Below are positions 1-64,000 of a stretch of DNA of 64,000 bases, in pieces. The notes under the pieces were generated by a model that saw nothing but the letters and a program-made list of their open reading frames with translations, ran no database searches and was not told the origin of the DNA. Each line of letters begins with the position of its first letter. Position 1 is the first letter of the stretch. The translations under genes and the position numbers were made by a program. Source of the DNA: Pseudobutyrivibrio sp. ACV-2 (GTDB lineage: Bacteria > Bacillota > Clostridia > Lachnospirales > Lachnospiraceae). Where the stretch lies: assembly GCF_900107545.1 (NCBI RefSeq), contig NZ_FNQZ01000012.1:1-64000 (forward strand). The letters run 5' to 3'.

Positions 1-238
1 GCCTTCCATCAGCCTTATGCTCCACAACCCATTTCCTTTTTCTAGCTGGTAACGATTTGATTAACCGATCCATTTCTTCTATGGATGTCTGCAAAATCTC
101 TCTTCCCAACTTATCTGTTTCTTCTTTTGTTGCGATGGCAAAATCAGCCAGACTTGTTGGATTTTTATAATACTCCAGCTTTAACTCGAATAATTTTGGA
201 ATGAAATATTCCGCTAAATAATTTATAATGTCTTCCAT
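1..238 (-). CDS. ISLre2-family (UPF0236) transposase, N-terminal part, cut by window edge
   Basis: Reading leftward from an ATG at 236-238 the frame stays open to base 1 and gives about 79 residues. It begins MEDIINYLAEYF and ends with a basic stretch KSLPARKRKWVVEHKADGR. The pattern 'amphipathic helix, EEMDRLIKSLPARKRKW, then VEHKADGR' is what I know from the start of ISLre2-family transposases, where it precedes the zinc-binding and DDE catalytic parts; those would lie outside the window. The ribosome site GGGAGG sits just upstream (rc of 249-254) but is part of a long inverted repeat. Family assignment rests on the N-terminus only. Whether the element is complete cannot be seen. Confidence 0.65.
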   Translation of the reverse strand, partial: MEDIINYLAEYFIPKLFELKLEYYKNPTSLADFAIATKEETDKLGREILQTSIEEMDRLIKSLPARKRKWVVEHKADGR

Positions 239-309
239 AAAAGAACATCCTCCCTTGTGTGTATAGTTTTCGCAAACCAATACCTTATCACAAAGAAGGA
301 TGTTCTTTT
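239..309 (-). promoter_or_regulatory. Inverted repeat that can hide the transposase ribosome site
   Basis: On the minus strand the leader contains two arms (rc of 294-309 and of 239-254) that pair over 16 bp: 13 Watson-Crick pairs, then U-G, C-G and U-G. The 3' arm holds the GGGAGG ribosome site and ends directly before the start codon; the loop is about 39 nt. A transcript reading in from outside would fold and mask initiation, while one starting inside the loop would not. This anti-read-through device is known from other insertion sequences (IS10, IS200); its use here is inferred. Confidence 0.6.
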
Positions 310-339
310 ATTATTTGTGTATATTTTCCGAGAAAATTT

Positions 340-630
340 TTACTCTAGCGAACTTTTCTGTGGTCTACGTGACATTTCATAAGGTAATGAATAAACCACA
401 ATTTCACATCTGCAACATCCCTTTTTAAGGGTTGCAGAATCATTTAAATCTCCAGAACTCATAAACTTACTTACTGGAGGCGTAGTCATAAAGTTTTTGA
501 TTACTTTTCTATATCCATCGTAATCTATTGCTCCGTCAGCAGCCTTCCATATTGCAAGAAAAACAAAGCACATGTAGATATTACTAGCCATTGGATTGTC
601 ATAACCTATGTCCTCACACTTTTCAAGCAT
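340..630 (-). CDS. Unrecognised small ORF, probably a gene remnant
   Basis: A 96-residue reading frame begins MLEKCEDIGYDNPMASNIYM and ends RRPQKSSLE. It can be extended upstream only to a stop near 655. There is no convincing ribosome site (only AAGAG right before the ATG), no signal peptide and no motif I recognise. It lies between an insertion-sequence end and a truncated rhamnosidase gene, which favours a leftover C-terminal piece of a larger protein over a working gene. It could still be a small real protein; the sequence does not decide. Confidence 0.25.
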   Translation of the reverse strand: MLEKCEDIGYDNPMASNIYMCFVFLAIWKAADGAIDYDGYRKVIKNFMTTPPVSKFMSSGDLNDSATLKKGCCRCEIVVYSLPYEMSRRPQKSSLE

Positions 631-727
631 CTCTTTATAAATAGGCTTTGCTAACTACAGTTATAAATATCAAATCGTCATCAAGTACAGGATATGTTTA
701 AATATAGTTTGCCGTCCTTCTATTAAG

Positions 728-1378
728 CTACCAGCGTTTTAAGGCAATGATCTGCTCTGTTACAGGAAGCACAGTTTCAGGTGTACCTCCCAGATAGAAT
801 AAATATGGTAGCTCTGCAAGCCTGGTCTGAGGGCTATAGATATTTCTAAAATCTTGAGCTGGCATATATGAAATTTCATAATGGCCTGCTGGTAAAGTTG
901 CCTTGCCATCATCTGTGATATCTACATTGCCACCTGTAATATTAAGCCTCTCTCTTGAAAATCTTGGAAGTGCAACATTTGCAGCTCCATTGAATGGGAC
1001 TTCTAACTCAACTGTTAGCTTTCCATCTTCTGCTATTTTCCAGTTCGATACATATTTTCCTGCAGCTGTTGTTATGGCTGAATTGAAATATCTAAATCTC
1101 ATAGATGGTACTGGCGCAATATTGGCCACCTTAAATCCTGGCTCAGCTGGCTTTATTCCGCCAATATATTCATACATAAACTGCACGATAGTTCCATATG
1201 AATGGTGGTTAAGTGAATTCATGCCCATCTTAGAAATAGTTCCATCCTCAAGAACTGTATTCCATCTCTCCCAAATTGTAGTAGCACCTAAATTTATACA
1301 ATACAACCAACTAGGGAATCCCTCATTAAACAAGAAATGATATCCTAAATCTGCACAGAAAAAAAGGCATCTATGCAA
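728..1378 (-). pseudogene. alpha-L-rhamnosidase (GH78), C-terminal remnant
   Basis: The protein carries the GH78 signature of the end of the catalytic barrel and the following beta domain: ADLGYHFLFNEGFPSWLY, GATTIWERWNTVLEDGTI, then MNSLNHHSYGTIVQFMYEYIGGI. Intact rhamnosidases of this family run to roughly 900-1000 residues and cleave terminal rhamnose from plant polysaccharides or glycosides. Only about 215 residues remain, and the catalytic acids normally found earlier are missing. The first eight residues (MHRCLFFC) do not fit the family, so the apparent start is an accident after a deletion or frameshift. No ribosome site precedes it. Upstream bases 1379-1484 show no further rhamnosidase frame. 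Confidence 0.75.
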
Positions 1379-1484
1379 TCAAAGATGTCCTTTATAATAA
1401 TAATATTGATATTTCGGATAAAAAGGCTGCAAGTGCCATAACTTTTAACCTATCTATAGTCTGCACTTACTTCATCTCTCTGGT

Positions 1485-2480
1485 CTAAGACATTAGTTCA
1501 GCCAAATGCTCTTCTAACTGCTTCTTAAAATCAGAAACTACATCTTCAGGGCTGGTAATTTTTACATCAGCACCAAGTCCGAACACCCATCCAAAAAACT
1601 GCTGAGATACAGCCACATCAACAGCAACAAAACTCCGACCGTTTTCTGCAGGTCTTATTGTCACATCTTTTCCGAATCTATCGATAAATATGCTCACCTT
1701 ATCATCAGGGAATTCGATATGTACTCTTCTTTTCTCCCCATGAAACATGGAGAAGTTTTCTACCACGTATTCACCCATATCAAGATTTTTAAATAACTCT
1801 TTTCCTTCACGAAGATTATCAGTAATAGATATCTTAAGCATCTTGTCAACTCTATAATGCTTAATCTTTCCAGCCTCACTATCATAGGCTACTAAATAGT
1901 AGTTCTCATCTTCCATTGCAAGGAACCAAGGGCTTACTTTGTAAAACGCTCCATCCTTCTTTGGCACTAGTTCCTTATTAGTATTCCATACGCAATACTG
2001 AAATTTAATCTGTTTGTTCTGCTCTATAGCTGTATGAATTCCATCAACTGTATAGTAGATAGACTCATTCATATTTTTGATACGATCATTTACATAGACC
2101 TGACGCTGCAGCTGCTTAGCTTGGTATTCACTTACAAAATTCTTCATCTTCCTGATAAGCTGGGTAGACTTATTCTTAGTGATAAACTTTGATGACTGAA
2201 TAGCCTCTATTAAAAGCTTAACCTCTGCAAGCTCAAATTCTCTACCACCCACATGATAATAGGTTTCCCTGCCTATCTGCTCCTTGATAACTTCAATTCC
2301 AAGCTTGTCATTCATAACAGAAAAATCATCATAAAGACTCTTTCGTTCTGCAGTAATTCCCAATTCTTCAAGCTCATGCATTATCTGTTGAAGAGTAAGG
2401 CTGTGTTCATCATCAGTCTTCTCCTGCATGATTTTACAAAGATAGCTTAACTTTAATTTTTGATTTGATCCTTTTGGCAT
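1485..2480 (-). CDS. WYL-domain transcriptional regulator
   Basis: A 331-residue protein of the YafY/PafC-like type. Residues about 10-75 form a winged helix-turn-helix of the DeoR kind (SLTLQQIMHELEELG...RKSLYDDFSVM), and residues about 140-230 form a WYL domain with the motif region SPWFLAMEDENYYLVAYD followed by the KHYRVDKM strand. The remaining C-terminus matches the WCX extension. WYL proteins bind DNA and respond to nucleic-acid or small ligands; many control stress, CRISPR or accessory loci, but no target is visible here. The start at 2478-2480 is backed by GGAGGGG at about 2490. It stands alone, facing the rhamnosidase remnant. Confidence 0.88.
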   Translation of the reverse strand: MPKGSNQKLKLSYLCKIMQEKTDDEHSLTLQQIMHELEELGITAERKSLYDDFSVMNDKLGIEVIKEQIGRETYYHVGGREFELAEVKLLIEAIQSSKFITKNKSTQLIRKMKNFVSEYQAKQLQRQVYVNDRIKNMNESIYYTVDGIHTAIEQNKQIKFQYCVWNTNKELVPKKDGAFYKVSPWFLAMEDENYYLVAYDSEAGKIKHYRVDKMLKISITDNLREGKELFKNLDMGEYVVENFSMFHGEKRRVHIEFPDDKVSIFIDRFGKDVTIRPAENGRSFVAVDVAVSQQFFGWVFGLGADVKITSPEDVVSDFKKQLEEHLAELMS

Positions 2481-2703
2481 AAAAATAACCCCTCCGTATA
2501 TACGAACTAAACTAAGCTTAGTATAACACAGAAGGGTATATTATTGGACAATATAATTTGTTTTGGAGTGGTTATCTTATATGGAACAATCCAATAATCG
2601 TAAAGATAAAATAATGGCCTAAAACATGTTTATCTTCTCCTCATACTGTTGTATGATGTTGTTTAATTATTATTTAGCAACCAATGACAGAAGGGAGAAC
2701 AAC

Positions 2704-3261
2704 ATGATACTTGATTCTACAACTATTACTAGCAAAACTGGAAAAGAATTTCGACTTGTCTCTATTGGGCCTGACAACGCAGGACAATTCTTAGATTTTA
2801 TGCATCAAGTATCTTGCGATACTCATTTTATGTCTAGGTATGGCGATGAAGTTAAATTAGATGAAGCTGCTATTCAAGCAGAAAAGGAGCGCCAAAAAAC
2901 TCTTCAAGACAGTGATATTCAGGGGATGTTCTCTATATTTGATGGTAATAGAATTATTGGAAATATAGCTGTTCGTCAGGTATGTTGTCATAGAAAAACT
3001 GCACATCGTTGTAGCATAGGCCTTGGCATCCGCAAGGAATACCACGGCTTGGGACTTGGCTCTATCCTCATGGATTATGCAATAAATTTTGCTAAGGAAG
3101 CCGGTTACAAATCCATGGAATTAGGAGTCCTTTCCGATAACATCATAGCCCAAGGACTTTACAAGAAAATGGGCTTCACTGAATGGGGCCGTCTCCCAGA
3201 AGCCTTTATATTAGACGATGGCACTCCTATCGATGAGATAACAATGTATAGAAAGCTATAA
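2704..3261 (+). CDS. GNAT-family N-acetyltransferase
   Basis: A 185-residue protein; I start it at 2704, where GAAGGGAGAACAAC precedes the ATG, and not at the upstream in-frame ATG at 2626, which lacks a ribosome site. The acetyl-CoA binding motif A is clear (RCSIGLGIRKEYHGLGLGS), with the loop R/K-x-x-H-G-x-G-x-G, and motif B follows (LGVLSDNIIAQGLYKKMGF). The closest familiar group is the RimJ/RimL-like acetyltransferases of Firmicutes. Substrate cannot be told. It faces a decayed ATPase gene, and its last 100 bases overlap that reading frame on the other strand. Confidence 0.88.
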   Translation: MILDSTTITSKTGKEFRLVSIGPDNAGQFLDFMHQVSCDTHFMSRYGDEVKLDEAAIQAEKERQKTLQDSDIQGMFSIFDGNRIIGNIAVRQVCCHRKTAHRCSIGLGIRKEYHGLGLGSILMDYAINFAKEAGYKSMELGVLSDNIIAQGLYKKMGFTEWGRLPEAFILDDGTPIDEITMYRKL

Positions 3262-3881
3262 GTATAAAAAACACAATGGCGGAGCCTAAGCTCCGCCAAA
3301 TCTATACTTAACTCTATCATTAAAAAAAACTCTTTAAACTCCGCTTTCCTATCCATAAAGAACTTATAATATGTCTGTACATTTTTAAGCTGATACCAAT
3401 CACTTGGGCCTGCAGGGCTTTTATCCAAATCATAAACTAACGCATCTTTAATTGATAAGATAAAAGGTGAATGAGTTGCTATTCTAAACTGGCACTTAAA
3501 TCCTCTAACAGATTGCTCTAAGGAATTAACAAGCTCTAGCTGCATCTCTGGAGATAAACTGTTCTCCGGCTCATCTAAAATAAAAATACCATTCTCAGTG
3601 ATTTTCCTTGTAAAATATCTAAAGGCAGGTTCGCCATTGGAATACTCTCGGACATTGTCAATCAAGGTCTTGCGAACATATTGGGACTGAGTCTTTGATT
3701 TGGCAGCATTATCCTTTCCTAAATCACCTATACGCTCAATTTTATGACTTTCAATTAAGTAAGATAGAGCGTATTCACTATCATTGCCTAAAGTGTTTAT
3801 TATTTCTTCGTAAGTTAATGAAAGCGTTTTTCGTATACATTTAATGATAATATCAGATAGTTCGTGATATAGCATTCTCAT
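3159..3881 (-). pseudogene. ABC-type AAA ATPase, decayed (no Walker A, frameshifted end)
   Basis: The middle of this frame is a clear C-terminal half of an AAA_21/AAA_15 ABC-type ATPase: GIFILDEPENSLSPEMQLEL contains the Walker B DEPE and D-loop, and RIATHSPFIL is the switch histidine motif. The Walker A P-loop that must come earlier is absent, and the first 80 residues do not look like this family. At the other end the frame runs past a tract of eight A (3322-3329, T on the coding strand). One base fewer would give FKEFF-stop, right before the hairpin at 3277-3298, so a slip at this tract probably caused the read-through into the neighbour. No ribosome site precedes the apparent start. These ATPases are often found in defence or plasmid loci; here only a fossil remains. 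Confidence 0.7.
3277..3298. terminator. Hairpin between acetyltransferase and ATPase remnant
   Basis: A 9-bp perfect stem TGGCGGAGC / GCTCCGCCA with a 4-nt loop. On the minus strand it is followed after a few bases by six U residues, so it works best as the end signal of the leftward ATPase gene; rightward it has no U-run. Confidence 0.65.
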
Positions 3882-4028
3882 AGTTTATTGTTGCTTAATA
3901 AACTAGATAACTTCAGTAATCTTTTCTGTGAAATAAATTTCGCAAATAAATAATTTTTTCTCTAACCAGATGAATTGTGTGTTATAATGTGTTAGCATTA
4001 ACTAACTACAGTTTCAAAGGGAGAATCA

Positions 4029-4649
4029 ATGAAATACTCAAAAACATTTTTAACAGCCGTCCTGGCTGGTTTTCTTATAGGAATTGGCGGGATGATTTAT
4101 CTATCAGTAGACAATAAAATTGTTGGCTCTGCACTATTTAGCATTGGATTGTTTGTTGTTTTAACATATAATCTCAGCCTTTTCACCGGGAAAATATGCT
4201 ACGTGCTTGTAAGAGAAAGGAAACGCAATATTATAAATGTTATCATCACTTGGTGTGGAAACTTTTTGGGAACAATGATATTATCCCTCATAATATTAAA
4301 TACTCGGTCAGGAAGTGGTATTAAGGACAAAGCTTTGGCTGTCTGTCAAATTAAGAATACAGATTCCTATTTGAGTCTCTTCTGGCTTGGCTTTTTATGT
4401 AATATTTTTATTTTCCTAGCCGTAGATGAATTTAAAAAGAATGAACATGTACTTGGAAAATATCTTGCCATTTTCCTTTGTGTAATGGGATTTATACTGT
4501 CCGGTACTGAACACTGTGTAGCAGATATGTTTTATTATAATGTGGCTCAGTTTTACTCAGTTGACATGGTAATGCGTCTACTTATTATCACCTTAGGTAA
4601 CACCATCGGTGGTATATGTTCAAATTTCTTTGCACAAAAAATCGCCTAA
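4029..4649 (+). CDS. Formate/nitrite transporter (FNT) family channel
   Basis: A 206-residue membrane protein with about six hydrophobic segments (residues near 8-28, 32-52, 70-90, 117-135, 147-165, 180-200). The family feature GTEHCVADMFYYN (near residue 160) matches the central-histidine loop of FNT channels, where GxEHxVANM is usual. The N-terminal half-helix AGFLIGIGGMIYLS also fits. It is shorter than FocA/NirC (about 260-285) because loops and tails are trimmed. Likely role is export or import of formate, nitrite or another small monovalent acid across the cytoplasmic membrane. Ribosome site AAAGGGAG precedes the ATG. It ends at a strong bidirectional terminator and appears to be a single-gene unit. 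Confidence 0.82.
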   Translation: MKYSKTFLTAVLAGFLIGIGGMIYLSVDNKIVGSALFSIGLFVVLTYNLSLFTGKICYVLVRERKRNIINVIITWCGNFLGTMILSLIILNTRSGSGIKDKALAVCQIKNTDSYLSLFWLGFLCNIFIFLAVDEFKKNEHVLGKYLAIFLCVMGFILSGTEHCVADMFYYNVAQFYSVDMVMRLLIITLGNTIGGICSNFFAQKIA

Positions 4650-4670
4650 GCATTGTTTAGGCGATTTTTT
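4636..4670. terminator. Bidirectional terminator
   Basis: ATCGCCTAA pairs with TTAGGCGAT over a 7-nt loop, flanked by A-run on the left and T-run on the right. It ends the FNT gene and the convergent FIST-GGDEF gene. Confidence 0.9.
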
Positions 4671-4672
4671 AA

Positions 4673-6454
4673 TCATTTAACTGCTACTCTATTTCGTCCT
4701 GCAGATTTTGCCTCATATAGTGCTTCATCCACTCGTTTGAATACAGAATCACTATTATCTGATTCTTTTACCATTGTAAGGCCTATGCTTATGGTGATAT
4801 GACCCACAGTTGGGAATTCAATATCTTGAACACGCATACGAACCTGCTCACAAAATTCTTTTGCTTCTTCTAGTGACATATTGGGCTTTATGCCTATAAA
4901 TTCTTCACCACCCCATCGACCTATAATATCCGCCTGGTTAAATAAGTATTTCACTTTTCCAACACCATCTCGTAGAACCAAATCACCTACGTCATGTCCA
5001 AATTTATCATTTACCATCTTAAAATGGTCTACATCTACCATGATAACAGCTATGTCAGAATAACGAGTTCTATTTTCAACAAATTGTGTCATGAAATGAT
5101 TTAAGGCGCGTCTATTATATACTTGTGTCAATTCATCCAAGCTTGCTACTTTAAACAGTTGTCCGATAGCTTCATTTAAGTCTTTAGTTGTGGACTCAAG
5201 AAAATTTACCAGTCTAATAGGTAGCGGAACATAGCCATCTCCTCTTTCCTCTTTGAATTCGACAAAGTGTCTGCTATCGAAATTGTATACAGGTCGATTT
5301 TTTATCTCAGGTGCTTCGCCCTCTCTCATGCCAACTACAACAAATGATGCATTTAAAAATCCTCGTACTCCATCTGCATGTAGAATTTCGCCATATCCAT
5401 GAGCCCAGGTAGTACTTTGAATTATATTTTCATAAAAATCAAATTCCAGTTCGGCCATATCATCCCCCATAAGCATTCTACGGCTCATGCAGGCGTATAT
5501 TAAAATGGCCTCCGGACAAAAATCAGCCATTTTTATGGCATTATTTGCTGATTCTTCTAGCAATAAGTCAGTGGTGGAATAGCTTAAGCTTACCGCGCTG
5601 CCTACAGGAATCTCTGTGGCAAATGCAAGGGCTCCATCTTTATGATAGTCTAAGGCAACTCTCGCAAGACCTATTCCATTTTCCTTTAAATAGAATGGAA
5701 ATGCACAGGTATTTTCAAAGAAGTACGGATTCATTCCTATTCCTAGGTGCTCGCTATAAACAGAAAATGCAGGTTTATTATTAATCTCATAGACTATTCC
5801 ATACTCGTCTGACTTTGTGACTACAAGCTCTTTGCCTAAAGGTTTGAAGCCTAGATTATAGTAGTGATCTATATGTAAATCTTTGCCGCAAAAAGTAATA
5901 GCAAGAATTCCTCTATCATAGATTGTTCTGCCTACGAATATTTTTGATTTATCATCGCCCATCGTCTGCGTGCCTGCTAGAGCGCCGAATACTACTATGT
6001 TTTTATCATAATTGTTTATTTTGTCTATGAATTTTTCAGGACAAAGTGCGAAATCCGAAGACATCATGAGAATACCTTTTATGTCTTCTTTTTCTGCTAA
6101 TATTTCTTTAAATTTGTCTCCTGCTGTAGATGGAGTTAGATTTTTGGAACAATCAAATACATCTACTGAAAATGTGGCCTCGTCAAAAAACATGACAGAA
6201 CACACCCTATATTCTACAGAATGCGTCTCTCTACTTAGAGCGCCATGGCTTGTCATACCATATACCATAATGTTTTCAGGTATACCTGCGGAAAGGATAT
6301 CCAAGTCCTCCTGAATGATATTTTCATCGCAACCTGGCTCGACTAATTGGAGCACACCCTTCATTCCGTTTACATACTCAGGAGTACGTCTTATCTGCCC
6401 TATCATTTCAGGCATACTCAAATCATAATCCAAAATGTATCTGTACTGTTTCAT
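4673..6454 (-). CDS. FIST sensor domain protein with GGDEF diguanylate cyclase
   Basis: A 593-residue cytoplasmic protein without membrane segments. Residues about 30-220 are a FIST_N domain and 225-390 a FIST_C domain, a small-ligand (probably amino acid) sensor. Residues about 430-593 are a GGDEF domain with LDELTQVYNRRAL, DVDHFKMVNDKFGHDVGD and the active loop RWGGEEF near residue 512, so cyclic di-GMP synthesis is expected. The product-inhibition I-site (RxxD five residues before GGEEF) reads NQAD, so feedback control is probably absent. The FIST part lets a nutrient signal set cyclic di-GMP level. Start at 6454 is preceded by GAGGAT. It stands alone between two terminators. Confidence 0.92.
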   Translation of the reverse strand: MKQYRYILDYDLSMPEMIGQIRRTPEYVNGMKGVLQLVEPGCDENIIQEDLDILSAGIPENIMVYGMTSHGALSRETHSVEYRVCSVMFFDEATFSVDVFDCSKNLTPSTAGDKFKEILAEKEDIKGILMMSSDFALCPEKFIDKINNYDKNIVVFGALAGTQTMGDDKSKIFVGRTIYDRGILAITFCGKDLHIDHYYNLGFKPLGKELVVTKSDEYGIVYEINNKPAFSVYSEHLGIGMNPYFFENTCAFPFYLKENGIGLARVALDYHKDGALAFATEIPVGSAVSLSYSTTDLLLEESANNAIKMADFCPEAILIYACMSRRMLMGDDMAELEFDFYENIIQSTTWAHGYGEILHADGVRGFLNASFVVVGMREGEAPEIKNRPVYNFDSRHFVEFKEERGDGYVPLPIRLVNFLESTTKDLNEAIGQLFKVASLDELTQVYNRRALNHFMTQFVENRTRYSDIAVIMVDVDHFKMVNDKFGHDVGDLVLRDGVGKVKYLFNQADIIGRWGGEEFIGIKPNMSLEEAKEFCEQVRMRVQDIEFPTVGHITISIGLTMVKESDNSDSVFKRVDEALYEAKSAGRNRVAVK

Positions 6455-6754
6455 AACTGAATCCTCTAGACAATTTTAAAACAATTTTATTATGCCAAAA
6501 AAATGTATATAAACTGTTAAATATCTATGGTTAAACGGTTTTCGTCAATTATATTGAAGACCATTTGCGTTGATATAAGTAATCTAAATATTCATGCAAT
6601 GTGTGATAGTTATGTGATATTTGCCATGATATTATTTACTTACAAAAAACAAAACAATTTGTTTTTTCTTTTTCATTTATTTTCTCCCTATATATTAAAG
6701 AATCGCTCCGAAAAAGCTTCGGGGCGATTCTTATTAGTTTGATTATTTAAACGG
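6455..6754. other. 300-base gap between two leftward genes
   Basis: This AT-rich stretch holds the 5' region of the FIST-GGDEF gene on its left and a terminator (6698-6732) on its right. It also has an A/T-only inverted repeat around 6644-6668 (AAAAAACAAA pairing with TTTGTTTTTT). I see no supported gene; the short rightward frame inside it has no ribosome site. Confidence 0.6.
6698..6732. terminator. Terminator downstream of the bPH-domain gene
   Basis: A 15-bp stem AAGAATCGCTCCGAA / TTCGGGGCGATTCTT with a single T-G pair and a 5-nt loop lies right after the leftward bPH gene. Confidence 0.8.
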
Positions 6755-7129
6755 CTACATACGCATGTCCGCATCATCTACATCATCCAGCATATTTTCA
6801 CGGCTGTAGACTCTCTTCTCTTCACGCTGTTGCTCTACCTGTACTGAAAGCATTTCTTTTACATTTGCAGAATGCTTAATATTTTTAATTTCAAAAGTTC
6901 CAAGACTTTTATCCGAAGAACTTACAATAATAGACCCTACACCAAATATTCTTTGTCCAATGCTGCGCTTTAGCTGAAGATCAAGGATTCTGTATAATCT
7001 AACCTCGTTTTGTGTAAGATTGAGAAGACCTGTTTCTACAAATAGTCTATCTTCACTCATACTGTATTTTGTAAAACTTATTGGTAAACCAAGATGTCTT
7101 TTCCTGTCATGCCATAAAATATTTGCCAT
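6755..7129 (-). CDS. Bacterial PH-domain protein (bPH_2/DUF304-like)
   Basis: A 124-residue soluble protein. Residues about 18-90 show the bacterial pleckstrin-homology fold pattern: YSMSEDRLFVETGLLNLTQNEVRLYRILDLQLKRSIGQRIFGVGSIIV followed by GTFEIKNIKHSANVKEML, the usual 'x-I-x-D-I-x-x-x-x-S-x-x-Q-R-x-x-G-x-G-x-I' run of bPH_2. The acidic C-terminal tail (DDVDDADMRM) is extra. Members with membrane helices include YdbS and YdbT; this one has none, so it probably acts in the cytoplasm, with an unknown partner. The start is supported by an AGGAGGGG site just upstream (rc of 7132-7139). Its neighbours give no hint of function. Confidence 0.78.
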   Translation of the reverse strand: MANILWHDRKRHLGLPISFTKYSMSEDRLFVETGLLNLTQNEVRLYRILDLQLKRSIGQRIFGVGSIIVSSSDKSLGTFEIKNIKHSANVKEMLSVQVEQQREEKRVYSRENMLDDVDDADMRM

Positions 7130-7230
7130 AATCCCCTCCTATATCAAAAATGCATTATATCCTATTAGACAGTTTTATTATATCCGAGTAGAATCATTAC
7201 TACAATCTATATGCTTACATATGGAAAACT

Positions 7231-7995
7231 TTATTCCAGCAGACATTTGTTAATTTCCTCTTTTATGAAATCTATTTTTTTTTGAGTCTCTTTGTTGTCA
7301 GTCTGCAATGTAAGAAGCTTTGTTAGATAGCCCTGATCAATTGTAAGCTTTCTGCTATAAGGAAAAACCAGCTCAAATGCCAAAGAAAAATGTCCCACGT
7401 AATAATCCATATGTGTTACTTTTGTGCTTCGAAGGATTGAATGATGCTCCTTAAATTGCTCAAATACTTCTTTTGAAATATTCTGTGCCTTTATGTACTC
7501 AAATGGAACACCATATATTCCCTCTATTGGTTCTTCTACCTGTACTCTGAAAATATCAATTTTATCAGCGTCCCTTATTATATTGGAAAACATTGCGGTT
7601 CTTTCATCTAAATCTTCAGAGATACGGAATTTATTATGTTGGCGTACTGCAGTTTCAATGATGACATCATATTCTCTGGTTTCTATAAAATCATTTATAA
7701 GAAGCGGCGCTTTGAAAAGTAAATCCGCACCAAACTCTGCGTGATCTACAGATTTTACATCATTAAAGGTTTGATATCTTTTAATCTGCTCAAATCTGCC
7801 TATATCGTGAAGCATACCTATTAGCCAGGCTATCTCTATATCATCCTGTGAAAGGTTAAGGCTTTGAGCTATAGCCTTTGAGTTTTCAGCTACCTTGTAG
7901 GTGTGTGTGATTTTCAAGGAAATTTTAGGATCATCTGGATTATATGTCTTTGTATATTCTTCAAATAATTGCTTTACTTTTTGTTCATTAATCAT
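7231..7995 (-). CDS. HD-domain phosphohydrolase
   Basis: A 254-residue protein with the HD metal-binding set: H31 (KITHTYKV), H63-D64 in WLIGMLHDIGRFEQ, a further His in VDHAEFG, and a D in RDADKID. The fold fits the HDIG/HD metal-dependent phosphohydrolases that act on nucleotides or phosphorylated small molecules; substrate is open. No REL or GGDEF part is attached. The start at 7993-7995 is preceded by TTTGGAGG (rc of 8005-8012), about 9 bases upstream. It is followed by the bPH gene with a gap of about 100 bases, so they may share a transcript. Confidence 0.87.
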   Translation of the reverse strand: MINEQKVKQLFEEYTKTYNPDDPKISLKITHTYKVAENSKAIAQSLNLSQDDIEIAWLIGMLHDIGRFEQIKRYQTFNDVKSVDHAEFGADLLFKAPLLINDFIETREYDVIIETAVRQHNKFRISEDLDERTAMFSNIIRDADKIDIFRVQVEEPIEGIYGVPFEYIKAQNISKEVFEQFKEHHSILRSTKVTHMDYYVGHFSLAFELVFPYSRKLTIDQGYLTKLLTLQTDNKETQKKIDFIKEEINKCLLE

Positions 7996-8183
7996 TTATG
8001 GAAACCTCCAAAGGGTTGTCGCTATTTATCATAGCGCAATTCGATTTTCAATTATAGCTTACAAATCAGAACTATACAAATGGGAGGTAAACGTAGGATT
8101 TATATGTTAGATTAATCTAATAACAATTTATGAAGTATAATATTTTTATTCATTAACAATTGATATGTATAAAGGAGTCATTT

Positions 8184-9218
8184 ATGAAGCAAGTAACACT
8201 TGGTAGAACAGGTATAACTGTACCACAGAATGGATTCGGCGCTTTACCTATACAAAGAGTTTCGGTTGAGGCGGCAGCTAATATTTTACATAAGGCTTAT
8301 GACGGGGGTATAAGATTTTTCGATACCGCAAGAGCTTATAGTGATAGTGAAATTAAGCTCGGAAAGGCGTTTGGTGATGGCAAAATTGATAGAAATTCTA
8401 TTATTATTGCCACTAAAACTGCAGCTAAAAATCCTGAAGATTTTTGGATAGATTTAGACACTTCCCTTAAAAATCTTAAGACAGATTATATCGATATTTA
8501 TCAGTTTCATCTGATGGGACAATGCTGGAAGCCTGGTGATGGTAGTGGTATGTATGAATGTATGGAAGAAGCCAAGTCTAAAGGCCTTGTACGCCATATT
8601 GGCGGAACTGCGCACAAATTAGGTGTAGCAAAAGAGCTGATTAATTCTGGATTATACGAGACAGTTCAATATCCTATGAGTTATCTTGCAACAGATAAGG
8701 AAATAGAATTAATTAAACTGTGTAACGATAATAATGTAGGATTTATCGGAATGAAAGGTTTGGCTGGTGGATTGATTACCAACTCAAAAGCTGCCATGGC
8801 ATTTATTAATCAATTTGATGGAGCTGTACCTATTTGGGGTGTGCAAAAAGAAAGTGAGCTTGACGAATGGCTTTCTTACATGGATGAAACTCCTGTAATG
8901 AATGACGATATAAAGGCCTTTATTGATTCTGAACGAAGTGAACTTATGGGTGATTTTTGTCGAGGATGTGGGTATTGTATGCCATGTACTGTTGGTATTC
9001 AAATTAATCAGTGTAATCGAATGTCACTTATGCTTCGACGAGCACAAAGCGCAGATTGGCTTGATAAGCATTGGCAGGCTGAAATGAAAAAGATTGATGA
9101 CTGTGTAAATTGCGGAGCTTGCTTACCACGTTGCCCTTATGAATTGAATATACCTGAATTATTGAAGAAAAATCTCGAAGATTATAGGGAGGTTTTATCT
9201 GGTAACCGTACGGTTTAG
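8184..9218 (+). CDS. Aldo/keto reductase with C-terminal 4Fe-4S domain
   Basis: A 344-residue protein; I choose the ATG at 8184 behind AAAGGAGTCATTT, not the upstream in-frame ATG at 8160. The catalytic tetrad of aldo/keto reductases is visible: D47, Y52 (FFDTARAYSDSE), K78 (ATKTA) and H109 (QFHLM). The tail carries cysteine clusters CRGCGYCMPC and CVNCGACLPRCPY, as in the ferredoxin-like C-terminal extension known from many clostridial and archaeal members. It should be a cytoplasmic oxidoreductase using NAD(P)H and an Fe-S centre; the substrate cannot be told. It forms a single-gene unit ending at a strong terminator. Confidence 0.92.
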   Translation: MKQVTLGRTGITVPQNGFGALPIQRVSVEAAANILHKAYDGGIRFFDTARAYSDSEIKLGKAFGDGKIDRNSIIIATKTAAKNPEDFWIDLDTSLKNLKTDYIDIYQFHLMGQCWKPGDGSGMYECMEEAKSKGLVRHIGGTAHKLGVAKELINSGLYETVQYPMSYLATDKEIELIKLCNDNNVGFIGMKGLAGGLITNSKAAMAFINQFDGAVPIWGVQKESELDEWLSYMDETPVMNDDIKAFIDSERSELMGDFCRGCGYCMPCTVGIQINQCNRMSLMLRRAQSADWLDKHWQAEMKKIDDCVNCGACLPRCPYELNIPELLKKNLEDYREVLSGNRTV

Positions 9219-9224
9219 TATTTC

Positions 9225-9256
9225 AAAAGGTTAGCTCGTTTTGAGCTAACCTTTTT
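9225..9256 (+). terminator. Rho-independent terminator
   Basis: AAAAGGTTAGCTC pairs with GAGCTAACCTTTT over a 5-nt loop and ends in T residues, directly after the aldo/keto reductase gene. Confidence 0.92.
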
Positions 9257-9265
9257 GTATGATAT

Positions 9266-9733
9266 TTAATCTACTGTCACATCCATTCTCCCTGCTTTCC
9301 AATCTAGAATTGGTCGAGCATCAGGTGCAAATAAATCATTTGGAATTTCGTCTCTATTGAAGAAACGATGTTCTAATACTTCGCTATCATCATCGGAAAT
9401 TTGTCCGTTATAAGTTCTTGTAATGAAAATAACCGAAAGGGAATATACTACATCATTATTAGGATATTTAATTAATCTGTCATCACCAGAGTAGAGGCCA
9501 AATAGTTTTAAGTCTTTGACTTCAATACCTACTTCCTCCCTTAACTCTCGGATAGCTGCCTGTGTGTATGTTTCAAGTGGCTCTAATGCACCTCCAGGCA
9601 CACACCACTGACCATTATCACTTCGTTTCTGTAATAGTAATTGACCTTTTTCATTTTCAATTAAAACTCCGCAACCAACAGTCATAATCATGTCATGACC
9701 ATATGATTTTCTTAGATTTTCAATGTACCCCAT
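9266..9733 (-). CDS. NUDIX hydrolase
   Basis: A 155-residue protein; the start MGYIENLRKS at 9733 is preferred because GGAGG lies just upstream, inside a five-codon longer frame. The NUDIX box G-x5-E-x7-R-E-U-x-E-E-x-G-U is complete at residues 48-70 (GALEPLETYTQAAIRELREE then VGI). The family hydrolyses nucleoside diphosphates linked to another moiety, in a Mg-dependent reaction; this ADP-ribose/8-oxo-dGTP-like subgroup is often housecleaning. Substrate unknown. It reads toward the terminator at 9225-9256, whose left side lacks a good T-run for this strand. Confidence 0.93.
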   Translation of the reverse strand: MGYIENLRKSYGHDMIMTVGCGVLIENEKGQLLLQKRSDNGQWCVPGGALEPLETYTQAAIRELREEVGIEVKDLKLFGLYSGDDRLIKYPNNDVVYSLSVIFITRTYNGQISDDDSEVLEHRFFNRDEIPNDLFAPDARPILDWKAGRMDVTVD

Positions 9734-9782
9734 TTCCCTAACCTCCATTTTACCTTGCCATTTAAATATTTCTTTACAACAA

Positions 9783-9814
9783 AAGAAAGTTAGACTCTAT
9801 TATCTAACTTTCTT
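9783..9814 (-). terminator. Terminator downstream of the Dabb gene
   Basis: AAGAAAGTTAGA pairs with TCTAACTTTCTT over an 8-nt loop; on the minus strand a T-rich tail (TTTCTTTTGTTG) follows. Confidence 0.75.
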
Positions 9815-9841
9815 GAAAGATGCACTGTATTTTTTAAATAA

Positions 9842-10144
9842 TTAAACCACAAATTCAACATGTGTGGTCTCATCTACAAATGGAACTACTGTCTGCTTTA
9901 AAGCTGCTCCCCAATATTCGTTACTTTGGCGCTGCTTTAATGAAATTTCGTCTTCAAATTCGGCAGTCATGATAACATCACCGTTTGAAGAGCTCATGCA
10001 ATCTACAGTAACCTCTATATGTTCAAGTCCCGGAACCTTTCCCTTGAGTTGTTCAAAGTTCGACTTAATATTTCCTTTGATTTCTCCAAGGTTGGGACCA
10101 AAGCATTTATCCTGAAGTTTCCATATTGTTACTTGCTTTACCAT
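9842..10144 (-). CDS. Dabb-family (stress-responsive A/B barrel) protein
   Basis: A 100-residue protein starting MVKQVTIWKLQDKC at 10144, behind CGGAGAGTAATACAA; the longer frame reaching 10231 has no ribosome site. The layout is one Dabb ferredoxin-like barrel: N-terminal strand VKQVTIWKL, helix with LKGKVPGLEHIEVTVDCM, strand DVIMTAEFEDEISLKQ, and the end HVEFVV. Proteins of this family dimerise into a barrel; some are enzymes (monooxygenase-like or cyclases), most have no known role. It is its own unit with a terminator behind it. Confidence 0.87.
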   Translation of the reverse strand: MVKQVTIWKLQDKCFGPNLGEIKGNIKSNFEQLKGKVPGLEHIEVTVDCMSSSNGDVIMTAEFEDEISLKQRQSNEYWGAALKQTVVPFVDETTHVEFVV

Positions 10145-10321
10145 TTGTATTACTCTCCGATTTCTATCTCTTATGGGTAATAGTGTAACACTTTTTTTTA
10201 GTTTCTTCCACTTTTGTTTTGCGCATGTCATCTTTTAGTTTTATCTTTTATGATAATAAACTTTCATCTATTAGTTTCACGCCTCTACTTGTTAGTTTTA
10301 ATAACTCTTAATAATTCGTAT

Positions 10322-10343
10322 AAATGTTGATTTTTCAACATTT
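10322..10343. promoter_or_regulatory. 9-bp inverted repeat upstream of the HTH gene
   Basis: AAATGTTGA pairs exactly with TCAACATTT across TTTT, about 90 bases before the HTH start codon at 10432. It could be an operator or a weak hairpin; there is no long T-run after it. Confidence 0.35.
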
Positions 10344-10431
10344 CTCTAATATTATATTTTTATAATCACCACTGATTCGGTGGCAAAAATATATCTACCA
10401 ATAAATTTTTAATGTTTCACGGAGACTACTT

Positions 10432-11070
10432 ATGGTTCGTAAAAAAATTATTTTACCTGATAAGATTTTTCATAAGCTATGGGATCATGCCTGTGATATA
10501 GATTCCTTTGATGAATTTTACGCGCTGATTACCGCACCATCTTCCCAATCATATATTAATATGCAGAAATATAATATCTCTACCAATCAACTTTATGATA
10601 TCTTGAAATCAATTCATAGTGCCGCACATTATTCTTTAAGATCTATGATTAATGATTATGGTTTTACTAAAGCATCATTTTCTCATAGATTTTGTGTTCC
10701 AATTCGAACAGTAGAAAACTGGTGTAATCAGACAAATAAATGTCCTAGTTATACTAGATTGTTATTTTTAAATGCTCTTGATTATTCGATTTTACCCAAA
10801 GGAATTTGTTTTGAATCATCTATTTCTGTAACTAAAAATACAGAAAAACCATTAGCTGATGAAGCAGAATTTACTATTTCAGCTACTACTCAGGAAATAT
10901 TAAAAGAGGGTTCTCTCTTGGATAAGCAAGAAAATGATTTGTCACACTTTTCACTTAGGGATTGGGAACAGACTCATTCTAATTCTGGTAATTCTGATAT
11001 ACTTGCCAAAACAGATTATCTTTCAGATATATTAAATAGGCGTTCTCGCCAACTTGGCGACAATTGTTAA
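10432..11070 (+). CDS. Helix-turn-helix protein of the partition/replication module, unnamed
   Basis: A 212-residue protein. Residues about 68-115 form a helix-turn-helix with the pattern SLRSMINDYGFTKASFSHRF then VPIRTVENWCNQTNKCPSY. The 'FSxxFxIPxRTVxNWxxGxRxCPxY' pattern recurs in XRE-like plasmid and phage regulators of Firmicutes. The N-terminus (KIFHKLWDHACDIDSFDEFYALI) and the acidic, polar C-terminus (from about 125) are not recognised. It ends inside the first 50-bp palindrome module, 330 bases before parA and in the same direction. A role in controlling or assisting partition is inferred from place and from the palindromes; a free-standing antitoxin-like regulator is an alternative. 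Confidence 0.7.
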   Translation: MVRKKIILPDKIFHKLWDHACDIDSFDEFYALITAPSSQSYINMQKYNISTNQLYDILKSIHSAAHYSLRSMINDYGFTKASFSHRFCVPIRTVENWCNQTNKCPSYTRLLFLNALDYSILPKGICFESSISVTKNTEKPLADEAEFTISATTQEILKEGSLLDKQENDLSHFSLRDWEQTHSNSGNSDILAKTDYLSDILNRRSRQLGDNC

Positions 11071-11097
11071 ATTATTAACAAGCTACGCCAATATGGC
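11048..11097. promoter_or_regulatory. 50-bp triple-palindrome module A (parS- or operator-like)
   Basis: Three palindromes in fixed order: GCCAACTTGGC (11048-11058), 7 bp, GTTAAATTATTAAC (11066-11079), 7 bp, GCCAATATGGC (11087-11097; one mismatch). The left one overlaps the last codons of the HTH gene. The same layout recurs exactly at 11330-11379. The symmetry and the place before parAB suggest a centromere site for ParB or an operator. Confidence 0.7.
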
Positions 11098-11401
11098 AAT
11101 AATGTTTCTTTTTATCTTTTTAATTTGACGTTAATCATTTGTTAATCTACTAATTCAACAAAAAAATAATTAAATTTTAGTACTAATATGTCTAGTTATT
11201 GTTTTTATAAAATATTATAATTTATTATTGTAAAAGACATTGCACTATTTATTCTTTTATATTTCATTTTATTTTAATATTCTATTTAATTTATCCAAAG
11301 AATTACAGATGAATTTCATATTATATCTCGCCAAATTGGCAGTGATGGTTAATTTTTTAACAAACTATGCCAAGTTGGCGAAGCATAAAGGAGGAGAAAT
11401 A
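11071..11401. other. 331-base non-coding region before parA
   Basis: Very AT-rich. It contains most of palindrome module A on the left and module B on the right. Between them (11100-11328) are only long A/T tracts that could be curved or easily melted DNA. The upstream in-frame ATG at 11240 has no ribosome site, so I do not count this as coding. Confidence 0.6.
11330..11379. promoter_or_regulatory. 50-bp triple-palindrome module B, just upstream of parA
   Basis: GCCAAATTGGC (11330-11340), 7 bp, GTTAATTTTTTAAC (11348-11361), 7 bp, GCCAAGTTGGC (11369-11379). Spacing equals that of module A to the base. It ends 7 bp before the parA ribosome site, so a protein bound here would cover the parA leader or promoter. 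Confidence 0.72.
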
Positions 11402-12190
11402 ATGAAATCTATTGCTATTTGTATAGGGAAAGGCGGTCAGTGGAAGACAAGCCTCACTGTAAATATGGCCTATTTATTAAAAGAAAAAGGATATAAGGTA
11501 TTGGTTCTGGATTGTGATACCCAAGCTAATGCCTCTCTCACATTCAAGGCGCGATTAGATGATGCCACTTTATATGATTGCTGGGTAGAAGAAAGACGAC
11601 CTTTAGAACCAGCTGAGTGCATCCAGCACACAGATTTAGGTGACATTATTGTATCGGATACGCTATTAGCAGAGCTAAACTCAAAAGTCTTAGACCCAGC
11701 AAGTTCTCTTGAACTAACATCTTTGAAAACAAAAGTATTTTCTAAACTTGAAGACTATGATTATATTCTTTGCGACTGTCCACCCGATTTAACAGGCTTA
11801 ATCAACAAATCCGTTTTAGCATCAGTAGATGAAGCACTTATTCCTATGGTTGGAGATTCTTATTCCGTTCAAGGTCTAGCTAATCAATACAAGTTAATTA
11901 GAAATTTAACAGATGGTGAGAACCCATTAAATCCAAATCTAAAAATAAATGGTTTTGTAGTAACTGATTATACAACAAACAGAAAAGCTGAAAAAAATCA
12001 TTATGATAATGCAAAAGCAATAGCTGATCAGATTGGCACAAAGCTTTACAAGCAATATATCAGATCCTGTGCTGATGGAAAAAGAGCCATAGATTCACAG
12101 GATGCTGTAGTTAAAGTAAAACCATGGTGTAATAGTTCAATAGACTACAAAGCGTTTGTAGAAGAATTCTTAGAAGGAGAGGGAGCATAA
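11402..12190 (+). CDS. parA: ParA-family partition ATPase
   Basis: A 262-residue protein starting at 11402 behind AAAGGAGGAGAAATA; the frame is open 54 codons further upstream but that part covers palindrome module B and lacks a ribosome site. The deviant Walker A is KGGQWKTS (residues about 9-16), Walker A' is VLVLDCDTQANAS, and Walker B is YDYILCDCPPDLTGLI. There is no N-terminal helix-turn-helix, so this is a short type Ib/Soj-like ParA, in which ParB or another protein usually controls transcription. It binds DNA non-specifically as an ATP dimer and moves the ParB-bound replicon. parB begins one base after its stop, so the pair is translationally coupled. Confidence 0.95.
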   Translation: MKSIAICIGKGGQWKTSLTVNMAYLLKEKGYKVLVLDCDTQANASLTFKARLDDATLYDCWVEERRPLEPAECIQHTDLGDIIVSDTLLAELNSKVLDPASSLELTSLKTKVFSKLEDYDYILCDCPPDLTGLINKSVLASVDEALIPMVGDSYSVQGLANQYKLIRNLTDGENPLNPNLKINGFVVTDYTTNRKAEKNHYDNAKAIADQIGTKLYKQYIRSCADGKRAIDSQDAVVKVKPWCNSSIDYKAFVEEFLEGEGA

Positions 12191-12191
12191 C

Positions 12192-13163
12192 ATGGCAAGA
12201 CAAGCAAGCGGAAGTGGACTTGATGTTAATGGAATTGGATTAGGAAATGTTTTTAATAATATTGTAGGAGAATCCACAAAGGAAAAGAAAAATGATATAC
12301 CTGCCAAGGTCCAAACCGAAAGTGGTCTTGAAAGTAAAGTAATCTCTATTGATTTATTAGATGAAGATGAAAATAATGAATATCTTAATGGATATGATGA
12401 CATCGCTACTCTTCGAAATAGTTTTGAAGAAAATGATGACAATGGTGGTATTCATGTATATGAGAGAAAAAATGGGCACTATCTGGTGTGGTCTGGTAAT
12501 ACAAGATTAAAGGTCGCTAGAGAGCGTAAAGAAAAAGAATTGCTGGTTATTGTAACAGGTCCAGAGCCAGAAGATGAATTTGAAAAACATAAAAGAAGAT
12601 TGGCAATGAATCAAGGACGTCAAGATAGACCTCTTTATATTGCACGAAACATTGCAGAATATGAAAAAGGATTAAATAGAAAAGGCGTACGTGGTGACAT
12701 AAGAAATAAGGAATTAGAAAAAGCATTTTCAATGCCAGCAAGAAACATTCAGCGATATAAGAGAATTTTAAATCTTAATGATGAATTACAATTATTATTC
12801 AAATACCCTCAAAAAGACATTCCTTATATAGCAATGATTGATAAGGTTATACCAAAAATTCCTGAAGATAAAGCAGCAGAATTTGCATCAGCATTTAACA
12901 CAGTTATGAGTGATGGTGAAGAAATGAGTTCCGCTAGACTCGAACAGCTGTTCGATAGCATTGTGAAGGGTGTTAATACCAAGAAAACTAAAGACACAAC
13001 TATTAAAGTAAATCAGATTCTGAAACAATATAAAGCTTTATTGTCAGTGGAATATGATGATGATGGAATTATTGTAGTGAATGAGGAGAAGAAAGATCTG
13101 ATATTAAGAGAAGCTGAAGAATTAAAAAATAATATAGAAGATATTATTGAAGCTTATAAATAA
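12192..13163 (+). CDS. parB: ParB-family partition protein
   Basis: A 323-residue protein. The ParB/Srx N-domain spans about residues 45-125 (KVISIDLLDEDENNEYLNGY then IHVYERKNGHYLVWSGNTRLKVARERK), where SGNTRLKVARE takes the place of the C3/arginine patch motif that binds CTP in other ParBs. A helix-turn-helix region follows (NRKGVRGDIRNKELEKAFSM and ARNIQRYKRILNL, about 155-195). The C-terminus is a helical, charged dimerisation tail. The N-terminal 25 residues (glycine-rich LDVNGIGLGNVFNN) may contact ParA. The likely binding targets are the GCCAANTTGGC modules upstream. The ribosome site GGAGAGGGAG lies inside the end of parA. Confidence 0.92.
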   Translation: MARQASGSGLDVNGIGLGNVFNNIVGESTKEKKNDIPAKVQTESGLESKVISIDLLDEDENNEYLNGYDDIATLRNSFEENDDNGGIHVYERKNGHYLVWSGNTRLKVARERKEKELLVIVTGPEPEDEFEKHKRRLAMNQGRQDRPLYIARNIAEYEKGLNRKGVRGDIRNKELEKAFSMPARNIQRYKRILNLNDELQLLFKYPQKDIPYIAMIDKVIPKIPEDKAAEFASAFNTVMSDGEEMSSARLEQLFDSIVKGVNTKKTKDTTIKVNQILKQYKALLSVEYDDDGIIVVNEEKKDLILREAEELKNNIEDIIEAYK

Positions 13164-13187
13164 TTAATTATATAGGTATGTATATTG

Positions 13188-13225
13188 AAGAATCTCATTA
13201 TATGAATAGTGAGATTCTTTTTTTC
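13188..13225 (+). terminator. parAB terminator
   Basis: AAGAATCTCA pairs with TGAGATTCTT across a 12-nt loop and is followed by a T-run, 25 bases after parB. Confidence 0.88.
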
Positions 13226-13329
13226 TAGTCTTGTTATCATAGATAGAGTATAGATATAAGTATAGTATGTATAGATTGTATAGCAGGATGTAAAGAAATC
13301 CCCTAAAACCAAGAAAAATCGGAGTTTTG

Positions 13330-14230
13330 CTGCGACAAAACGGAGTGTAAATAGCGACAAAATGGCGGGTAAACTGCGGAAATACGGGATAAAACTGCGT
13401 TGGAATGACTAGTAACTGCGTCAAAATAGGATATGAATTGCGTAAAAAGAGTAGTTTTGTCGTAGGTTAGTAGCCAAAATGCCGTAGATGATGAAAGTTT
13501 ATTAGCCATTTTGACGTAGTAATAGTTCTGGAATATGTAAATTGGGGTTAAGAAACCCAGTATTTGAGGGATATTGTGACGAATTACGACAAAATGGGAT
13601 ATGGACTGCGTAGTTGTAGCCAATTTGTCGTAGATTACTAGTCAAATTGACGCAGTTTGGAATAACTAAAGATAAAATGGGGAAAAGTTACTAGCCATTT
13701 TGACGTAGTAGATGTTTTATAGCAATAATAGGCATGTGATAAAAGTGAAAGTGTCTAGTTAATATATTTTGAACACTATTTAGGTCATAAAGAGCTGCGA
13801 CAAAATGGGATATGAACTGCGCAAATGTAGTGAGCTTGTCGTAGATTACTAGTCAATCTGTCGTAGTCTATTAGCCAAATTGACGCAGTTATTGAGTTTT
13901 TAAGAAATAATTTGTAGCATTAAAGGAAATAAATTGGATAAAAAACATTGAGAAAATGGTTGATTTACTGGATTTCAAGGCAGCTGCGACAAAATGGGAT
14001 ATAAACTGCGTAAAAAACTCTATTTGTCGTAGTATACTAGCCAAAATGCCGTAGGCAACTAGTCAAATTGACGTAGTTTCAAGTTAAGATAATCGTAGCT
14101 ACGACAAAACGGGATATAAAAATAAGTGGTTTTACTAGCCAAATTGACGCAGTTCACTAGCCAAAATGTCGTAGATAAAGTAATTGAAACTGCGCAATTA
14201 ATATTATGTTGTCGTAGTTGCGACAAAAGT
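13330..14230. repeat. Iteron array: putative replication origin
   Basis: About 0.9 kb with no gene is filled by two related repeats in opposite orientation. The reverse form is about 20 bp, for example ACTAGCCAAATTGACGCAGT (14134-14153). Copies start near 13468, 13501, 13615, 13637, 13690, 13848, 13870, 14036, 14058, 14134 and 14156, and four pairs are spaced exactly 22 bp. The forward form begins CTGCGACAAAATGGGATAT and ends with a second half ACTGCG; copies lie near 13330, 13352, 13416, 13585, 13794, 13983 and 14099, with a last partial at 14218. Both share the core CTRCGWCAA. Such iterons are the binding sites of Rep_3 initiators, and the gene for one starts immediately after the array. 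Confidence 0.9.
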
Positions 14231-14291
14231 GATTGAAAAACGTAGAAGTGTTTGTTAAACTTTCATTAGTTGATATAACGTGGAGAATAAT

Positions 14292-15737
14292 ATGAGTATA
14301 AGAAGAACTGATGAAAATGGTATTTATAGGGAAGTAGATAATGCTACCGGTCGGTTTATTGATGAAGTTTATTCTGAGGAAGCGGTGATTAATTCATCAA
14401 GGGCAAATCAAATAGAACATCAGACGGTGGCAACCACATATGGTCGAGTTGTTGATCCGGATGAGTTTATCCCTGAAGTGGTAGATGAAAATGGAATGGC
14501 AGTTGTATCTCAGGATATAGAGGAGCTGGAATGCTATATTAAGGAATCTATATCTGTGGATCAGTTGATGGAGACCTTTCATGTAAATTCCCATACTACT
14601 TTATTGAAATTACTTGCTCTTCAGGATAATAAGCATCCTTTGAAAAAGGGTGGTATAAGTATTGCTTATAGGACTGATGCATTGATTATGCATTGTAAGA
14701 TGTCTTTTGATGCTGCGGAAAATATAGTTTTTGATGCAATATTAGGTGTGATGTCATCTTTTCCAGAGAATGAGATATATAGAATAGAGCCAAAGGCTTT
14801 TGAAAAATATATGAAATACCAGAGTGATAACACTGTTTATAAGCAGTTTAAATCTGGTACAGAAAAGTTGACACAAAGGCATTTGGTATTTGAAGGGCTT
14901 GGACCAGATGGGGATGACGATATTATCGTTCCTTGGTTTGATATCCTTAGATATCATAAGAAAAAGGGTTCAGAACCGGCATATATAGAGTTTAGACCAT
15001 CAGATTTCTTTAAGGACTTAGCTCTTTGTTCTCAACTGGTTCATGGTGCATATGGTTCACTAGAGGTTACATCTCAGCTAAGAGGAAAATATACTATTGC
15101 GCTGTATTGGTTTTTGGAAAATCGAAAAAGATATAAGGCATATCCTCAGGCTACGCCGGGTATTTTTGATATGACAGTCGATGAAATAAAGCATCAGTTT
15201 TCAATGCCAGCGACAATCAAGCCAAATGATATAGAAAGAAGATTGATTAAGCCAGCTTACGAGAGTATCAATTCTATAAATGAATGTGATTTTACTTTCG
15301 AGTATGAGATTCTTCGATATGGAAATAAGATTGAAGGAGTAAAATTCTTAATAAGAGAAAAGAAGGCCATAGCTGAGCAAAAGAAACAGGCTACAATCGT
15401 TGAGGATACATTCTATACTCAAATGAAAACAGTTCTTGACGTAGCTGAGCTTGGTTTTTCGGAAAGTGATGTTCTAAACATTTGCAACTGTGCAAAGAGA
15501 AATTCAAAGTCAGTTGGAGATATGTTTAGTATCATAGCAGCATATAAAAATAGAGTTAATAATGATAGCTTAAATCCTGTAGAAGATAGTTTAAGATATA
15601 TTTGCAGTATGATAGAAAATGGAGTTTCGTCTCCAATTGAAAGTGAAAAGAAAGTAGCACCTAAAAAGAATTCATTTACAAATTTCGCACAGAGAGAATA
15701 TGATATTGATGAATTAGAAAAAAAGTTGTTGTCTTAG
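14292..15737 (+). CDS. repB: Replication initiator protein, Rep_3 (RepB) family
   Basis: A 481-residue protein. I start it at ATG 14292, since TGGAG at 14281-14285 is its ribosome site; a GTG 12 bases upstream (14280) is the alternative. Residues about 130-340 hold the paired winged-helix Rep_3 domain (MSFDAAENIVFDAILGVM, YIEFRPSDFFKDLALC, YGSLEVTSQLRGKYTIALYW, MTVDEIKHQFSMP and ERRLIKPAYESINS). The N-terminal 100 residues and the lysine-rich C-terminal 130 residues are extra compared with small plasmid Rep proteins, as expected for a large replicon. It should bind the iterons directly upstream and melt the origin. Gene order parA-parB-ori-rep with its own terminator makes this a self-contained replication cassette. 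Confidence 0.92.
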   Translation: MSIRRTDENGIYREVDNATGRFIDEVYSEEAVINSSRANQIEHQTVATTYGRVVDPDEFIPEVVDENGMAVVSQDIEELECYIKESISVDQLMETFHVNSHTTLLKLLALQDNKHPLKKGGISIAYRTDALIMHCKMSFDAAENIVFDAILGVMSSFPENEIYRIEPKAFEKYMKYQSDNTVYKQFKSGTEKLTQRHLVFEGLGPDGDDDIIVPWFDILRYHKKKGSEPAYIEFRPSDFFKDLALCSQLVHGAYGSLEVTSQLRGKYTIALYWFLENRKRYKAYPQATPGIFDMTVDEIKHQFSMPATIKPNDIERRLIKPAYESINSINECDFTFEYEILRYGNKIEGVKFLIREKKAIAEQKKQATIVEDTFYTQMKTVLDVAELGFSESDVLNICNCAKRNSKSVGDMFSIIAAYKNRVNNDSLNPVEDSLRYICSMIENGVSSPIESEKKVAPKKNSFTNFAQREYDIDELEKKLLS

Positions 15738-15750
15738 AATAGTAGTTTAG

Positions 15751-15781
15751 AATAGCCCTGTTAATTCAGGGCTATTTTTTT
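15751..15781 (+). terminator. Rep gene terminator
   Basis: ATAGCCCTG pairs with CAGGGCTAT over a short loop (TTAATT), followed by a long T-run. Confidence 0.92.
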
Positions 15782-15976
15782 AGGGAAAAACGTAAAATAA
15801 TGCATTAAATCTTGCAAATATTATAAAAGTATGAATAATTTCAGAAAAAATAAGATGTAAATTTTGTTGAAGCATGTATAAACAAGACAAAGAAAAGGTT
15901 GTAAATAAAAGAAAACAGGCAACAAAGCCATAATTGACTCTATTACCTGTTTTGCATTTAAAAGAATAAATAAATA

Positions 15977-16192
15977 TTATAATTCTACATAACCTACACA
16001 ATTAGAATTGCCAACATAATAAATCTTATGCTCTTCTGGCTTGATATATACATCAAGCTTCTCAAGTTCAACATCCTTGTAAGCGTTCTTGAATGCTGAT
16101 TCTGCTTTTTTGATGCAATCAGATTCTGCAAACTCTAATCCCTGATACTGAACTACTGATGTGTTTTTTACTGTTTTTTTTGTTTCTGCCAT
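15977..16192 (-). CDS. DUF6465 family small protein
   Basis: A 71-residue protein. The pattern VVQYQGLEFAESDCIKKAES, then LEKLDVYIKPEEHKIYYVGN, then GYVEL matches the family of short proteins common in Lachnospiraceae (DUF6465), which have a lysine-rich head (here MAETKKTVKN) and a C-terminal beta hairpin. Function is unknown. The ribosome site GGGAGGATTAG is strong. A long-loop stem behind it (AAAACAGGTAA against TTGCCTGTTTT on the coding strand, 15911-15952) may end transcription. It faces the rep gene. Confidence 0.85.
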   Translation of the reverse strand: MAETKKTVKNTSVVQYQGLEFAESDCIKKAESAFKNAYKDVELEKLDVYIKPEEHKIYYVGNSNCVGYVEL

Positions 16193-16492
16193 TTTTCTAA
16201 TCCTCCCTGTAACTTAATACAAAATTTTGAGACTACTCATAGCTTATTTAAGAAATAGCCATAAATGTCATGATAAAAAATGAATAATATTTGCTTGAAA
16301 TACACATATCAATCATTTTGGAGATAATTATAATCATTTAAGAGAGAAAATGCAAATTGTCTTGAAAAATTCTTTTATGAGTAGAATATTTAAAATAATT
16401 AGGTGTAAAAAAGGATACCAAAATAATAATAAAACACTTTAAATTTAGATTCTTGAAATATAAGATAAAGAAAAAAACAATGGGAGGTTACT
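16193..16492. other. Divergent promoter region, DUF6465 to GH3
   Basis: 300 AT-rich bases hold the starts of two divergent genes. A candidate rightward promoter is TTGAAA near 16363 with AATATT about 17 bases on, which would leave a leader of roughly 100 bases before the GH3 gene. It is weak evidence in such AT-rich DNA. I see no operator palindrome or RNA element. Confidence 0.35.
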
Positions 16493-18898
16493 ATGCAAAA
16501 ATGGTCTAGATTATTATATCAGCCAGCGTTGCCATTGAATGGTGAAAAGAGAGTAACAGGCTGTGATGAACATATAAATCTGTCAAGGAGAACAGCAGAG
16601 GAAGGAATAGTGCTTCTGGAAAATGATGGAATATTGCCTCTATCAAAAAACACAAAGGTGGCTTTATTTGGAAAAGCAAGTATCGATTATGTAAAAGGTG
16701 GCGGTGGCTCAGGTGATGTATATTGTAAATATGTTCATAATTTATATGATGGGCTGAAGTCAAAAGGATTTGATATTTATGAGCCTTTAGTAGAATTTTA
16801 TAGAAATAATCTGAAGGAGCAGTATTCAAAAGGTAGAGTTCCTGGAATGACATCAGAGCCAAGGCTTTCAGATGAAGTAGTAAAGGATGCTTCAGAATAT
16901 ACAGATACAGCATTTATTGTGATTAACCGCTTTTCCGGAGAAGGCTGGGATAGAAGTGACATAGAATGCAATAATGAATTTAATCCATGGGAATCAGAGA
17001 CAAGTATGCCAAAGATTGCCGGAGAAATTTTTCCTAAAGGTGATTTTTATCTTACAGATGAAGAGACTGAGCTGATTAATATTGTAAAGGACAATTTCAA
17101 GAAAGTAATAGCGGTTTTAAATATAGGTGGAGTAATAGATCTTAGATGGCTTAAAGAAGCTGGAATAAATGCTGCGATATACATGGGACAAGGAGGAATG
17201 GAAGGCGCAGATGCAGCCGCAAATGTGATTGTGGGCAATGTGAATCCTTCAGGAAGACTTGTAGACACTTTTGCAGGAAAGCTTGAAGACTATCCATCTA
17301 CAGAGGGATTTCATGAGTCCTTTGATTATGTAAATTATATTGAAGATATATATGTAGGTTATAGATATTTCCTGACTATCCCTGGGGCAAAGGATAAAAT
17401 AGTATATCCATTTGGATATGGTTTAAGCTATACAAAATTTGATAAGAAAATTGTAAGCATGACAGAATGTGATGATGCATTTTATTTCACAGTAAAGGTG
17501 ACTAACACAGGTGACATACCAGGTAAGGATGTAGTTCAGCTGTACTATAGTGCGCCACAAGGAAAATTAGGGAAGCCAGCTGTTGAGCTGGGAGATTTTG
17601 CTAAAACGAAAGTGTTGGAGCCAGAGGAAAGTCAGGTATTAACACTTTCTATAGGTAAATATATTATGTCATCCTATGATGATTTAGGTAAGTTGAAGGA
17701 TGCAGCCTATGTTCTTGAAAAGGGTGAGTACAAATTCTGTCTGGGAGATAATTCGCTAGATATTAATGAAGAAGCTTTCAAATGGGCAAACGAGGAAGAT
17801 TTAATTGTAAAAGAGTTAACACATAAATTAGCACCTGTTGAACTTCCAAAAAGAATGCTTTCTGATGGACAATTTGAAGAGTTGCCACAGGGAAATCATA
17901 AAGATATTAATGAAAGTGTCATAACAAAGATGGAGCCGGGAACTGAGGAGGCATTAACTCCAGAGGTAGTGGGACGAGAGAGATATTATCTGACAAATCC
18001 TTATAAAAAGGATGCGCATATCTTTGCAGAGGTGGCAGAAGGTAAGATATCACTAGATGAGTTTATCAATCAGTTATCACAGGATGAGCTGATGCATCTT
18101 GTAGGTGGCCAGCCAAATACAGGCGTGGCAAATACTTTTGGTTTCGGAAATCTGTTAGAATATGGAGTTCCAAGTGCCATGACTGCTGACGGCCCTGCTG
18201 GTGTTAGAATTGCTCCTGAAACAGGAATTCTTACAACCGCATTTCCATGTGCTACACTTTTGGCTTGTACCTGGAATACTCATCTGATAGCCCAAGTAGG
18301 AAAAGCAGGAGGCGCAGAGTTAAAGGAAAATAATCTTGCAGTATGGCTTACACCTGCTATAAATATTCATAGAAGCCCACTTTGCGGCAGAAATTTTGAG
18401 TATTATTCCGAAGATCCTATCGTGGCTGGTCGCATAGCAACTGCAATGGTGAAAGGTATACAGAGTAACAATGTGGGAGCATCTGTAAAACATTTCGCTT
18501 GCAATAATAAAGAAACAAACAGAAAACACAGCGATTCCAGAGTATCAGAGCGTGCTCTAAGAGAAATCTACCTCAAGGCATTTGAGATAGTAGTAAAAAA
18601 TGCTAAGCCTTACACCATCATGAGTGCCTACAACGCCATTAATGGAGAAAGAGCATCAGAAAGCCATGATTTATTAACTGGAATTTTACGTGAAGAGTGG
18701 GGCTTTGAAGGAATGGTTACATCGGATTGGTGGACCAGAGGCGAGCACTACAAGGAAGTTAATGCTGGAAATGATTTAAAAATGGGAAATGGATATCCAG
18801 AACGTTTGAAAGAGGCTGATAAATTAGGGGCTTTGGATAACGAGCAATTAAAAATAAGTGCAAAACGCATCTTAAATACAATACTAAAATTCGATTAG
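16493..18898 (+). CDS. Beta-glucosidase, GH3, circularly permuted domain order
   Basis: An 801-residue cytoplasmic enzyme (no signal peptide). The order of parts is reversed from usual GH3: residues about 20-300 are the GH3 C-terminal alpha/beta domain (RRTAEEGIVLLENDGILPL, GKASIDYVKGGGGSGDV), about 325-410 an Fn3-like domain (VTNTGDIPGKDVVQLYYSAP), and about 515-801 the (beta/alpha)8 domain (SAMTADGPAGVRI, SVKHFACNNKETNRK, nucleophile in TSDWW near D745). This order is established for Butyrivibrio and Ruminococcus beta-glucosidases. It releases glucose from beta-gluco-oligosaccharides. GGGAGGTTACT precedes the ATG. It leads the phosphorylase and transporter locus, with its own terminator. 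Confidence 0.93.
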   Translation: MQKWSRLLYQPALPLNGEKRVTGCDEHINLSRRTAEEGIVLLENDGILPLSKNTKVALFGKASIDYVKGGGGSGDVYCKYVHNLYDGLKSKGFDIYEPLVEFYRNNLKEQYSKGRVPGMTSEPRLSDEVVKDASEYTDTAFIVINRFSGEGWDRSDIECNNEFNPWESETSMPKIAGEIFPKGDFYLTDEETELINIVKDNFKKVIAVLNIGGVIDLRWLKEAGINAAIYMGQGGMEGADAAANVIVGNVNPSGRLVDTFAGKLEDYPSTEGFHESFDYVNYIEDIYVGYRYFLTIPGAKDKIVYPFGYGLSYTKFDKKIVSMTECDDAFYFTVKVTNTGDIPGKDVVQLYYSAPQGKLGKPAVELGDFAKTKVLEPEESQVLTLSIGKYIMSSYDDLGKLKDAAYVLEKGEYKFCLGDNSLDINEEAFKWANEEDLIVKELTHKLAPVELPKRMLSDGQFEELPQGNHKDINESVITKMEPGTEEALTPEVVGRERYYLTNPYKKDAHIFAEVAEGKISLDEFINQLSQDELMHLVGGQPNTGVANTFGFGNLLEYGVPSAMTADGPAGVRIAPETGILTTAFPCATLLACTWNTHLIAQVGKAGGAELKENNLAVWLTPAINIHRSPLCGRNFEYYSEDPIVAGRIATAMVKGIQSNNVGASVKHFACNNKETNRKHSDSRVSERALREIYLKAFEIVVKNAKPYTIMSAYNAINGERASESHDLLTGILREEWGFEGMVTSDWWTRGEHYKEVNAGNDLKMGNGYPERLKEADKLGALDNEQLKISAKRILNTILKFD

Positions 18899-18910
18899 AA
18901 GTAATGATTG

Positions 18911-18948
18911 AAAAAAGGACACCTATATAAAAAAGGTGTCCTTTTTTT
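18911..18948 (+). terminator. Terminator after the GH3 gene
   Basis: AAAAAGGACACC pairs with GGTGTCCTTTTT over an A/T loop and ends in seven T. Confidence 0.92.
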
Positions 18949-19001
18949 AGTGGCCTCTCTTTCCTATGATAAAAAAAGATTAATGGGGAGAAAGGAGAAT
19001 T

Positions 19002-21722
19002 ATGAGTAAGATACGATTTATTGATGAAAATGGAACATTTGAATTAAAGAATCCACAGCATACAAGTGGGTTATATATGCCTCTTGCAAGCAGAGGTGGA
19101 TTAAAAAGTGCAGTAGCGCCTGATTTTGGAGGTGATGCAAAAACAGACCAGAATCATTTTTTAGTAGCACCTAAAAGCATAATGAACTTAAGCTCCGATA
19201 GAGATACGAGAAATTTCTTTTTAGTTTTTCCAGATGAGCTTTGGTCGGTCACTGGAGTTTCTGCAGCCCAGGAAGCAGTCAGATTTACAGATGCGGAGGA
19301 TGAGGAAAAGCTTACCGCAGGCAGAATGTGGCAAAAGGTTGTAAGAAAAAATAGAAATAAAAATATTGTGGCTGAAACTAGGATTTTCAATCTCTTGAAT
19401 GAAAATGCTGAAATAATGAGCATCAATATTAAAAATGAAGGTGATGAGGATGTCAGCTTTGAGGCTGTGGCTTCAATACCTTTATATGGAAGAAGCGCAG
19501 ATAATCTAAGGGACCATAGACACGTTACTTCATTATTGAATAGAGCGATTATCACAGAGGATGGAGTCGTAATGAAGCCTACACTGTCCTTTGATGAAAG
19601 AGGACATCAGCTTAACGACACTACCTATTATGTGTTTGGGGCGGATGAGGAAGGAGTGGCACCTATCAAATTTATGGCTGATACCGATGCCTATCTAGGA
19701 GAAGGTGGAACTTATCTGCGTCCAAAGAGTCTACTCGATGGAAAAGGAAAGGCTGACAGCTGGAAGAAACCAGGGGATAGAATCGAAGGCAAAGAATGCA
19801 CAGCTGTTCTTAGATTTGAGAAATATACGCTAAATGCGGGAGAGGAAAGAAACTATCAGGTTGCCATAGGAATGGCAGTTACAGAAAATCTAGATGAGAT
19901 TGATAAGGTACGAAGTGAGATAAAATCCGTAAATACGGTAGAAGAAAATTTTGAGCAGATAAAGAAATACTGGGTGAATAAAACCCCTATTCATTTTTGG
20001 ACAGGTAATGAAAATTTTGATGGCTTTATGGAGTGGGTTTCATTTCAACCAGAGCTGAGAAGAATTTTTGGCTGTTCATTTTTACCTCATCATGATTATG
20101 GTAGAGGCGGCAGAGGCTGGAGAGATTTGTGGCAGGATTGCCTGGCACTTCTTTTGACAGATCCAAGTGGTGTAAGACAAATGCTGATTGATAATTTCAA
20201 AGGTGTGCGAATGGATGGTACAAACGCCACCATAATCGGAGACAAGCCAGGTGAATTTAAAGGCGATAGAAATGGAATCCCGAGAGTTTGGATGGACCAT
20301 GGGTTCTGGCCATTTTTGACAGTAAGACTTTATATAGATCAAACAGGAGATTTGGAAATATTAAACGAAGAGGTTTCTTATTTCAAGGATATGCTGACCC
20401 ATAGGGGTGAAAAGCAGGATGGTAACCTTAAAGATGCAAATGATTTAATTCAAAAGACATTGGGGGGAGAAATTTATAAAGGCACAGTTTTGGAGCATAT
20501 CCTATTAGAAAATATAACCGCATTTTATGATGTGGGTGCTCATAATGAAATAAGGCTCAGAAATGCGGACTGGAATGATGCTTTGGATATGGCGCCAGAA
20601 AATGGAGAGAGCGTTGCATTTACAAGTGCATATGCAGGAAATCTGAAGGATATTGCTACGTATTTACGAATATTGATGGTAAAAGCAAAACAGTCTCAGG
20701 TAAGTCTTGCAAAGGAATTATTACCACTTTTAGAAGAAGATTCAGTAAATGTATTTTCACATCCTAAGCAGCGCAGACAGGTATTGGATGAGTATATGGA
20801 AGTATTAAACACCACGGGATTGTCTGGAGAAAAGTTAGCAGTAGATATTGAAAGCATAGCAGCTCTACTTGAGCACAAAGCTGAATATCTTATGAAACAA
20901 ATAAGAACGAATGAAGTGGTGTCTGATGGCGAAGGTAATAGTTGGTACAACGGATATTACGATAACAACAAACGAAAGGTAGAGGGGCTCATAGACGGCA
21001 GTGTAAGAATGATGTTAACCAGCCAGGTGTTTGCCATCATGAGCGGAACTGCTAAAAAGGATGCTATAGATTCCATAATTAAGGCTGCGGATAAGTACTT
21101 ATATAAAAAGGATGTAGGTGGTTACAGACTAAATACGAATTTTAATGAAATCAAAACGGACTTAGGTAGAATGTTTGGATTTTCATATGGTGACAAAGAA
21201 AATGGAGCAGTATTTTCACACATGGCTGTTATGTACGGCAATGCCCTGTATAAAAGAGGCTATGTGAATGAAGGTTATAAGGCTTTGCAGTCATTGTTTG
21301 ATACGTCAAAGGATTTTGAGACAAGCAGAATATATCCTGGAATTCCTGAATATTTCAATGGCGAGGGACGCGGCCTCTATTGCTATCTTACTGGTGCTGC
21401 CAGCTGGTATCTGATGACAATGGTTACGGAGGCGTTTGGCGTGAGAGGTAGTGCTGGAGATTTACATATTGAGCCAAAGCTTGTGAAGGAACAGTTTGAT
21501 GATAAAGGCTTTGCAAGCATTAAGTTACCTTTCAGGGGCCATGAATTTACCGTAGTTTATGCAAATCCGAAGAAAAAAAGCTATGGAGAATATTCTATTG
21601 GCGAGGTTTTAGTTGATGGCACCTGTGTGATAGAAAGCCAACATAATCTGGTAAGCATTCCAGAAAAACAAATTGATTCATGGAATGAAAAGGAACATTT
21701 GATAGAAATAAAGCTTAAATAA
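19002..21722 (+). CDS. GH94-family glycoside phosphorylase (cellobiose phosphorylase-like)
   Basis: A 906-residue cytoplasmic protein. Residues about 1-280 are the beta-sandwich (GLYMPLASRGGLKSAVAPDFGG), then a helical linker, an (alpha/alpha)6 barrel from about 340, and a small C-terminal sandwich. The catalytic acid is in the conserved block YGRGGRGWRDLWQDCLALLL near residue 370; NADWNDALDM and FSYGDKENGAVFSHM are also family features. It should split a beta-glucoside with phosphate into alpha-glucose 1-phosphate and a shortened sugar. Substrate (cellobiose, cellodextrin, laminaribiose, sophorose-type) cannot be read from the sequence. The ribosome site is GAAAGGAG; a second GH94-like gene follows 11 bases behind the stop. 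Confidence 0.88.
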   Translation: MSKIRFIDENGTFELKNPQHTSGLYMPLASRGGLKSAVAPDFGGDAKTDQNHFLVAPKSIMNLSSDRDTRNFFLVFPDELWSVTGVSAAQEAVRFTDAEDEEKLTAGRMWQKVVRKNRNKNIVAETRIFNLLNENAEIMSINIKNEGDEDVSFEAVASIPLYGRSADNLRDHRHVTSLLNRAIITEDGVVMKPTLSFDERGHQLNDTTYYVFGADEEGVAPIKFMADTDAYLGEGGTYLRPKSLLDGKGKADSWKKPGDRIEGKECTAVLRFEKYTLNAGEERNYQVAIGMAVTENLDEIDKVRSEIKSVNTVEENFEQIKKYWVNKTPIHFWTGNENFDGFMEWVSFQPELRRIFGCSFLPHHDYGRGGRGWRDLWQDCLALLLTDPSGVRQMLIDNFKGVRMDGTNATIIGDKPGEFKGDRNGIPRVWMDHGFWPFLTVRLYIDQTGDLEILNEEVSYFKDMLTHRGEKQDGNLKDANDLIQKTLGGEIYKGTVLEHILLENITAFYDVGAHNEIRLRNADWNDALDMAPENGESVAFTSAYAGNLKDIATYLRILMVKAKQSQVSLAKELLPLLEEDSVNVFSHPKQRRQVLDEYMEVLNTTGLSGEKLAVDIESIAALLEHKAEYLMKQIRTNEVVSDGEGNSWYNGYYDNNKRKVEGLIDGSVRMMLTSQVFAIMSGTAKKDAIDSIIKAADKYLYKKDVGGYRLNTNFNEIKTDLGRMFGFSYGDKENGAVFSHMAVMYGNALYKRGYVNEGYKALQSLFDTSKDFETSRIYPGIPEYFNGEGRGLYCYLTGAASWYLMTMVTEAFGVRGSAGDLHIEPKLVKEQFDDKGFASIKLPFRGHEFTVVYANPKKKSYGEYSIGEVLVDGTCVIESQHNLVSIPEKQIDSWNEKEHLIEIKLK

Positions 21723-21736
21723 ATTGGAGGATAATG

Positions 21737-24700
21737 ATGGAAATAAAGACAAGGGTTAAGGATGTCATAGAAGACTATGCCAGAAAAAGTGAATTTTCAA
21801 GCTTTTTGCCTGGAATCGCAGGTTTAAAGGGCATACCGATGTGGTGTTACTACGTTAATAGAGGTCAAGCAGTTGTAAGTTTTGGTGTACAGGATAAGGA
21901 TCACGGCATAATGGAATTCTATCCTGCACATACTGCTTATCAAATGGTAGAACGTACAGGATTTCGTACTTTTTTGAAGGTGGATGGTAAATATCTGGAA
22001 GCCTTCAAGCAGTATAAAGAAAATAACAAAATGACTGTATATATGAATGCTATGAAGGTTGAAGATAATGATGAGATTAATGGCATTAAGGTTTCTGTGA
22101 ACTATAGTACTCTGCCTGGTGAAAAAATTGCGGCACTTATGCGCGTGGTTGAGATTACAAACACTGCAGATGAAGAAAGAACCTTTGAAGTATTAGATGG
22201 AATGCCTGCATTGATTCCATATGGAGTAGGTCAGGACAGCCTTAAGATGATGGCTCAGACTACAAAAGCCTGGATGCAGGTAGAGGATGTAGAGACGGGC
22301 TGTCCATATTACCGTGTAAGAGTTAGCATGGAAGATTCTGCCGAGGTTAAAAAAGTGGATGGAGGAAATTTCGCTACAGCTAGATTTAATGATGGGGATA
22401 GCCTACCTGTAATAGTAGATCCACGTGTGGTATTTGATTACGACTTGTCACTTGATAGAGCAGTGGGATTCGAGGAAGCTGGAATAGATGAGTTCATAGG
22501 AAAGCACCAAAATATTTCAAATGAATTGCCATGTGCATTTTTTGCAGCCAAGAAAACGCTGAAGCCAGGTGAGACACTTCGTATTAATGAGATGATAGGC
22601 CAGGTAAGAAATAAGGAAGTATTAAAAAAGTATCTTAAGAACACATTGGATGGAGCGTATTTTGAAAATAAATTTGCAGAGGCTGTAAATCTAGCAGAAG
22701 AATTAACTGCAAGTGTGGCTACCAAGACAGCTAATGAGATGTTTGATAACTACACACGCTACAACTACATGGATAATGTGCTACGAGGCGGTACTCCTAT
22801 AAAGCTTGGGAATAAACATACATATTATGTATATTCTAGAAAGCATGGGGATTTGGAGCGAGATTACAACTATTTTTCAATGTCTCCAGAATTCTATTCT
22901 CAGGGAAACGGCAATTTCAGAGACGTAAATCAAAATAGAAGATGTGACACATTCTTCAGTTCTATTGTTGAAGAGAACAATATTAAAATGTTCTATTCAC
23001 TTATTCAGCTGGATGGATATAATCCACTGAAAATAGAGCAGTTGCGCTATGAGTCTGATGCAGCACAAAAGCTTGGAGTAAAGCAGGCATTTACACCAGG
23101 TGAGCTGGCTGCAGCCATAATGGATAGAGCAGGTGGAGAATTTGGACTTGCGGAAGAAGAGCTATTCGAAGAAATCATGGCAGATGCTATTGAAACTGTA
23201 AATGGAGATTTTGGCGAAGGTTATTGGAGCGACCACTGGACGTATAATCTGGATTTGATTGAGGATTATTTGGAGGTATATCCAGAGAAGGCAGAAAAAC
23301 TGCTATATGATACTTCGATAAAATCATTTGATGCAAAGAAAAAACTACTTCCAAGATTTAAGCGCTATGCCGAGACAGAAAATGGTATAAGACAGTATTT
23401 CTATTTGGAAGATAGGGCAAATACAAAGCAAAATCCAAGTTTTGCTGTTGATGCAGTTGGAAATGAAATACAGATGAGCCTAATAGGAAAACTGATATTT
23501 ATGTCTGCCGCAAAGCTTGCAACTCTCGATGCCCATGGACTTGGTGTTGAGATGGAGGGCGGAAAACCAGGCTGGTATGATGCGCTAAATGGTATGCCAG
23601 GAATGCTTGGATCTTCAATGAATGAGACATATGAGCTGGCTAGAATGATAGAGGCCACCAAGAAGTGGGCTGACAGATTTGAAAAGGACGTGACACTTCC
23701 TGAGGAAGTAGCCGATTTCGTTTTACGTATATACGATATTGAAAAAACTACATCAGATAGTCTAGACAAATGGAACAAAAAGAATGATGCAAAAGAAGCA
23801 TATCGTAAATACGTATATGACGATTTCTCGGGAGAGGAAAAGACCATTGATGCAGCTAAGGTTAAAGAAATATTATATCTATTTATATCGGTTATGGAGG
23901 ATTCAGTGAAAAAGGCCGTAGAAATTGGAGATGGTATCGCACCAGCATATTTTACATATGAAGTGGATGACTTCGAGAAAAATGAAGAAGGTCTTGTCCC
24001 TAAGCATTTCAAGCAGGTATTAGTGCCTTATTTCTTAGAAGGTCCAGTGCGCTATTTTAAGCTTGATAGCGATGTGTCAGGCAAAAGAGAGATGTATGAA
24101 AAAATCAAAAATAGCGATTTATACGATGAAAAGCTTTCTATGTACAAGGTGAATGCTTCATTAAGTGAGGCAAGCTTTGAGCTTGGTAGATGCAGAGCCT
24201 TTACGCCTGGTTGGCTTGAAAATGAATCTATCTGGCTTCATATGGAATACAAATATTTATTAGAGCTTCTTAGAAGTGGGTTGTATCAGGAATTTTTTGA
24301 GGACTTCAAGAAGGCAGCTATACCATTTTTAGATAAGAATGTTTATGGCCGTAGTACACTTGAAAATTCATCATTTATTGCCAGCTCGAAGAATCCAAAC
24401 GAAAGAATTCATGGAAAAGGCTTTGTTGCAAGACTAAGTGGCTCGACCATTGAATTTATAAGCATCTGGAAGCTGCTATTCTTTGGTAAGAGTTTATTTA
24501 CTGAAAATGATGGAGAATTTGCATTCACACCAAGACCAGCTATTCCAGAATATTTAATCGCGGAAGAGGATGGAAAATATTTTGTGGAAACAACTATGCT
24601 TGGATTTACAAAAATGTGTTTAGAGTTTAGCGATAAGAGGGATTATATACCTGGAGAATACGATATTACAGGTATTGACGTGGAATTCAATGATGGTACC

Positions 24701-24799
24701 AGTGTATCTGTAGAGGGCGATACTATCGCAGCTGATAGTGCATTAAAGATACGTGACAGGTGTGCAAAATCAGTGACTATAAAAATGACACCTAAATAA
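21737..24799 (+). CDS. Second, larger GH94-like glycoside phosphorylase
   Basis: A 1020-residue cytoplasmic protein; two ATGs follow each other (21734, 21737) and the second sits better behind GGAGG (21726-21730). It has the clan GH-Q layout, with an N-terminal sandwich (GLKGIPMWCYYVNRGQAVVSFG) and a barrel. The family's catalytic RD-x-x-Q block appears as YSQGNGNFRDVNQNRR near residue 393. It is longer than cellobiose phosphorylases and matches the group annotated as large cellobiose-phosphorylase-like proteins, which includes beta-1,2- and beta-1,3-oligoglucan phosphorylases (GH94, GH149, GH161). Which one is open. Its stop codon lies in the loop of the terminator. Pairing with the first phosphorylase suggests long- and short-chain division of labour (inferred). 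Confidence 0.8.
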   Translation: MEIKTRVKDVIEDYARKSEFSSFLPGIAGLKGIPMWCYYVNRGQAVVSFGVQDKDHGIMEFYPAHTAYQMVERTGFRTFLKVDGKYLEAFKQYKENNKMTVYMNAMKVEDNDEINGIKVSVNYSTLPGEKIAALMRVVEITNTADEERTFEVLDGMPALIPYGVGQDSLKMMAQTTKAWMQVEDVETGCPYYRVRVSMEDSAEVKKVDGGNFATARFNDGDSLPVIVDPRVVFDYDLSLDRAVGFEEAGIDEFIGKHQNISNELPCAFFAAKKTLKPGETLRINEMIGQVRNKEVLKKYLKNTLDGAYFENKFAEAVNLAEELTASVATKTANEMFDNYTRYNYMDNVLRGGTPIKLGNKHTYYVYSRKHGDLERDYNYFSMSPEFYSQGNGNFRDVNQNRRCDTFFSSIVEENNIKMFYSLIQLDGYNPLKIEQLRYESDAAQKLGVKQAFTPGELAAAIMDRAGGEFGLAEEELFEEIMADAIETVNGDFGEGYWSDHWTYNLDLIEDYLEVYPEKAEKLLYDTSIKSFDAKKKLLPRFKRYAETENGIRQYFYLEDRANTKQNPSFAVDAVGNEIQMSLIGKLIFMSAAKLATLDAHGLGVEMEGGKPGWYDALNGMPGMLGSSMNETYELARMIEATKKWADRFEKDVTLPEEVADFVLRIYDIEKTTSDSLDKWNKKNDAKEAYRKYVYDDFSGEEKTIDAAKVKEILYLFISVMEDSVKKAVEIGDGIAPAYFTYEVDDFEKNEEGLVPKHFKQVLVPYFLEGPVRYFKLDSDVSGKREMYEKIKNSDLYDEKLSMYKVNASLSEASFELGRCRAFTPGWLENESIWLHMEYKYLLELLRSGLYQEFFEDFKKAAIPFLDKNVYGRSTLENSSFIASSKNPNERIHGKGFVARLSGSTIEFISIWKLLFFGKSLFTENDGEFAFTPRPAIPEYLIAEEDGKYFVETTMLGFTKMCLEFSDKRDYIPGEYDITGIDVEFNDGTSVSVEGDTIAADSALKIRDRCAKSVTIKMTPK

Positions 24800-24816
24800 A
24801 AAAAGTGTCATTTTTT
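24781..24816 (+). terminator. Terminator of the phosphorylase pair
   Basis: AAAAATGACAC pairs with GTGTCATTTTT; the gene's TAA stop is inside the loop. Confidence 0.9.
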
Positions 24817-24833
24817 CAGAGGCTGGTGAAACC

Positions 24834-24868
24834 TATAATTCAATCATAGCAAGTAACCAAGGGGTTAC
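24834..24868 (+). promoter_or_regulatory. -10 box and GTAACC-N4-GGTTAC palindrome before the CUT1 operon
   Basis: TATAAT at 24834-24839 is followed by a perfect palindrome GTAACC AAGG GGTTAC at 24853-24868, placed about +7 to +23 from the expected start of transcription. No good -35 hexamer is visible (only a T-run 17 bases upstream), as is common for activated promoters. The palindrome is a candidate operator for a sugar regulator. Confidence 0.55.
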
Positions 24869-24902
24869 ATAAAAAACCAAATAAAGTTGGGAGGATGAAA
24901 GA

Positions 24903-26303
24903 ATGAAGCTAAAAAAATTCTTAGCAACACTTTTAGTTGGTGCAATTACACTTTCTATGGTTGCCTGTGGTAGTGATGGCAGCGATGGTAGTGCAACACT
25001 AGAGGGAGAAAATGTTAATTCAGAAACAGTAGGTAGTGAAGACGGAGAAAAGCTGGTTATCTGGACTTTGGCAAAGGATTTGCAGACATTTGCAGAGAAG
25101 TATGCTGAAGATCACAATGTTCAGATTGAAACAGTTGTAATTGAGCCAGCTGATTATGTGACAAAGGTTCAGACAGCTCTTAATGGTGGCCAGACAACAC
25201 CAGATATCATCGTTGGTGAGCCACAGATGCTTGAGGATTTCTATGATGCTGAGTATTTTGAGGACTTAAATCAGGAACCATACAACGCTCAGGACTATGC
25301 AGACCAGATTGTTGATTATGTGTGGAAGGTTGGCCAGGATTCAGAAGGTATCCAGCGTGCTATTTCTTACCAGATTACACCAGCAGGTATCTACTATCGT
25401 AGAGATATAGCTGAGAAGGTATTTGGAACAGAAGATCCAGATGAAATCGGAAAGCTTTTCGCTGATTATGACACAGTACTTAAGACAGCAAAGACACTTA
25501 AGGATGCAGGTTACAGAATCTTCGCTTCAGATGCAGAGATTAACTACTTCTCAGGTGACAGCGCTTGGGTTGTAGATGGAAAGCTTAATGTAAATCAGGC
25601 ACGTCTTGATTACATGGACCTTGTAATTGATTTGTATCAGAACGACTATACCGCATATGCGAACCAGTGGTCTACACCATGGTATCAGGCTATGGCTGGC
25701 GAGGTACCTATCCTTACAGCAGATATTCAGAACTATGCTGATGATTCAGTAAACGTATGGGATGCAGAGCAGTTTGAAGAAGCTACAAAGGATCTTGATA
25801 AGACAGAAGTATTTGCATTTGGTCTTCCAAGCTGGGGCGTTCTTACACTTAGAGACAACGTAGGTGAGACATCTGGTAAGTGGGGCGTTTGCTCAGGACC
25901 TGCTTCTGGTTTTGGTGGTGGTACATTCATCGGTATCTCAGCACAGTCAGAGCACAAGGATCTTGCATGGGATTTCTTAAAGTGGGTAACACTTGATGAG
26001 GATACAGCAGAGTGGTGGATTGAGAAGTCTGAGGGTGACACTGTTTCACTTGTTTCAGTTCTTGAAAAGCACAAAGATGATGAGAATCCAGTATACGGCA
26101 ATGAGCACATGTACTCATTCTGGCAGTCACAGGCAGAGGATATTGATTATTCTAAGGTAACACGTTATGACAAGGTTATTAACGATGCTTGGGGAGCAGC
26201 TATCACAGCAATCAAGACTGGTGAAAAGAGCAAAGATGACGCCATCGCTGAGTTCTATGATGTAGTTGAGTCAACATATCCTGATATCACAGTTGAAAGA
26301 TAA
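24903..26303 (+). CDS. CUT1 sugar ABC transporter, substrate-binding lipoprotein
   Basis: A 466-residue lipoprotein: basic start MKLKKF, hydrophobic stretch, and lipobox LSMVAC with Cys21. A serine/glycine/aspartate linker follows. The mature part (EKLVIWTLAKDLQTFAEKYAEDHNVQIETVVIEPADYVTKVQTAL) is a family 1 solute-binding protein like MalE/UgpB/CycB. It captures an oligosaccharide outside the membrane. Strong GGGAGG ribosome site. Two permease genes follow; the ATPase is not encoded here, so a shared MsmK-like ATPase from elsewhere is expected. Placement behind GH3 and phosphorylase genes suggests a beta-gluco-oligosaccharide ligand (inferred). Confidence 0.93.
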   Translation: MKLKKFLATLLVGAITLSMVACGSDGSDGSATLEGENVNSETVGSEDGEKLVIWTLAKDLQTFAEKYAEDHNVQIETVVIEPADYVTKVQTALNGGQTTPDIIVGEPQMLEDFYDAEYFEDLNQEPYNAQDYADQIVDYVWKVGQDSEGIQRAISYQITPAGIYYRRDIAEKVFGTEDPDEIGKLFADYDTVLKTAKTLKDAGYRIFASDAEINYFSGDSAWVVDGKLNVNQARLDYMDLVIDLYQNDYTAYANQWSTPWYQAMAGEVPILTADIQNYADDSVNVWDAEQFEEATKDLDKTEVFAFGLPSWGVLTLRDNVGETSGKWGVCSGPASGFGGGTFIGISAQSEHKDLAWDFLKWVTLDEDTAEWWIEKSEGDTVSLVSVLEKHKDDENPVYGNEHMYSFWQSQAEDIDYSKVTRYDKVINDAWGAAITAIKTGEKSKDDAIAEFYDVVESTYPDITVER

Positions 26304-26322
26304 AATTTCAGATGATGAAAAT

Positions 26323-26343
26323 GGGGCTAGCTCTGCTAGCCCC
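26323..26343 (+). promoter_or_regulatory. Intercistronic hairpin after the binding-protein gene
   Basis: GGGGCTAGC pairs perfectly with GCTAGCCCC over TCT, with no T-run after it. Placed between binding-protein and permease genes it can protect the upstream message and lower downstream expression, as known for malE-type operons. Confidence 0.7.
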
Positions 26344-26364
26344 AAAATTAAAAGGGAGGAAAGG

Positions 26365-27288
26365 ATGAAAGCTTTTTCTATAAAGAATGTGATGAAGAAT
26401 AGGAATAATGCAGCATATCTGTTTGTGCTCCCATTCGTCATCGTTTTTTTAATTTTTAGCGTATACCCTGTATTCAGAACACTTTACTTAAGCTTTACAG
26501 AATATAAGGGATATGGTGAGCCTACAATTATAGGCTTTGATAACTATAAAAGAGTTTTGGGAGATAAATTCTTCTGGCGTTCACTTTATAACACCGTTAA
26601 GATGTGGGGATTAAACATTGTTTTACAGCTTGGTCTTGCATTTTTGCTTACTATCGTATTTTCGGATATCAAATATAAGATTACCGGACTTCCAGTGTTT
26701 AGAGCAGTTTATTATCTACCAAATCTTATAGCAGCTACATCAGTAGCATTCCTTTTTAAAACACTTTTGGATTGGAAATATGGTTCATTTAATCAAATGC
26801 TTTTAGCTATTGGAGTAATCGAACAGCAAATCAACTGGTTGGGACAGCGCTCAACAGCATGGGCCGTGGTATCAGTAATACAGGCCTGGATGTGGTTTGG
26901 TAATTCTTTCATTATGTTAATGGCTGGCGTGCAGGGTATTCCTCAGGATTATTTCGAGGCAGCTGCTATCGATGGTGCAGGAAGATGGAAGACTTTTGGA
27001 AAAATTACATTACCATTACTTAGACCTATTCTTTTATATGTAGCTGTTACATCTCTTATCGGTGGTTTACAGTTATTTGATTTACCATTCCTTATCAACG
27101 GAGTGGCAGGTGCTTCCACAGCCGGAGAACCAGGTGGAACACTTCAGACAGTGGTTATGTACATGTACAAATTTGGTTTTGAAACTCACCAGGTAGGCTT
27201 TGCATCAGCAATAGCTTATACACTGTTTATCATAATTCTTATCGTTTCAGTTCTAGAGTTTAAGTTCATTGGTGGAAAGGAGGATTAA
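26365..27288 (+). CDS. CUT1 sugar ABC transporter permease (MalF-type)
   Basis: A 307-residue inner-membrane protein with six predicted helices. The start at 26365 sits behind AAGGGAGGAAAGG; the frame extends upstream into the end of the binding-protein gene but without a ribosome site. The EAA loop that contacts the ATPase is EAAAIDGAGRWKTFGKITLPLLRP (residues about 200-222). N-terminal signature YLFVLPFVIVFLIFSVYPVFRTLYLSF is typical of MalF/UgpA permeases. It forms a heterodimer with the next gene's product. Confidence 0.95.
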   Translation: MKAFSIKNVMKNRNNAAYLFVLPFVIVFLIFSVYPVFRTLYLSFTEYKGYGEPTIIGFDNYKRVLGDKFFWRSLYNTVKMWGLNIVLQLGLAFLLTIVFSDIKYKITGLPVFRAVYYLPNLIAATSVAFLFKTLLDWKYGSFNQMLLAIGVIEQQINWLGQRSTAWAVVSVIQAWMWFGNSFIMLMAGVQGIPQDYFEAAAIDGAGRWKTFGKITLPLLRPILLYVAVTSLIGGLQLFDLPFLINGVAGASTAGEPGGTLQTVVMYMYKFGFETHQVGFASAIAYTLFIIILIVSVLEFKFIGGKED

Positions 27289-27291
27289 GCT

Positions 27292-28119
27292 ATGGCAACA
27301 AAAATTAAAAAAGTAGTACTTTACATAGCATTAATTGTTTTGGCTCTTGGCTGCCTGCTTCCTTTCTGGCTGATGATTGTAAACTCAACCAGATCTGGCG
27401 TTGAGATAACTCACGCTTTTTCATTTTTGCCGGGGCACAGCCTCAAGGATAACTGGGTAGTACTTTTTGCCTACGTAAATTTATTCACAGGTTTCTTCAA
27501 CAGTATCAAAGTGGCTGTGCCGGCAACTCTCCTTACAGCATATTTTTCAGCTATTACAGCATATGCGATGGCCATGTATGAGTGGAAGGGCAACAGCCTT
27601 TTGTTTAAAGTCATCGTAGTGTTTATGATGATACCGGCGCAGCTTTCATTGATTGGTTTCTACAACTTATGTCAAAAGCTTAGACTTGTAGACTCTTATG
27701 TGCCACTTATCGTTCCTGCAATTGCAGCACCTGGAATCGTATTCTTCTTAAGACAGTATGTAAAATCTACATTGTCAAAGGCACTGCTTGAAGCAGCAAG
27801 AATTGATGGCGCATCAGAATTACATACATTCCATAAAATAGTTTTACCAATTATGGCACCTGGTATCGCAACAATGTCAATCGGAGCATTTATTGGAAAC
27901 TGGAATTCATATCTCATGCCATTGATACTGTTAAATACCCCAAGAAAAATGACTCTTCCTGTAATGATTTCGACACTTAATGCAGCAACAGATTTACAGA
28001 AGAATCAAGGTGCTATTTATTTAGGCGTAGCAATTTCAGTTGTACCTATCATGATTGTTTTTGCATTCTGCTCTAGATATATCATCAGCAGTATTTCAGC
28101 TGGTAGTGTAAAAGAATAA
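27292..28119 (+). CDS. CUT1 sugar ABC transporter permease (MalG-type)
   Basis: A 275-residue membrane protein with six helices, beginning three bases after the previous stop with its ribosome site AAAGGAGG inside that gene's end. The EAA loop is EAARIDGASELHTFHKIVLP (about 164-183). The start ALIVLALGCLLPFWLMIVNSTR is the usual MalG/UgpE first helix. It completes the transporter together with the MalF-type protein; a weak hairpin (28127-28151) follows. Confidence 0.95.
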   Translation: MATKIKKVVLYIALIVLALGCLLPFWLMIVNSTRSGVEITHAFSFLPGHSLKDNWVVLFAYVNLFTGFFNSIKVAVPATLLTAYFSAITAYAMAMYEWKGNSLLFKVIVVFMMIPAQLSLIGFYNLCQKLRLVDSYVPLIVPAIAAPGIVFFLRQYVKSTLSKALLEAARIDGASELHTFHKIVLPIMAPGIATMSIGAFIGNWNSYLMPLILLNTPRKMTLPVMISTLNAATDLQKNQGAIYLGVAISVVPIMIVFAFCSRYIISSISAGSVKE

Positions 28120-28126
28120 AAGAATC

Positions 28127-28151
28127 GGACTGGCACTCTTAGTGGCAGTCC
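28127..28151 (+). terminator. Weak terminator or processing hairpin
   Basis: GGACTGGCACT and AGTGGCAGTCC pair with one G-G mismatch over CTT; only TTAATT follows, so partial read-through into the next operon is likely. Confidence 0.5.
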
Positions 28152-28159
28152 TTAATTCG

Positions 28160-28188
28160 TTGAAAGGCAGGGGCACAACCTGTATAAT
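28160..28188 (+). promoter_or_regulatory. Consensus promoter placed for a leaderless transcript
   Basis: TTGAAA (28160-28165), a 17-bp spacer, and TATAAT (28183-28188). The expected transcription start, seven bases downstream, is 28195, which is the A of the start codon of the next gene. Confidence 0.7.
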
Positions 28189-28194
28189 GGAAAA

Positions 28195-29781
28195 ATGAAA
28201 ACTAAATTGGATGCAATCAAAAAAATAATAAGTATTACCCTTGTTTTTTCAACACTTGTAGGGTGTGGTGTGGAAACTGAGAAACAGACTATAGGAGATA
28301 AGGATACAGTCACGCTGGATTGGTACATCAATTATTCCTGGTTTAACACCAGATGGGGAAGTAATGTAGTCTCTAGAACTATCACTGAAAATACCGGTGT
28401 AAATATCAATTTTATAACCCCACAGGGTAATGAAGAGGAAAAGCTGAATGCCCTGATTGAGTCTGGGTCATTGCCAGATTTGATTACATTGGGCTGGTGG
28501 GAGCCTCAGGTCAACGAAATAATTCAAAAGGATATGGTATATGCCATCAATAAATTGGCGGATGATTATGACTCATATTTTTATCAGGTCTGTGACAAGC
28601 AGGCTGTAAACTGGTACACCCAACCAGATGGAAACATATATGGTTATCCCTGCTCATCGGTAACACCTCAGGATGTGGAAAATAATGATAATATCGGTTC
28701 AAACCAAACATTTCTGGTGCGAAAAGATATTTATGAGGCCATAGGAAGTCCTGATATGACTACTATATCGGGCTTTGAGCGTGCGGTGAAAAAGGCAAAG
28801 CAAATGTTTCCTGAGATTGGTGGGAAACCGCTGATTCCTATAGGCGCCCATCTGTTTGATGATTCGGGAAATGTATCCTTTGATCAGTACATTCAAAACT
28901 TTTTGGCTGTACCCTATGAGAAGGATGGCAAGCTATATGATAGAAATACAGACCCTGAATATATAGAGTGGCTTAAAATGTTCAGGAGACTAAATGAGGG
29001 TGGCTATCTGTCAACGGATATATTTATAGACCAAAGAACCCAAATGGAAGAAAAAATTGCTGAGGGGCGCTATTTTTGCATGCTGTATCAGTATACAGAT
29101 ATGGCTGCTCAGCAGAAAACACGCTACGCCACCAATCCAAATAGCATCTATATAGCTGTGGATGGACCGAAAAATCATAATGGGGATGACTATGTATTGC
29201 CTACAAATACAGCAAGCGGATGGACCATTACCATGATTTCAAAAAACTGTAAGAATCCGGACAGAGCAATACAGTTTATAGATTATTTGATTTCAGAGGA
29301 AGGTCAGAAGCTGGTGTATCTGGGCGTGGAGGGGATTACCTATGACATGGTGGATGGAAAGCCCGTTATAAAGCCTGATGTTCTGAAGCTTTTGAATACA
29401 GACCGCGCCACCTATGACAAGATATATGGTGCCGATGATGCATACTGGATGCTTCAGGACAATGTAATGCAGCTGAAATGGAAGACAGATAACATATCAC
29501 CAACCACCCAGCTGGAGGAATGGACATACCCATATGCTAAATACACAGGTCAGTACGATATTATTTTCCCTGCGGATACGGAGGATGCATTTATAGATGG
29601 TCAGATTAACAGTCTATGGAGTGAGACTCTACAGGAGTTGTTAACCTGCGAAAGTGATGAGGAATTTGACAAGATTTTAGAGGAGTATAAAAAAGAGAGA
29701 ACTGCACTGGGATATGAGCAGCTTCAGGAGAAACGTTATCAGTATGTTACTAAAGCAAAGAAAAAGTTGGGGATCGATTAA
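28195..29781 (+). CDS. Extracellular solute-binding lipoprotein (LplA-like, family 1), sensor-linked
   Basis: A 528-residue lipoprotein: MKTKLDAIKK, hydrophobic run, lipobox STLVGC (Cys at about 24). The mature part (LDWYINYSWFNTRWGSNVVSRTI, IESGSLPDLITLGWW) is a large type of sugar-binding protein related to LplA. Unlike the transporter's own binding protein it has no permease genes behind it; instead its end overlaps the kinase gene by 38 or 68 bases depending on the kinase start. No ribosome site precedes the ATG, and the promoter predicts a leaderless message. No other ATG lies before the lipobox, so the start is firm. A role as ligand-presenting partner of the kinase is inferred. Confidence 0.88.
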   Translation: MKTKLDAIKKIISITLVFSTLVGCGVETEKQTIGDKDTVTLDWYINYSWFNTRWGSNVVSRTITENTGVNINFITPQGNEEEKLNALIESGSLPDLITLGWWEPQVNEIIQKDMVYAINKLADDYDSYFYQVCDKQAVNWYTQPDGNIYGYPCSSVTPQDVENNDNIGSNQTFLVRKDIYEAIGSPDMTTISGFERAVKKAKQMFPEIGGKPLIPIGAHLFDDSGNVSFDQYIQNFLAVPYEKDGKLYDRNTDPEYIEWLKMFRRLNEGGYLSTDIFIDQRTQMEEKIAEGRYFCMLYQYTDMAAQQKTRYATNPNSIYIAVDGPKNHNGDDYVLPTNTASGWTITMISKNCKNPDRAIQFIDYLISEEGQKLVYLGVEGITYDMVDGKPVIKPDVLKLLNTDRATYDKIYGADDAYWMLQDNVMQLKWKTDNISPTTQLEEWTYPYAKYTGQYDIIFPADTEDAFIDGQINSLWSETLQELLTCESDEEFDKILEEYKKERTALGYEQLQEKRYQYVTKAKKKLGID

Positions 29782-31561
29782 AGGCTTAAAACTAAATAGA
29801 AAATTGACGGCCATCATTCTATTCTTTGTAGTCATACCAATAGCTCTCCTTAGCGGTGTCATGTTTTACAACATGGAGCAGTCAACCATAAAGGAGAATG
29901 TCTCATACCTGTCGTCTACAATGGCCCGAAGGCAGGACAGTATCAAAAATAACATTGATTCTATAAATATGACTACTCAGTTTTTCCTGTCAGATGAGAC
30001 TATGAACAGGGTGCTGATAAATGCAAAGGGGGACGGAACCTACACCACTAAAGAATGGATGCAGATATATCATAATGATGTGGCCGCCCTGGAGCGATTG
30101 ATAAATACAAACCCTGTATTAGGTGGTGCCAGATATTATGCATCAACAGACAATGTTCAGGAAATGATGCCTGTCATGTATACTGCATCAAGAATGCAAA
30201 GGCAACAGTGGAAAAACATGGCAGATGAAGGGGGATGGATATTTGATTACACTGACAATCTGTTTTCAGACAGTGACAATACCCCTATGATGGCTCTGAT
30301 TACACCTATGCGAAATCGTAAATACGGAGAGCTGGGTATCATCGAAGCTAACATGAAAATGAAAACCATGTTTCCGTCTTTGTACGAAAATGTGCCAAAT
30401 GAAATAAGCTGTTTTGTTACAGCTGATGACAAGGTTATATTTGGTGGGAATACAGACATAGTTGTAAGAGATATAGCTATTGCTTTGGCTGATGAAATGT
30501 CTGAGGTGGTCAGTACCGGAGAAATGCCAGATATAAAGACCTATTATAGCAAGACTGATAAAAGTGTCATTTCCGGAATGTATATCAATGAGCTTTCCGG
30601 TACGCTGGTGTCTGTGGAAAATATTTCCGGAAGCTTGAATGAAGTGTATCGACAGAGAAATTATTTTGTAGCCTGGATGATAGTAATTTTGGTGCTGCTG
30701 TCATTTATCGTGGATTTGGTGGTAAAGCAGGTGCTAAAGAATTTCTATCAGGTGCTTTACACAATCCGCCAGGTTAGGAAGGGTGATTTATCGGTAAGAG
30801 CACCTCGAACCAGCCGCGAGGATGAAATGGGAGAGCTGGCTCATCAGGTGAATCGGATGCTTGATAATATCCAGACTCTAATGAAGCAAAACATCGATAG
30901 AGAGGTATTGGCAAAGGATAGTCAGATTAAGGCGCTACAAAATCAGATTAACGCTCATTTTATATACAATGTACTGGAATCTATTAAGATGATGGCTGAG
31001 ATGCAGGAGGAATATGATATTTCGGATTCCATCACAAGCCTGGGTAAGCTTTTAAGATATAGTATGAAATGGACCTCCGAGACAGTGCTTGTTTCGGAGG
31101 AGCTTGAGTATATTAAAAACTATATGGCGCTGATTAATCTGAGATTTGATTATGACATAATTTTGTCACTTAATCTTTCAGAGGAGATAATGAGTCAGAG
31201 AATTCCGAAAATGTCGCTACAACCTATTATCGAAAATGCGATAATTCATGGTGTGGAGGAGATAGCCGAGGATACAACTATTTATATCAAGGGGCTTATC
31301 AAGGACGAGGATTACCTGATAGAGATAACGGATAATGGTAGGGGCATGAATGATGAAGAGCTTGATGTGTTAAAGAAAAAGATTTCAGGCGAAATAACTA
31401 CAGGGGGCGGTTCTGGAAATGGAATTGGACTTAAAAACGTTCAGGACAGACTAAGGATGGCCTTTGGTGAAACATATGGAATAGAGGTAGCTACAAAAGA
31501 GGGCTGCTATACAAAGGTGAGTGTCAAAATTCCAAGGAGACAAACCGTAAATACGATATAA
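29744..31561 (+). CDS. YesM-type sensor histidine kinase
   Basis: About 605 residues from the ATG at 29744; an upstream in-frame ATG at 29714 is possible, and both lie inside the binding-protein gene. First helix near residues 20-40 (LTAIILFFVVIPIALLSGVMF), a large extracellular loop of about 260 residues, second helix near 310-330 (YFVAWMIVILVLLSFIVDLVV), then HAMP (about 330-385). The phospho-acceptor His is in QNQINAHFIYNVLESI near residue 405. The HATPase has IENAIIHGVEE and ITDNGRGM, GIGLKNVQDRL. This is the LytS/YesM class that pairs with AraC-type response regulators to control polysaccharide use. The loop is the place where a sugar-loaded binding protein could dock. Confidence 0.94.
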   Translation: MLLKQRKSWGSIKGLKLNRKLTAIILFFVVIPIALLSGVMFYNMEQSTIKENVSYLSSTMARRQDSIKNNIDSINMTTQFFLSDETMNRVLINAKGDGTYTTKEWMQIYHNDVAALERLINTNPVLGGARYYASTDNVQEMMPVMYTASRMQRQQWKNMADEGGWIFDYTDNLFSDSDNTPMMALITPMRNRKYGELGIIEANMKMKTMFPSLYENVPNEISCFVTADDKVIFGGNTDIVVRDIAIALADEMSEVVSTGEMPDIKTYYSKTDKSVISGMYINELSGTLVSVENISGSLNEVYRQRNYFVAWMIVILVLLSFIVDLVVKQVLKNFYQVLYTIRQVRKGDLSVRAPRTSREDEMGELAHQVNRMLDNIQTLMKQNIDREVLAKDSQIKALQNQINAHFIYNVLESIKMMAEMQEEYDISDSITSLGKLLRYSMKWTSETVLVSEELEYIKNYMALINLRFDYDIILSLNLSEEIMSQRIPKMSLQPIIENAIIHGVEEIAEDTTIYIKGLIKDEDYLIEITDNGRGMNDEELDVLKKKISGEITTGGGSGNGIGLKNVQDRLRMAFGETYGIEVATKEGCYTKVSVKIPRRQTVNTI

Positions 31562-31578
31562 AGGTGTTGAGGTAATGT

Positions 31579-33000
31579 ATGAAAAAGGTTTTAGTAGTAG
31601 AAGATGAAAAGCTAATCAGGCAGGGAATAGCTGCTATGATAAAACGAAGCGGTGTTGCCGTGGAGGAAGTTATTGAATGCAGTAATGGAATAGCAGCTTT
31701 GGATGTTTTGTCACAGCAAACTGTGGATGTTATGTTTACTGATATCCGCATGCCGAAAATGAATGGAATAGAACTGGCACAGGCGGTGCAGGATTTGGAT
31801 AACCCACCACTTACAGTGGCTATTTCGGGGTATGATGATTTTTCATATGCAGTAGAAATGATGCGTCATGGAGTCAGAGAGTATATTCTAAAACCAGTGG
31901 AGCGCGAAAAGCTTAAAGATGTACTTATGAAGCTGGATGCTGAGATAAACCATCGCATGGAAGATAAAGAAAAGACTCAGGCCATGGATAATCAGCTTCT
32001 GAAATATATGCTTCAGGACAAGGATTTGTCAGTTGAGGATGTGGTACTGGTATCTGAAAAGCTGGATAGTGAAGTGGGCCCTGAATATATGGTGGTAGTA
32101 GCTACAGAGGATGCTTTGCTTAAAACACCTGTTGGAATTACACTTAATGCTGTCCATGGGGGGAATGTTTTCATAGTGCCTCCTGAAAGCATAGAGGAAA
32201 TAGAAAACACCCGATATATGGGTGTCAGTGAGAAATGCTCTGGAGCAGGGGAGCTAAAGATTGCATATGAGCAGGCCTTTTTAAGACGGGTGGAAGCCTT
32301 TATGCAAAATATCAGTGTAGTGGATTGCAAGCTGCCAGAGGTTCCAGAAGAACTGAAAAAAGTGGCATTAAAGCTTGCGGAAGAAAGTGCTGTGAAAGCC
32401 AGAGTGCAACTGGTGGGAACCGATAGGGACAAAGATCTAAAGCAGGAATGGAATGGATTTTTTATAGCTGCTTCAAGGGGACAAATTGAACCGGATGTAT
32501 TTTTAGAGGCTATAAATGTATTTGTAAATGAATTTACAAACATCTATAAATTAAAAGTTTTAGATGAGCTTGCCTCACCTTTAAAGATAGATTGCCTTGA
32601 TTCCTACAGAGAAAAATTTATGAGCTTTTTGCTTCAGATGCAGACTAAAATTCAGGATGATAGTGATGTGGATGTTACTGCAGCTAAGATTCAAGAGGCA
32701 GTTTCTTATATAAATGAAAATTATGCTACGGATTTGAATATGGCGGTGGTCAGCAATCATATTTCTATGAACTACTCACTGTTTTCTGCTGAATTCAAAA
32801 ATTATACCGGCACCAATTTTGTAAATTATGTAAAAGATTTGCGTATGAATGAAGCCAAAAAGCTACTGATTGAGACTGATTTAAAAGTAAACGAAATATC
32901 TGCAAAGGTAGGCTATGACAATGAAAAGCATTTTATGAAAAGCTTTAAGGTATATGCCGGAGTTTCACCTAGTGAATATAGAAAGAATGCCATGAGATAA
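31579..33000 (+). CDS. YesN-type response regulator (REC plus AraC)
   Basis: A 473-residue DNA-binding regulator. Receiver domain at residues 3-120 with acidic pocket E8-D9, phospho-acceptor D55 (VMFTDIRMPK) and the lysine in YILKPVE. A middle helical region of unknown fold spans about 125-365. The AraC double helix-turn-helix is at about 370-470 (YINENYATDLNMAVVSNHI and LLIETDLKVNEISAKVGYDNEKHFMKSFK then SPSEYRKN). It begins 17 bases after the kinase stop. Expected targets are the neighbouring sugar genes, for example the palindrome at 24853; this is inferred. Confidence 0.95.
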   Translation: MKKVLVVEDEKLIRQGIAAMIKRSGVAVEEVIECSNGIAALDVLSQQTVDVMFTDIRMPKMNGIELAQAVQDLDNPPLTVAISGYDDFSYAVEMMRHGVREYILKPVEREKLKDVLMKLDAEINHRMEDKEKTQAMDNQLLKYMLQDKDLSVEDVVLVSEKLDSEVGPEYMVVVATEDALLKTPVGITLNAVHGGNVFIVPPESIEEIENTRYMGVSEKCSGAGELKIAYEQAFLRRVEAFMQNISVVDCKLPEVPEELKKVALKLAEESAVKARVQLVGTDRDKDLKQEWNGFFIAASRGQIEPDVFLEAINVFVNEFTNIYKLKVLDELASPLKIDCLDSYREKFMSFLLQMQTKIQDDSDVDVTAAKIQEAVSYINENYATDLNMAVVSNHISMNYSLFSAEFKNYTGTNFVNYVKDLRMNEAKKLLIETDLKVNEISAKVGYDNEKHFMKSFKVYAGVSPSEYRKNAMR

Positions 33001-33003
33001 AAT

Positions 33004-33042
33004 ATATGCCAGCCTGAAGTATAGGCTGGCATATTGTTTTTT
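33004..33042 (+). terminator. Terminator of the sensor operon
   Basis: ATATGCCAGCCT pairs perfectly with AGGCTGGCATAT over a 7-nt loop and is followed by T residues. Confidence 0.93.
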
Positions 33043-33049
33043 ATCACAA

Positions 33050-33256
33050 CTATAATTTAGGATTTTCCCTAACTTTTTTGGCCTCCTCATTAATCATTTC
33101 CTCGTATCCTGTTAGTGCAGCAAATGGCGCAAACTGAGCCGCACGGTCATAAAGACTCATGTGGGGATGCGTTAATGATTGATGATGAGGCATATCAATA
33201 ATATCTGCGTATACAATTCTAGGATCTGGTTCGTTACCGGTTATTCCTTTAGACAA
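33050..33256 (-). CDS. Small YolD-like protein coupled to the Y-family polymerase
   Basis: A 68-residue protein starting with TTG at 33254-33256; GGGAG sits eight bases upstream and no ATG is available. The core YADIIDMPHHQSLTHPHMSL then YDRAAQFAPFAALTGYEEMI is shared by short proteins that stand next to UvrX/ImpB-type polymerases in Firmicutes, resembling YolD. Its job is unknown; it may modulate the polymerase. It starts 24 bases after the polymerase stop, in the same direction, so one message is likely. It reads toward the terminator at 33004-33042, which is less suited to this strand. Confidence 0.75.
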   Translation of the reverse strand: MSKGITGNEPDPRIVYADIIDMPHHQSLTHPHMSLYDRAAQFAPFAALTGYEEMINEEAKKVRENPKL

Positions 33257-33279
33257 ATTCTAATCTCCCATATATATAT

Positions 33280-34869
33280 TTATTCTCCAGAGCTATGGCC
33301 GCCGACTTGCTTATTGCGTTTCATGGTCATAGCACCCTCCTGGAGATTCATTCCTTTTAATACAGCGTTTTTGCCAAACTTTTCATGCATGGCAAGGGTG
33401 GCTTTTTGTAACTTACGCTCTTTTTCGTCAGCTGCTTTCTCGGCTTCTTTTTCCTTTTCCAAAGCATCATAATCAGTAAATAAATCCATTTGGAATGGTT
33501 CATCAGCAGGTATTTCACTGATGGGAATCAGATTGCAGGCCACTATAGTAATTCTTCTGACTAGAAGTGAAGGGTCGATGATGCTGTCGAAAAGCTCTAC
33601 CATGACTTCCATTATGCGGGATGTGGAACTGGTCCAACGGTCGATATTGCCTGTGCCATGTGCATGATAAGGCATTGGACGACCAAAATGGTCTGTAGTA
33701 ACTTTTCCTTTGTAGCGTATGTCGGTGCCCTTTATTTTGAAAGTGGAATCGTTTATGCTAAAGCCCTTGTGGTCGTATTCAAGACTTTCTCTGTCATAGC
33801 CTATAGTCAGCTCTATTTTTTTAGTGACTAAATCCTTTTTCACTAAATCAAGAACTAGTAGTTCGGTCATTTCTTTTACTATGAGCTTTGCATCATCAGC
33901 TGCGTATGGCTCCATAAGCACCTGACCGCTGGAGATACTGTTGGTTTGAGGCTTGTAGGATTTGATGGTTGATATTTCAGTAGGTTCCCAGCCCCAGGCA
34001 TGGTCTATTAAAAGCTCTGCATTTATCCCAAGTGTATCATATAGTTTATCTTCATTGATGACACTCATTCTGGCGATGTCACCCATGGTAAATAGACCAA
34101 GGCCTGCCATTCTTTTGGAAATGCCTGCACCTACTCTCCAAAAGTCTGTAAGTGGCTCATGACACCATAGCTTTTCTCGGTAGCTTTTCTCATCTAATTC
34201 AGCTATTCGCACTCCATTTTCATCGGCTTGAACGTGCTTTGCCTCAATGTCCATGGCGACCTTTGCAAGATATAGATTGGTGCCTATGCCAGCGGTGGCT
34301 GTAATGTTTGTTTCTTTTAGCACATCTAGTATCATTTTCATGGCAAGCTCTCTGGCTGTACAGGAGTAAGTATTTAGATAGCTGGTGACATCGATAAAAC
34401 ATTCATCGATTGAATAAACATGGATGTCTTCATCTGAAACATATTTAAGATAGATAGAAAAAATCTTTGTGGAAACCTCCTCATAGCGCTTCATACGAGG
34501 TGGCGCTGTGATGTAGTCTAATTCCAGTGAAGGGTCTGATTCTAGTTCAATGGCATTAACAGAGGAATCACGAAATCCATATCTTCCAGTGGAAGGATCC
34601 TGTTGAAGAAGCCCTAGAGACATGGCCTTATTGAAACGTTTGGCGTTTACCTCTTTCACCTTTTGTACTACTTCAAAAAGCCTGGCTCTACCTGAAATAC
34701 CGTGGGCCTTTAGAGAGGGACTAACTGCTAGGCATATGGTCTTTTCTGTGCGGGAAGAGTCAGCTACTACAAGATTGGTGGTGAGTGGGTCTAGCCCCCT
34801 GTCCATAAGCTCACAGGATGCATAAAAGGACTTTAAATCAATGGCAATGTAAGTGTGGATTTTTTCCAT
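33280..34869 (-). CDS. Y-family DNA polymerase (UvrX/ImpB/DinB-like)
   Basis: A 529-residue translesion polymerase. The palm metal ligands are in YIAIDLKSFYASCE (D11) and in YSIDECFIDVT (D and E, near residue 145). The helix-hairpin-helix region follows (WRVGAGISKRMAGLGLFTMGDIARM), then the little finger (about 290-430). The charged tail (KEKEAEKAADEKERKLQKA) ends near a stretch resembling a beta-clamp peptide (QMDLF near 455). It inserts opposite damaged bases. AAAGGAG supports the start. A clear promoter and a possible LexA box lie upstream, so SOS control is likely. Confidence 0.94.
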   Translation of the reverse strand: MEKIHTYIAIDLKSFYASCELMDRGLDPLTTNLVVADSSRTEKTICLAVSPSLKAHGISGRARLFEVVQKVKEVNAKRFNKAMSLGLLQQDPSTGRYGFRDSSVNAIELESDPSLELDYITAPPRMKRYEEVSTKIFSIYLKYVSDEDIHVYSIDECFIDVTSYLNTYSCTARELAMKMILDVLKETNITATAGIGTNLYLAKVAMDIEAKHVQADENGVRIAELDEKSYREKLWCHEPLTDFWRVGAGISKRMAGLGLFTMGDIARMSVINEDKLYDTLGINAELLIDHAWGWEPTEISTIKSYKPQTNSISSGQVLMEPYAADDAKLIVKEMTELLVLDLVKKDLVTKKIELTIGYDRESLEYDHKGFSINDSTFKIKGTDIRYKGKVTTDHFGRPMPYHAHGTGNIDRWTSSTSRIMEVMVELFDSIIDPSLLVRRITIVACNLIPISEIPADEPFQMDLFTDYDALEKEKEAEKAADEKERKLQKATLAMHEKFGKNAVLKGMNLQEGAMTMKRNKQVGGHSSGE

Positions 34870-34906
34870 ATTGATTTAGACTCCTTTCGTATTGCTGGCA
34901 AAATAA

Positions 34907-34961
34907 GAACATACTTTCGCTCATGATAATTTATGATACAGTGTAAAATACTTTTGGTCAA
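34907..34961 (-). promoter_or_regulatory. Polymerase promoter with LexA-like box
   Basis: Leftward: TTGACC (rc of 34956-34961), 17 bp, TATCAT (rc of 34933-34938). About ten bases after the expected start lies GAAAGTATGTTC (rc of 34907-34918), one base off the Gram-positive SOS box core GAAC-N4-GTTC. Confidence 0.6.
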
Positions 34962-34990
34962 GAGTGGTGGAAAAAATTGATTGAATGCAA

Positions 34991-34996
34991 TATAAT
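34991..34996 (+). promoter_or_regulatory. -10 box of the ddh gene
   Basis: TATAAT 37 bases before the ddh start codon; the -35 region (TGGAAA, 17 bp upstream) is poor. Confidence 0.5.
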
Positions 34997-35032
34997 GGCT
35001 ACACAAGATGGATACTTATAGGAGGAACCAGA

Positions 35033-36010
35033 ATGATAAAAGTAGGTATTTTAGGATATGGAAATTTAGGTAGAGGAGTGGAAGCTGCGGTAACACTTAG
35101 CGAGGATATGGAACTTGTAGCTATCTACACTAGAAGAGATCCAAAGACAGTTACAGTAAAGACAAATGTACCAGTTAAATCTACAGATGATTTGGATACT
35201 GGAAAGGAAGATATTGATGTGCTTGTTATCTGTGGTGGTAGCGCTACAGATTTACCAGAAATGACACCAAAGTATGCTGCTCTTTATAATGTAATCGATT
35301 CATTTGATACTCATGCTAGAATTCCAGAGCATTTTGCAAATGTAGAAAAGGCTTCAAAGGCTGCTGGAAAGATTGGTCTTATTTCTTGTGGTTGGGATCC
35401 AGGTATGTTCTCATTGAATCGTCTTTATGCTACATCTATTTTACCAAAGGGTGAGGCATATACATTCTGGGGCAAGGGTGTAAGCCAGGGACATTCAGAC
35501 GCTATTCGTCGTATCGAAGGTGTTGTAGATGCAAGACAGTATACAGTACCAGTTCCAGAGGCACTTGAGCGAGTAAGAAAGGGAGAAAATCCAGAGCTTA
35601 CAACTAGAGAGAAGCACACAAGAGAGTGCTATGTAGTAGTGGAAGAGGGTGCTGATAAGGCACGTATTGAAAAGGAAATCAAAGAGATGCCTAACTATTT
35701 CGCTGACTATGACACTACAGTAAACTTTATCTCAGCTGAAGAGCTTAAGAAGAATCACAGCGGTCTTCCTCATGGTGGTAGCGTAATCTACACTGGTGAG
35801 ACAGGATTTGATGGAAATAAGCATGTAATCGAATACAGCTTGAACCTTGATTCAAACCCAGAGTTTACAGGTGCTGTTTTAACAGCATATGCAAGAGCCG
35901 TATCACGTCTCAACAATGAGGGGGTTACTGGAGCAAAGACAGTTTTCGATATTGCACCAGCATATCTTTCACCTGTTGCAGCTGATGAGCTTAGAGCACA
36001 TTTCCTTTAA
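35033..36010 (+). CDS. ddh: meso-diaminopimelate D-dehydrogenase
   Basis: A 325-residue cytoplasmic enzyme. I start at 35033 behind GGAGGAACCAGA; the frame is open 16 codons further upstream without a ribosome site. The Rossmann loop is GILGYGNLGRG (residues 5-15). CGWDPGMFSLNRL, FWGKGVSQGHSDAIRRIEGV and the end with GAKTVFDIAPAYLSP are typical of Ddh. It makes meso-diaminopimelate from tetrahydrodipicolinate in one NADPH-dependent step, for lysine and peptidoglycan. It is a single-gene unit. Such a core gene on a plasmid-like replicon supports the chromid reading, unless the aminotransferase route is also present. Confidence 0.96.
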   Translation: MIKVGILGYGNLGRGVEAAVTLSEDMELVAIYTRRDPKTVTVKTNVPVKSTDDLDTGKEDIDVLVICGGSATDLPEMTPKYAALYNVIDSFDTHARIPEHFANVEKASKAAGKIGLISCGWDPGMFSLNRLYATSILPKGEAYTFWGKGVSQGHSDAIRRIEGVVDARQYTVPVPEALERVRKGENPELTTREKHTRECYVVVEEGADKARIEKEIKEMPNYFADYDTTVNFISAEELKKNHSGLPHGGSVIYTGETGFDGNKHVIEYSLNLDSNPEFTGAVLTAYARAVSRLNNEGVTGAKTVFDIAPAYLSPVAADELRAHFL

Positions 36011-36032
36011 TATTTAAAATAATTGCTTAAAT

Positions 36033-36078
36033 AAAAGGCATCGCCGGACTTGTAACAGTCACTGGCGATGCCTTATTT
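36033..36078. terminator. Bidirectional terminator, ddh / GH13
   Basis: AAGGCATCGCC pairs with GGCGATGCCTT over an 18-nt loop that can extend the stem (GGACT with AGTC); A-run and T-rich flanks serve both convergent genes. Confidence 0.85.
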
Positions 36079-36089
36079 GTTGTAAAAGA

Positions 36090-37763
36090 TTATAATTCAA
36101 TAATTAATAATTCATAGCCTGATAATTGTACGGTAGTATTAAAATCAAGGCTTCGATTAGTATTACTTAACAGAATTTTCTTTGCAGCACTAGGTAGAAC
36201 TACCTTCTGAGGATCATTTTGATAGTTGGCAATGATAAGCATATTCTTATCTAACTTTCTAGTATAGGCTAAAAGATTTTTCTGTTCCTGCATGTATGGC
36301 TCAAATGTGCCATACACCAGTGTGTTTGAGTACTCAGCGGATTTACGAAGCTTAATCATTTCCTTGTAGAAATGGAAAACTGAATTCTCATCTGCTTGTT
36401 GAGACTGCAGATTAATCTTTTTATAGTTTGGGTTTAGCATTAGCCAAGGCTCACCTTCTGTGAAACCTGCATTTTTATTTGCAGACCATTGAAAAGGAGA
36501 GCGCGCGTTGTCGCGAGACTGGAAGGCAAGCTGGGCTAATGCCTGTTCATCTGTGAAACCGTGCTTGATTAATGCATCATAAATATCTGCATTGGCACAG
36601 TCGTCCAGATCACTCAAGGAGGAAATATGAGCATAGTTTTCCATACCGATTTCCTGGCCTTGATATAAAAATGGTAGTCCTGGAATGAAGAAGTAAGAAC
36701 CAGCTATCATTTTTTTACTTTTATCAGATAAATCTGAAGCAGGAATATATCTGCTTACACCACGAGGCTGGTCGTGGTTTTCAATAATATTTGACAAAAA
36801 TCCGATGCCTTCAACTCTCTTATGAGCGGCAAATATGGCATTTTTATAAGCTTCCCCTGTGATTAATGAAGGGTCCATCCATCCATTTTCATTTGTACCT
36901 AGAAGAGAGGTTGAAAAATCAAACATGGAAGAAAAATATCCGTTATCTCCGATAAAGTCAGTAAGCTCTTCATCTTTTTCGTTAAATACTTCTCCGACAG
37001 AAAATGCTTTATATTTGCGGAAGGTTTCATTCGCCATCTCATCTAGAAATTCTCCGATTCCTGTAGCTTCCGCAAGCATATTGTTGATTGAAGAAAGACC
37101 ATCATCTCTATCTTCAGGATAGTTGCTAAATGGGAGTTTCTTTTTGATGTTAATAATGGCATCGATTCTAAAACCGGCGATGCCTCTATCAAGCCACCAG
37201 TTAATCATCTTGTACACTTCCTTGCGAAGCTCAGGATTCTCCCAGTTCAGGTCAGGTTGTTTTTTGTGGAACACATGAAGATACACCTTATCCTCATGGC
37301 CAGGTAGTGGTTCCCAGCAGTTGCCGCCAAAATAGCTTCGCCAATTACATGGTAAAGGCTGACCTGGCTTGTGGTCCTCTATATAGAAAAATTTTCCGTA
37401 GTACCCGTCAGGGTCCTCGCAGGCTTTTTTAAACCATTCGTGTTCGTCAGAGCAGTGGTTTACAACAAGGTCCATGACTATACCGATACCGCGTTTTTTG
37501 CCTTCTGCTATAAGCTCATCTAAATCTTCAAGAGTGCCAAAGCGTGGGTCAATATTATAATAGTCAGATATGTCATAGCCCTGGTCTGCCAGAGGAGACT
37601 GGTATATAGGAGAAAGCCATAGAATGTCTATGCCCAGGTCCTTGAGATAATCAAGTTTGTTAATTATTCCCCTGATGTCACCAATGCCATCGCCATTGCT
37701 ATCTGAAAAACTTTTTGGATAAATTTGATATGCTACTTTTTCGTGCCACCATTGATGTTTCAT
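36090..37763 (-). CDS. GH13_31 alpha-glucosidase
   Basis: A 557-residue cytoplasmic enzyme with the GH13 triad D201 (GFRIDAI), E258 (SVGEVF) and D331 (ENHDQPR). The family 31 layout is complete (WWHEKVAYQIYPKSFSDSNG start, C-terminal beta domain). After the nucleophile it has Ala202 where alpha-1,6-specific enzymes have Val, which points to alpha-1,4 or mixed specificity; this is inference from known Val/Thr/Ala trends. It hydrolyses short alpha-glucosides taken up by the transporter nearby. It diverges from the LacI regulator and shares that 105-base region with an operator. Confidence 0.92.
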   Translation of the reverse strand: MKHQWWHEKVAYQIYPKSFSDSNGDGIGDIRGIINKLDYLKDLGIDILWLSPIYQSPLADQGYDISDYYNIDPRFGTLEDLDELIAEGKKRGIGIVMDLVVNHCSDEHEWFKKACEDPDGYYGKFFYIEDHKPGQPLPCNWRSYFGGNCWEPLPGHEDKVYLHVFHKKQPDLNWENPELRKEVYKMINWWLDRGIAGFRIDAIINIKKKLPFSNYPEDRDDGLSSINNMLAEATGIGEFLDEMANETFRKYKAFSVGEVFNEKDEELTDFIGDNGYFSSMFDFSTSLLGTNENGWMDPSLITGEAYKNAIFAAHKRVEGIGFLSNIIENHDQPRGVSRYIPASDLSDKSKKMIAGSYFFIPGLPFLYQGQEIGMENYAHISSLSDLDDCANADIYDALIKHGFTDEQALAQLAFQSRDNARSPFQWSANKNAGFTEGEPWLMLNPNYKKINLQSQQADENSVFHFYKEMIKLRKSAEYSNTLVYGTFEPYMQEQKNLLAYTRKLDKNMLIIANYQNDPQKVVLPSAAKKILLSNTNRSLDFNTTVQLSGYELLIIEL

Positions 37764-37815
37764 AGTTTTGCCCCCAATTTACAAAATTAACTAAAAAGAG
37801 AGTAACATAAAAATG

Positions 37816-37844
37816 TTGACAGTAAAACAAGTTACGCGTATAAC
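37816..37844 (+). promoter_or_regulatory. LacI gene promoter with operator in the -10 box
   Basis: TTGACA (37816-37821), 17 bp, TATAAC (37839-37844). The palindrome GTTACGCGTATAAC (37831-37844) overlaps the -10, so bound repressor would block the promoter: autoregulation, and possibly control of the divergent GH13 gene. Confidence 0.8.
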
Positions 37845-37868
37845 TAAAAATCATAAGGAGGGGGAATT

Positions 37869-38882
37869 ATGGTTAGGATAAAAGATATAGCAGAAACTTG
37901 TGGGGTAAGCACTGCTACTGTTTCTTACGTAATTCATGGAAAATATGAGAAGGTATCGCCCCAGGTGAGAGCTCGTATTGAAAAAGAAATCGAAAGCAGC
38001 GGATACATTACTAATCAAATGGCGGTGAATTTGGTCAGCAAAAGTTCAGGTCTTATCGGGATTGCGGTTATGAATGGTTGTCCCGAAAAAAACATAATGG
38101 GGGACCCATATTTTAGTGTGCTGTTTTCTTATCTCCAGGCAGAATTCAGAAAAAAAGACAAATATATTTTGATTATTCCAGATCAATCTCCAGAGAGAAT
38201 AGTTAAGGATGCGTTGCGTTGGAATTTGGATGGGCTTATTTTATGTAATTATAAAAAAGAGAATATGGTGTGTATAAGCCAGGAGTTTATGCGACCAATC
38301 GTTATGATAGATGCATCTTTTGTACATGAGTACGATAAGCTGGTTCAGATATTTGTAGACGATTATGATGGGGGATATCAGGTAGGAAAATATTTTGCAT
38401 CTCTTGGTCACAAAAATGTAGCAATGATAGATGATAATGATGAGGAGGCTACCAGACACAGATGGCGTGGTTTCGAGCAGGCATATCTAGATAGTGGGAT
38501 TAAAATTGATGAGGAATCGCATATAATCATCAATGTAAATGAGGAGCCACTGCTTGATGGTTTTAAAAGGACCTATCGGGACATTGAAAATAAAACAGCT
38601 GTATTTTGTATTTCTGATTTTGTGGCATTAAAACTTATTAAGTTCCTAAAATCTAAGGGAAAGTTGGTTCCCCAAGATATCTCTATCGCAGGTTACGATG
38701 ATATTTTATATTCTTCTCTTGTGGACAATGAGCTTACAACTATTCGACAAAATATGGAGTTGAAAGCTCAAAAAGCAGTAGAAAGTATGATAAGAATGAT
38801 TGACAAAAAGCCAGTGGATCATTACATAAAGCTTCCTGTTGAACTGGTTGTCAGAGACTCCTGCAAGGCTATTGTGAAATAG
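37869..38882 (+). CDS. LacI-family regulator of the alpha-glucoside locus
   Basis: A 337-residue repressor. Residues 2-50 are the LacI helix-turn-helix and hinge (RIKDIAETCGVSTATVSYVI, NQMAVNLVSKSSGLIGIAV), and the rest is the periplasmic-binding-protein-like sensor (DGLILCNYKK, FVDDYDGGYQVGKYFASLGHKNVAMI, SIAGYDDILYSSLVDNELTTIRQ). The ligand is expected to be maltose- or isomaltose-type sugar. Ribosome site AAGGAGGGG. Three matching palindromes lie at its own promoter and between it and the downstream GH13 gene. Confidence 0.94.
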   Translation: MVRIKDIAETCGVSTATVSYVIHGKYEKVSPQVRARIEKEIESSGYITNQMAVNLVSKSSGLIGIAVMNGCPEKNIMGDPYFSVLFSYLQAEFRKKDKYILIIPDQSPERIVKDALRWNLDGLILCNYKKENMVCISQEFMRPIVMIDASFVHEYDKLVQIFVDDYDGGYQVGKYFASLGHKNVAMIDDNDEEATRHRWRGFEQAYLDSGIKIDEESHIIINVNEEPLLDGFKRTYRDIENKTAVFCISDFVALKLIKFLKSKGKLVPQDISIAGYDDILYSSLVDNELTTIRQNMELKAQKAVESMIRMIDKKPVDHYIKLPVELVVRDSCKAIVK

Positions 38883-38920
38883 TCATAAAACAAATTAGAG
38901 AAATATGTAACAAGTTCATA

Positions 38921-38934
38921 GTTATGTGCATAAC
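38921..38934. promoter_or_regulatory. Operator 2 of the alpha-glucoside regulator
   Basis: GTTATGTGCATAAC, a near-perfect palindrome matching the operator at 37831, located 37 bases after the regulator stop and before its terminator. Confidence 0.75.
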
Positions 38935-38937
38935 CTT

Positions 38938-38968
38938 TGACCCAGTCCTCCGACTGGGTTAATTTTTT
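38938..38968 (+). terminator. LacI gene terminator
   Basis: CCCAGTC pairs with GACTGGG over CTCC and is followed by TTAATTTTTT; it lies between operators 2 and 3. Confidence 0.85.
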
Positions 38969-38976
38969 ATTAGATA

Positions 38977-38990
38977 GTTATTCGTATAAC
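38977..38990. promoter_or_regulatory. Operator 3, adjacent to the GH13 ribosome site
   Basis: GTTATTCGTATAAC (flanks A and T extend the symmetry), ending one base before TAAGGAGG of the downstream gene. 56 bp start-to-start from operator 2. Confidence 0.78.
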
Positions 38991-39005
38991 TAAGGAGGTC
39001 ATGAA

Positions 39006-40673
39006 ATGAACAAAGCGTGGTGGAAAGAGAGTGTAATCTACCAAATATATCCTAGGTCGTTCTGTGATTCTAATGGTGACGGCATAGGCGATTTAAATGG
39101 AATACGTTCTAAATTAGATTATTTACAAGAGCTGGGAATTAATGTTATTTGGCTCAGTCCTATATATAAATCACCAAATGATGATATGGGCTATGATATT
39201 TCAGATTATCAGGATATCATGGATGATTTTGGAAATATGGATGACTTTGACGCACTGTTAAAGGAAGCCCATGAGCATCAGATTAAAATAGTTATGGATT
39301 TGGTGGTTAATCATACCTCCGATGAGCATAAATGGTTTATCGAAAGCAGACAGTCAAAGGATAATCCTAAGAGAGATTACTATATTTGGCGCGAAGGTAA
39401 GGATGGAAAAGAGCCAAATAACTGGGGCAGCTGCTTTTCAGGTTCGGCGTGGGAATGGGATGAAAATACACAGATGTATTATCTCCACTGTTTTTCTAAA
39501 AAACAGCCTGATTTGAACTGGGACAATCCAAAGGTCAGAGACGAAGTGTTTAACATGATGACCTGGTGGTGCGACAAGGGTATCGATGGGTTTAGAATGG
39601 ACGTTATTTCCATGATTTCCAAGGTGCCAGGACTTCCTGATGGAAAGGTATACGAGGGAGCTTTGTATGGTGATTTATCAAACACTACAAATGGTCCAAA
39701 GGTACATGAGTATCTTCAGGAAATGCGCGACAGGGTCCTTTCAAAATATGATTTAATTACAGTTGGCGAGTGTGCTGGAGTTACTATCGAGGAGGCTCAG
39801 AAATATGCAGGCTTAGACAACAAGGAACTGAACATGGTATTTCAGTTTGAGCACACAAGCCTGGACCATGATGAAAATGGTAAGTGGACAACCAAGAGAA
39901 TGTATCTGCCAGACTTAAAGAAGAATCTTAGCAAATGGCAGGTTGAACTGGAGAATAAAGCATGGAATTCACTTTATTGGGACAATCACGATCAGCCTAG
40001 AATCGTATCCCGCTTGGGTGATGATTCTCCTTTATCTGCAAAATGTATCGCTACAGTGCTTCATATGATGCAGGGTACTCCATACATCTATCAGGGAGAG
40101 GAGCTTGGAATGACAAACTATCCTTTCACTTCAATAGATGAATGTAGAGATATAGAAAGTATAAATGCCTTTAAAGAGCTTATTAATGCTGGAAAATTAA
40201 CAAAAGAGCAGATGATAGCAGGCATCGCTGCAAAGGGACGTGATAATGCCAGAACTCCTATGCAGTGGGATGATAGTGATAATGCAGGCTTTACTGCAGG
40301 CACACCTTGGATAAATGTTAATCCAAACTATAAAACAATAAATGCCAAGGCTGAGCTTGAGGATGAAAATTCAGTATTTAATTACTATAAAAAACTCATA
40401 AGCCTGAGAAGAAAAAGTGAGTGGTCTGACATTATAGTATATGGCACCTATAGGCTTCTAGATGAAGATGATGAAAGCGTATTTGCTTATACCAGACAGT
40501 TGGATGAAAAGAAATTAATCGTAATCTGCAATATGACTGGCAAAGAGGTGGATTACACAATTCCTGAAGACGTAAATGGGGTAAAAAATACTGTTATAAG
40601 TAACTGCGATTCAGTTGAATTGAAGCAGCAGATGAAGCTTCCGGCTTGGTTTGCAGGGGTGTATGAGATTTAA
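39006..40673 (+). CDS. Oligo-1,6-glucosidase-like GH13_31 enzyme
   Basis: A 555-residue cytoplasmic enzyme. The catalytic residues are D199 (GFRMDVIS), E255 (TVGECAG) and D329 (DNHDQPR), the same numbers as in the well-studied Bacillus cereus oligo-1,6-glucosidase, and Val200 follows the nucleophile as in alpha-1,6-specific members. It probably hydrolyses isomaltose, panose and similar branched fragments (inference). Strong AAGGAGG site with operator 3 immediately before it. The binding-protein and permease genes follow, so uptake and cleavage are co-expressed. It pairs with the Ala-type paralogue at 36090 to cover both linkages. Confidence 0.94.
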   Translation: MNKAWWKESVIYQIYPRSFCDSNGDGIGDLNGIRSKLDYLQELGINVIWLSPIYKSPNDDMGYDISDYQDIMDDFGNMDDFDALLKEAHEHQIKIVMDLVVNHTSDEHKWFIESRQSKDNPKRDYYIWREGKDGKEPNNWGSCFSGSAWEWDENTQMYYLHCFSKKQPDLNWDNPKVRDEVFNMMTWWCDKGIDGFRMDVISMISKVPGLPDGKVYEGALYGDLSNTTNGPKVHEYLQEMRDRVLSKYDLITVGECAGVTIEEAQKYAGLDNKELNMVFQFEHTSLDHDENGKWTTKRMYLPDLKKNLSKWQVELENKAWNSLYWDNHDQPRIVSRLGDDSPLSAKCIATVLHMMQGTPYIYQGEELGMTNYPFTSIDECRDIESINAFKELINAGKLTKEQMIAGIAAKGRDNARTPMQWDDSDNAGFTAGTPWINVNPNYKTINAKAELEDENSVFNYYKKLISLRRKSEWSDIIVYGTYRLLDEDDESVFAYTRQLDEKKLIVICNMTGKEVDYTIPEDVNGVKNTVISNCDSVELKQQMKLPAWFAGVYEI

Positions 40674-40727
40674 TTAGATACCAATGAGCTTTTGCTCAAA
40701 ATATATAAGAAAAGGAGAGGTATTGGT

Positions 40728-42032
40728 ATGAAGAAAAAATTATTATCAATGGTATTAGTGGGTTTGATGGCTACAGGACTTGTGGCTTGTGGAAGTTCTG
40801 CCGGTAGCGGATCTGATGGAGGTGGATCAGAAAGTGCTTCAGGAAAAACTATCCGTTTGGTAAACGGAAAAATCGAAGTTGATTCACAGCTCAAGAAGCT
40901 GGCCGAAATGTATGAAAAGGAAACAGGAACTCATGTTGAAATCGAGTCAATGGGTGGTGGAATCGATATCCAGGGTGAGTTAAAGGCATACTACCAGTCA
41001 GACAATATGCCAGATATTTTTGTATGTGGTGGTGAAGCAGATTTCAACAATTGGGATGGCTTACTTCAAGATATGAGTGACCAGAAATGGGTTTCTGATA
41101 CAGATGCTGCATTTACAAATAGCGATGGCACAGTTGGTTTCCCATATACCACAGAGGCAATTGGTCTTGCTTATAATGCAGATATCTTAGAGAAAGCTGG
41201 CGTAGATCCTGCATCAATCACAGGACCTGAATCTATGGCAAAGGCTTTTGAAACTATCGATTCAAAAAAGGATGAGCTTGGACTTACAGCTGTAATTGGT
41301 TACTTCGCAGAACCAGTAAATCTTTATTGGTCAACAGGAAATCATCTTTTTGGAACATATCTTGATGAAGGCTTAGACCGTGATGACACAACATATATTG
41401 ATATGTTAAATGATGGTGGAAAGCTCGATGATAAGCGTTTTGCAGCTTTTGCAGATATGGCTGAGCTTTTCAATAAGTATTCAGACCAGTCATTACTTGT
41501 ATCTGGTACATACGATCAGCAGATTCTTAACTTTGCATCTGGAAAGTATGCATTTGTAACACAGGGTTCATGGATTGGCGCAACAATCACAGGCGATGAT
41601 GCAGACGCATACAAGGAAGCAGGCAGCTTTAAGTGTGGTATGATTCCTTACGCATTTGAGGAAGGTATCGATACAATCCTTACAAACTCTCCTTCATGGT
41701 GGGCAGTTTACAAGGACGGCAACGTAGCTGAAGCAGAGGCATTCTTACAGTGGATGTCAGAGGCAGATGCTCAGGAAGTACTTGTAAAGGAAGCTGGATT
41801 TATCAGCCCTTACAAGTCATGCACAGTTGTTGCTGATGATCCATTTGCACAGACAATCACAGACTATACATCAGCAGGCAAGACATCTGCATGGCATTGG
41901 CTTGGTATGACAGACGGATATGCTCAGAACTACGTAGGCCAGGTATTTGCAGATTTTGCATCAGGTAGCCTTGATAAGGATGGATTTATTAAGACATTTA
42001 AGCAGGTTACTGAGGCAGCATACGCTCAATAG
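40728..42032 (+). CDS. CUT1 alpha-glucoside ABC transporter, binding lipoprotein
   Basis: A 434-residue lipoprotein; the start at 40728 sits behind AAAGGAGAGGTATTGGT, and the 12 upstream codons are not needed. Lipobox LVAC after residue 20, then a glycine/serine linker. The mature protein (RLVNGKIEVDSQLKKLAEMYEKETGTHVEI) is a family 1 sugar-binding protein. It follows the oligo-1,6-glucosidase by 54 bases and precedes two permeases, so alpha-gluco-oligosaccharides are the likely ligand. No ATPase gene is present in this operon either. Confidence 0.93.
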   Translation: MKKKLLSMVLVGLMATGLVACGSSAGSGSDGGGSESASGKTIRLVNGKIEVDSQLKKLAEMYEKETGTHVEIESMGGGIDIQGELKAYYQSDNMPDIFVCGGEADFNNWDGLLQDMSDQKWVSDTDAAFTNSDGTVGFPYTTEAIGLAYNADILEKAGVDPASITGPESMAKAFETIDSKKDELGLTAVIGYFAEPVNLYWSTGNHLFGTYLDEGLDRDDTTYIDMLNDGGKLDDKRFAAFADMAELFNKYSDQSLLVSGTYDQQILNFASGKYAFVTQGSWIGATITGDDADAYKEAGSFKCGMIPYAFEEGIDTILTNSPSWWAVYKDGNVAEAEAFLQWMSEADAQEVLVKEAGFISPYKSCTVVADDPFAQTITDYTSAGKTSAWHWLGMTDGYAQNYVGQVFADFASGSLDKDGFIKTFKQVTEAAYAQ

Positions 42033-42060
42033 ACTAAAAAATTCTTTGAAATTTAAATGG

Positions 42061-42088
42061 TGAGATGGGGCTGTATGGCTCCATCTCA
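42061..42088 (+). promoter_or_regulatory. Intercistronic hairpin after the second binding-protein gene
   Basis: TGAGATGGGGCT pairs with GGCTCCATCTCA (wobble pairs included) around TGTA, without a T-run. Same place and kind as the hairpin at 26323-26343. Confidence 0.65.
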
Positions 42089-42114
42089 TATTTGCTGAAA
42101 AAGGGGGACATGAA

Positions 42115-43176
42115 ATGGCTATGGGAAATAAGCAAAAACCCTTATCTATTGCGTTATTGGCACTTGGATTATTATCGCTGATTGTAGCCTTGGCTTTAGA
42201 TTTTACAGGAAGTGACTCAGTATTTAGGGGAGAGTTACTGGTAATAGGGGCAATCATATTTTTAGGTGGATTATATTTATATCCAACGCAAAAGCATCAT
42301 AAAAAAATAATTAACTTTATATTTTTATTTCCGCTTTTATTTTGTTTTGCAGTGACAGTAGTTATTCCATTTGGCCTTGGTCTTTTTTATTCCACCACAG
42401 ATTGGAATGGAATAAGAATGACACAGTTTGTGGGACTAAAAAACTATGCTGCAATGTTTACAGAAGTGAGCTTTCTGTGGTCATTGATTCTTACAGTTTT
42501 GTTTGTAATCATAAACATGATTGCAGTAAATGTTATAGGTCTGGCTCTTGCAGTTTTATGTACAAGCAATATTAAGTTTGTTGACTTTTTCAGGGCTGCA
42601 TATTTTATTCCAAACCTTATCGGTGGTATCGTTTTAGGATACATATGGCAGTTCGTGTTCAACAATGTAGTTCTTAGTTGGACCTTAAAATATTTTGATT
42701 ATAATAGCTCAATGCTTTCAAAATATAATACAGCATTTTTGGCAATTGTCGTGGTATACATTTGGCAGTATGCAGGCTACATCATGATGATCTACATCAC
42801 TGGCCTTACTACTGTACCTACAGATGTTGTTGAAGCAGCTTCAATTGATGGAGCAACTGCAGTTCAGACTTTCTTTAAGATAAAGTTTCCAATGATAGCG
42901 TCAACAATAACTATCTGTACATTCCTGACGTTGCAGTCTGCATTTAAGCAGTTTGATGTAAACATGGCTTTGACTAACGGTACAGGTTCAGTAACATTCA
43001 TGGATCAGTATTTAACAAATGGTAGCCAGATGCTTGCACTCAACATTTATAACACCGCAATCACAAAGAATAACTATGCTATGGGACAGGCAAAGGCCGT
43101 TCTATTCTTCATTATCCTTTCTATTGTATCTATAATTCAGGTTAGAGTTTCTAATAAGAGGGAGGTGGAGATGTAA
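42115..43176 (+). CDS. CUT1 ABC permease (MalF-type) with extra N-terminal helices
   Basis: A 353-residue membrane protein. The CUT1 core of six helices begins near residue 64 (IINFIFLFPLLFCFAVTVVIPFGLGLFY) and contains the EAA loop VEAASIDGATAVQTFFKIKFP near 240. Two further helices precede it (SIALLALGLLSLIVALALDF and LLVIGAIIFLGGLYL), giving eight, as in MalF of enteric bacteria. A GGGGGACATGAA site leads the ATG. The next gene starts in the sequence TAATG, overlapping this stop by one base. Confidence 0.93.
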   Translation: MAMGNKQKPLSIALLALGLLSLIVALALDFTGSDSVFRGELLVIGAIIFLGGLYLYPTQKHHKKIINFIFLFPLLFCFAVTVVIPFGLGLFYSTTDWNGIRMTQFVGLKNYAAMFTEVSFLWSLILTVLFVIINMIAVNVIGLALAVLCTSNIKFVDFFRAAYFIPNLIGGIVLGYIWQFVFNNVVLSWTLKYFDYNSSMLSKYNTAFLAIVVVYIWQYAGYIMMIYITGLTTVPTDVVEAASIDGATAVQTFFKIKFPMIASTITICTFLTLQSAFKQFDVNMALTNGTGSVTFMDQYLTNGSQMLALNIYNTAITKNNYAMGQAKAVLFFIILSIVSIIQVRVSNKREVEM

Positions 43177-44042
43177 TGGTAAAAAAGCTTACTGTACTTG
43201 ATGTTATCATCAGAATAATTGTTACTATAATTGCTATATTTGTATTGTTTCCATTTTTCCTTATTGTGGTAAATGTATTTAGAACTGCAAATGATATAGT
43301 AATGAATCCTGTTAGTGTGTCGGGAATGGCAGTGTCCAAGTTGCTTAATAATCTTACAGCAGTTATCAATAACAGCAACTTTAGTTTTTGGACAGCATTT
43401 GGCACATCTGCTGTAGTTACTATTTTTTCACTTTTGCTGTTGGCACTGTTTGGCGGAATGGCAGCATGGGTTATTTGTAGAAACAAAACAAGATGGTCAC
43501 TCGTTATTTACATGATCTTTATTGCTTCTATGATTATTCCTTTTCAGGTTGTAATGCTTCCACTTATCTCTACTTTTAGAGATGTAGGAAAGTTCCTTGG
43601 CATTAACATGCTACAGTCATTTCCAGGTATTATTTTTGCATACCTTGGATTTGGTGGCGCAATGACAGTGTTTATTTTAAATGGATTTATAAAAACTATT
43701 CCTTATGAATTGGAAGAGGCTGCAGCCATAGATGGTTGCTCGCCTGAACGAATTTATTTTAACATTATTCTACCACTACTTAAGCCACCAATTATGACAG
43801 TCACAATCCTTAATGGAATGTGGATATGGAATGACTACCTGCTTCCATCATTAATGCTTGGTCACAACGGAAAAGTAAAGACCCTGCCAGTTGCTGTGCA
43901 GGCCTTCATCGGCTCATATGTAAAGCAGTGGGATTTGATTCTTACAGCGGCATTTTTGGCAATCATCCCTATGATTATTCTTTTCTTGTTTGCACAGAAG
44001 CAGATTATGGGTGGATTGGTAGATGGTGCAATAAAATCGTAA
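43176..44042 (+). CDS. CUT1 ABC permease (MalG-type)
   Basis: A 288-residue membrane protein with six helices, the EAA loop ELEEAAAIDGCSPERIYFNI (about 178-197), and the first helix IIVTIIAIFVLFPFFLIVVNVFR. Its ATG overlaps the previous stop (TAATG), so the two permeases are coupled and made in equal amounts. It ends the alpha-glucoside transport operon; a terminator follows about 60 bases on. Confidence 0.95.
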   Translation: MVKKLTVLDVIIRIIVTIIAIFVLFPFFLIVVNVFRTANDIVMNPVSVSGMAVSKLLNNLTAVINNSNFSFWTAFGTSAVVTIFSLLLLALFGGMAAWVICRNKTRWSLVIYMIFIASMIIPFQVVMLPLISTFRDVGKFLGINMLQSFPGIIFAYLGFGGAMTVFILNGFIKTIPYELEEAAAIDGCSPERIYFNIILPLLKPPIMTVTILNGMWIWNDYLLPSLMLGHNGKVKTLPVAVQAFIGSYVKQWDLILTAAFLAIIPMIILFLFAQKQIMGGLVDGAIKS

Positions 44043-44098
44043 GAAAGATAAGTATTCTAGTAGTATTATTTAAGTAGTTTAATAATTATATGACAGAG

Positions 44099-44132
44099 AA
44101 GAGCCGTGACAATTGAGCCGCGGCTCTTTTTA
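44099..44132. terminator. Terminator, transporter operon / ATPase gene
   Basis: AAGAGCCG pairs with CGGCTCTT around a 14-nt loop that holds a further short stem; TTTTATT follows. It lies at the end of both convergent genes. Confidence 0.82.
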
Positions 44133-45167
44133 TTCATAATTTGCCAAAACATATTTTTCAAATAAAGGAAGAATAAATTTTAGATGACCGTGTTCACTAC
44201 CGTCAAGAATGCCTCTTTTGATAAGCCTATCGCGGTATGGTGTGTATTCATTATTTTCTATACCTAATATAGTTTTAATTTCACTGGCTTTTCCAGTCTT
44301 GGATTTTGCAATTCCGTAAGCTAGCTTTCTATCGCCTGATGACATTTCAGACCATATTTTTTCATATACATAGTCTTCAAGATATTGCTGATAATCTGGT
44401 AGAGCAGCTTTATAATCACCCTTCATTTTCCATGTGAAATAGCCAAGTACTTGAAAGGCGAATGAATATCCTTTTGTAAGTTTAGCCATGGCAAGAGAGG
44501 AAGCATCCTCCAGTGAAAAAGTTTTTTTATAATTGTTCGAAATGGTGGTAATGTTTAGTGGTTTTAGTTCTACTTTAGGAGCTCTATACAAAAAGGTTAG
44601 ATTTTCTTCATTTTGCAAATTGTTAATGTTTTCGAATAAGCCAGTCATTAATAAATATAGAGGTAAATCCTGGCGAACAAAAATCTGAAAGGCACTGGCA
44701 AATGCTTGCATGGAAGAATTGTTAGTCACTTCATCGATGCAGATGAGAACCTTTTTTCCATTTTTTTTGATGCTTTCAAGCATTTTAGTTATTGCAACCT
44801 GTACGTTGGTAATGGGAACAGAGCCTTTTACCTCAAGACCAAATCCAAAAAATGATAGGTTGATGCTGGCCTGCTGAAAGAGCTTTGCCAGGTAGTTTTC
44901 ACTAGCTAATGCCGCAGCAAAATCTGTTAGTATATCACCATTAGAACTCAGCTCTACAATTATCCAATTATCTAATTCTTTAAGCTCTTTTGATATTTCA
45001 GTCATAAAGACTGTTTTACCACATCCCCTTACACCGGTAATCATATATATCTGTTGTATAGAAGGCTCTGAAGAAAATGAGTCAATTATATCAGATTTCT
45101 GAGCTGCTCTAGAAATGGCTTCTTTTGGTTCTTTTCCAAATAAAAGTGAATATGGATTTGACTTCAT
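44130..45167 (-). CDS. Orphan P-loop ATPase with C-terminal winged helix
   Basis: A 345-residue protein; I prefer the start MKSNPYSLLFGKEP at 45167 behind AAAAGGAA over the ATG at 45200, which lies within an upstream repeat and has no ribosome site. Walker A is YMITGVRGCGKTVFM (near residue 45), Walker B is KKVLICIDEVTN (near 140), and sensor 1 is LYLLMTGLFENI. The C-terminal 80 residues look like a winged helix (LAYGIAKSKTGKASEIKTILGI). This is the STAND/archaeal-ATPase-like type often annotated only as 'ATP-binding protein'; no function is established. Its neighbours are sugar operons, so context gives no clue; it may be accessory. Confidence 0.8.
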   Translation of the reverse strand: MKSNPYSLLFGKEPKEAISRAAQKSDIIDSFSSEPSIQQIYMITGVRGCGKTVFMTEISKELKELDNWIIVELSSNGDILTDFAAALASENYLAKLFQQASINLSFFGFGLEVKGSVPITNVQVAITKMLESIKKNGKKVLICIDEVTNNSSMQAFASAFQIFVRQDLPLYLLMTGLFENINNLQNEENLTFLYRAPKVELKPLNITTISNNYKKTFSLEDASSLAMAKLTKGYSFAFQVLGYFTWKMKGDYKAALPDYQQYLEDYVYEKIWSEMSSGDRKLAYGIAKSKTGKASEIKTILGIENNEYTPYRDRLIKRGILDGSEHGHLKFILPLFEKYVLANYE

Positions 45168-45182
45168 AGCACAACTGTTCCT

Positions 45183-45258
45183 TTTATCATTCTTTATCAT
45201 TTTAATATGATTTTATCATATTTTATCATTTTCAACAAGGTTTATTATTCTTTATCAT
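45183..45258. repeat. Phased TTTATCAT repeats upstream of the orphan ATPase
   Basis: Five exact copies of TTTATCAT (ATGATAAA on the gene's strand) begin at 45183, 45193, 45212, 45222 and 45251: steps of 10, 19, 10 and 29, close to whole turns of the helix. They cover the promoter/leader of the ATPase gene. Confidence 0.7.
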
Positions 45259-45320
45259 TTTTGTATTAACAATATGGAGCTGTTTCCAGAAGAGACCAGA
45301 GCACTGGAGAGGGTGCCCCC

Positions 45321-46301
45321 TTAAACAGATTGATTTTTAATAATTTCAAAGCCTAATTTCATTGCCTTATCAGGTATATCAGGTTTTGCAATTTTATCAA
45401 GCAAGAATGTAGCTCCTTCAATGCCGCATTCTCTGTAATAAAAATGCACTGTAGTAAGGCTAGGGGAAAGAATAGAAGATGGTTTGCTCTCTCCGAAGCC
45501 AGCAACAGCTATATCTTCTGGAATTTTAATGCCATTTTCGTTTAGATATTTGATGGCCCCTAAAGCTATAGTATCCGTTGCGCATAGAATGGCATCAATA
45601 TTTTCATTTTGACTAAGTAGAGTCTTAGTATTTTCGTAGCCATTATCCATGTAGAAGGAGCCGGTTTTAATGTGGTCTGCAGAAAGCTTGATATTATGCT
45701 TTTCAGTGGCATCCAGGAAACCTTTTTTTCTATTTATACCCACAGCTATATCCTTTTCAGTAACGCCGATGTACCCAATATTTTTATGACCTTTATTTAT
45801 AATGTAATCTGCTAATTCGTATGCCGCCGTGTAATCATCATGGAATATACAGGTGGAAATATCTGTCTGCTGTCCTAAGACCACATATGGAATTGTCAGA
45901 TCCTTCAAGGCTTTTTTGTGCTTAGGGGTAAGAACAGTTCCAAGCAGGATGATTCCATCAACTATGTTCTGCTTGAAAGTATTAATAAATTCTATTTCCT
46001 TTTCATCGTGGTTGTCTGTGTTGGCCAAAAGCATTTTATAGCCTTTTTCATTTAGAACCTCACCAATACCAGCCACGACTTGTGAAATGGAATCTGAATC
46101 TATTTTAGGGATAATGACCCCGATGATTTTTGTCTTTTTAGTTCTGAGAGTTTGAGCCTGGGTAGATGGGATGTATCCAGTCTCATCTATTACTTTTGCT
46201 ATGGCTTGTCGCTTTTCCTCACTTAAGTAACCGTTGTTTAAATATCTGGAAACTGCCGCTGGGGATACTCCCGCAAGCTTTGCTATTTGGTTAATATTCA
46301 T
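45321..46301 (-). CDS. scrR: LacI-family sucrose operon regulator (ScrR-like)
   Basis: A 326-residue repressor. Residues 1-50 are the helix-turn-helix and hinge (NINQIAKLAGVSPAAVSRYL, STQAQTLRTKKTKIIGVIIP); the rest is the ligand domain (NTFKQNIVDGIILLGTVLTP, IFHDDYTAAYELADYIINKGHKNIGYIG, DIAVAGFGESKPSSILSPSLTTVHF). The sequence resembles ScrR more than CcpA. It diverges from a sucrose PTS gene, with three TGAAANNNNTNTCA-like palindromes between them, one directly at its own start. Effector is expected to be sucrose 6-phosphate or fructose. The ribosome site GGAG lies about 10 bases upstream. Confidence 0.88.
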   Translation of the reverse strand: MNINQIAKLAGVSPAAVSRYLNNGYLSEEKRQAIAKVIDETGYIPSTQAQTLRTKKTKIIGVIIPKIDSDSISQVVAGIGEVLNEKGYKMLLANTDNHDEKEIEFINTFKQNIVDGIILLGTVLTPKHKKALKDLTIPYVVLGQQTDISTCIFHDDYTAAYELADYIINKGHKNIGYIGVTEKDIAVGINRKKGFLDATEKHNIKLSADHIKTGSFYMDNGYENTKTLLSQNENIDAILCATDTIALGAIKYLNENGIKIPEDIAVAGFGESKPSSILSPSLTTVHFYYRECGIEGATFLLDKIAKPDIPDKAMKLGFEIIKNQSV

Positions 46302-46318
46302 GGGTTTACTCCTAAAAA

Positions 46319-46332
46319 TGAAATCGTTTTCA
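46319..46332. promoter_or_regulatory. ScrR operator 1
   Basis: TGAAATCGTTTTCA, 18 bases before the regulator start codon on its strand; binding here would repress scrR itself. Confidence 0.8.
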
Positions 46333-46426
46333 ATATTATTATATTAATCAGATGGAGTTAAATCAATTTTTGTAACGATAATAAGGCTGTTATAAAATTT
46401 TTTGTGAAAAACGTATAAAAAATATG

Positions 46427-46440
46427 TGAAATCGTTATCA
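46427..46440. promoter_or_regulatory. ScrR operator 2
   Basis: TGAAATCGTTATCA, symmetric with one mismatch and flanked by G and C that extend it; mid-way in the divergent region. Confidence 0.75.
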
Positions 46441-46474
46441 CACATTACTAATAGGAATTTTGATTTAACAGTAA

Positions 46475-46508
46475 TATAATGTCACCATGATATGAAATCG
46501 ATTTCATA
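46475..46508 (+). promoter_or_regulatory. scrA promoter -10 and operator 3
   Basis: TATAAT at 46475-46480 is followed by the 18-bp perfect palindrome TATGAAATCGATTTCATA (46491-46508), covering about +4 to +21. The -35 is weak. Confidence 0.8.
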
Positions 46509-46563
46509 AACCACGATTGATTTCATTATTTATTTAATATAGGGAAAATAGAAAGGAAACAAC

Positions 46564-48429
46564 ATGGATTACAGATCGTGTGCAAGCCAAATCTATGAAC
46601 AGATTGGTGGAAAGGATAATCTAATCTCAGCTGCCCATTGTGCAACTAGACTTAGATTAGTAATCGCTGATAACAGCAAGGTAAATGTATCAGCATTAGA
46701 GGAGATAGACGGGGTTAAGGGTGTGTTTGATGCGTCTGGTCAGCTTCAGCTTATCATCGGTACAGGTACAGTCAACAAGGTTTATGACGAGTTTATTGAT
46801 ATAGCAGGTATCGAGGCATCTACAAAGGAAGAGCTCAAGCAGGTTGCTGCAAGCAAGGCACCATGGTGGAAGCGTGCTATCAAGACTCTTGGTGATATCT
46901 TTATCCCAATCATTCCAGCCATTGTTGCAACTGGACTTTTAAATGGTTTACTTGGTGGTCTTGTACAGGTTTGGCCTTCAATGGCAGATTCGTATTTCTA
47001 TAATCTTGTAAATATGTTCTCAAACACTGCACTTACATTCTTACCAATTCTTATTGCTATTTCAGCAGCTAAGATTTTTGGTGGAAATATCTACCTGGGT
47101 GCAGTAATTGGTATGATTATGATTCATCCAAGCCTTGTTAATGCTTGGACAGTAGCAAGTGGTGCTGAGACATCTACACTTTGGTCTTGGTTCGGGGCTT
47201 GGAACATTGCAAATGTAGGTTATCAGGGACACGTTATTCCAATCGTTCTTTCTGTTTGGTTAATGTGTGCAATCGAGAAAAAGCTACACAAGATTGTTCC
47301 AGAAATGTTCGACTTATTCGTAACACCACTTTGTTCTGTTCTTGCGGCAGGTTTCATTGCTATGACACTTATAGGACCTGTATTTGCACAGATTGAGACA
47401 TGGGTTCTTTCAGGGGCAAAGGCACTTATCGCAATTCCATTTGGTATCGGAGCATTCCTTATGGGTGGTTTCTATGCACCAACAGTACTTGCCGGTGCTC
47501 ACCACATGTACAATGCTATCGAAATGATGATGCTTTCAGATAACGGTATGAATGTCTGGATGCCAATCGCTACAGCAGCAAACGTAGCACAGGGTGCAGC
47601 TGCTCTTGCAGTATCATTAAAGACAAAGAACCAGAAGACACGTTCAATGGCTCTTCCAGCTTCACTTTCAGCTTTCATGGGTATTACAGAGCCAGCAATC
47701 TTCGGTGTTAATATTCGTTACGGAAAGCCATTTATCGCAGGTATGGTTGGTGGTGCAATCGGTGCTTGTATCGCTTCTATCATGGGCGTTTATGCTACAG
47801 CAAATGGTATTACAGGTTTATTCGGACTTCTTATCGTAACTGATTGTTTACCAGGATATTTACTTTCATTTGTAGTTGCTTCAGTTGTTGCATTTGCAGT
47901 ATCTTGGGTACTTTACAAGGATGAGGAGAAAACTCCTTCTGTTGTAGTTGAGACAAAGTCTGACATTAATGTAGAGCCAAATTCAGTATATGCTCCTCTT
48001 AAGGGACAGATCATTCCTCTTACAGAGGCACCTGATAAAGTATTCGCAAGCGAGGCACTTGGAAAAGGTATTGCTATCAATCCTTCAGAAGGAAAGGTAG
48101 TTGCTCCTTTCAATGGAACAGTTGCTATGCTTTATGATACAAAGCATGCTATTGGTCTTGTAAGTGATGATGGGATTGAAGTTCTTATTCACATTGGTCT
48201 TGACACTGTTAAGTTAAACGGAGAGCACTTCACAGCACATGTTGCTCAGGGCGAAAAGGTTACATGTGGACAGACTCTTGTGACATTTGATATGGACGCT
48301 ATTACAAAGGCTGGCTATCCACTTGTTACACCTGTTATTGTTTCTAACACACAGAAGTTTTCTAATGTTAGCAGCATCAAAATGGGTGAGACAGAATTAA
48401 GTGAAAAGGTTTTAGCAGTAGCAAAATAA
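46564..48429 (+). CDS. scrA: Sucrose-specific PTS enzyme IIBCA
   Basis: A 621-residue membrane protein with all three PTS parts. IIB spans residues 1-90 with phospho-Cys26 (ISAAHCATRLRLV), IIC about 105-450 with some ten helices (GLLNGLLGGLVQVWP, GGNIYLGAVIGMIMIHPSLV, GITEPAIFGVNIRYGKPF), and IIA about 475-621 with active His543 (VLIHIGLDTVKLNG). It takes up sucrose as sucrose 6-phosphate. The GAAAGGAAAC site supports the start. The GH32 gene follows 14 bases behind, so the pair forms a sucrose operon under the divergent regulator. Trehalose-type IIBC is the main alternative, but GH32 next door favours sucrose. Confidence 0.94.
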   Translation: MDYRSCASQIYEQIGGKDNLISAAHCATRLRLVIADNSKVNVSALEEIDGVKGVFDASGQLQLIIGTGTVNKVYDEFIDIAGIEASTKEELKQVAASKAPWWKRAIKTLGDIFIPIIPAIVATGLLNGLLGGLVQVWPSMADSYFYNLVNMFSNTALTFLPILIAISAAKIFGGNIYLGAVIGMIMIHPSLVNAWTVASGAETSTLWSWFGAWNIANVGYQGHVIPIVLSVWLMCAIEKKLHKIVPEMFDLFVTPLCSVLAAGFIAMTLIGPVFAQIETWVLSGAKALIAIPFGIGAFLMGGFYAPTVLAGAHHMYNAIEMMMLSDNGMNVWMPIATAANVAQGAAALAVSLKTKNQKTRSMALPASLSAFMGITEPAIFGVNIRYGKPFIAGMVGGAIGACIASIMGVYATANGITGLFGLLIVTDCLPGYLLSFVVASVVAFAVSWVLYKDEEKTPSVVVETKSDINVEPNSVYAPLKGQIIPLTEAPDKVFASEALGKGIAINPSEGKVVAPFNGTVAMLYDTKHAIGLVSDDGIEVLIHIGLDTVKLNGEHFTAHVAQGEKVTCGQTLVTFDMDAITKAGYPLVTPVIVSNTQKFSNVSSIKMGETELSEKVLAVAK

Positions 48430-48443
48430 CAGGTGTTTATTAG

Positions 48444-49835
48444 ATGAGTTTAAAAGATAACAAATATTTAACTCCTAGATTTCATCTATTTCCTACGTCA
48501 GGCTGGCTTAATGACCCTAACGGTCTTTGCCAGCTTGATGGCATCCATCACATATTTTTCCAGTATTCACCAGATCAGCCCAAGGGCGGTGAAAAGACCT
48601 GGGGACATTACTCCACAAAGGATTTCATCAACTATGAATTCTCAGGAGTATTTATGAAGCCTGACCTTCCAGAGGACACCAGTGGTGTATATTCAGGATG
48701 CGCCTATGTGGAAGATCATAAAATGTATATCTATTACACAGGCAACGTGAAGCATGCTGGAGATTATGACTACATCCTTGAGGGCAGAGAGAGCAATACA
48801 ATTTTAGTAACAAGCGAGAACGGAGTTGACGCTAGTGAAAAAAGAATATTGCTAAGAAGCCAGGATTATCCTGATAATCTTACTCTTCACGTCAGAGATC
48901 CAAAGGTACTGTGTAAGGATGGCATTTATTACATGACGCTTGGAGCAAGAACCAAAAAGGATGAAGGATGCGTTATCGTATTTAAATCTGCGGATAAGAT
49001 TAATTGGGATTTTAGCCACTTCATTGAAAAGGCAGACTTTGGTTACATGTGGGAATGCCCCGATTTATTTTATGTAGATGGCAAACAGTTCTTGTCTATA
49101 TCCCCACAGGGGCTAGAGGCACAGGAGTATAGATTCCAGAATATTTATCAGTCTGGTTATTTTAATACAAAAGAGGATTTGTTGGCTGAGGGTGACGGCT
49201 TAGACGAATTTACAGAGTGGGATTATGGTTTTGATTTCTACGCACCACAAACATATGTGGATGAAAAAGACAGAACAATCCTAATTGCCTGGATGGGCAT
49301 GCCTGATGCAGAATATGGCCATGACGCTTCAATAGAGGATGGATGGCAGCATATGCTGTCACTGCCTAGAGAATTAGTCTATGACAGCAAATCGAAAAAG
49401 CTGCGCCAACAGCCAATGGCAGAAATTAAGGAGTTAAGAGATAAAAAAATAGATATTAAAAACCTTGCTGACATTGATACATATGAATTATATTTGTCGG
49501 AGTTTGGTCAAAGTGATTTCACTATTCAGATCAACGAAGGCTTTAATATTAAATACAGCAAGCTAACTAATGATATGGTATTTTCTTTTACTGACGAGAT
49601 GCTAGGAAGTAATAGAACTACCAGAAAGCTAAAGCTTGCTGACGGGGAGAAAATTGAAAATATTAGGTTTTATATAGATACATGTAGCATTGAGATATTC
49701 ATAAATGATGGTCTTTATACCTTTACTACAAAATATTTCAAGGCAAAGGAAGTTGAGAACACAATTTCTTTAGAGGGAAGTATTGAGAATATAGAAGCCT
49801 ACAGTCTTAAGCCTTTTAATATAAATATTAAATAG
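48444..49835 (+). CDS. scrB: Sucrose-6-phosphate hydrolase (GH32)
   Basis: A 463-residue cytoplasmic enzyme without signal peptide. GH32 motifs are in order: nucleophile D24 in SGWLNDPNGL, the RDP transition-state stabiliser in LHVRDPKVL, and the acid/base in MWECPDLFYV. The five-blade propeller ends near residue 310 and a beta-sandwich follows to the C-terminus. It splits sucrose 6-phosphate made by the PTS into glucose 6-phosphate and fructose. The ribosome site (AGGTG) is weak, so translation is probably coupled to scrA. Confidence 0.94.
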   Translation: MSLKDNKYLTPRFHLFPTSGWLNDPNGLCQLDGIHHIFFQYSPDQPKGGEKTWGHYSTKDFINYEFSGVFMKPDLPEDTSGVYSGCAYVEDHKMYIYYTGNVKHAGDYDYILEGRESNTILVTSENGVDASEKRILLRSQDYPDNLTLHVRDPKVLCKDGIYYMTLGARTKKDEGCVIVFKSADKINWDFSHFIEKADFGYMWECPDLFYVDGKQFLSISPQGLEAQEYRFQNIYQSGYFNTKEDLLAEGDGLDEFTEWDYGFDFYAPQTYVDEKDRTILIAWMGMPDAEYGHDASIEDGWQHMLSLPRELVYDSKSKKLRQQPMAEIKELRDKKIDIKNLADIDTYELYLSEFGQSDFTIQINEGFNIKYSKLTNDMVFSFTDEMLGSNRTTRKLKLADGEKIENIRFYIDTCSIEIFINDGLYTFTTKYFKAKEVENTISLEGSIENIEAYSLKPFNINIK

Positions 49836-49896
49836 TTGACAGAGTCTTGATTTTCATCAGAAATTAGGAACTAAAGAGAGGCCAGGATGTCGTAGG

Positions 49897-49925
49897 AGAG
49901 ATGGAAATTTTTCCATCTCTTTTTT
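49897..49925 (+). terminator. Sucrose operon terminator
   Basis: AGAGATGGAA pairs with TTCCATCTCT over a 4-nt loop and is followed by a T-run. Confidence 0.93.
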
Positions 49926-50087
49926 CGTTTACGAGTTTATGTTATACAAATTTAGAACATATTTACGAAATGAATAGGCGTTTAGCCAAGATTATCACAA
50001 AATTTTAATAAAAATATGCTATAAGAAAGAAGTAGTGTGTAGTATTTTCGAAAATCGGCTTTTGTTGATATACCTTAGGTATTTGAA

Positions 50088-52646
50088 ATGAAGAAAAATA
50101 TACTTTTGGAAAGTAGAAAAGAATACTTACTGGAAAATTTTGAAAGAGCACTTCAAGAAGAATGGATTGAGGTTTATATTCAGCCTGTAGTACGCTCTTC
50201 CACAGGTAAGGTATGTGAAGAAGAAGCTTTGGCCAGATGGGATGATCCTGTTTTAGGCGTTCTTAATGCCTGTGATTTTGTTTCCATACTTGAGGAAGCT
50301 GGACTAATAAGTCAGCTTGATTTATATATTCTAGATAAAGTTATTGAGAAAATTCAAGCTCAAAAAAAGATGGGTATAGATATTGTTATTACGTCTATAA
50401 ATTTTTCACAGCTGGATTTTCAACAGGGAAACATTGTAAAAGAAATTGATAACAAAATATCAAAAGCTGGTATTTCAAAGGATAGATTTGCCTTTGAGGT
50501 ATCTGAAAACGCGTCAGTAGTTGAAAAAAAGAACACAGTTAGCCAATTGGAGCACCTGCAAAAGCTAGGTTATAAAATTGAGTTTGATGATTTTGGAAAT
50601 GGTGACACCTCACTTCTTTTGTCAAGCCAGCTTCATTTTGACGTTGTAAAAATTAATTTGTCATTAACAAGACAAATATTAGTAAATGATAGAGCAAAGA
50701 TTTTTATCACAGAACTTGTAAAAATGGCAAATGCTCTGGGCATTGAAACTATTGTAAAAGGTGTGGAAAATCAGGCACAGATTGATTTCCTAAAAGAAAT
50801 TGGTTGCGCGAAACTTCAGGGATATTACTTTACCAGACCCCTTGCTGTCAAACAATTGGAAAAATTTGTAAAAGATGGCAAGCAGTTTTTGGGACTTGAA
50901 AATCCCAAAGAAGCTGAATACTACAATAATGTTGATAAAGTAAGTCTTCATGAGTTGTCTGTTGCTAAAGATAGGAGCAATGTATCTGAATTGGATGATA
51001 ATTGTATGCCTATGGCTATTATCGAAATAGATTATTCCAACGTAAGATTCATGCGTATTAATCAAAGCTTTAGACAATTTATGTATGAAAATTTTCCAAA
51101 CTTTAAGATAAAGTATGAGAGTAGACAGCTTTCTCACAAGGAATTTCCTAGTGCGTATGTTCTTAGTCGAATTAAACACTGCGTTCAGACAGGTGAGGAT
51201 TTAATTATTGATGACAGAACACCTGTGGGCTCAATAGTTCATATGATGCTTCAAAAGATAGCATATGATGAGGAAACTAAAAAATATGCGATTTTGTTTG
51301 CAATTATATCTACAGGTGAAAAATATAATAAAATTACATCACTTTCATATAACTATATTTCTAGAGCCCTGTCAGAGGATTACGTTGCTATGTATTTTGT
51401 TGATATCGAAACAAACAGCTACGTATTATATCAATCTGATGGATTAAATAGAGATATTACAGTAGAACATCAGGGAAAGGATTTCTTTTTTGAAGCCTAT
51501 AAGGACAGTAATAAAAAGGTTTACGAAGAAGATCGTACCATGTTTAATATGATGGTTACAAAGGAGAACATTCTTAAAAATATCGAAGAGAATGGTGCTT
51601 TTTCTATAACCTATAGAGCTAATGAAAGTGATGGCGTTAAATATGTATGCCTTAAAGCTGTAAAAGATAGGAAAGATGGAAAGCATATTATTATTGGCAT
51701 TAATAATGTAGATGGCCAGGTTAAACAGCAGGAAAAGTTTAAACAGGTTCAGGAAGAAAGGATGTATTATTCAAGAATTGCTGCGTTGGTTGGTGATTTT
51801 CATGCCGTTTATTGTATTGATTTAAAAGATAATTCTTACACTATTTATAATGCTGATCAGAGTGTAGATTATGCTGGCATGAATCGTATAGGAAAGGATT
51901 TTTTCGAGGAGACAATAAAAGTAGGAAAAGGCGTAATCTATCAAGAAGACCAAGAGGGATTTTTTGAAGCAATAAACAAGAAAAAGGTGCTGGATTCCAT
52001 AGAAAAAAATGGCAGCTTTACGTATGAGTATAGGCGGATGATTGATGATAAACCTACGTTTTTTAGATATAAGGCTATTATAATCAAGGAAAATGATGAA
52101 GAAAAGCTCATCGTAGGTCTGATTAATATCGACGCAGAGGTTAGAAAAGAAAAAGAATATAAAGATAACCTTTCAATGGTCGAAAAACTAGCCATAAAGG
52201 ATGAACTTACAGGAGTTAAGAACAAGCATGCCTATGCCCAGGCAGAGGAAGAACTGAGCACACAGATTGAGGATGGCTCAGTCGATGAGTATGCGATAGC
52301 TGTGTTTGATTTGAATGGCCTCAAATATATCAATGACACATATGGGCACGCTGCTGGTGATGAATTTATAAAGGCAGGATGCAAAATAATATGTGACGCA
52401 TTTCCACATAGTCCGGTATACAGGATAGGTGGCGATGAATTTTCCGTAATAATTCAGGGTGATGCATATAGCAATATTGATTTTTCTATGGGATACATTG
52501 AAGCAAAGAACCATGAAAATAAGGTTCGTGGTGGTGTAACCATAGCGGCGGGCCTAGCCAGAGGTGTAGAAAATAAGCCTATGAAGCAAGTGTTTGAAGA
52601 GGCTGATAGTAATATGTATGCAAAAAAGAAGCAGATGAAATATTAA
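50088..52646 (+). CDS. EAL-PAS-PAS-GGDEF cyclic di-GMP protein, EAL probably inactive
   Basis: An 852-residue cytoplasmic protein with the unusual order EAL first, GGDEF last. EAL at about 18-265 has E46-A47-L48 (CEEEALARW), NFSQLDF, DDFGNGDTSL and LQGYYF, but the general-base Glu of 'EGVE' is Lys (IVKGVENQ, near 224) and KID reads KIN. About 290-420 is unrecognised. Two PAS-like repeats follow, about 425-550 and 560-690 (YFVDIETNSYVLYQ / YCIDLKDNSYTIYN; GKDFFFEAYK / GKDFFEETIK). GGDEF at about 695-852 is intact (FDLNGLKYINDTYGHAAGDEF, loop RIGGDEF at 781-786). So it should make cyclic di-GMP and may bind it at EAL. No good ribosome site is seen before the ATG. Confidence 0.9.
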   Translation: MKKNILLESRKEYLLENFERALQEEWIEVYIQPVVRSSTGKVCEEEALARWDDPVLGVLNACDFVSILEEAGLISQLDLYILDKVIEKIQAQKKMGIDIVITSINFSQLDFQQGNIVKEIDNKISKAGISKDRFAFEVSENASVVEKKNTVSQLEHLQKLGYKIEFDDFGNGDTSLLLSSQLHFDVVKINLSLTRQILVNDRAKIFITELVKMANALGIETIVKGVENQAQIDFLKEIGCAKLQGYYFTRPLAVKQLEKFVKDGKQFLGLENPKEAEYYNNVDKVSLHELSVAKDRSNVSELDDNCMPMAIIEIDYSNVRFMRINQSFRQFMYENFPNFKIKYESRQLSHKEFPSAYVLSRIKHCVQTGEDLIIDDRTPVGSIVHMMLQKIAYDEETKKYAILFAIISTGEKYNKITSLSYNYISRALSEDYVAMYFVDIETNSYVLYQSDGLNRDITVEHQGKDFFFEAYKDSNKKVYEEDRTMFNMMVTKENILKNIEENGAFSITYRANESDGVKYVCLKAVKDRKDGKHIIIGINNVDGQVKQQEKFKQVQEERMYYSRIAALVGDFHAVYCIDLKDNSYTIYNADQSVDYAGMNRIGKDFFEETIKVGKGVIYQEDQEGFFEAINKKKVLDSIEKNGSFTYEYRRMIDDKPTFFRYKAIIIKENDEEKLIVGLINIDAEVRKEKEYKDNLSMVEKLAIKDELTGVKNKHAYAQAEEELSTQIEDGSVDEYAIAVFDLNGLKYINDTYGHAAGDEFIKAGCKIICDAFPHSPVYRIGGDEFSVIIQGDAYSNIDFSMGYIEAKNHENKVRGGVTIAAGLARGVENKPMKQVFEEADSNMYAKKKQMKY

Positions 52647-52715
52647 GTATGAGTAGTTGGTGCTTGGCTTGGAAAAACATCTAGCTTAATACAAAAAATA
52701 ATTCAGATTTTATAT

Positions 52716-52756
52716 ATACACTCCAAGGAAATGAGAACCTTGGAGTGTATTATTTT
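52716..52756 (+). terminator. Terminator of the EAL-GGDEF gene
   Basis: ATACACTCCAAGG pairs perfectly with CCTTGGAGTGTAT over a 9-nt loop; TATTTTG follows. Confidence 0.85.
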
Positions 52757-52851
52757 GCGTGAAAACTGGAGATATGCAAATGTAAAAATAGTGCAAATGC
52801 ACAAAAAATTATAGAATTTATGGTGCATATTAGCTAATAAGACTTAACGGT

Positions 52852-52883
52852 AATTAGCACACTTTCATAAATATGTGCTAATT
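52852..52883. promoter_or_regulatory. Inverted repeat AATTAGCACA-N12-TGTGCTAATT
   Basis: Two exact 10-base arms, 12 bases apart, 131 bases before the fructanase start codon. Related half-sites (GTGCATATTAGCTAAT, GTGCAAATGCAC, TTGCACAAAA) lie around it. Candidate regulator site. Confidence 0.5.
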
Positions 52884-53013
52884 GCACAAAAATAATTGAT
52901 ATACGCATCATAATGACATACTATTTTTGTGTGAACAGCAAACAAGCGGTTGTGCATATGTAATATCGGCCGAGTGCATAATTGCTAAATTATGTTTATC
53001 AAAAGGAGAGAAT

Positions 53014-56000
53014 ATGCATAGGAGAAGATTGGTTAGGTTTTTGTGCAAGGTACTAGGGGTATCATTGGTATTTTGCAACGTGGTAACAAACAATGCCACA
53101 GTGTTTGCCACATCTGTAGTATCTGAGGAAATCACAAATGAAGGGAATTCTGCCCTAATAGAAGAACTCAGAATCGATGAGTCTTCTGATGAGGAAGATA
53201 CAAGTGACAAAAAGGAGACAGCTGAAGAAGAGAAATCTGAAAAGAGTAAAGCTCCTGAAAGTAAAGCAGAGTCTGAGGAGGACGATGAAAAAGGGGATGA
53301 TTTGACCTCCGAAGATGAGAAAGAGATCAAAGACAAAAAAGAGCTTGAAGACGACGAGAAACTTCAAGACGAAGAAGCGCTCGAAGATGAGGAAGAACTC
53401 GAAGACGACGAGGAGCTTGATGAAGACGAAGAACTTGAGGATGACGAAGATCTCGATGATGAAAAGAATTCTATAGAGAAGTCAAAAAAGAAAAAAGTAA
53501 AGAAAGAAATAAAAAAGGAAGAAAACTATAAAAATAATATCGGTGAACTAACTTATGCTGGCGAGGGTACTTGGGAAGCCACAGAAGATGGTATGCTAAG
53601 CGATGCCATCGACAAGGGTGATTGCTTTGCATTCTCCAAGACCAAAGGAAGAAACTTTGTTTATTCAACAGAGGTTAAATTCCTGGAAAATAGAGGCGCT
53701 GCTGCTTTACTTTTCAGAAGTAATGGAACTGCCGATGATAAGGAAAGCTACGTTGTAAATATCGACGCATCAAATCATAAGTGCAAATTTTTCAGATGGC
53801 AGAGAAACGATGCACTTCAGCTGATTGACGAGAAATCAGTTCCAGCTACTGAGGACGAAACATATGAGCTTAAGGTAGTTGCTTATGATTCATGGATTCT
53901 TTACTATGTCAATGACCAGCTTGTTGCAAGCACTGGTGACTACTATTTACAGCCTGGTGATTTAGGACAGGACACATACATTGATGAAGGAGTATTTGGT
54001 CTTCTCAACTGGAACAGCAAAGTAATTTATCAAAACACATATTTCAAAGAATTAAATGATGATTTTTTACCTATCCTGGAAAATATCAAAATAACATCCG
54101 ACAATGGAACTGTTCAGAAGAAAGCAAGATTTGTTTCAACAGAGCCTATGATGTTGCAGTATGTTGATAATGATGCATCTGAAATAAATGTAGAGGTTGA
54201 AAAGGCTTGCGAAAATGCCACAATTGAAGTCAAAGATGAGAATGGAACAGTCTATGAAGATGGTAGACACATTCCTGTAAAACAAGGTATTAACTATCTT
54301 ACAGTGAAATCTACTGTTAAAGATGATGATTACGAGGCTTCTGTAGTATATAGAATTAATGTCCATAGACTTAAGCCAGCTATTGAATATTACAACGAAG
54401 TGTACAGAGATCAGTATCACTACTCGGTAAAGGAAGGCTGGGCAAACGATCCTAATGGACTTGTATATTACAATGGAAAATATCACCTTTTCTATCAGTT
54501 TTTCGATGACATCAAATGGGGACCAATGCATTGGGCTCATGCCACAAGTGAGGATTTAATCCACTGGACAGATGAACCAATCGCTTTCTATCCAGATGCT
54601 AATGGTGCCATGTTCTCAGGATGTATCGTAGCAGACACAAACAACAGCTCAGGCCTATTCGACTCTGAAAATGGCGGCTTAGTTGCTCTTATAACTGCCG
54701 ATGGAAATGGCCAAAGAATCAAGGTGGCTTACAGTGAAGATGAAGGAAAAACCTGGAAGAAGCTTGACAAAGTGGCTGCAGATTGGACAAATGATCCATT
54801 ACACTCTCGCGACTTCAGAGACCCTAAGGTGTTTAGATGGGAAAATAAATGGTTTATGGTTGTAGCTGGTGGTCCACTTAGAATATACTCTTCTGACAAT
54901 TTATTAAATTGGAAATGTGAGTCAACTTATCCTGATTTACACACAGAATGTCCAGATTTATACCCTGTTGAGGCTGAAGATGGAACACTCAAGTGGGTTT
55001 TATCCAGAGGCGGTCGTTTTTACAAAGTAGGTGATTTGGTAAATGTCGATGGCAACTGGACTTATGTACCGGATGCAGAGTACGTTGATAGAGATGGAAT
55101 TATGAATTTCGGTAGAGATTCATACGCTGCAATGACATATTATGTTCAGGATTTTGGTACTGCTGAAAACCCTGTTATTCCAGAAATTGTAGAGTTAAAC
55201 TGGATGAATACATGGGATGATTACTGCAATTCAGTAGCAGCAAAAACAGGTCAGGATTTCAATGGAACATTTAATTTAAATCTTGCACTTGGCTTAGAAA
55301 AGACTGGCGATACATATTCATTAACGCAGACACCTGTAGAACAATACAAGAGCCTTAGAGACAAATCAAGTGCCATACATTTAAAGGATAAAAAGGTTAC
55401 AGATGACAGTGACTTATTAAAAGATTTTAGTGGCGATACTTATGAAATTTGCGCTACCTTTAAACCAGAAGCAGGCACAAATAAGGTCGGCTTCAAATTG
55501 AGAAAAGGTGCAGATGAAGAAACTGTAGTTGCTTATGATTTAGCTAGTCAAAAGCTATATATTGACAGAAGCAAGTCAGGTATCATTATAAGCGGCAAAT
55601 TTGCAGAGGTTTGCTCACAGGATATGAGTCTTAACGAAGATGGTACTGTAGATTTACACATATATGTGGACAAAGCAAGCGTTGAAGTATTTTCTTCAGA
55701 TGATAAGGTATGCGGTGCCGCTCAGATTTTCCCTAACCCATTCAGCCTTGGGCTCGAAGTCTTTGTAGAAGGCGCTGCAGCAAAGGCAGATATAGATATT
55801 TATCCATTAGAGAGCATCTGGGGTGACAAGCAGTCTACAGATGAAGCATATGCAATCAATTCAATGTTCCCTAAAAAGACAATGATGAATTGTGGCGAAG
55901 AAGCAAAGATTGATGTATATATTTTACCAGTTAGCGCTAATCAGGAAATAGAATGGAGCATCCAATCTGGCGAGGATTACATTGAGTTATCTCAGAACGG

Positions 56001-57300
56001 AAAGATTAAGGCATTAAAGAAGGGAAAGGCTATAGTAGTTGCCACAAGCAAGGCAAATCCTGAACTCACCAGAGAATTTAACATCGAAGTATACGAAAAC
56101 AATTTCAAAACTAACATGAAAGAATTCGTAAATCTTTCTGGAAATTGGTCAGTAGATGATGAAACACTTACTGTATCTAACGTTGCTCAGAATGATTACT
56201 ACATGACCAAAGACAAGATAAGCGGTGACTACACCTTAAAGACTAAAATCGCCTTTAAAAAGGGATTGATTAACATTTTCTTAGTTGGTCAGAACATGAA
56301 TCCACTAGATGGTGAAGGTGCTTATTCTATCCAGTTCGCTCCTGACAATTTAGACATAAGATTGTTCAGATTTGGTCGCGATGACATGTATCGAGGCAGA
56401 ATGAGTAAAGCTATTGGTGATGGAAAATATCACGACATTGAAATCGTAAAGAAAGACACAACCGTATCTGTTCTGGTGGATAATGAAAACAGCCTTGAGT
56501 ACACAATAGATGGAGCTACAGACATGGCTGAAGGCTACGTAGGTTTAGGACTTTGGGATGGAGAGCTTAATGTACAGACTTTCTATGTAGATTATGAAGG
56601 CGCTGAAAACCCATCTTCTGAGGAACCTGCACCACAAAAGCCTGATGTAGAAGAGCCAGCAGAAAAACCATCAGAGCAGCCATCTACAGAAAATCAGAAA
56701 AAGGAAGTTCCTACACCAAATCAAACAGATGATAAGCAACAGACTGAGCCTGTAAAGGAGGATTCGCCAAAGGCACAACCTACTAAGACAGAGCCAGCTA
56801 AAAATGAAACACAATCAGGAACTACTGCAAGTACTGGCACTTCTAGTAGTACATCATCAAGCACGCAGTCAGTGCCATCACAGACTACAGCTGTTTCAAG
56901 TGCTAATGAAAGTGTAGCACAGGTTACTATACCTGATTCCCAGACACCACAGGCATTGCCAGGATTAACCACAGCAAGCAAATCAGTTACAAAAGCTTCT
57001 ACTAAACAGAGCAAGCCTGCTAGCACTATTGAAAAAACAGAAGAAACAGCGGTAGAAAATGTAGAAACAAATGCTGAACCTGCTGAAGAATCAGTATCAG
57101 AAGAAATAAAAGATACCGACGTTCCAAAAGCTGGTGTAAACACAGACAAACAGTCTGCAGATGAGTCTCCTGTTGTAGAATCATCTGTTGCAACCGCTAC
57201 AAATGAAAATTCACCACTTAAAGCAGTATTAGCTGTAATTGGTGTTGCAGTTATCGGCGGTGTAGCAGCATTATCACTTAGAAAGAGAAATAGAAGATAA
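53014..57300 (+). CDS. Giant cell-surface fructanase (GH32, levanase/inulinase type)
   Basis: A 1428-residue exported protein starting at 53014 behind AAAAGGAGAG. Signal peptide 1-33 (RRRLVRF, hydrophobic run, TVFA); an acidic low-complexity region about 45-165 (repeats like LEDDEE); a lysine patch; a CBM66-like sandwich about 170-355; a cadherin-like domain about 360-455; GH32 about 460-960 with WANDPNGL (nucleophile), RDFRDPKVF and HTECPDLYPVE; a Big_2-like domain about 985-1055; a second CBM66-like sandwich about 1065-1205; a P/T/S-rich linker; a C-terminal helix (KAVLAVIGVAVIGGVAALSL) and RKRNRR tail. It should cut fructans outside and feed sucrose/fructose uptake. No LPxTG adjoins the helix, so anchoring is by the helix or an unusual sortase signal. 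Confidence 0.93.
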   Translation: MHRRRLVRFLCKVLGVSLVFCNVVTNNATVFATSVVSEEITNEGNSALIEELRIDESSDEEDTSDKKETAEEEKSEKSKAPESKAESEEDDEKGDDLTSEDEKEIKDKKELEDDEKLQDEEALEDEEELEDDEELDEDEELEDDEDLDDEKNSIEKSKKKKVKKEIKKEENYKNNIGELTYAGEGTWEATEDGMLSDAIDKGDCFAFSKTKGRNFVYSTEVKFLENRGAAALLFRSNGTADDKESYVVNIDASNHKCKFFRWQRNDALQLIDEKSVPATEDETYELKVVAYDSWILYYVNDQLVASTGDYYLQPGDLGQDTYIDEGVFGLLNWNSKVIYQNTYFKELNDDFLPILENIKITSDNGTVQKKARFVSTEPMMLQYVDNDASEINVEVEKACENATIEVKDENGTVYEDGRHIPVKQGINYLTVKSTVKDDDYEASVVYRINVHRLKPAIEYYNEVYRDQYHYSVKEGWANDPNGLVYYNGKYHLFYQFFDDIKWGPMHWAHATSEDLIHWTDEPIAFYPDANGAMFSGCIVADTNNSSGLFDSENGGLVALITADGNGQRIKVAYSEDEGKTWKKLDKVAADWTNDPLHSRDFRDPKVFRWENKWFMVVAGGPLRIYSSDNLLNWKCESTYPDLHTECPDLYPVEAEDGTLKWVLSRGGRFYKVGDLVNVDGNWTYVPDAEYVDRDGIMNFGRDSYAAMTYYVQDFGTAENPVIPEIVELNWMNTWDDYCNSVAAKTGQDFNGTFNLNLALGLEKTGDTYSLTQTPVEQYKSLRDKSSAIHLKDKKVTDDSDLLKDFSGDTYEICATFKPEAGTNKVGFKLRKGADEETVVAYDLASQKLYIDRSKSGIIISGKFAEVCSQDMSLNEDGTVDLHIYVDKASVEVFSSDDKVCGAAQIFPNPFSLGLEVFVEGAAAKADIDIYPLESIWGDKQSTDEAYAINSMFPKKTMMNCGEEAKIDVYILPVSANQEIEWSIQSGEDYIELSQNGKIKALKKGKAIVVATSKANPELTREFNIEVYENNFKTNMKEFVNLSGNWSVDDETLTVSNVAQNDYYMTKDKISGDYTLKTKIAFKKGLINIFLVGQNMNPLDGEGAYSIQFAPDNLDIRLFRFGRDDMYRGRMSKAIGDGKYHDIEIVKKDTTVSVLVDNENSLEYTIDGATDMAEGYVGLGLWDGELNVQTFYVDYEGAENPSSEEPAPQKPDVEEPAEKPSEQPSTENQKKEVPTPNQTDDKQQTEPVKEDSPKAQPTKTEPAKNETQSGTTASTGTSSSTSSSTQSVPSQTTAVSSANESVAQVTIPDSQTPQALPGLTTASKSVTKASTKQSKPASTIEKTEETAVENVETNAEPAEESVSEEIKDTDVPKAGVNTDKQSADESPVVESSVATATNENSPLKAVLAVIGVAVIGGVAALSLRKRNRR

Positions 57301-57331
57301 TATAAAAAATAATATTGCTAAGAATAAAAAT

Positions 57332-57365
57332 AGGAGTGAAATCGGTGGATTTCACTCCTGTTTTT
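57332..57365. terminator. Bidirectional terminator, fructanase / phosphatase
   Basis: AGGAGTGAAATC pairs with GATTTCACTCCT over a 4-nt loop, with T-run to the right and A-rich left flank. Confidence 0.92.
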
Positions 57366-58146
57366 AATGCCTCTGTTCCATATTCTCATATGTCTCACAG
57401 AAACGTGCAGAAAACGAAGGTTCTTCATTTCCTATAGAAAGATGGCTGATGTCGCCAAGTCTTAGGGTTCTAAATATTGCAATCCCTTTCTGGCGTTCTT
57501 CTGTAGCTATTTCTGTGATAGATGTAGGTGCTAATGCTGTAAATTGAAGCGGAACAAACGGTGATACATTCCATAGATGGGACAGTAGTACACTGGTAAT
57601 TCCGTAATGGCAGAAGAATGCAATGGTCTTTTCATTATTCGTATTTACGGTATATGTTAGACCATTTTTCTCATAGCCGTTTTCTTTAAGCAGGTTATCA
57701 AATTCTGCTATGACATTGTCATATGTTGATAACACGTCACTTCCTGTAAATAATTGTGAATTTCTCCATTCTTTGGCATCAAACAATTCAGGATGATTTC
57801 CAAAATAGGATGGGAGCATATCCCACATTATTCTAGGTTGATATAGGCCAGTGGTCTCATCTTTAACTAATTCCGTTTCATAGGCTTTTCGTACATCTTC
57901 GGATATATTCGCATTTACGATACCAGGAAATTCCTTCAGCCAATCCACAGTTGTAGCAGAAATGCCTAGAGTTTTAAGCACATAGTCTGCTGTAGCCTGA
58001 GCTCGACCAAGTGGGGAAACATAGACTTTATCTATTTTGAAATCCTTCATATATTCGGCTAGAAGCTGGGCTTCTCTATGGCCTTTTTCTGTTAGAGTGT
58101 CATTTTCGTAGTCTGGGTCACCATGTCTGATAAATAATAATTTCAT
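57364..58146 (-). CDS. Histidine phosphatase family protein (phosphoglycerate-mutase-like)
   Basis: A 260-residue protein. The phospho-His motif is FIRHGDPDYEND (residues 5-16), with the partner Arg in VSPLGRAQATADYVLK near 70 and the second His in FFCHYGITSVLLS near 185. The insert between them (WLKEFPGIVNANIS... DMLPSYFGNHPELF) is longer than in plain phosphatases. It may act on a phosphosugar or other small phosphoester; 3-phosphoglycerate mutase is unlikely with this insert. AAAGG about nine bases upstream supports the start. It is a single-gene unit. Confidence 0.87.
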   Translation of the reverse strand: MKLLFIRHGDPDYENDTLTEKGHREAQLLAEYMKDFKIDKVYVSPLGRAQATADYVLKTLGISATTVDWLKEFPGIVNANISEDVRKAYETELVKDETTGLYQPRIMWDMLPSYFGNHPELFDAKEWRNSQLFTGSDVLSTYDNVIAEFDNLLKENGYEKNGLTYTVNTNNEKTIAFFCHYGITSVLLSHLWNVSPFVPLQFTALAPTSITEIATEERQKGIAIFRTLRLGDISHLSIGNEEPSFSARFCETYENMEQRH

Positions 58147-58234
58147 ATGAAATACCTTTCAAAAATAAATACGGTTTAAATATTACATTCTAAATCACAT
58201 TAAGACAAAGCACTAAAAAAAGCAAGCAAGAAAA

Positions 58235-58256
58235 AGGGAATGCTGTCGCATTCCCT
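58235..58256 (-). terminator. Terminator of the nifJ - DJ-1 operon
   Basis: AGGGAATGC pairs with GCATTCCCT over 4 nt; on the minus strand TTTTTCTTGC follows. Confidence 0.88.
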
Positions 58257-58277
58257 AAAATAAAGTGTGGATAGGAT

Positions 58278-58838
58278 TTAGAATATTAATCTTATAAATT
58301 GTTGCATCAAAGCATAGATGCCTGGCCATGCGGGAGAGGTTACTAGCATTCCATCGGTAATAGCTTCGTCATCAGGAAGATTTACATAAGTGCCTCCCGC
58401 CATGGTTACCTCAGGTTCAACTGCTGGATAGCAGGTGAGCTTTTTACCTCTCACTAAATCAGCCGCTGTAAGTATTTGAATTCCGTGACAGATAGCTGCC
58501 ACAGGTTTGCCTGTGTTATGAAAAAATTTAACCAGGTTTATAACTCGTGGATCGAGCCGCAGGTATTCTGGTGCCCTGCCGCCTGTGATATATAATCCGT
58601 CATATTCCGACAGCGCAATCTTGTCAAAATCCTTGTTTATTAGAAATTGATGACCTTCAGATTCCTTGTAGGTTGCATCTCCCAGGAAATCATGAATAGC
58701 AGTTTTTATTTTATCACCAGATTTCCTGTCAGGTGCAATACAATCCACATTAAAACAGGCAAATTTCAATATTTGGTAAGGCACCATCACTTCATAATCT
58801 TCTGCATAATCCCCTAAAAGCATCAAAATTTTCTTCAT
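58278..58838 (-). CDS. DJ-1/PfpI family protein
   Basis: A 186-residue cytoplasmic protein with the flavodoxin-like fold of the family. The nucleophile elbow is AAICHGIQIL (Cys117), the conserved Glu is in LGDYAEDYEVMVPYQIL, and YDGLYITGGRAPEYLRLDPRV is the typical second loop. Some members are glyoxalases or deglycases, others peptidases; this group of about 185 residues is most like the general stress type (YraA/YhbO). Its ribosome site overlaps the end of the nifJ gene 13 bases upstream, so the two are co-transcribed. Confidence 0.9.
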   Translation of the reverse strand: MKKILMLLGDYAEDYEVMVPYQILKFACFNVDCIAPDRKSGDKIKTAIHDFLGDATYKESEGHQFLINKDFDKIALSEYDGLYITGGRAPEYLRLDPRVINLVKFFHNTGKPVAAICHGIQILTAADLVRGKKLTCYPAVEPEVTMAGGTYVNLPDDEAITDGMLVTSPAWPGIYALMQQFIRLIF

Positions 58839-58851
58839 AAATTATTTCCTT

Positions 58852-61800
58852 TCATGAAAATCTGGATTCGTTACCTGTAAATACGGAGTAGTCCTTTGTA
58901 GGCTCTGTTGAATCGGCCTGGTAAGGATCAAGCCCTTTTTGTGATAGCCGTGGGTCATATCTGAACAGCTTCCAATGTCCACACTCTACTGCCAACGCTT
59001 GTTCACTCTGTGAATGGGACATAGAACCTCTTATGCCATGGGCTATACAAGGGCTATATGCAATAATTATTGAAGGTCCAGGGTAGCTTTCCGCTTCAAC
59101 CATTGCTTTAATGCACTGGTTCATATCAGCTCCCATGGCCACAGATGCCACATATACATCCTTATGAGCCATGAACCTGGATGCCAAATCAATTTTAGAT
59201 GTTTTCTTACCGGTAGAAGCAAATTTCACTTTAGCCCCCTTCGGTGTAGCACCAGACAGCTGACCTCCTGTATTGGAATATACTTCTGTATCAAATACTA
59301 AAACATTAATATTTACACCTTTCGAAAGTACATGCTCCAATCCCCCATAGCCGATATCATAGGCCCAACCGTCACCGCCAAAAATCCAATGGGATCTGTC
59401 ATCTATATAGCCTTTCTTAGACAGGATTTCTGTAGCTTTATACATTCCAAAACCAAACTCGGCTGCATCCTCAAACAAAGAGTTAGACCAAGCAGGCCCT
59501 TTTCCATAGTAATTTGAGCAATATGCAGAATTAGGTGCAGAGTTGCCCCAAATTGATGAACACCCAGTCGCATTTGCGATATACATTTTTTCGCCAAACA
59601 GTTGGGTTAATAATTTAGCATATGGCGTTTCACCACAGCCACTGCAGGCCCCGGAAAACTCAAGTAATGGCTGGTTAAACTGACTTCCTTTGACAGATGT
59701 TTTGCGGAAATATTTTGAAATATCTGGTTTAGGAGGTAAGGAAGTACAGTATTCAAAATCTTTTTGGTTTTCCATGGCCTGTGCTAGTGGCTTCATGGTC
59801 AGTGCCTGACCCCGTTTTGGACATACACTCAGGCAGCTTGCACAGCCAGTACAGTCCATCACGGATATATTTATCGAAAAACTGTATTTATCAGCTCCTT
59901 TTAAAGGCACGATTTTCAATCCCGTTGGTCCATTAGCGATTTCATCATCAGAAAGTGCAAATGGTCGTATCGCCCCATGAGGACATACAAATGAACAATG
60001 ATTACATTGAATACATTCATCAGGCTTCCAGGAAGGTACAAATCTTGCATTTTTTGTTTTTTCAAAAGCTGTAGTACCTCGCGGAATTGCTCCATTTGCT
60101 ACAGATAAAAAGCTTGAGACAGGAAGAGAGTCGCCTTTGTGAGAGTTGACTGGAGCTTGTATTTCTGTAACGTATTTACGAAGTACATCATTTTGACAGG
60201 TCAAAAAAACATGACTACCATCAAGGTCATCATCCGTTGAAATATCATCTATCCACCTGCTAGTGATATCCATCTGTCGCACATTTTTAAGTGCCATCCC
60301 AATAGCTTTCTCAATCGCTGTAGGTCTACACTGATTCGCATATGCGGATTGAAATAATCCAGGCAAATATTTTTCTATCTCTTCGTCAGTAAAAAGTTGT
60401 GAAATATGTAAAAACGCAGAAATTAACGCTATATTTGTCCTATTTGAAAGGTCAGCTCTTCTACTAATCAAATTCGCATCAATCGCAAATACTTTTACAC
60501 CCTTTTCTACTATGTATGTTTTTATATATCTAGGCAACTTTTGTGCCATTTCTTCATCACTAAACGAACAATTAACTAAAAGAGTGCCTCCTGCCAATAA
60601 ATCAGACACAACATCATATTTCATTAAATCATCATAGTGTGAGCAACATACAAAATGAGTTTTTCCTACCAAATATGGAGCATGAACAGTTGAAGTGCCA
60701 TATCGTAAATGCGATATAGTAAGTCCTCCGGTTTTTCTAGAGTCATACTCTGAGTAAAGCTGAGGATAATAGGCCAATTCATTACCTATCAATTTAACAG
60801 CAATTTTGCATGCACTCACCAGCCCATCACCGCCACGTCCCCAAAACTTGCAACAGGTATATAGGCTACTATCCACGCGACAATCCTCATAAGCATCTAA
60901 CGATAAATAAGTAACATCATCTTCAATTCCAATTGTAAATTCAGCCTTTGTTTTGTTAAAAAATACAGACATCAGCTGAGCTGGAGTAGTATCCTTTGAA
61001 GCTAGTCCATAGCGTCCATGGAACACACTAATTCCTGCAAACTTGGAATTATTAATAGCGGACAACACGTCAAGATAAAGTGGTTCACCGATAGAGCCTG
61101 CTTCCTTGGCACGGTCCAAAACACTTATTTTGGAAATAGTCTCAGGCAGACAATTTATAAAGTCATCCGTAGAAAATGGTCTATATAATCTGACCTTGCA
61201 TACGCCTTCTTTATGACCATTATTATTTAAATAATCCACAACTTCAGTAAGCGTTTCGCATACAGAGCCCATGGCAACTACTACATGAGTAGCATCCTTA
61301 GCCCCATAATAGTTGAATGGTGCGTAGTCCGTACCTATTTTAGAATTCACCAGTTCCATCTTAGCTTTCACAGTTTCTGCCATAAGCATATATGAAAGAT
61401 TACTTGCTTCTCTAGTCTGAAAATATATATCCGGGTTTTGCGCGGAGCCTGTCAATATAGGATTATTTGGATTTAAACCATGGCTTCTAACCACTTCCAA
61501 ATCATTTTCATCCAAAAAATCCTTTAAATCCGACTCTGACCAAACATCTATTTTTTGCACCTCGTGCGAAGTGCGAAATCCATCAAAGAAAAATATCACA
61601 GGAAATCTTCCAGAAATAGCGGCAGAATGGGCAACGGGAGCCAAATCCATCACCATTTGCACACTCTCAGCGCAAATAATAGTGCATCCCGTCTGTCGCA
61701 TAGCATAAATATCAGAATGATCGCCAAATATGGAAAGTGCATGGGTGGCTACAGTTCTCGAAGCCACATAGAAAACTCCCGGTAGACGTTCCGCTGCTAT

Positions 61801-62094
61801 CTTATACAGATTTGGGAGCATTAAAAGAAGACCCTGTGATGCTGTGAAAGTAGTGGCAAGAGCACCACAGGCTAAAGCCCCATGTATAGCGCCAGCCACA
61901 CCGGCCTCCGACTGCATCTGTACAACCTCAACTGGTTCATCAAAAAGATTTAATCTGTTTGATGAAGCCCATTTTTCTACATTCTCAGCCATAGAAGTAG
62001 AAGGCGTAATAGGATATATAAATGCAGCTTCCGTAAATTTATAAGCCACTAAAGCAGCAGCTTCATTTCCATCCAGAGTCCTCTTTTCTCGCAT
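58852..62094 (-). CDS. nifJ: Pyruvate:ferredoxin (flavodoxin) oxidoreductase, single-chain
   Basis: A 1080-residue cytoplasmic enzyme: domains I-II at the start (NEAAALVAYKFTEAAFIYPITPSTSMAE), the gamma part about 410-600 (FWGRGGDGLVSACKIAVKL), two 4Fe-4S clusters near 675-740 (CIQCNHCSFVCPHGA, CTGCASCLSVCPKRG), and the TPP-binding part with CSGCGETPY, IFGGDGWAYDIGYGG and DTEVYSNTGGQ. It converts pyruvate and CoA to acetyl-CoA, CO2 and reduced ferredoxin. Typical enzymes have roughly 1170-1200 residues; this one stops at FTGNESRFS, where others continue with an EVRY-like motif and a helical tail. The frame ends in a real TGA next to the DJ-1 ribosome site, so the shortening is genuine, not an edge effect. 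Confidence 0.94.
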   Translation of the reverse strand: MREKRTLDGNEAAALVAYKFTEAAFIYPITPSTSMAENVEKWASSNRLNLFDEPVEVVQMQSEAGVAGAIHGALACGALATTFTASQGLLLMLPNLYKIAAERLPGVFYVASRTVATHALSIFGDHSDIYAMRQTGCTIICAESVQMVMDLAPVAHSAAISGRFPVIFFFDGFRTSHEVQKIDVWSESDLKDFLDENDLEVVRSHGLNPNNPILTGSAQNPDIYFQTREASNLSYMLMAETVKAKMELVNSKIGTDYAPFNYYGAKDATHVVVAMGSVCETLTEVVDYLNNNGHKEGVCKVRLYRPFSTDDFINCLPETISKISVLDRAKEAGSIGEPLYLDVLSAINNSKFAGISVFHGRYGLASKDTTPAQLMSVFFNKTKAEFTIGIEDDVTYLSLDAYEDCRVDSSLYTCCKFWGRGGDGLVSACKIAVKLIGNELAYYPQLYSEYDSRKTGGLTISHLRYGTSTVHAPYLVGKTHFVCCSHYDDLMKYDVVSDLLAGGTLLVNCSFSDEEMAQKLPRYIKTYIVEKGVKVFAIDANLISRRADLSNRTNIALISAFLHISQLFTDEEIEKYLPGLFQSAYANQCRPTAIEKAIGMALKNVRQMDITSRWIDDISTDDDLDGSHVFLTCQNDVLRKYVTEIQAPVNSHKGDSLPVSSFLSVANGAIPRGTTAFEKTKNARFVPSWKPDECIQCNHCSFVCPHGAIRPFALSDDEIANGPTGLKIVPLKGADKYSFSINISVMDCTGCASCLSVCPKRGQALTMKPLAQAMENQKDFEYCTSLPPKPDISKYFRKTSVKGSQFNQPLLEFSGACSGCGETPYAKLLTQLFGEKMYIANATGCSSIWGNSAPNSAYCSNYYGKGPAWSNSLFEDAAEFGFGMYKATEILSKKGYIDDRSHWIFGGDGWAYDIGYGGLEHVLSKGVNINVLVFDTEVYSNTGGQLSGATPKGAKVKFASTGKKTSKIDLASRFMAHKDVYVASVAMGADMNQCIKAMVEAESYPGPSIIIAYSPCIAHGIRGSMSHSQSEQALAVECGHWKLFRYDPRLSQKGLDPYQADSTEPTKDYSVFTGNESRFS

Positions 62095-62176
62095 GTTATT
62101 CCCCCTAATCTGCTTATAGGTATATTTAAAAATAAACGAAAATTACTACTTAAAAAAGATTTTTTCGAAACCAGAA

Positions 62177-62219
62177 TGGGTAAAAAACAAACTTGTGTCC
62201 AAAGTGTGAATTTTACCCA
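62177..62219. promoter_or_regulatory. Inverted repeat between nifJ and the glycyl radical enzyme
   Basis: TGGGTAAAA and TTTTACCCA, exact 9-base arms 25 bases apart, in the 230-base divergent region. A second small palindrome CCTC-TGTC-GAGG lies at 62235-62246. They may be regulator sites for the two pyruvate/diol genes. Confidence 0.45.
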
Positions 62220-62324
62220 AACATGTCTGAAAAACCTCTGTCGAGGAAAAACCTGAATTTGATAATCTATGGATACAAACCAAGGTATTTTTGGGGGAAC
62301 TATCTACAAAGGAGGGTAAATGAA

Positions 62325-64000
62325 ATGTTAGAAAAGGGATTTAGCCAACCTACAGATCGTATCAAAAGATTGGCAAATGTCATCGTTACTGCTTTTCCAG
62401 AGGTTGAGGCTGAGAGAGCAGTTCTTGCGACACAGGCTTTTAAAGAGACAGAGGGACTGTCTAATGTAATGCGCCGCGCAAAGGTAGCTGAGAAATTATT
62501 TACAGAGCTTCCTGTAACAATTCGTGATGACGAATTAATCGTTGGTTCGCTTACAGTTCATCCACGTTCATGTCAGATTGCACCAGAGTATTCATACGAC
62601 TGGGTAGAAGCTGAGTTTGACACAATGGAGACCAGAATGGCCGACCCATTCAAAATTCCAAAGGATGTTGCTGCAAAGCTTCATGAAGCATTCCTTTACT
62701 GGCCAGGTAAAACTGTTAGCGACCTTGCTACATCTTACATGTCAGAAGAGACAAAGGATTGCCAGGCTAATGGTGTATTTACCGTTGGTAACTACTATTA
62801 CGGTGGCGTTGGACACGTTTGCGTTGACTACGGCAAGGTAATCACAAAGGGCTTCAGAGGTGTCATCGAAGAAGTTGTCAATGCAATGGAAAAGATGGAC
62901 CGTATGGATCCAAGCTACATGAAAAAGCAGCAGTTCTACAATGCAGTAATCATCACCTACACAGCAGCAATTAAATTTGCACATCGCTACGCTGACAAGG
63001 CTCGCGAGATGGCTGCAGTGGAGATGAATCCTACAAGAAAAGCAGAGCTTCTTCAGATTGCTTCTAACTGTGACAGAGTTCCAGAATATGGCGCAACAAA
63101 CTTCTACGAGGCTTGCCAGGCTTTCTGGTTCGTACAGCTAATGCTCCAGATTGAGTCAAGTGGACACTCAATTTCTCCTGGACGTTTTGATACATATATG
63201 TATCCATTCTACAGAGATGACAAAAATATCACTAAGGATTTTGCTCAGGAACTTATCGACTGTATCTGGGTAAAACTTAATGATTTAAATAAAACAAGAG
63301 ATGCTATCTCAGACCAGGCATTCGCTGGTTACGCTATCTTCCAGAACCTTGGAGTAGGTGGACAGGATGAGTGCGGTAGAGATATCACAAATGATATTTC
63401 TTATATGTGTATGGAAGCATGCGCACATGTACGCCTCCCAGCACCTTCATTCTCAATTCGTGTACATGAGAATACACCTGATGAATTCCTTTACAGAGCA
63501 TGTGAGCTTGCCCGCTTAGGACTGGGTGTTCCTGCTATGTATAACGACGAAGTTATCATTCCAGCACTTGTAAACCGCGGCGTTAAGCTAGAGGATGCGA
63601 GAAATTACTGTATCATCGGTTGCGTTGAGCCTCAGTGCCCACACAAGACAGAAGGCTGGCATGATGCAGCATTCTTCAATGTAGCAAAGGTTATGGAAAT
63701 CACCATGAACAATGGACGCGTTGGCGGAAAGCAGCTTGGACCTGTAACTGGTGAAATGAAGGATTGGACAAATATCGAAGACTTCTTCACAGCATTCAAA
63801 AAGCAGATGGAATACTTCGTATATCATCTTGTAGAAGCTGATAATGCTGTTGATTTAGCTCATATGGAAAGAGACCAGTTACCATTCCTTTCAGCGCTTG
63901 TTGATGATTGTATCGGAAGAGGTATGACAGTTGAAGAAGGTGGAGCAATCTACAACTTCACAGGCCCACAGGCATTCGGTGTTGTTGATGTTGGTGATTC
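62325..64000 (+). CDS. Glycyl radical enzyme, glycerol/propanediol dehydratase type, cut by window end
   Basis: The frame opens at 62325 behind AAAGGAGGG and runs to the window end (558 codons; full enzymes have about 790). Features of the B12-independent dehydratase group are: YYGGVGHVCVDYGKV (active-site His), SSGHSISPGRFD (His-Ser), the catalytic cysteine block YCIIGCVEPQCPHKTEGWHD with Cys-Val-Glu and the substrate-binding Asp. Pyruvate formate-lyase has Cys-Cys here, so this is not Pfl. The C-terminal glycine loop and the activating enzyme gene lie beyond the window. The likely reaction is 1,2-propanediol or glycerol dehydration; choline lyase shares the CVE but not the EGWHD context as I know it. 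An out-of-frame ATG at 62320 is only three bases from the ribosome site. Confidence 0.88.
   Translation, partial: MLEKGFSQPTDRIKRLANVIVTAFPEVEAERAVLATQAFKETEGLSNVMRRAKVAEKLFTELPVTIRDDELIVGSLTVHPRSCQIAPEYSYDWVEAEFDTMETRMADPFKIPKDVAAKLHEAFLYWPGKTVSDLATSYMSEETKDCQANGVFTVGNYYYGGVGHVCVDYGKVITKGFRGVIEEVVNAMEKMDRMDPSYMKKQQFYNAVIITYTAAIKFAHRYADKAREMAAVEMNPTRKAELLQIASNCDRVPEYGATNFYEACQAFWFVQLMLQIESSGHSISPGRFDTYMYPFYRDDKNITKDFAQELIDCIWVKLNDLNKTRDAISDQAFAGYAIFQNLGVGGQDECGRDITNDISYMCMEACAHVRLPAPSFSIRVHENTPDEFLYRACELARLGLGVPAMYNDEVIIPALVNRGVKLEDARNYCIIGCVEPQCPHKTEGWHDAAFFNVAKVMEITMNNGRVGGKQLGPVTGEMKDWTNIEDFFTAFKKQMEYFVYHLVEADNAVDLAHMERDQLPFLSALVDDCIGRGMTVEEGGAIYNFTGPQAFGVVDVGD

Follow-up and report, generated by a model that had tools for sequence, protein, structure and literature searches.

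Organization of the partition locus

Which proteins read the two 50-bp arrays of palindromes that lie upstream of a plasmid parA gene in Pseudobutyrivibrio sp. ACV-2, and do these arrays form a centromere? The window, i.e., the whole stretch of 64,000 nucleotides analyzed here, covers the beginning of an 85-kb contig (G000:C21), between the ends of which no overlap was found, in a draft genome of 3.66 Mb and 45 contigs. The elements of the locus follow one another in the order: gene for a helix-turn-helix (HTH) protein (10432..11070, + strand, 212 aa), module M1, a 232-bp spacer, module M2, parA (11402..12190, + strand), parB (12192..13163, + strand), an iteron array (13331..14239) and, recognized by its domain match, a Rep_3 replication initiator gene (14292..15737, + strand). 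ParA is a Walker-type partition ATPase with a deviant Walker A motif (KGGQWKTS) and an AAA_31 match of 111 bits, above the cut-off, which places it among the ParA proteins of ParABS (type I) systems. The iteron array, in which copies are 22 bp apart in places, lies outside the modules and is considered below as a rival binding site.

Both modules have the layout GCCAANTTGGC-N7-GTTAA-N4-TTAAC-N7-GCCAANTTGGC. M1 (11048-11097) comprises the outer palindrome GCCAACTTGGC (11048..11058, a candidate ParB site), the inner palindrome TTGTTAAATTATTAACAA (11064..11081) and a second outer palindrome, GCCAATATGGC (11087..11097), which carries the only mismatch of this module to the layout. M2 (11330-11379) fits the layout without mismatch, with GCCAAATTGGC (11330..11340) and GCCAAGTTGGC (11369..11379) on either side of the inner palindrome TGGTTAATTTTTTAACAA (11346..11363), and the spacer between the modules (11098..11329) has a G+C content of 15.5%. 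The initial annotation had described two modules of this geometry and their placement, and these were recovered as described: M1 is located ~300 bp upstream of parA and overlaps the end of the HTH gene, such that the stop codon of this gene (11068-11070) falls inside the M1 inner palindrome, while M2 ends ~10 bp upstream of the parA ribosome site. It had also held that only spacers and palindrome centres differ between the two; the geometry is the same, but the right-hand spacer is itself partly common to both modules (AARCTAY). M1 and M2 are copies of one repeat, with 38 of 50 identical bases and 71% identity over 77 nt.

In terms of chance occurrence, when up to 3 mismatches were allowed, the full 50-bp pattern was matched twice in the 64 kb and in none of 100 shuffles. 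The half-module (GCCAANTTGGC-N6to8-GTTAAN4TTAAC) was matched three times in the same genome, always at the M1/M2 locus, and in none of the 396 other genomes of the family sample (397 genomes in total). Single palindromes are far less striking, the GTTAA pattern with 1 mismatch being reached in 17 of 100 shuffles.

Recurrence of the module in related plasmids

A homologue of the window ParB was detected in 5 of the 29 genomes of the genus sample (G000, which is the genome of the window, G004, G014, G020 and G023), and in all five a triple palindrome is located just upstream of parA, ending within ~30 bp of the parA start. With the G023 ParB as query, three records of a plasmid database were matched, one of which, pNP243 of Butyrivibrio fibrisolvens, carries the module, here ~220 bp upstream of parA and with imperfect outer palindromes (2 and 1 mismatches); the other two, pCY186 and Oscillibacter pOBV01, are without it. 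Altogether, seven modules were found in six plasmids. The distance between the centres of their outer palindromes is 39 bp in six modules and 40 bp in that of G020, and the centre of the inner palindrome is midway between them in all seven, such that neighbouring dyads keep a fixed, symmetric centre-to-centre spacing of 19.5-20 bp. For each of the six leaders, 3000 simulated ones of the same first-order composition were drawn, none of which reached the thresholds. The suggestion that the spacing is under selection is supported by this comparison, in which the outer palindromes vary in sequence but not in position, and in the related replicons examined the pattern does occur beside parA orthologues, in geometry and not in letters.

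Changes on the two sides of the dyads were also compared. Among six modules (that of G020 was left out, because its 40-bp spacing would force gaps), both partners had changed in 10 of 19 dyad pairs (mean of the shuffles 6.3, with 3 of 500 reaching this number). The covariation score was 0.467 versus 0.141 (reached in 0 of 500 shuffles), an effect that was lost when the partners were slid. These counts come from related sequences, from which the structure itself had been derived, and the occurrence of four unlike outer palindromes at a kept position therefore weighs more than they do.

Beyond the six plasmids no convincing module was encountered. In the 396 other family genomes, the matches to a module model (R1) were limited to four weak ones (E 0.03-0.09), which were treated as chance; by construction, the other sequences that it recovered were those used to build it, and it missed the G020 module with its spacing of 40, so that it is not exhaustive. 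A script run over all loci collected up to that point returned modules in the six named plasmids only, plus two low-scoring matches (L075 and L037) that were dropped. At the former (genome G383, L075 ~1500-1550), a sequence like CAAAAAGTTGA is present in three copies with a period of 20 bp, of which two fall within GCCAAAAAGTTGA; this repeat is a weak match to the module model. In ten more distant par loci, i.e., pCY186 (L034), Roseburia 831b (L037), Oscillibacter pOBV01 (L038) and L092-L098, several of which extend no more than ~1.5 kb to either side of ParB, and in three of which (L093, L095 and L097) no ParA-like ORF was seen, like palindromes were never paired at the module spacing. The parA leader of pCY186 (L034 4061-4650) abounds in repeats of the kind TTTGTGTATTT..TTTACATAA and contains no triple-palindrome module. 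A scan of genome contigs returned one locus, apparently the G023 contig itself by sequence. Viral contigs yielded no relative of ParB, and two short partial matches to the HTH profile, in records that were not matched by the module model.

The inner palindrome and the Rex consensus

The seven inner sites represent one 18-bp box, TTGTTAA-N4-TTAACAA, which by sequence is the consensus of the clostridial redox repressor Rex as given in an excerpt of PMC8457756; the same consensus (TTGTTAANNNNTTAACAA) is quoted in an excerpt of PMC5367854, and both cite Ravcheev et al. 2012 for it. M1 matches at 14 of 14 positions and M2 at 13 of 14, while the remaining sites show 1, 1, 1, 1 and 2 mismatches, the last being that of pNP243. 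The half of the box nearest parA is perfect in all seven modules.

Rex is encoded in the genome of the window, and across its 3.66 Mb the M1 site is the only perfect Rex box. Seven boxes have 1 mismatch, M2 included. Four of the six chromosomal ones precede genes, the distance between box and gene being 58 bp for rex, 295 bp for a thiolase gene, 160 bp for pta and 140 bp for the gene of pyruvate:ferredoxin oxidoreductase, and the other two are inside ORFs. The Rex targets of C. thermocellum include rex and pyruvate:ferredoxin oxidoreductase, according to the text consulted of PMC8457756. With up to 2 mismatches, 69 sites were counted versus 60 in a reversed control; taken together, Rex boxes are thus hardly more frequent than in the control, and only the best sites carry weight. 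The 61 sites with 2 mismatches were accordingly not counted as evidence. Six of them were inspected: four precede the thiolase gene (its second site), an enoyl-CoA hydratase gene (where the site overlaps the end of another ORF), a lactaldehyde reductase gene and a transporter-like ORF; of the last two, one has no close gene and one lies inside ORFs.

The shorter form TGTTAAN4TTAACA was tried on the chromosomes of the genus and rejected as support for Rex; one recurrent site lies in a tyrosine recombinase-like ORF and the other inspected sites adjoin genes of mixed kinds, a context that led us to use the full 18-bp consensus instead. Boxes of this form without outer palindromes also occur on two contigs that bear modules (L025 4800-4815 in G023 and L027 14762-14777 in G004), and the box is thus used, or at least occurs, apart from the ParB sites. 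Judged from these matches, the host Rex protein is the most likely reader of the inner box.

The HTH protein as a candidate for the core

The initial annotation had assigned the GTTAA sites to the HTH protein encoded at 10432. Such a plasmid protein would bind the inner palindrome beside ParB, as KorA does by KorB in RK2, and the likeness to the Rex box would be coincidence or mimicry. The distribution of the gene lends this some support, inasmuch as it occurs in five of the six module plasmids, directly before the module in four (the window, G023, G014 and G004) and elsewhere on pNP243; its presumed recognition helix is kept where the inner site is kept, and upstream of the window HTH gene there is a perfect palindrome with 9-bp arms, AAATGTTGATTTTTCAACATTT (10322-10343), with the spacing of the inner site but with GTTGA half sites (GTTGA-N4-TCAAC). 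This palindrome was not seen in the other HTH leaders. On the other hand, the HTH profile found nothing in G020, a 99%-complete genome that has the module; the recognition stretch of the pNP243 protein differs (PEKSIEAWKSG), while the inner site there changes little; and what the HTH leaders have in common is TGTTTCACG and not the inner box. We regard this assignment as unlikely. The HTH protein is not the best candidate for a site that equals the clostridial Rex box in sequence, and it is less likely than Rex to occupy the core, since G020 has the module without an HTH match and the HTH leaders carry TGTTTCACG instead.

The conserved TGTTTCACG, which is half of the canonical parS, is found in the HTH leaders of all five HTH plasmids, four of which have a pair of copies at a distance of 137-147 bp (window 10413-10421; L025 13746 and 13893; L026 8058 and 8204; L027 3785 and 3932; L035 2386 and 2523). 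The leaders of G023, G014 and G004 contain, in addition, a hairpin, ACACCACC..GGTGGTGT, followed by T's, which resembles a terminator or attenuator (L028, L029 1336-1356).

The HTH protein itself had no Pfam or NCBIfam match above the cut-off and one PHROG match, to a family with no assigned function. Its model is poor (mean pLDDT 58.4), and the helices at 51-115 read as XRE-like. Two further genus genomes (G007 and G010) gave weak partial matches that look like generic XRE proteins. A single-sequence search of the 397 family genomes matched 11 besides its own, and those inspected were not whole-length homologues; they were short or partial XRE-type proteins, or chance.

The outer palindromes and ParB

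In contrast to the inner box, the outer palindromes fall into four classes: GCCAA-N-TTGGC in the window, TTCAC-N3-GTGAA in G023, G014 and G004, GCTAATNNATTAGC in G020 and GGCCAC-N-GTGGCC in pNP243. The ParB proteins vary together with them. The window ParB is 25-34% identical to those of the other module plasmids, with a different helix-turn-helix region, and the ParBs of G023, G014 and G004, which have one outer class, are near-identical in the alignment. The HTH protein and the iterons do not follow this pattern: the presumed recognition stretch of the HTH protein, PIRTVENWCN, is the same in the window as in G014, yet their outer palindromes differ, and the Rep iteron core TGACAAAAAACACACC is common to G020 and the G023 group, the outer palindromes of which are unrelated, such that the outer palindrome does not track the iteron of its own plasmid. 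Because the outer palindromes change with ParB, and the HTH stretch and iteron core are kept across differing ones, ParB would be the best candidate for their reader, as judged from only four classes.

The window ParB is a divergent ParB-like protein. It had no Pfam match at E 0.1, and its relatives were also unevenly recognized by Pfam (G023 below the cut-off, G020 none, pNP243 above the cut-off). The family profile matched chains of ParB, KorB and Noc, with a best E of 4.5e-8, and the structural model (mean pLDDT 70.6) matched KorB, Spo0J and Noc at E ~1e-6, with TM of only 0.2-0.4 by query length. A second ParB-like gene is convergent to parB in G023, G014 and G004 (L003 2349-3293; L004 2338-3348; L005 403-1308); the G023 product is above the Pfam cut-offs for ParB_N and HTH_ParB.

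The modules might also serve only as operators of parAB (and of the HTH gene), with the true centromere elsewhere. Autoregulation by partition proteins is common, and the closeness of the module to parA in the five plasmids of the genus sample fits such a role. The distances of M1 and of the pNP243 module from parA speak against it and favour more than a simple operator. Moreover, few outer palindromes, exact or with 1 mismatch, occur outside the modules: on the window contig, five sites, all with 1 mismatch (8593, 70576 and three in the iterons, at 13619, 13874 and 14138), and at the sister loci, which cover parts of each plasmid, one lone copy in pNP243. We consider an operator without centromere function improbable. 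In pNP243, this copy lies downstream of the module and before parA, within an inverted repeat of 20 pairs (L035 6879-6925). Promoter scans showed no clear excess over shuffles.

That ParB alone should read all three palindromes through two DNA-binding surfaces, in the manner of the A and B boxes of P1, appears highly improbable; two kinds of ParB box do exist in P1 parS (PMC5016525, excerpt), but the inner site of the module stays while ParB and the outer palindromes diverge. Least credible is the notion that the outer palindromes are extra sites for the Rep initiator that couple replication to partition, which the three matches within the iterons might suggest but which the unrelated outer palindromes of G020 and the G023 group, with their common iteron core, make very hard to sustain.

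A proposed composite partition site

The sequence and geometry of the module, its recurrence in six plasmids, the match of its core to the Rex consensus and the Rex-type sites of the same genome were computed, and from them we infer which protein belongs to which palindrome. We give an even chance to the proposal that the module is a composite plasmid partition site, with ParB on the outer palindromes and the host Rex on the core. Of the original idea of a centromere with sites of two kinds, each for its own protein, the association with parAB and the two-site appearance are supported by the comparison, while the HTH protein would give way to Rex.

The plasmid ParB dimers would load on the two outer palindromes, the private parS of each plasmid, and the NADH/NAD+ sensor Rex would occupy the central TTGTTAA-N4-TTAACAA box. 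Because the three dyads keep their fixed symmetric spacing of 19.5-20 bp, it is probable that the proteins bound to them contact, bend or lock each other. At low NADH, Rex in the core would hold or position ParB and damp parAB; at high NADH, Rex would leave, the ParB clamps could slide and parAB would be expressed. More tentatively, and with somewhat less than an even chance, Rex may be a structural and regulatory part of the plasmid centromere in Pseudobutyrivibrio and Butyrivibrio, and segregation and parAB may follow the NADH/NAD+ ratio; the contacts between the proteins, the direction of the effect and any consequence for partition or transcription are part of this conjecture.

To our knowledge, Rex is without precedent as a component of partition sites. 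In the open-access literature, as far as its texts were available and with subscription papers mostly outside this coverage, no Rex site in a plasmid partition site or centromere was found. The literature retrieved in the same way on partition in Butyrivibrio and Pseudobutyrivibrio consists mainly of genome, microbiome and chromid papers, one of which, in the text available, has parB on a chromid and mentions no site (PMC6249431). The novelty would thus be that of a known, ParABS-type partition site with an unusual core.

If the proposal is right, a bacterial centromere incorporates a metabolic sensor, and its core is occupied by a host factor that is not IHF. It would then become possible to test, in anaerobes of the rumen and gut, how the loss and maintenance of plasmids depend on the redox state. 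The combination of a swappable, plasmid-specific outer site with a fixed, host-specific core suggests that partition specificities can diverge without losing the host factor.

Comparison with known systems

The canonical chromosomal parS (TGTTNCACGTGAAACA) is, like the putative ParB sites of the module, a palindromic site of a ParB-type protein, and the 16-bp inner core of the module resembles it in starting with TGTT and ending with AACA. No full canonical site is present on the 85-kb contig or at the five other plasmid loci.

With the clostridial Rex box, the module has in common the sequence of its core, and similar sites precede rex, the thiolase gene, pta and the pyruvate:ferredoxin oxidoreductase gene in the genome of the window. 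In contrast to the Rex targets described in PMC8457756, as excerpted, which are metabolic and regulatory genes, the box of the module is framed by two palindromes at a plasmid partition locus.

In plasmid RK2, the DNA-bound KorA locks or stalls KorB, a CTPase clamp of the ParB family (PMC11790492, excerpt). The proposed arrangement would likewise combine a clamp with a second DNA-bound protein, and KorB is among the nearest structures to the window ParB. Unlike Rex, KorA is plasmid-encoded, and the KorB and KorA sites do not form a triple palindrome.

The parS site of P1 has ParB boxes on both sides of a site for IHF (PMC5016525, excerpt). If our assignments of ParB and Rex are right, sites for the partition protein would flank a site for a host protein in both cases. 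The P1 heptamers and hexamers are arranged asymmetrically around the IHF bend, as described in the same excerpt, whereas the outer sites of the module are identical palindromes, symmetric around a palindromic Rex-type box, which sets it apart from sites of the P1 type. The module would therefore resemble the IHF-cored parS of P1 in its logic and not in its sequence.
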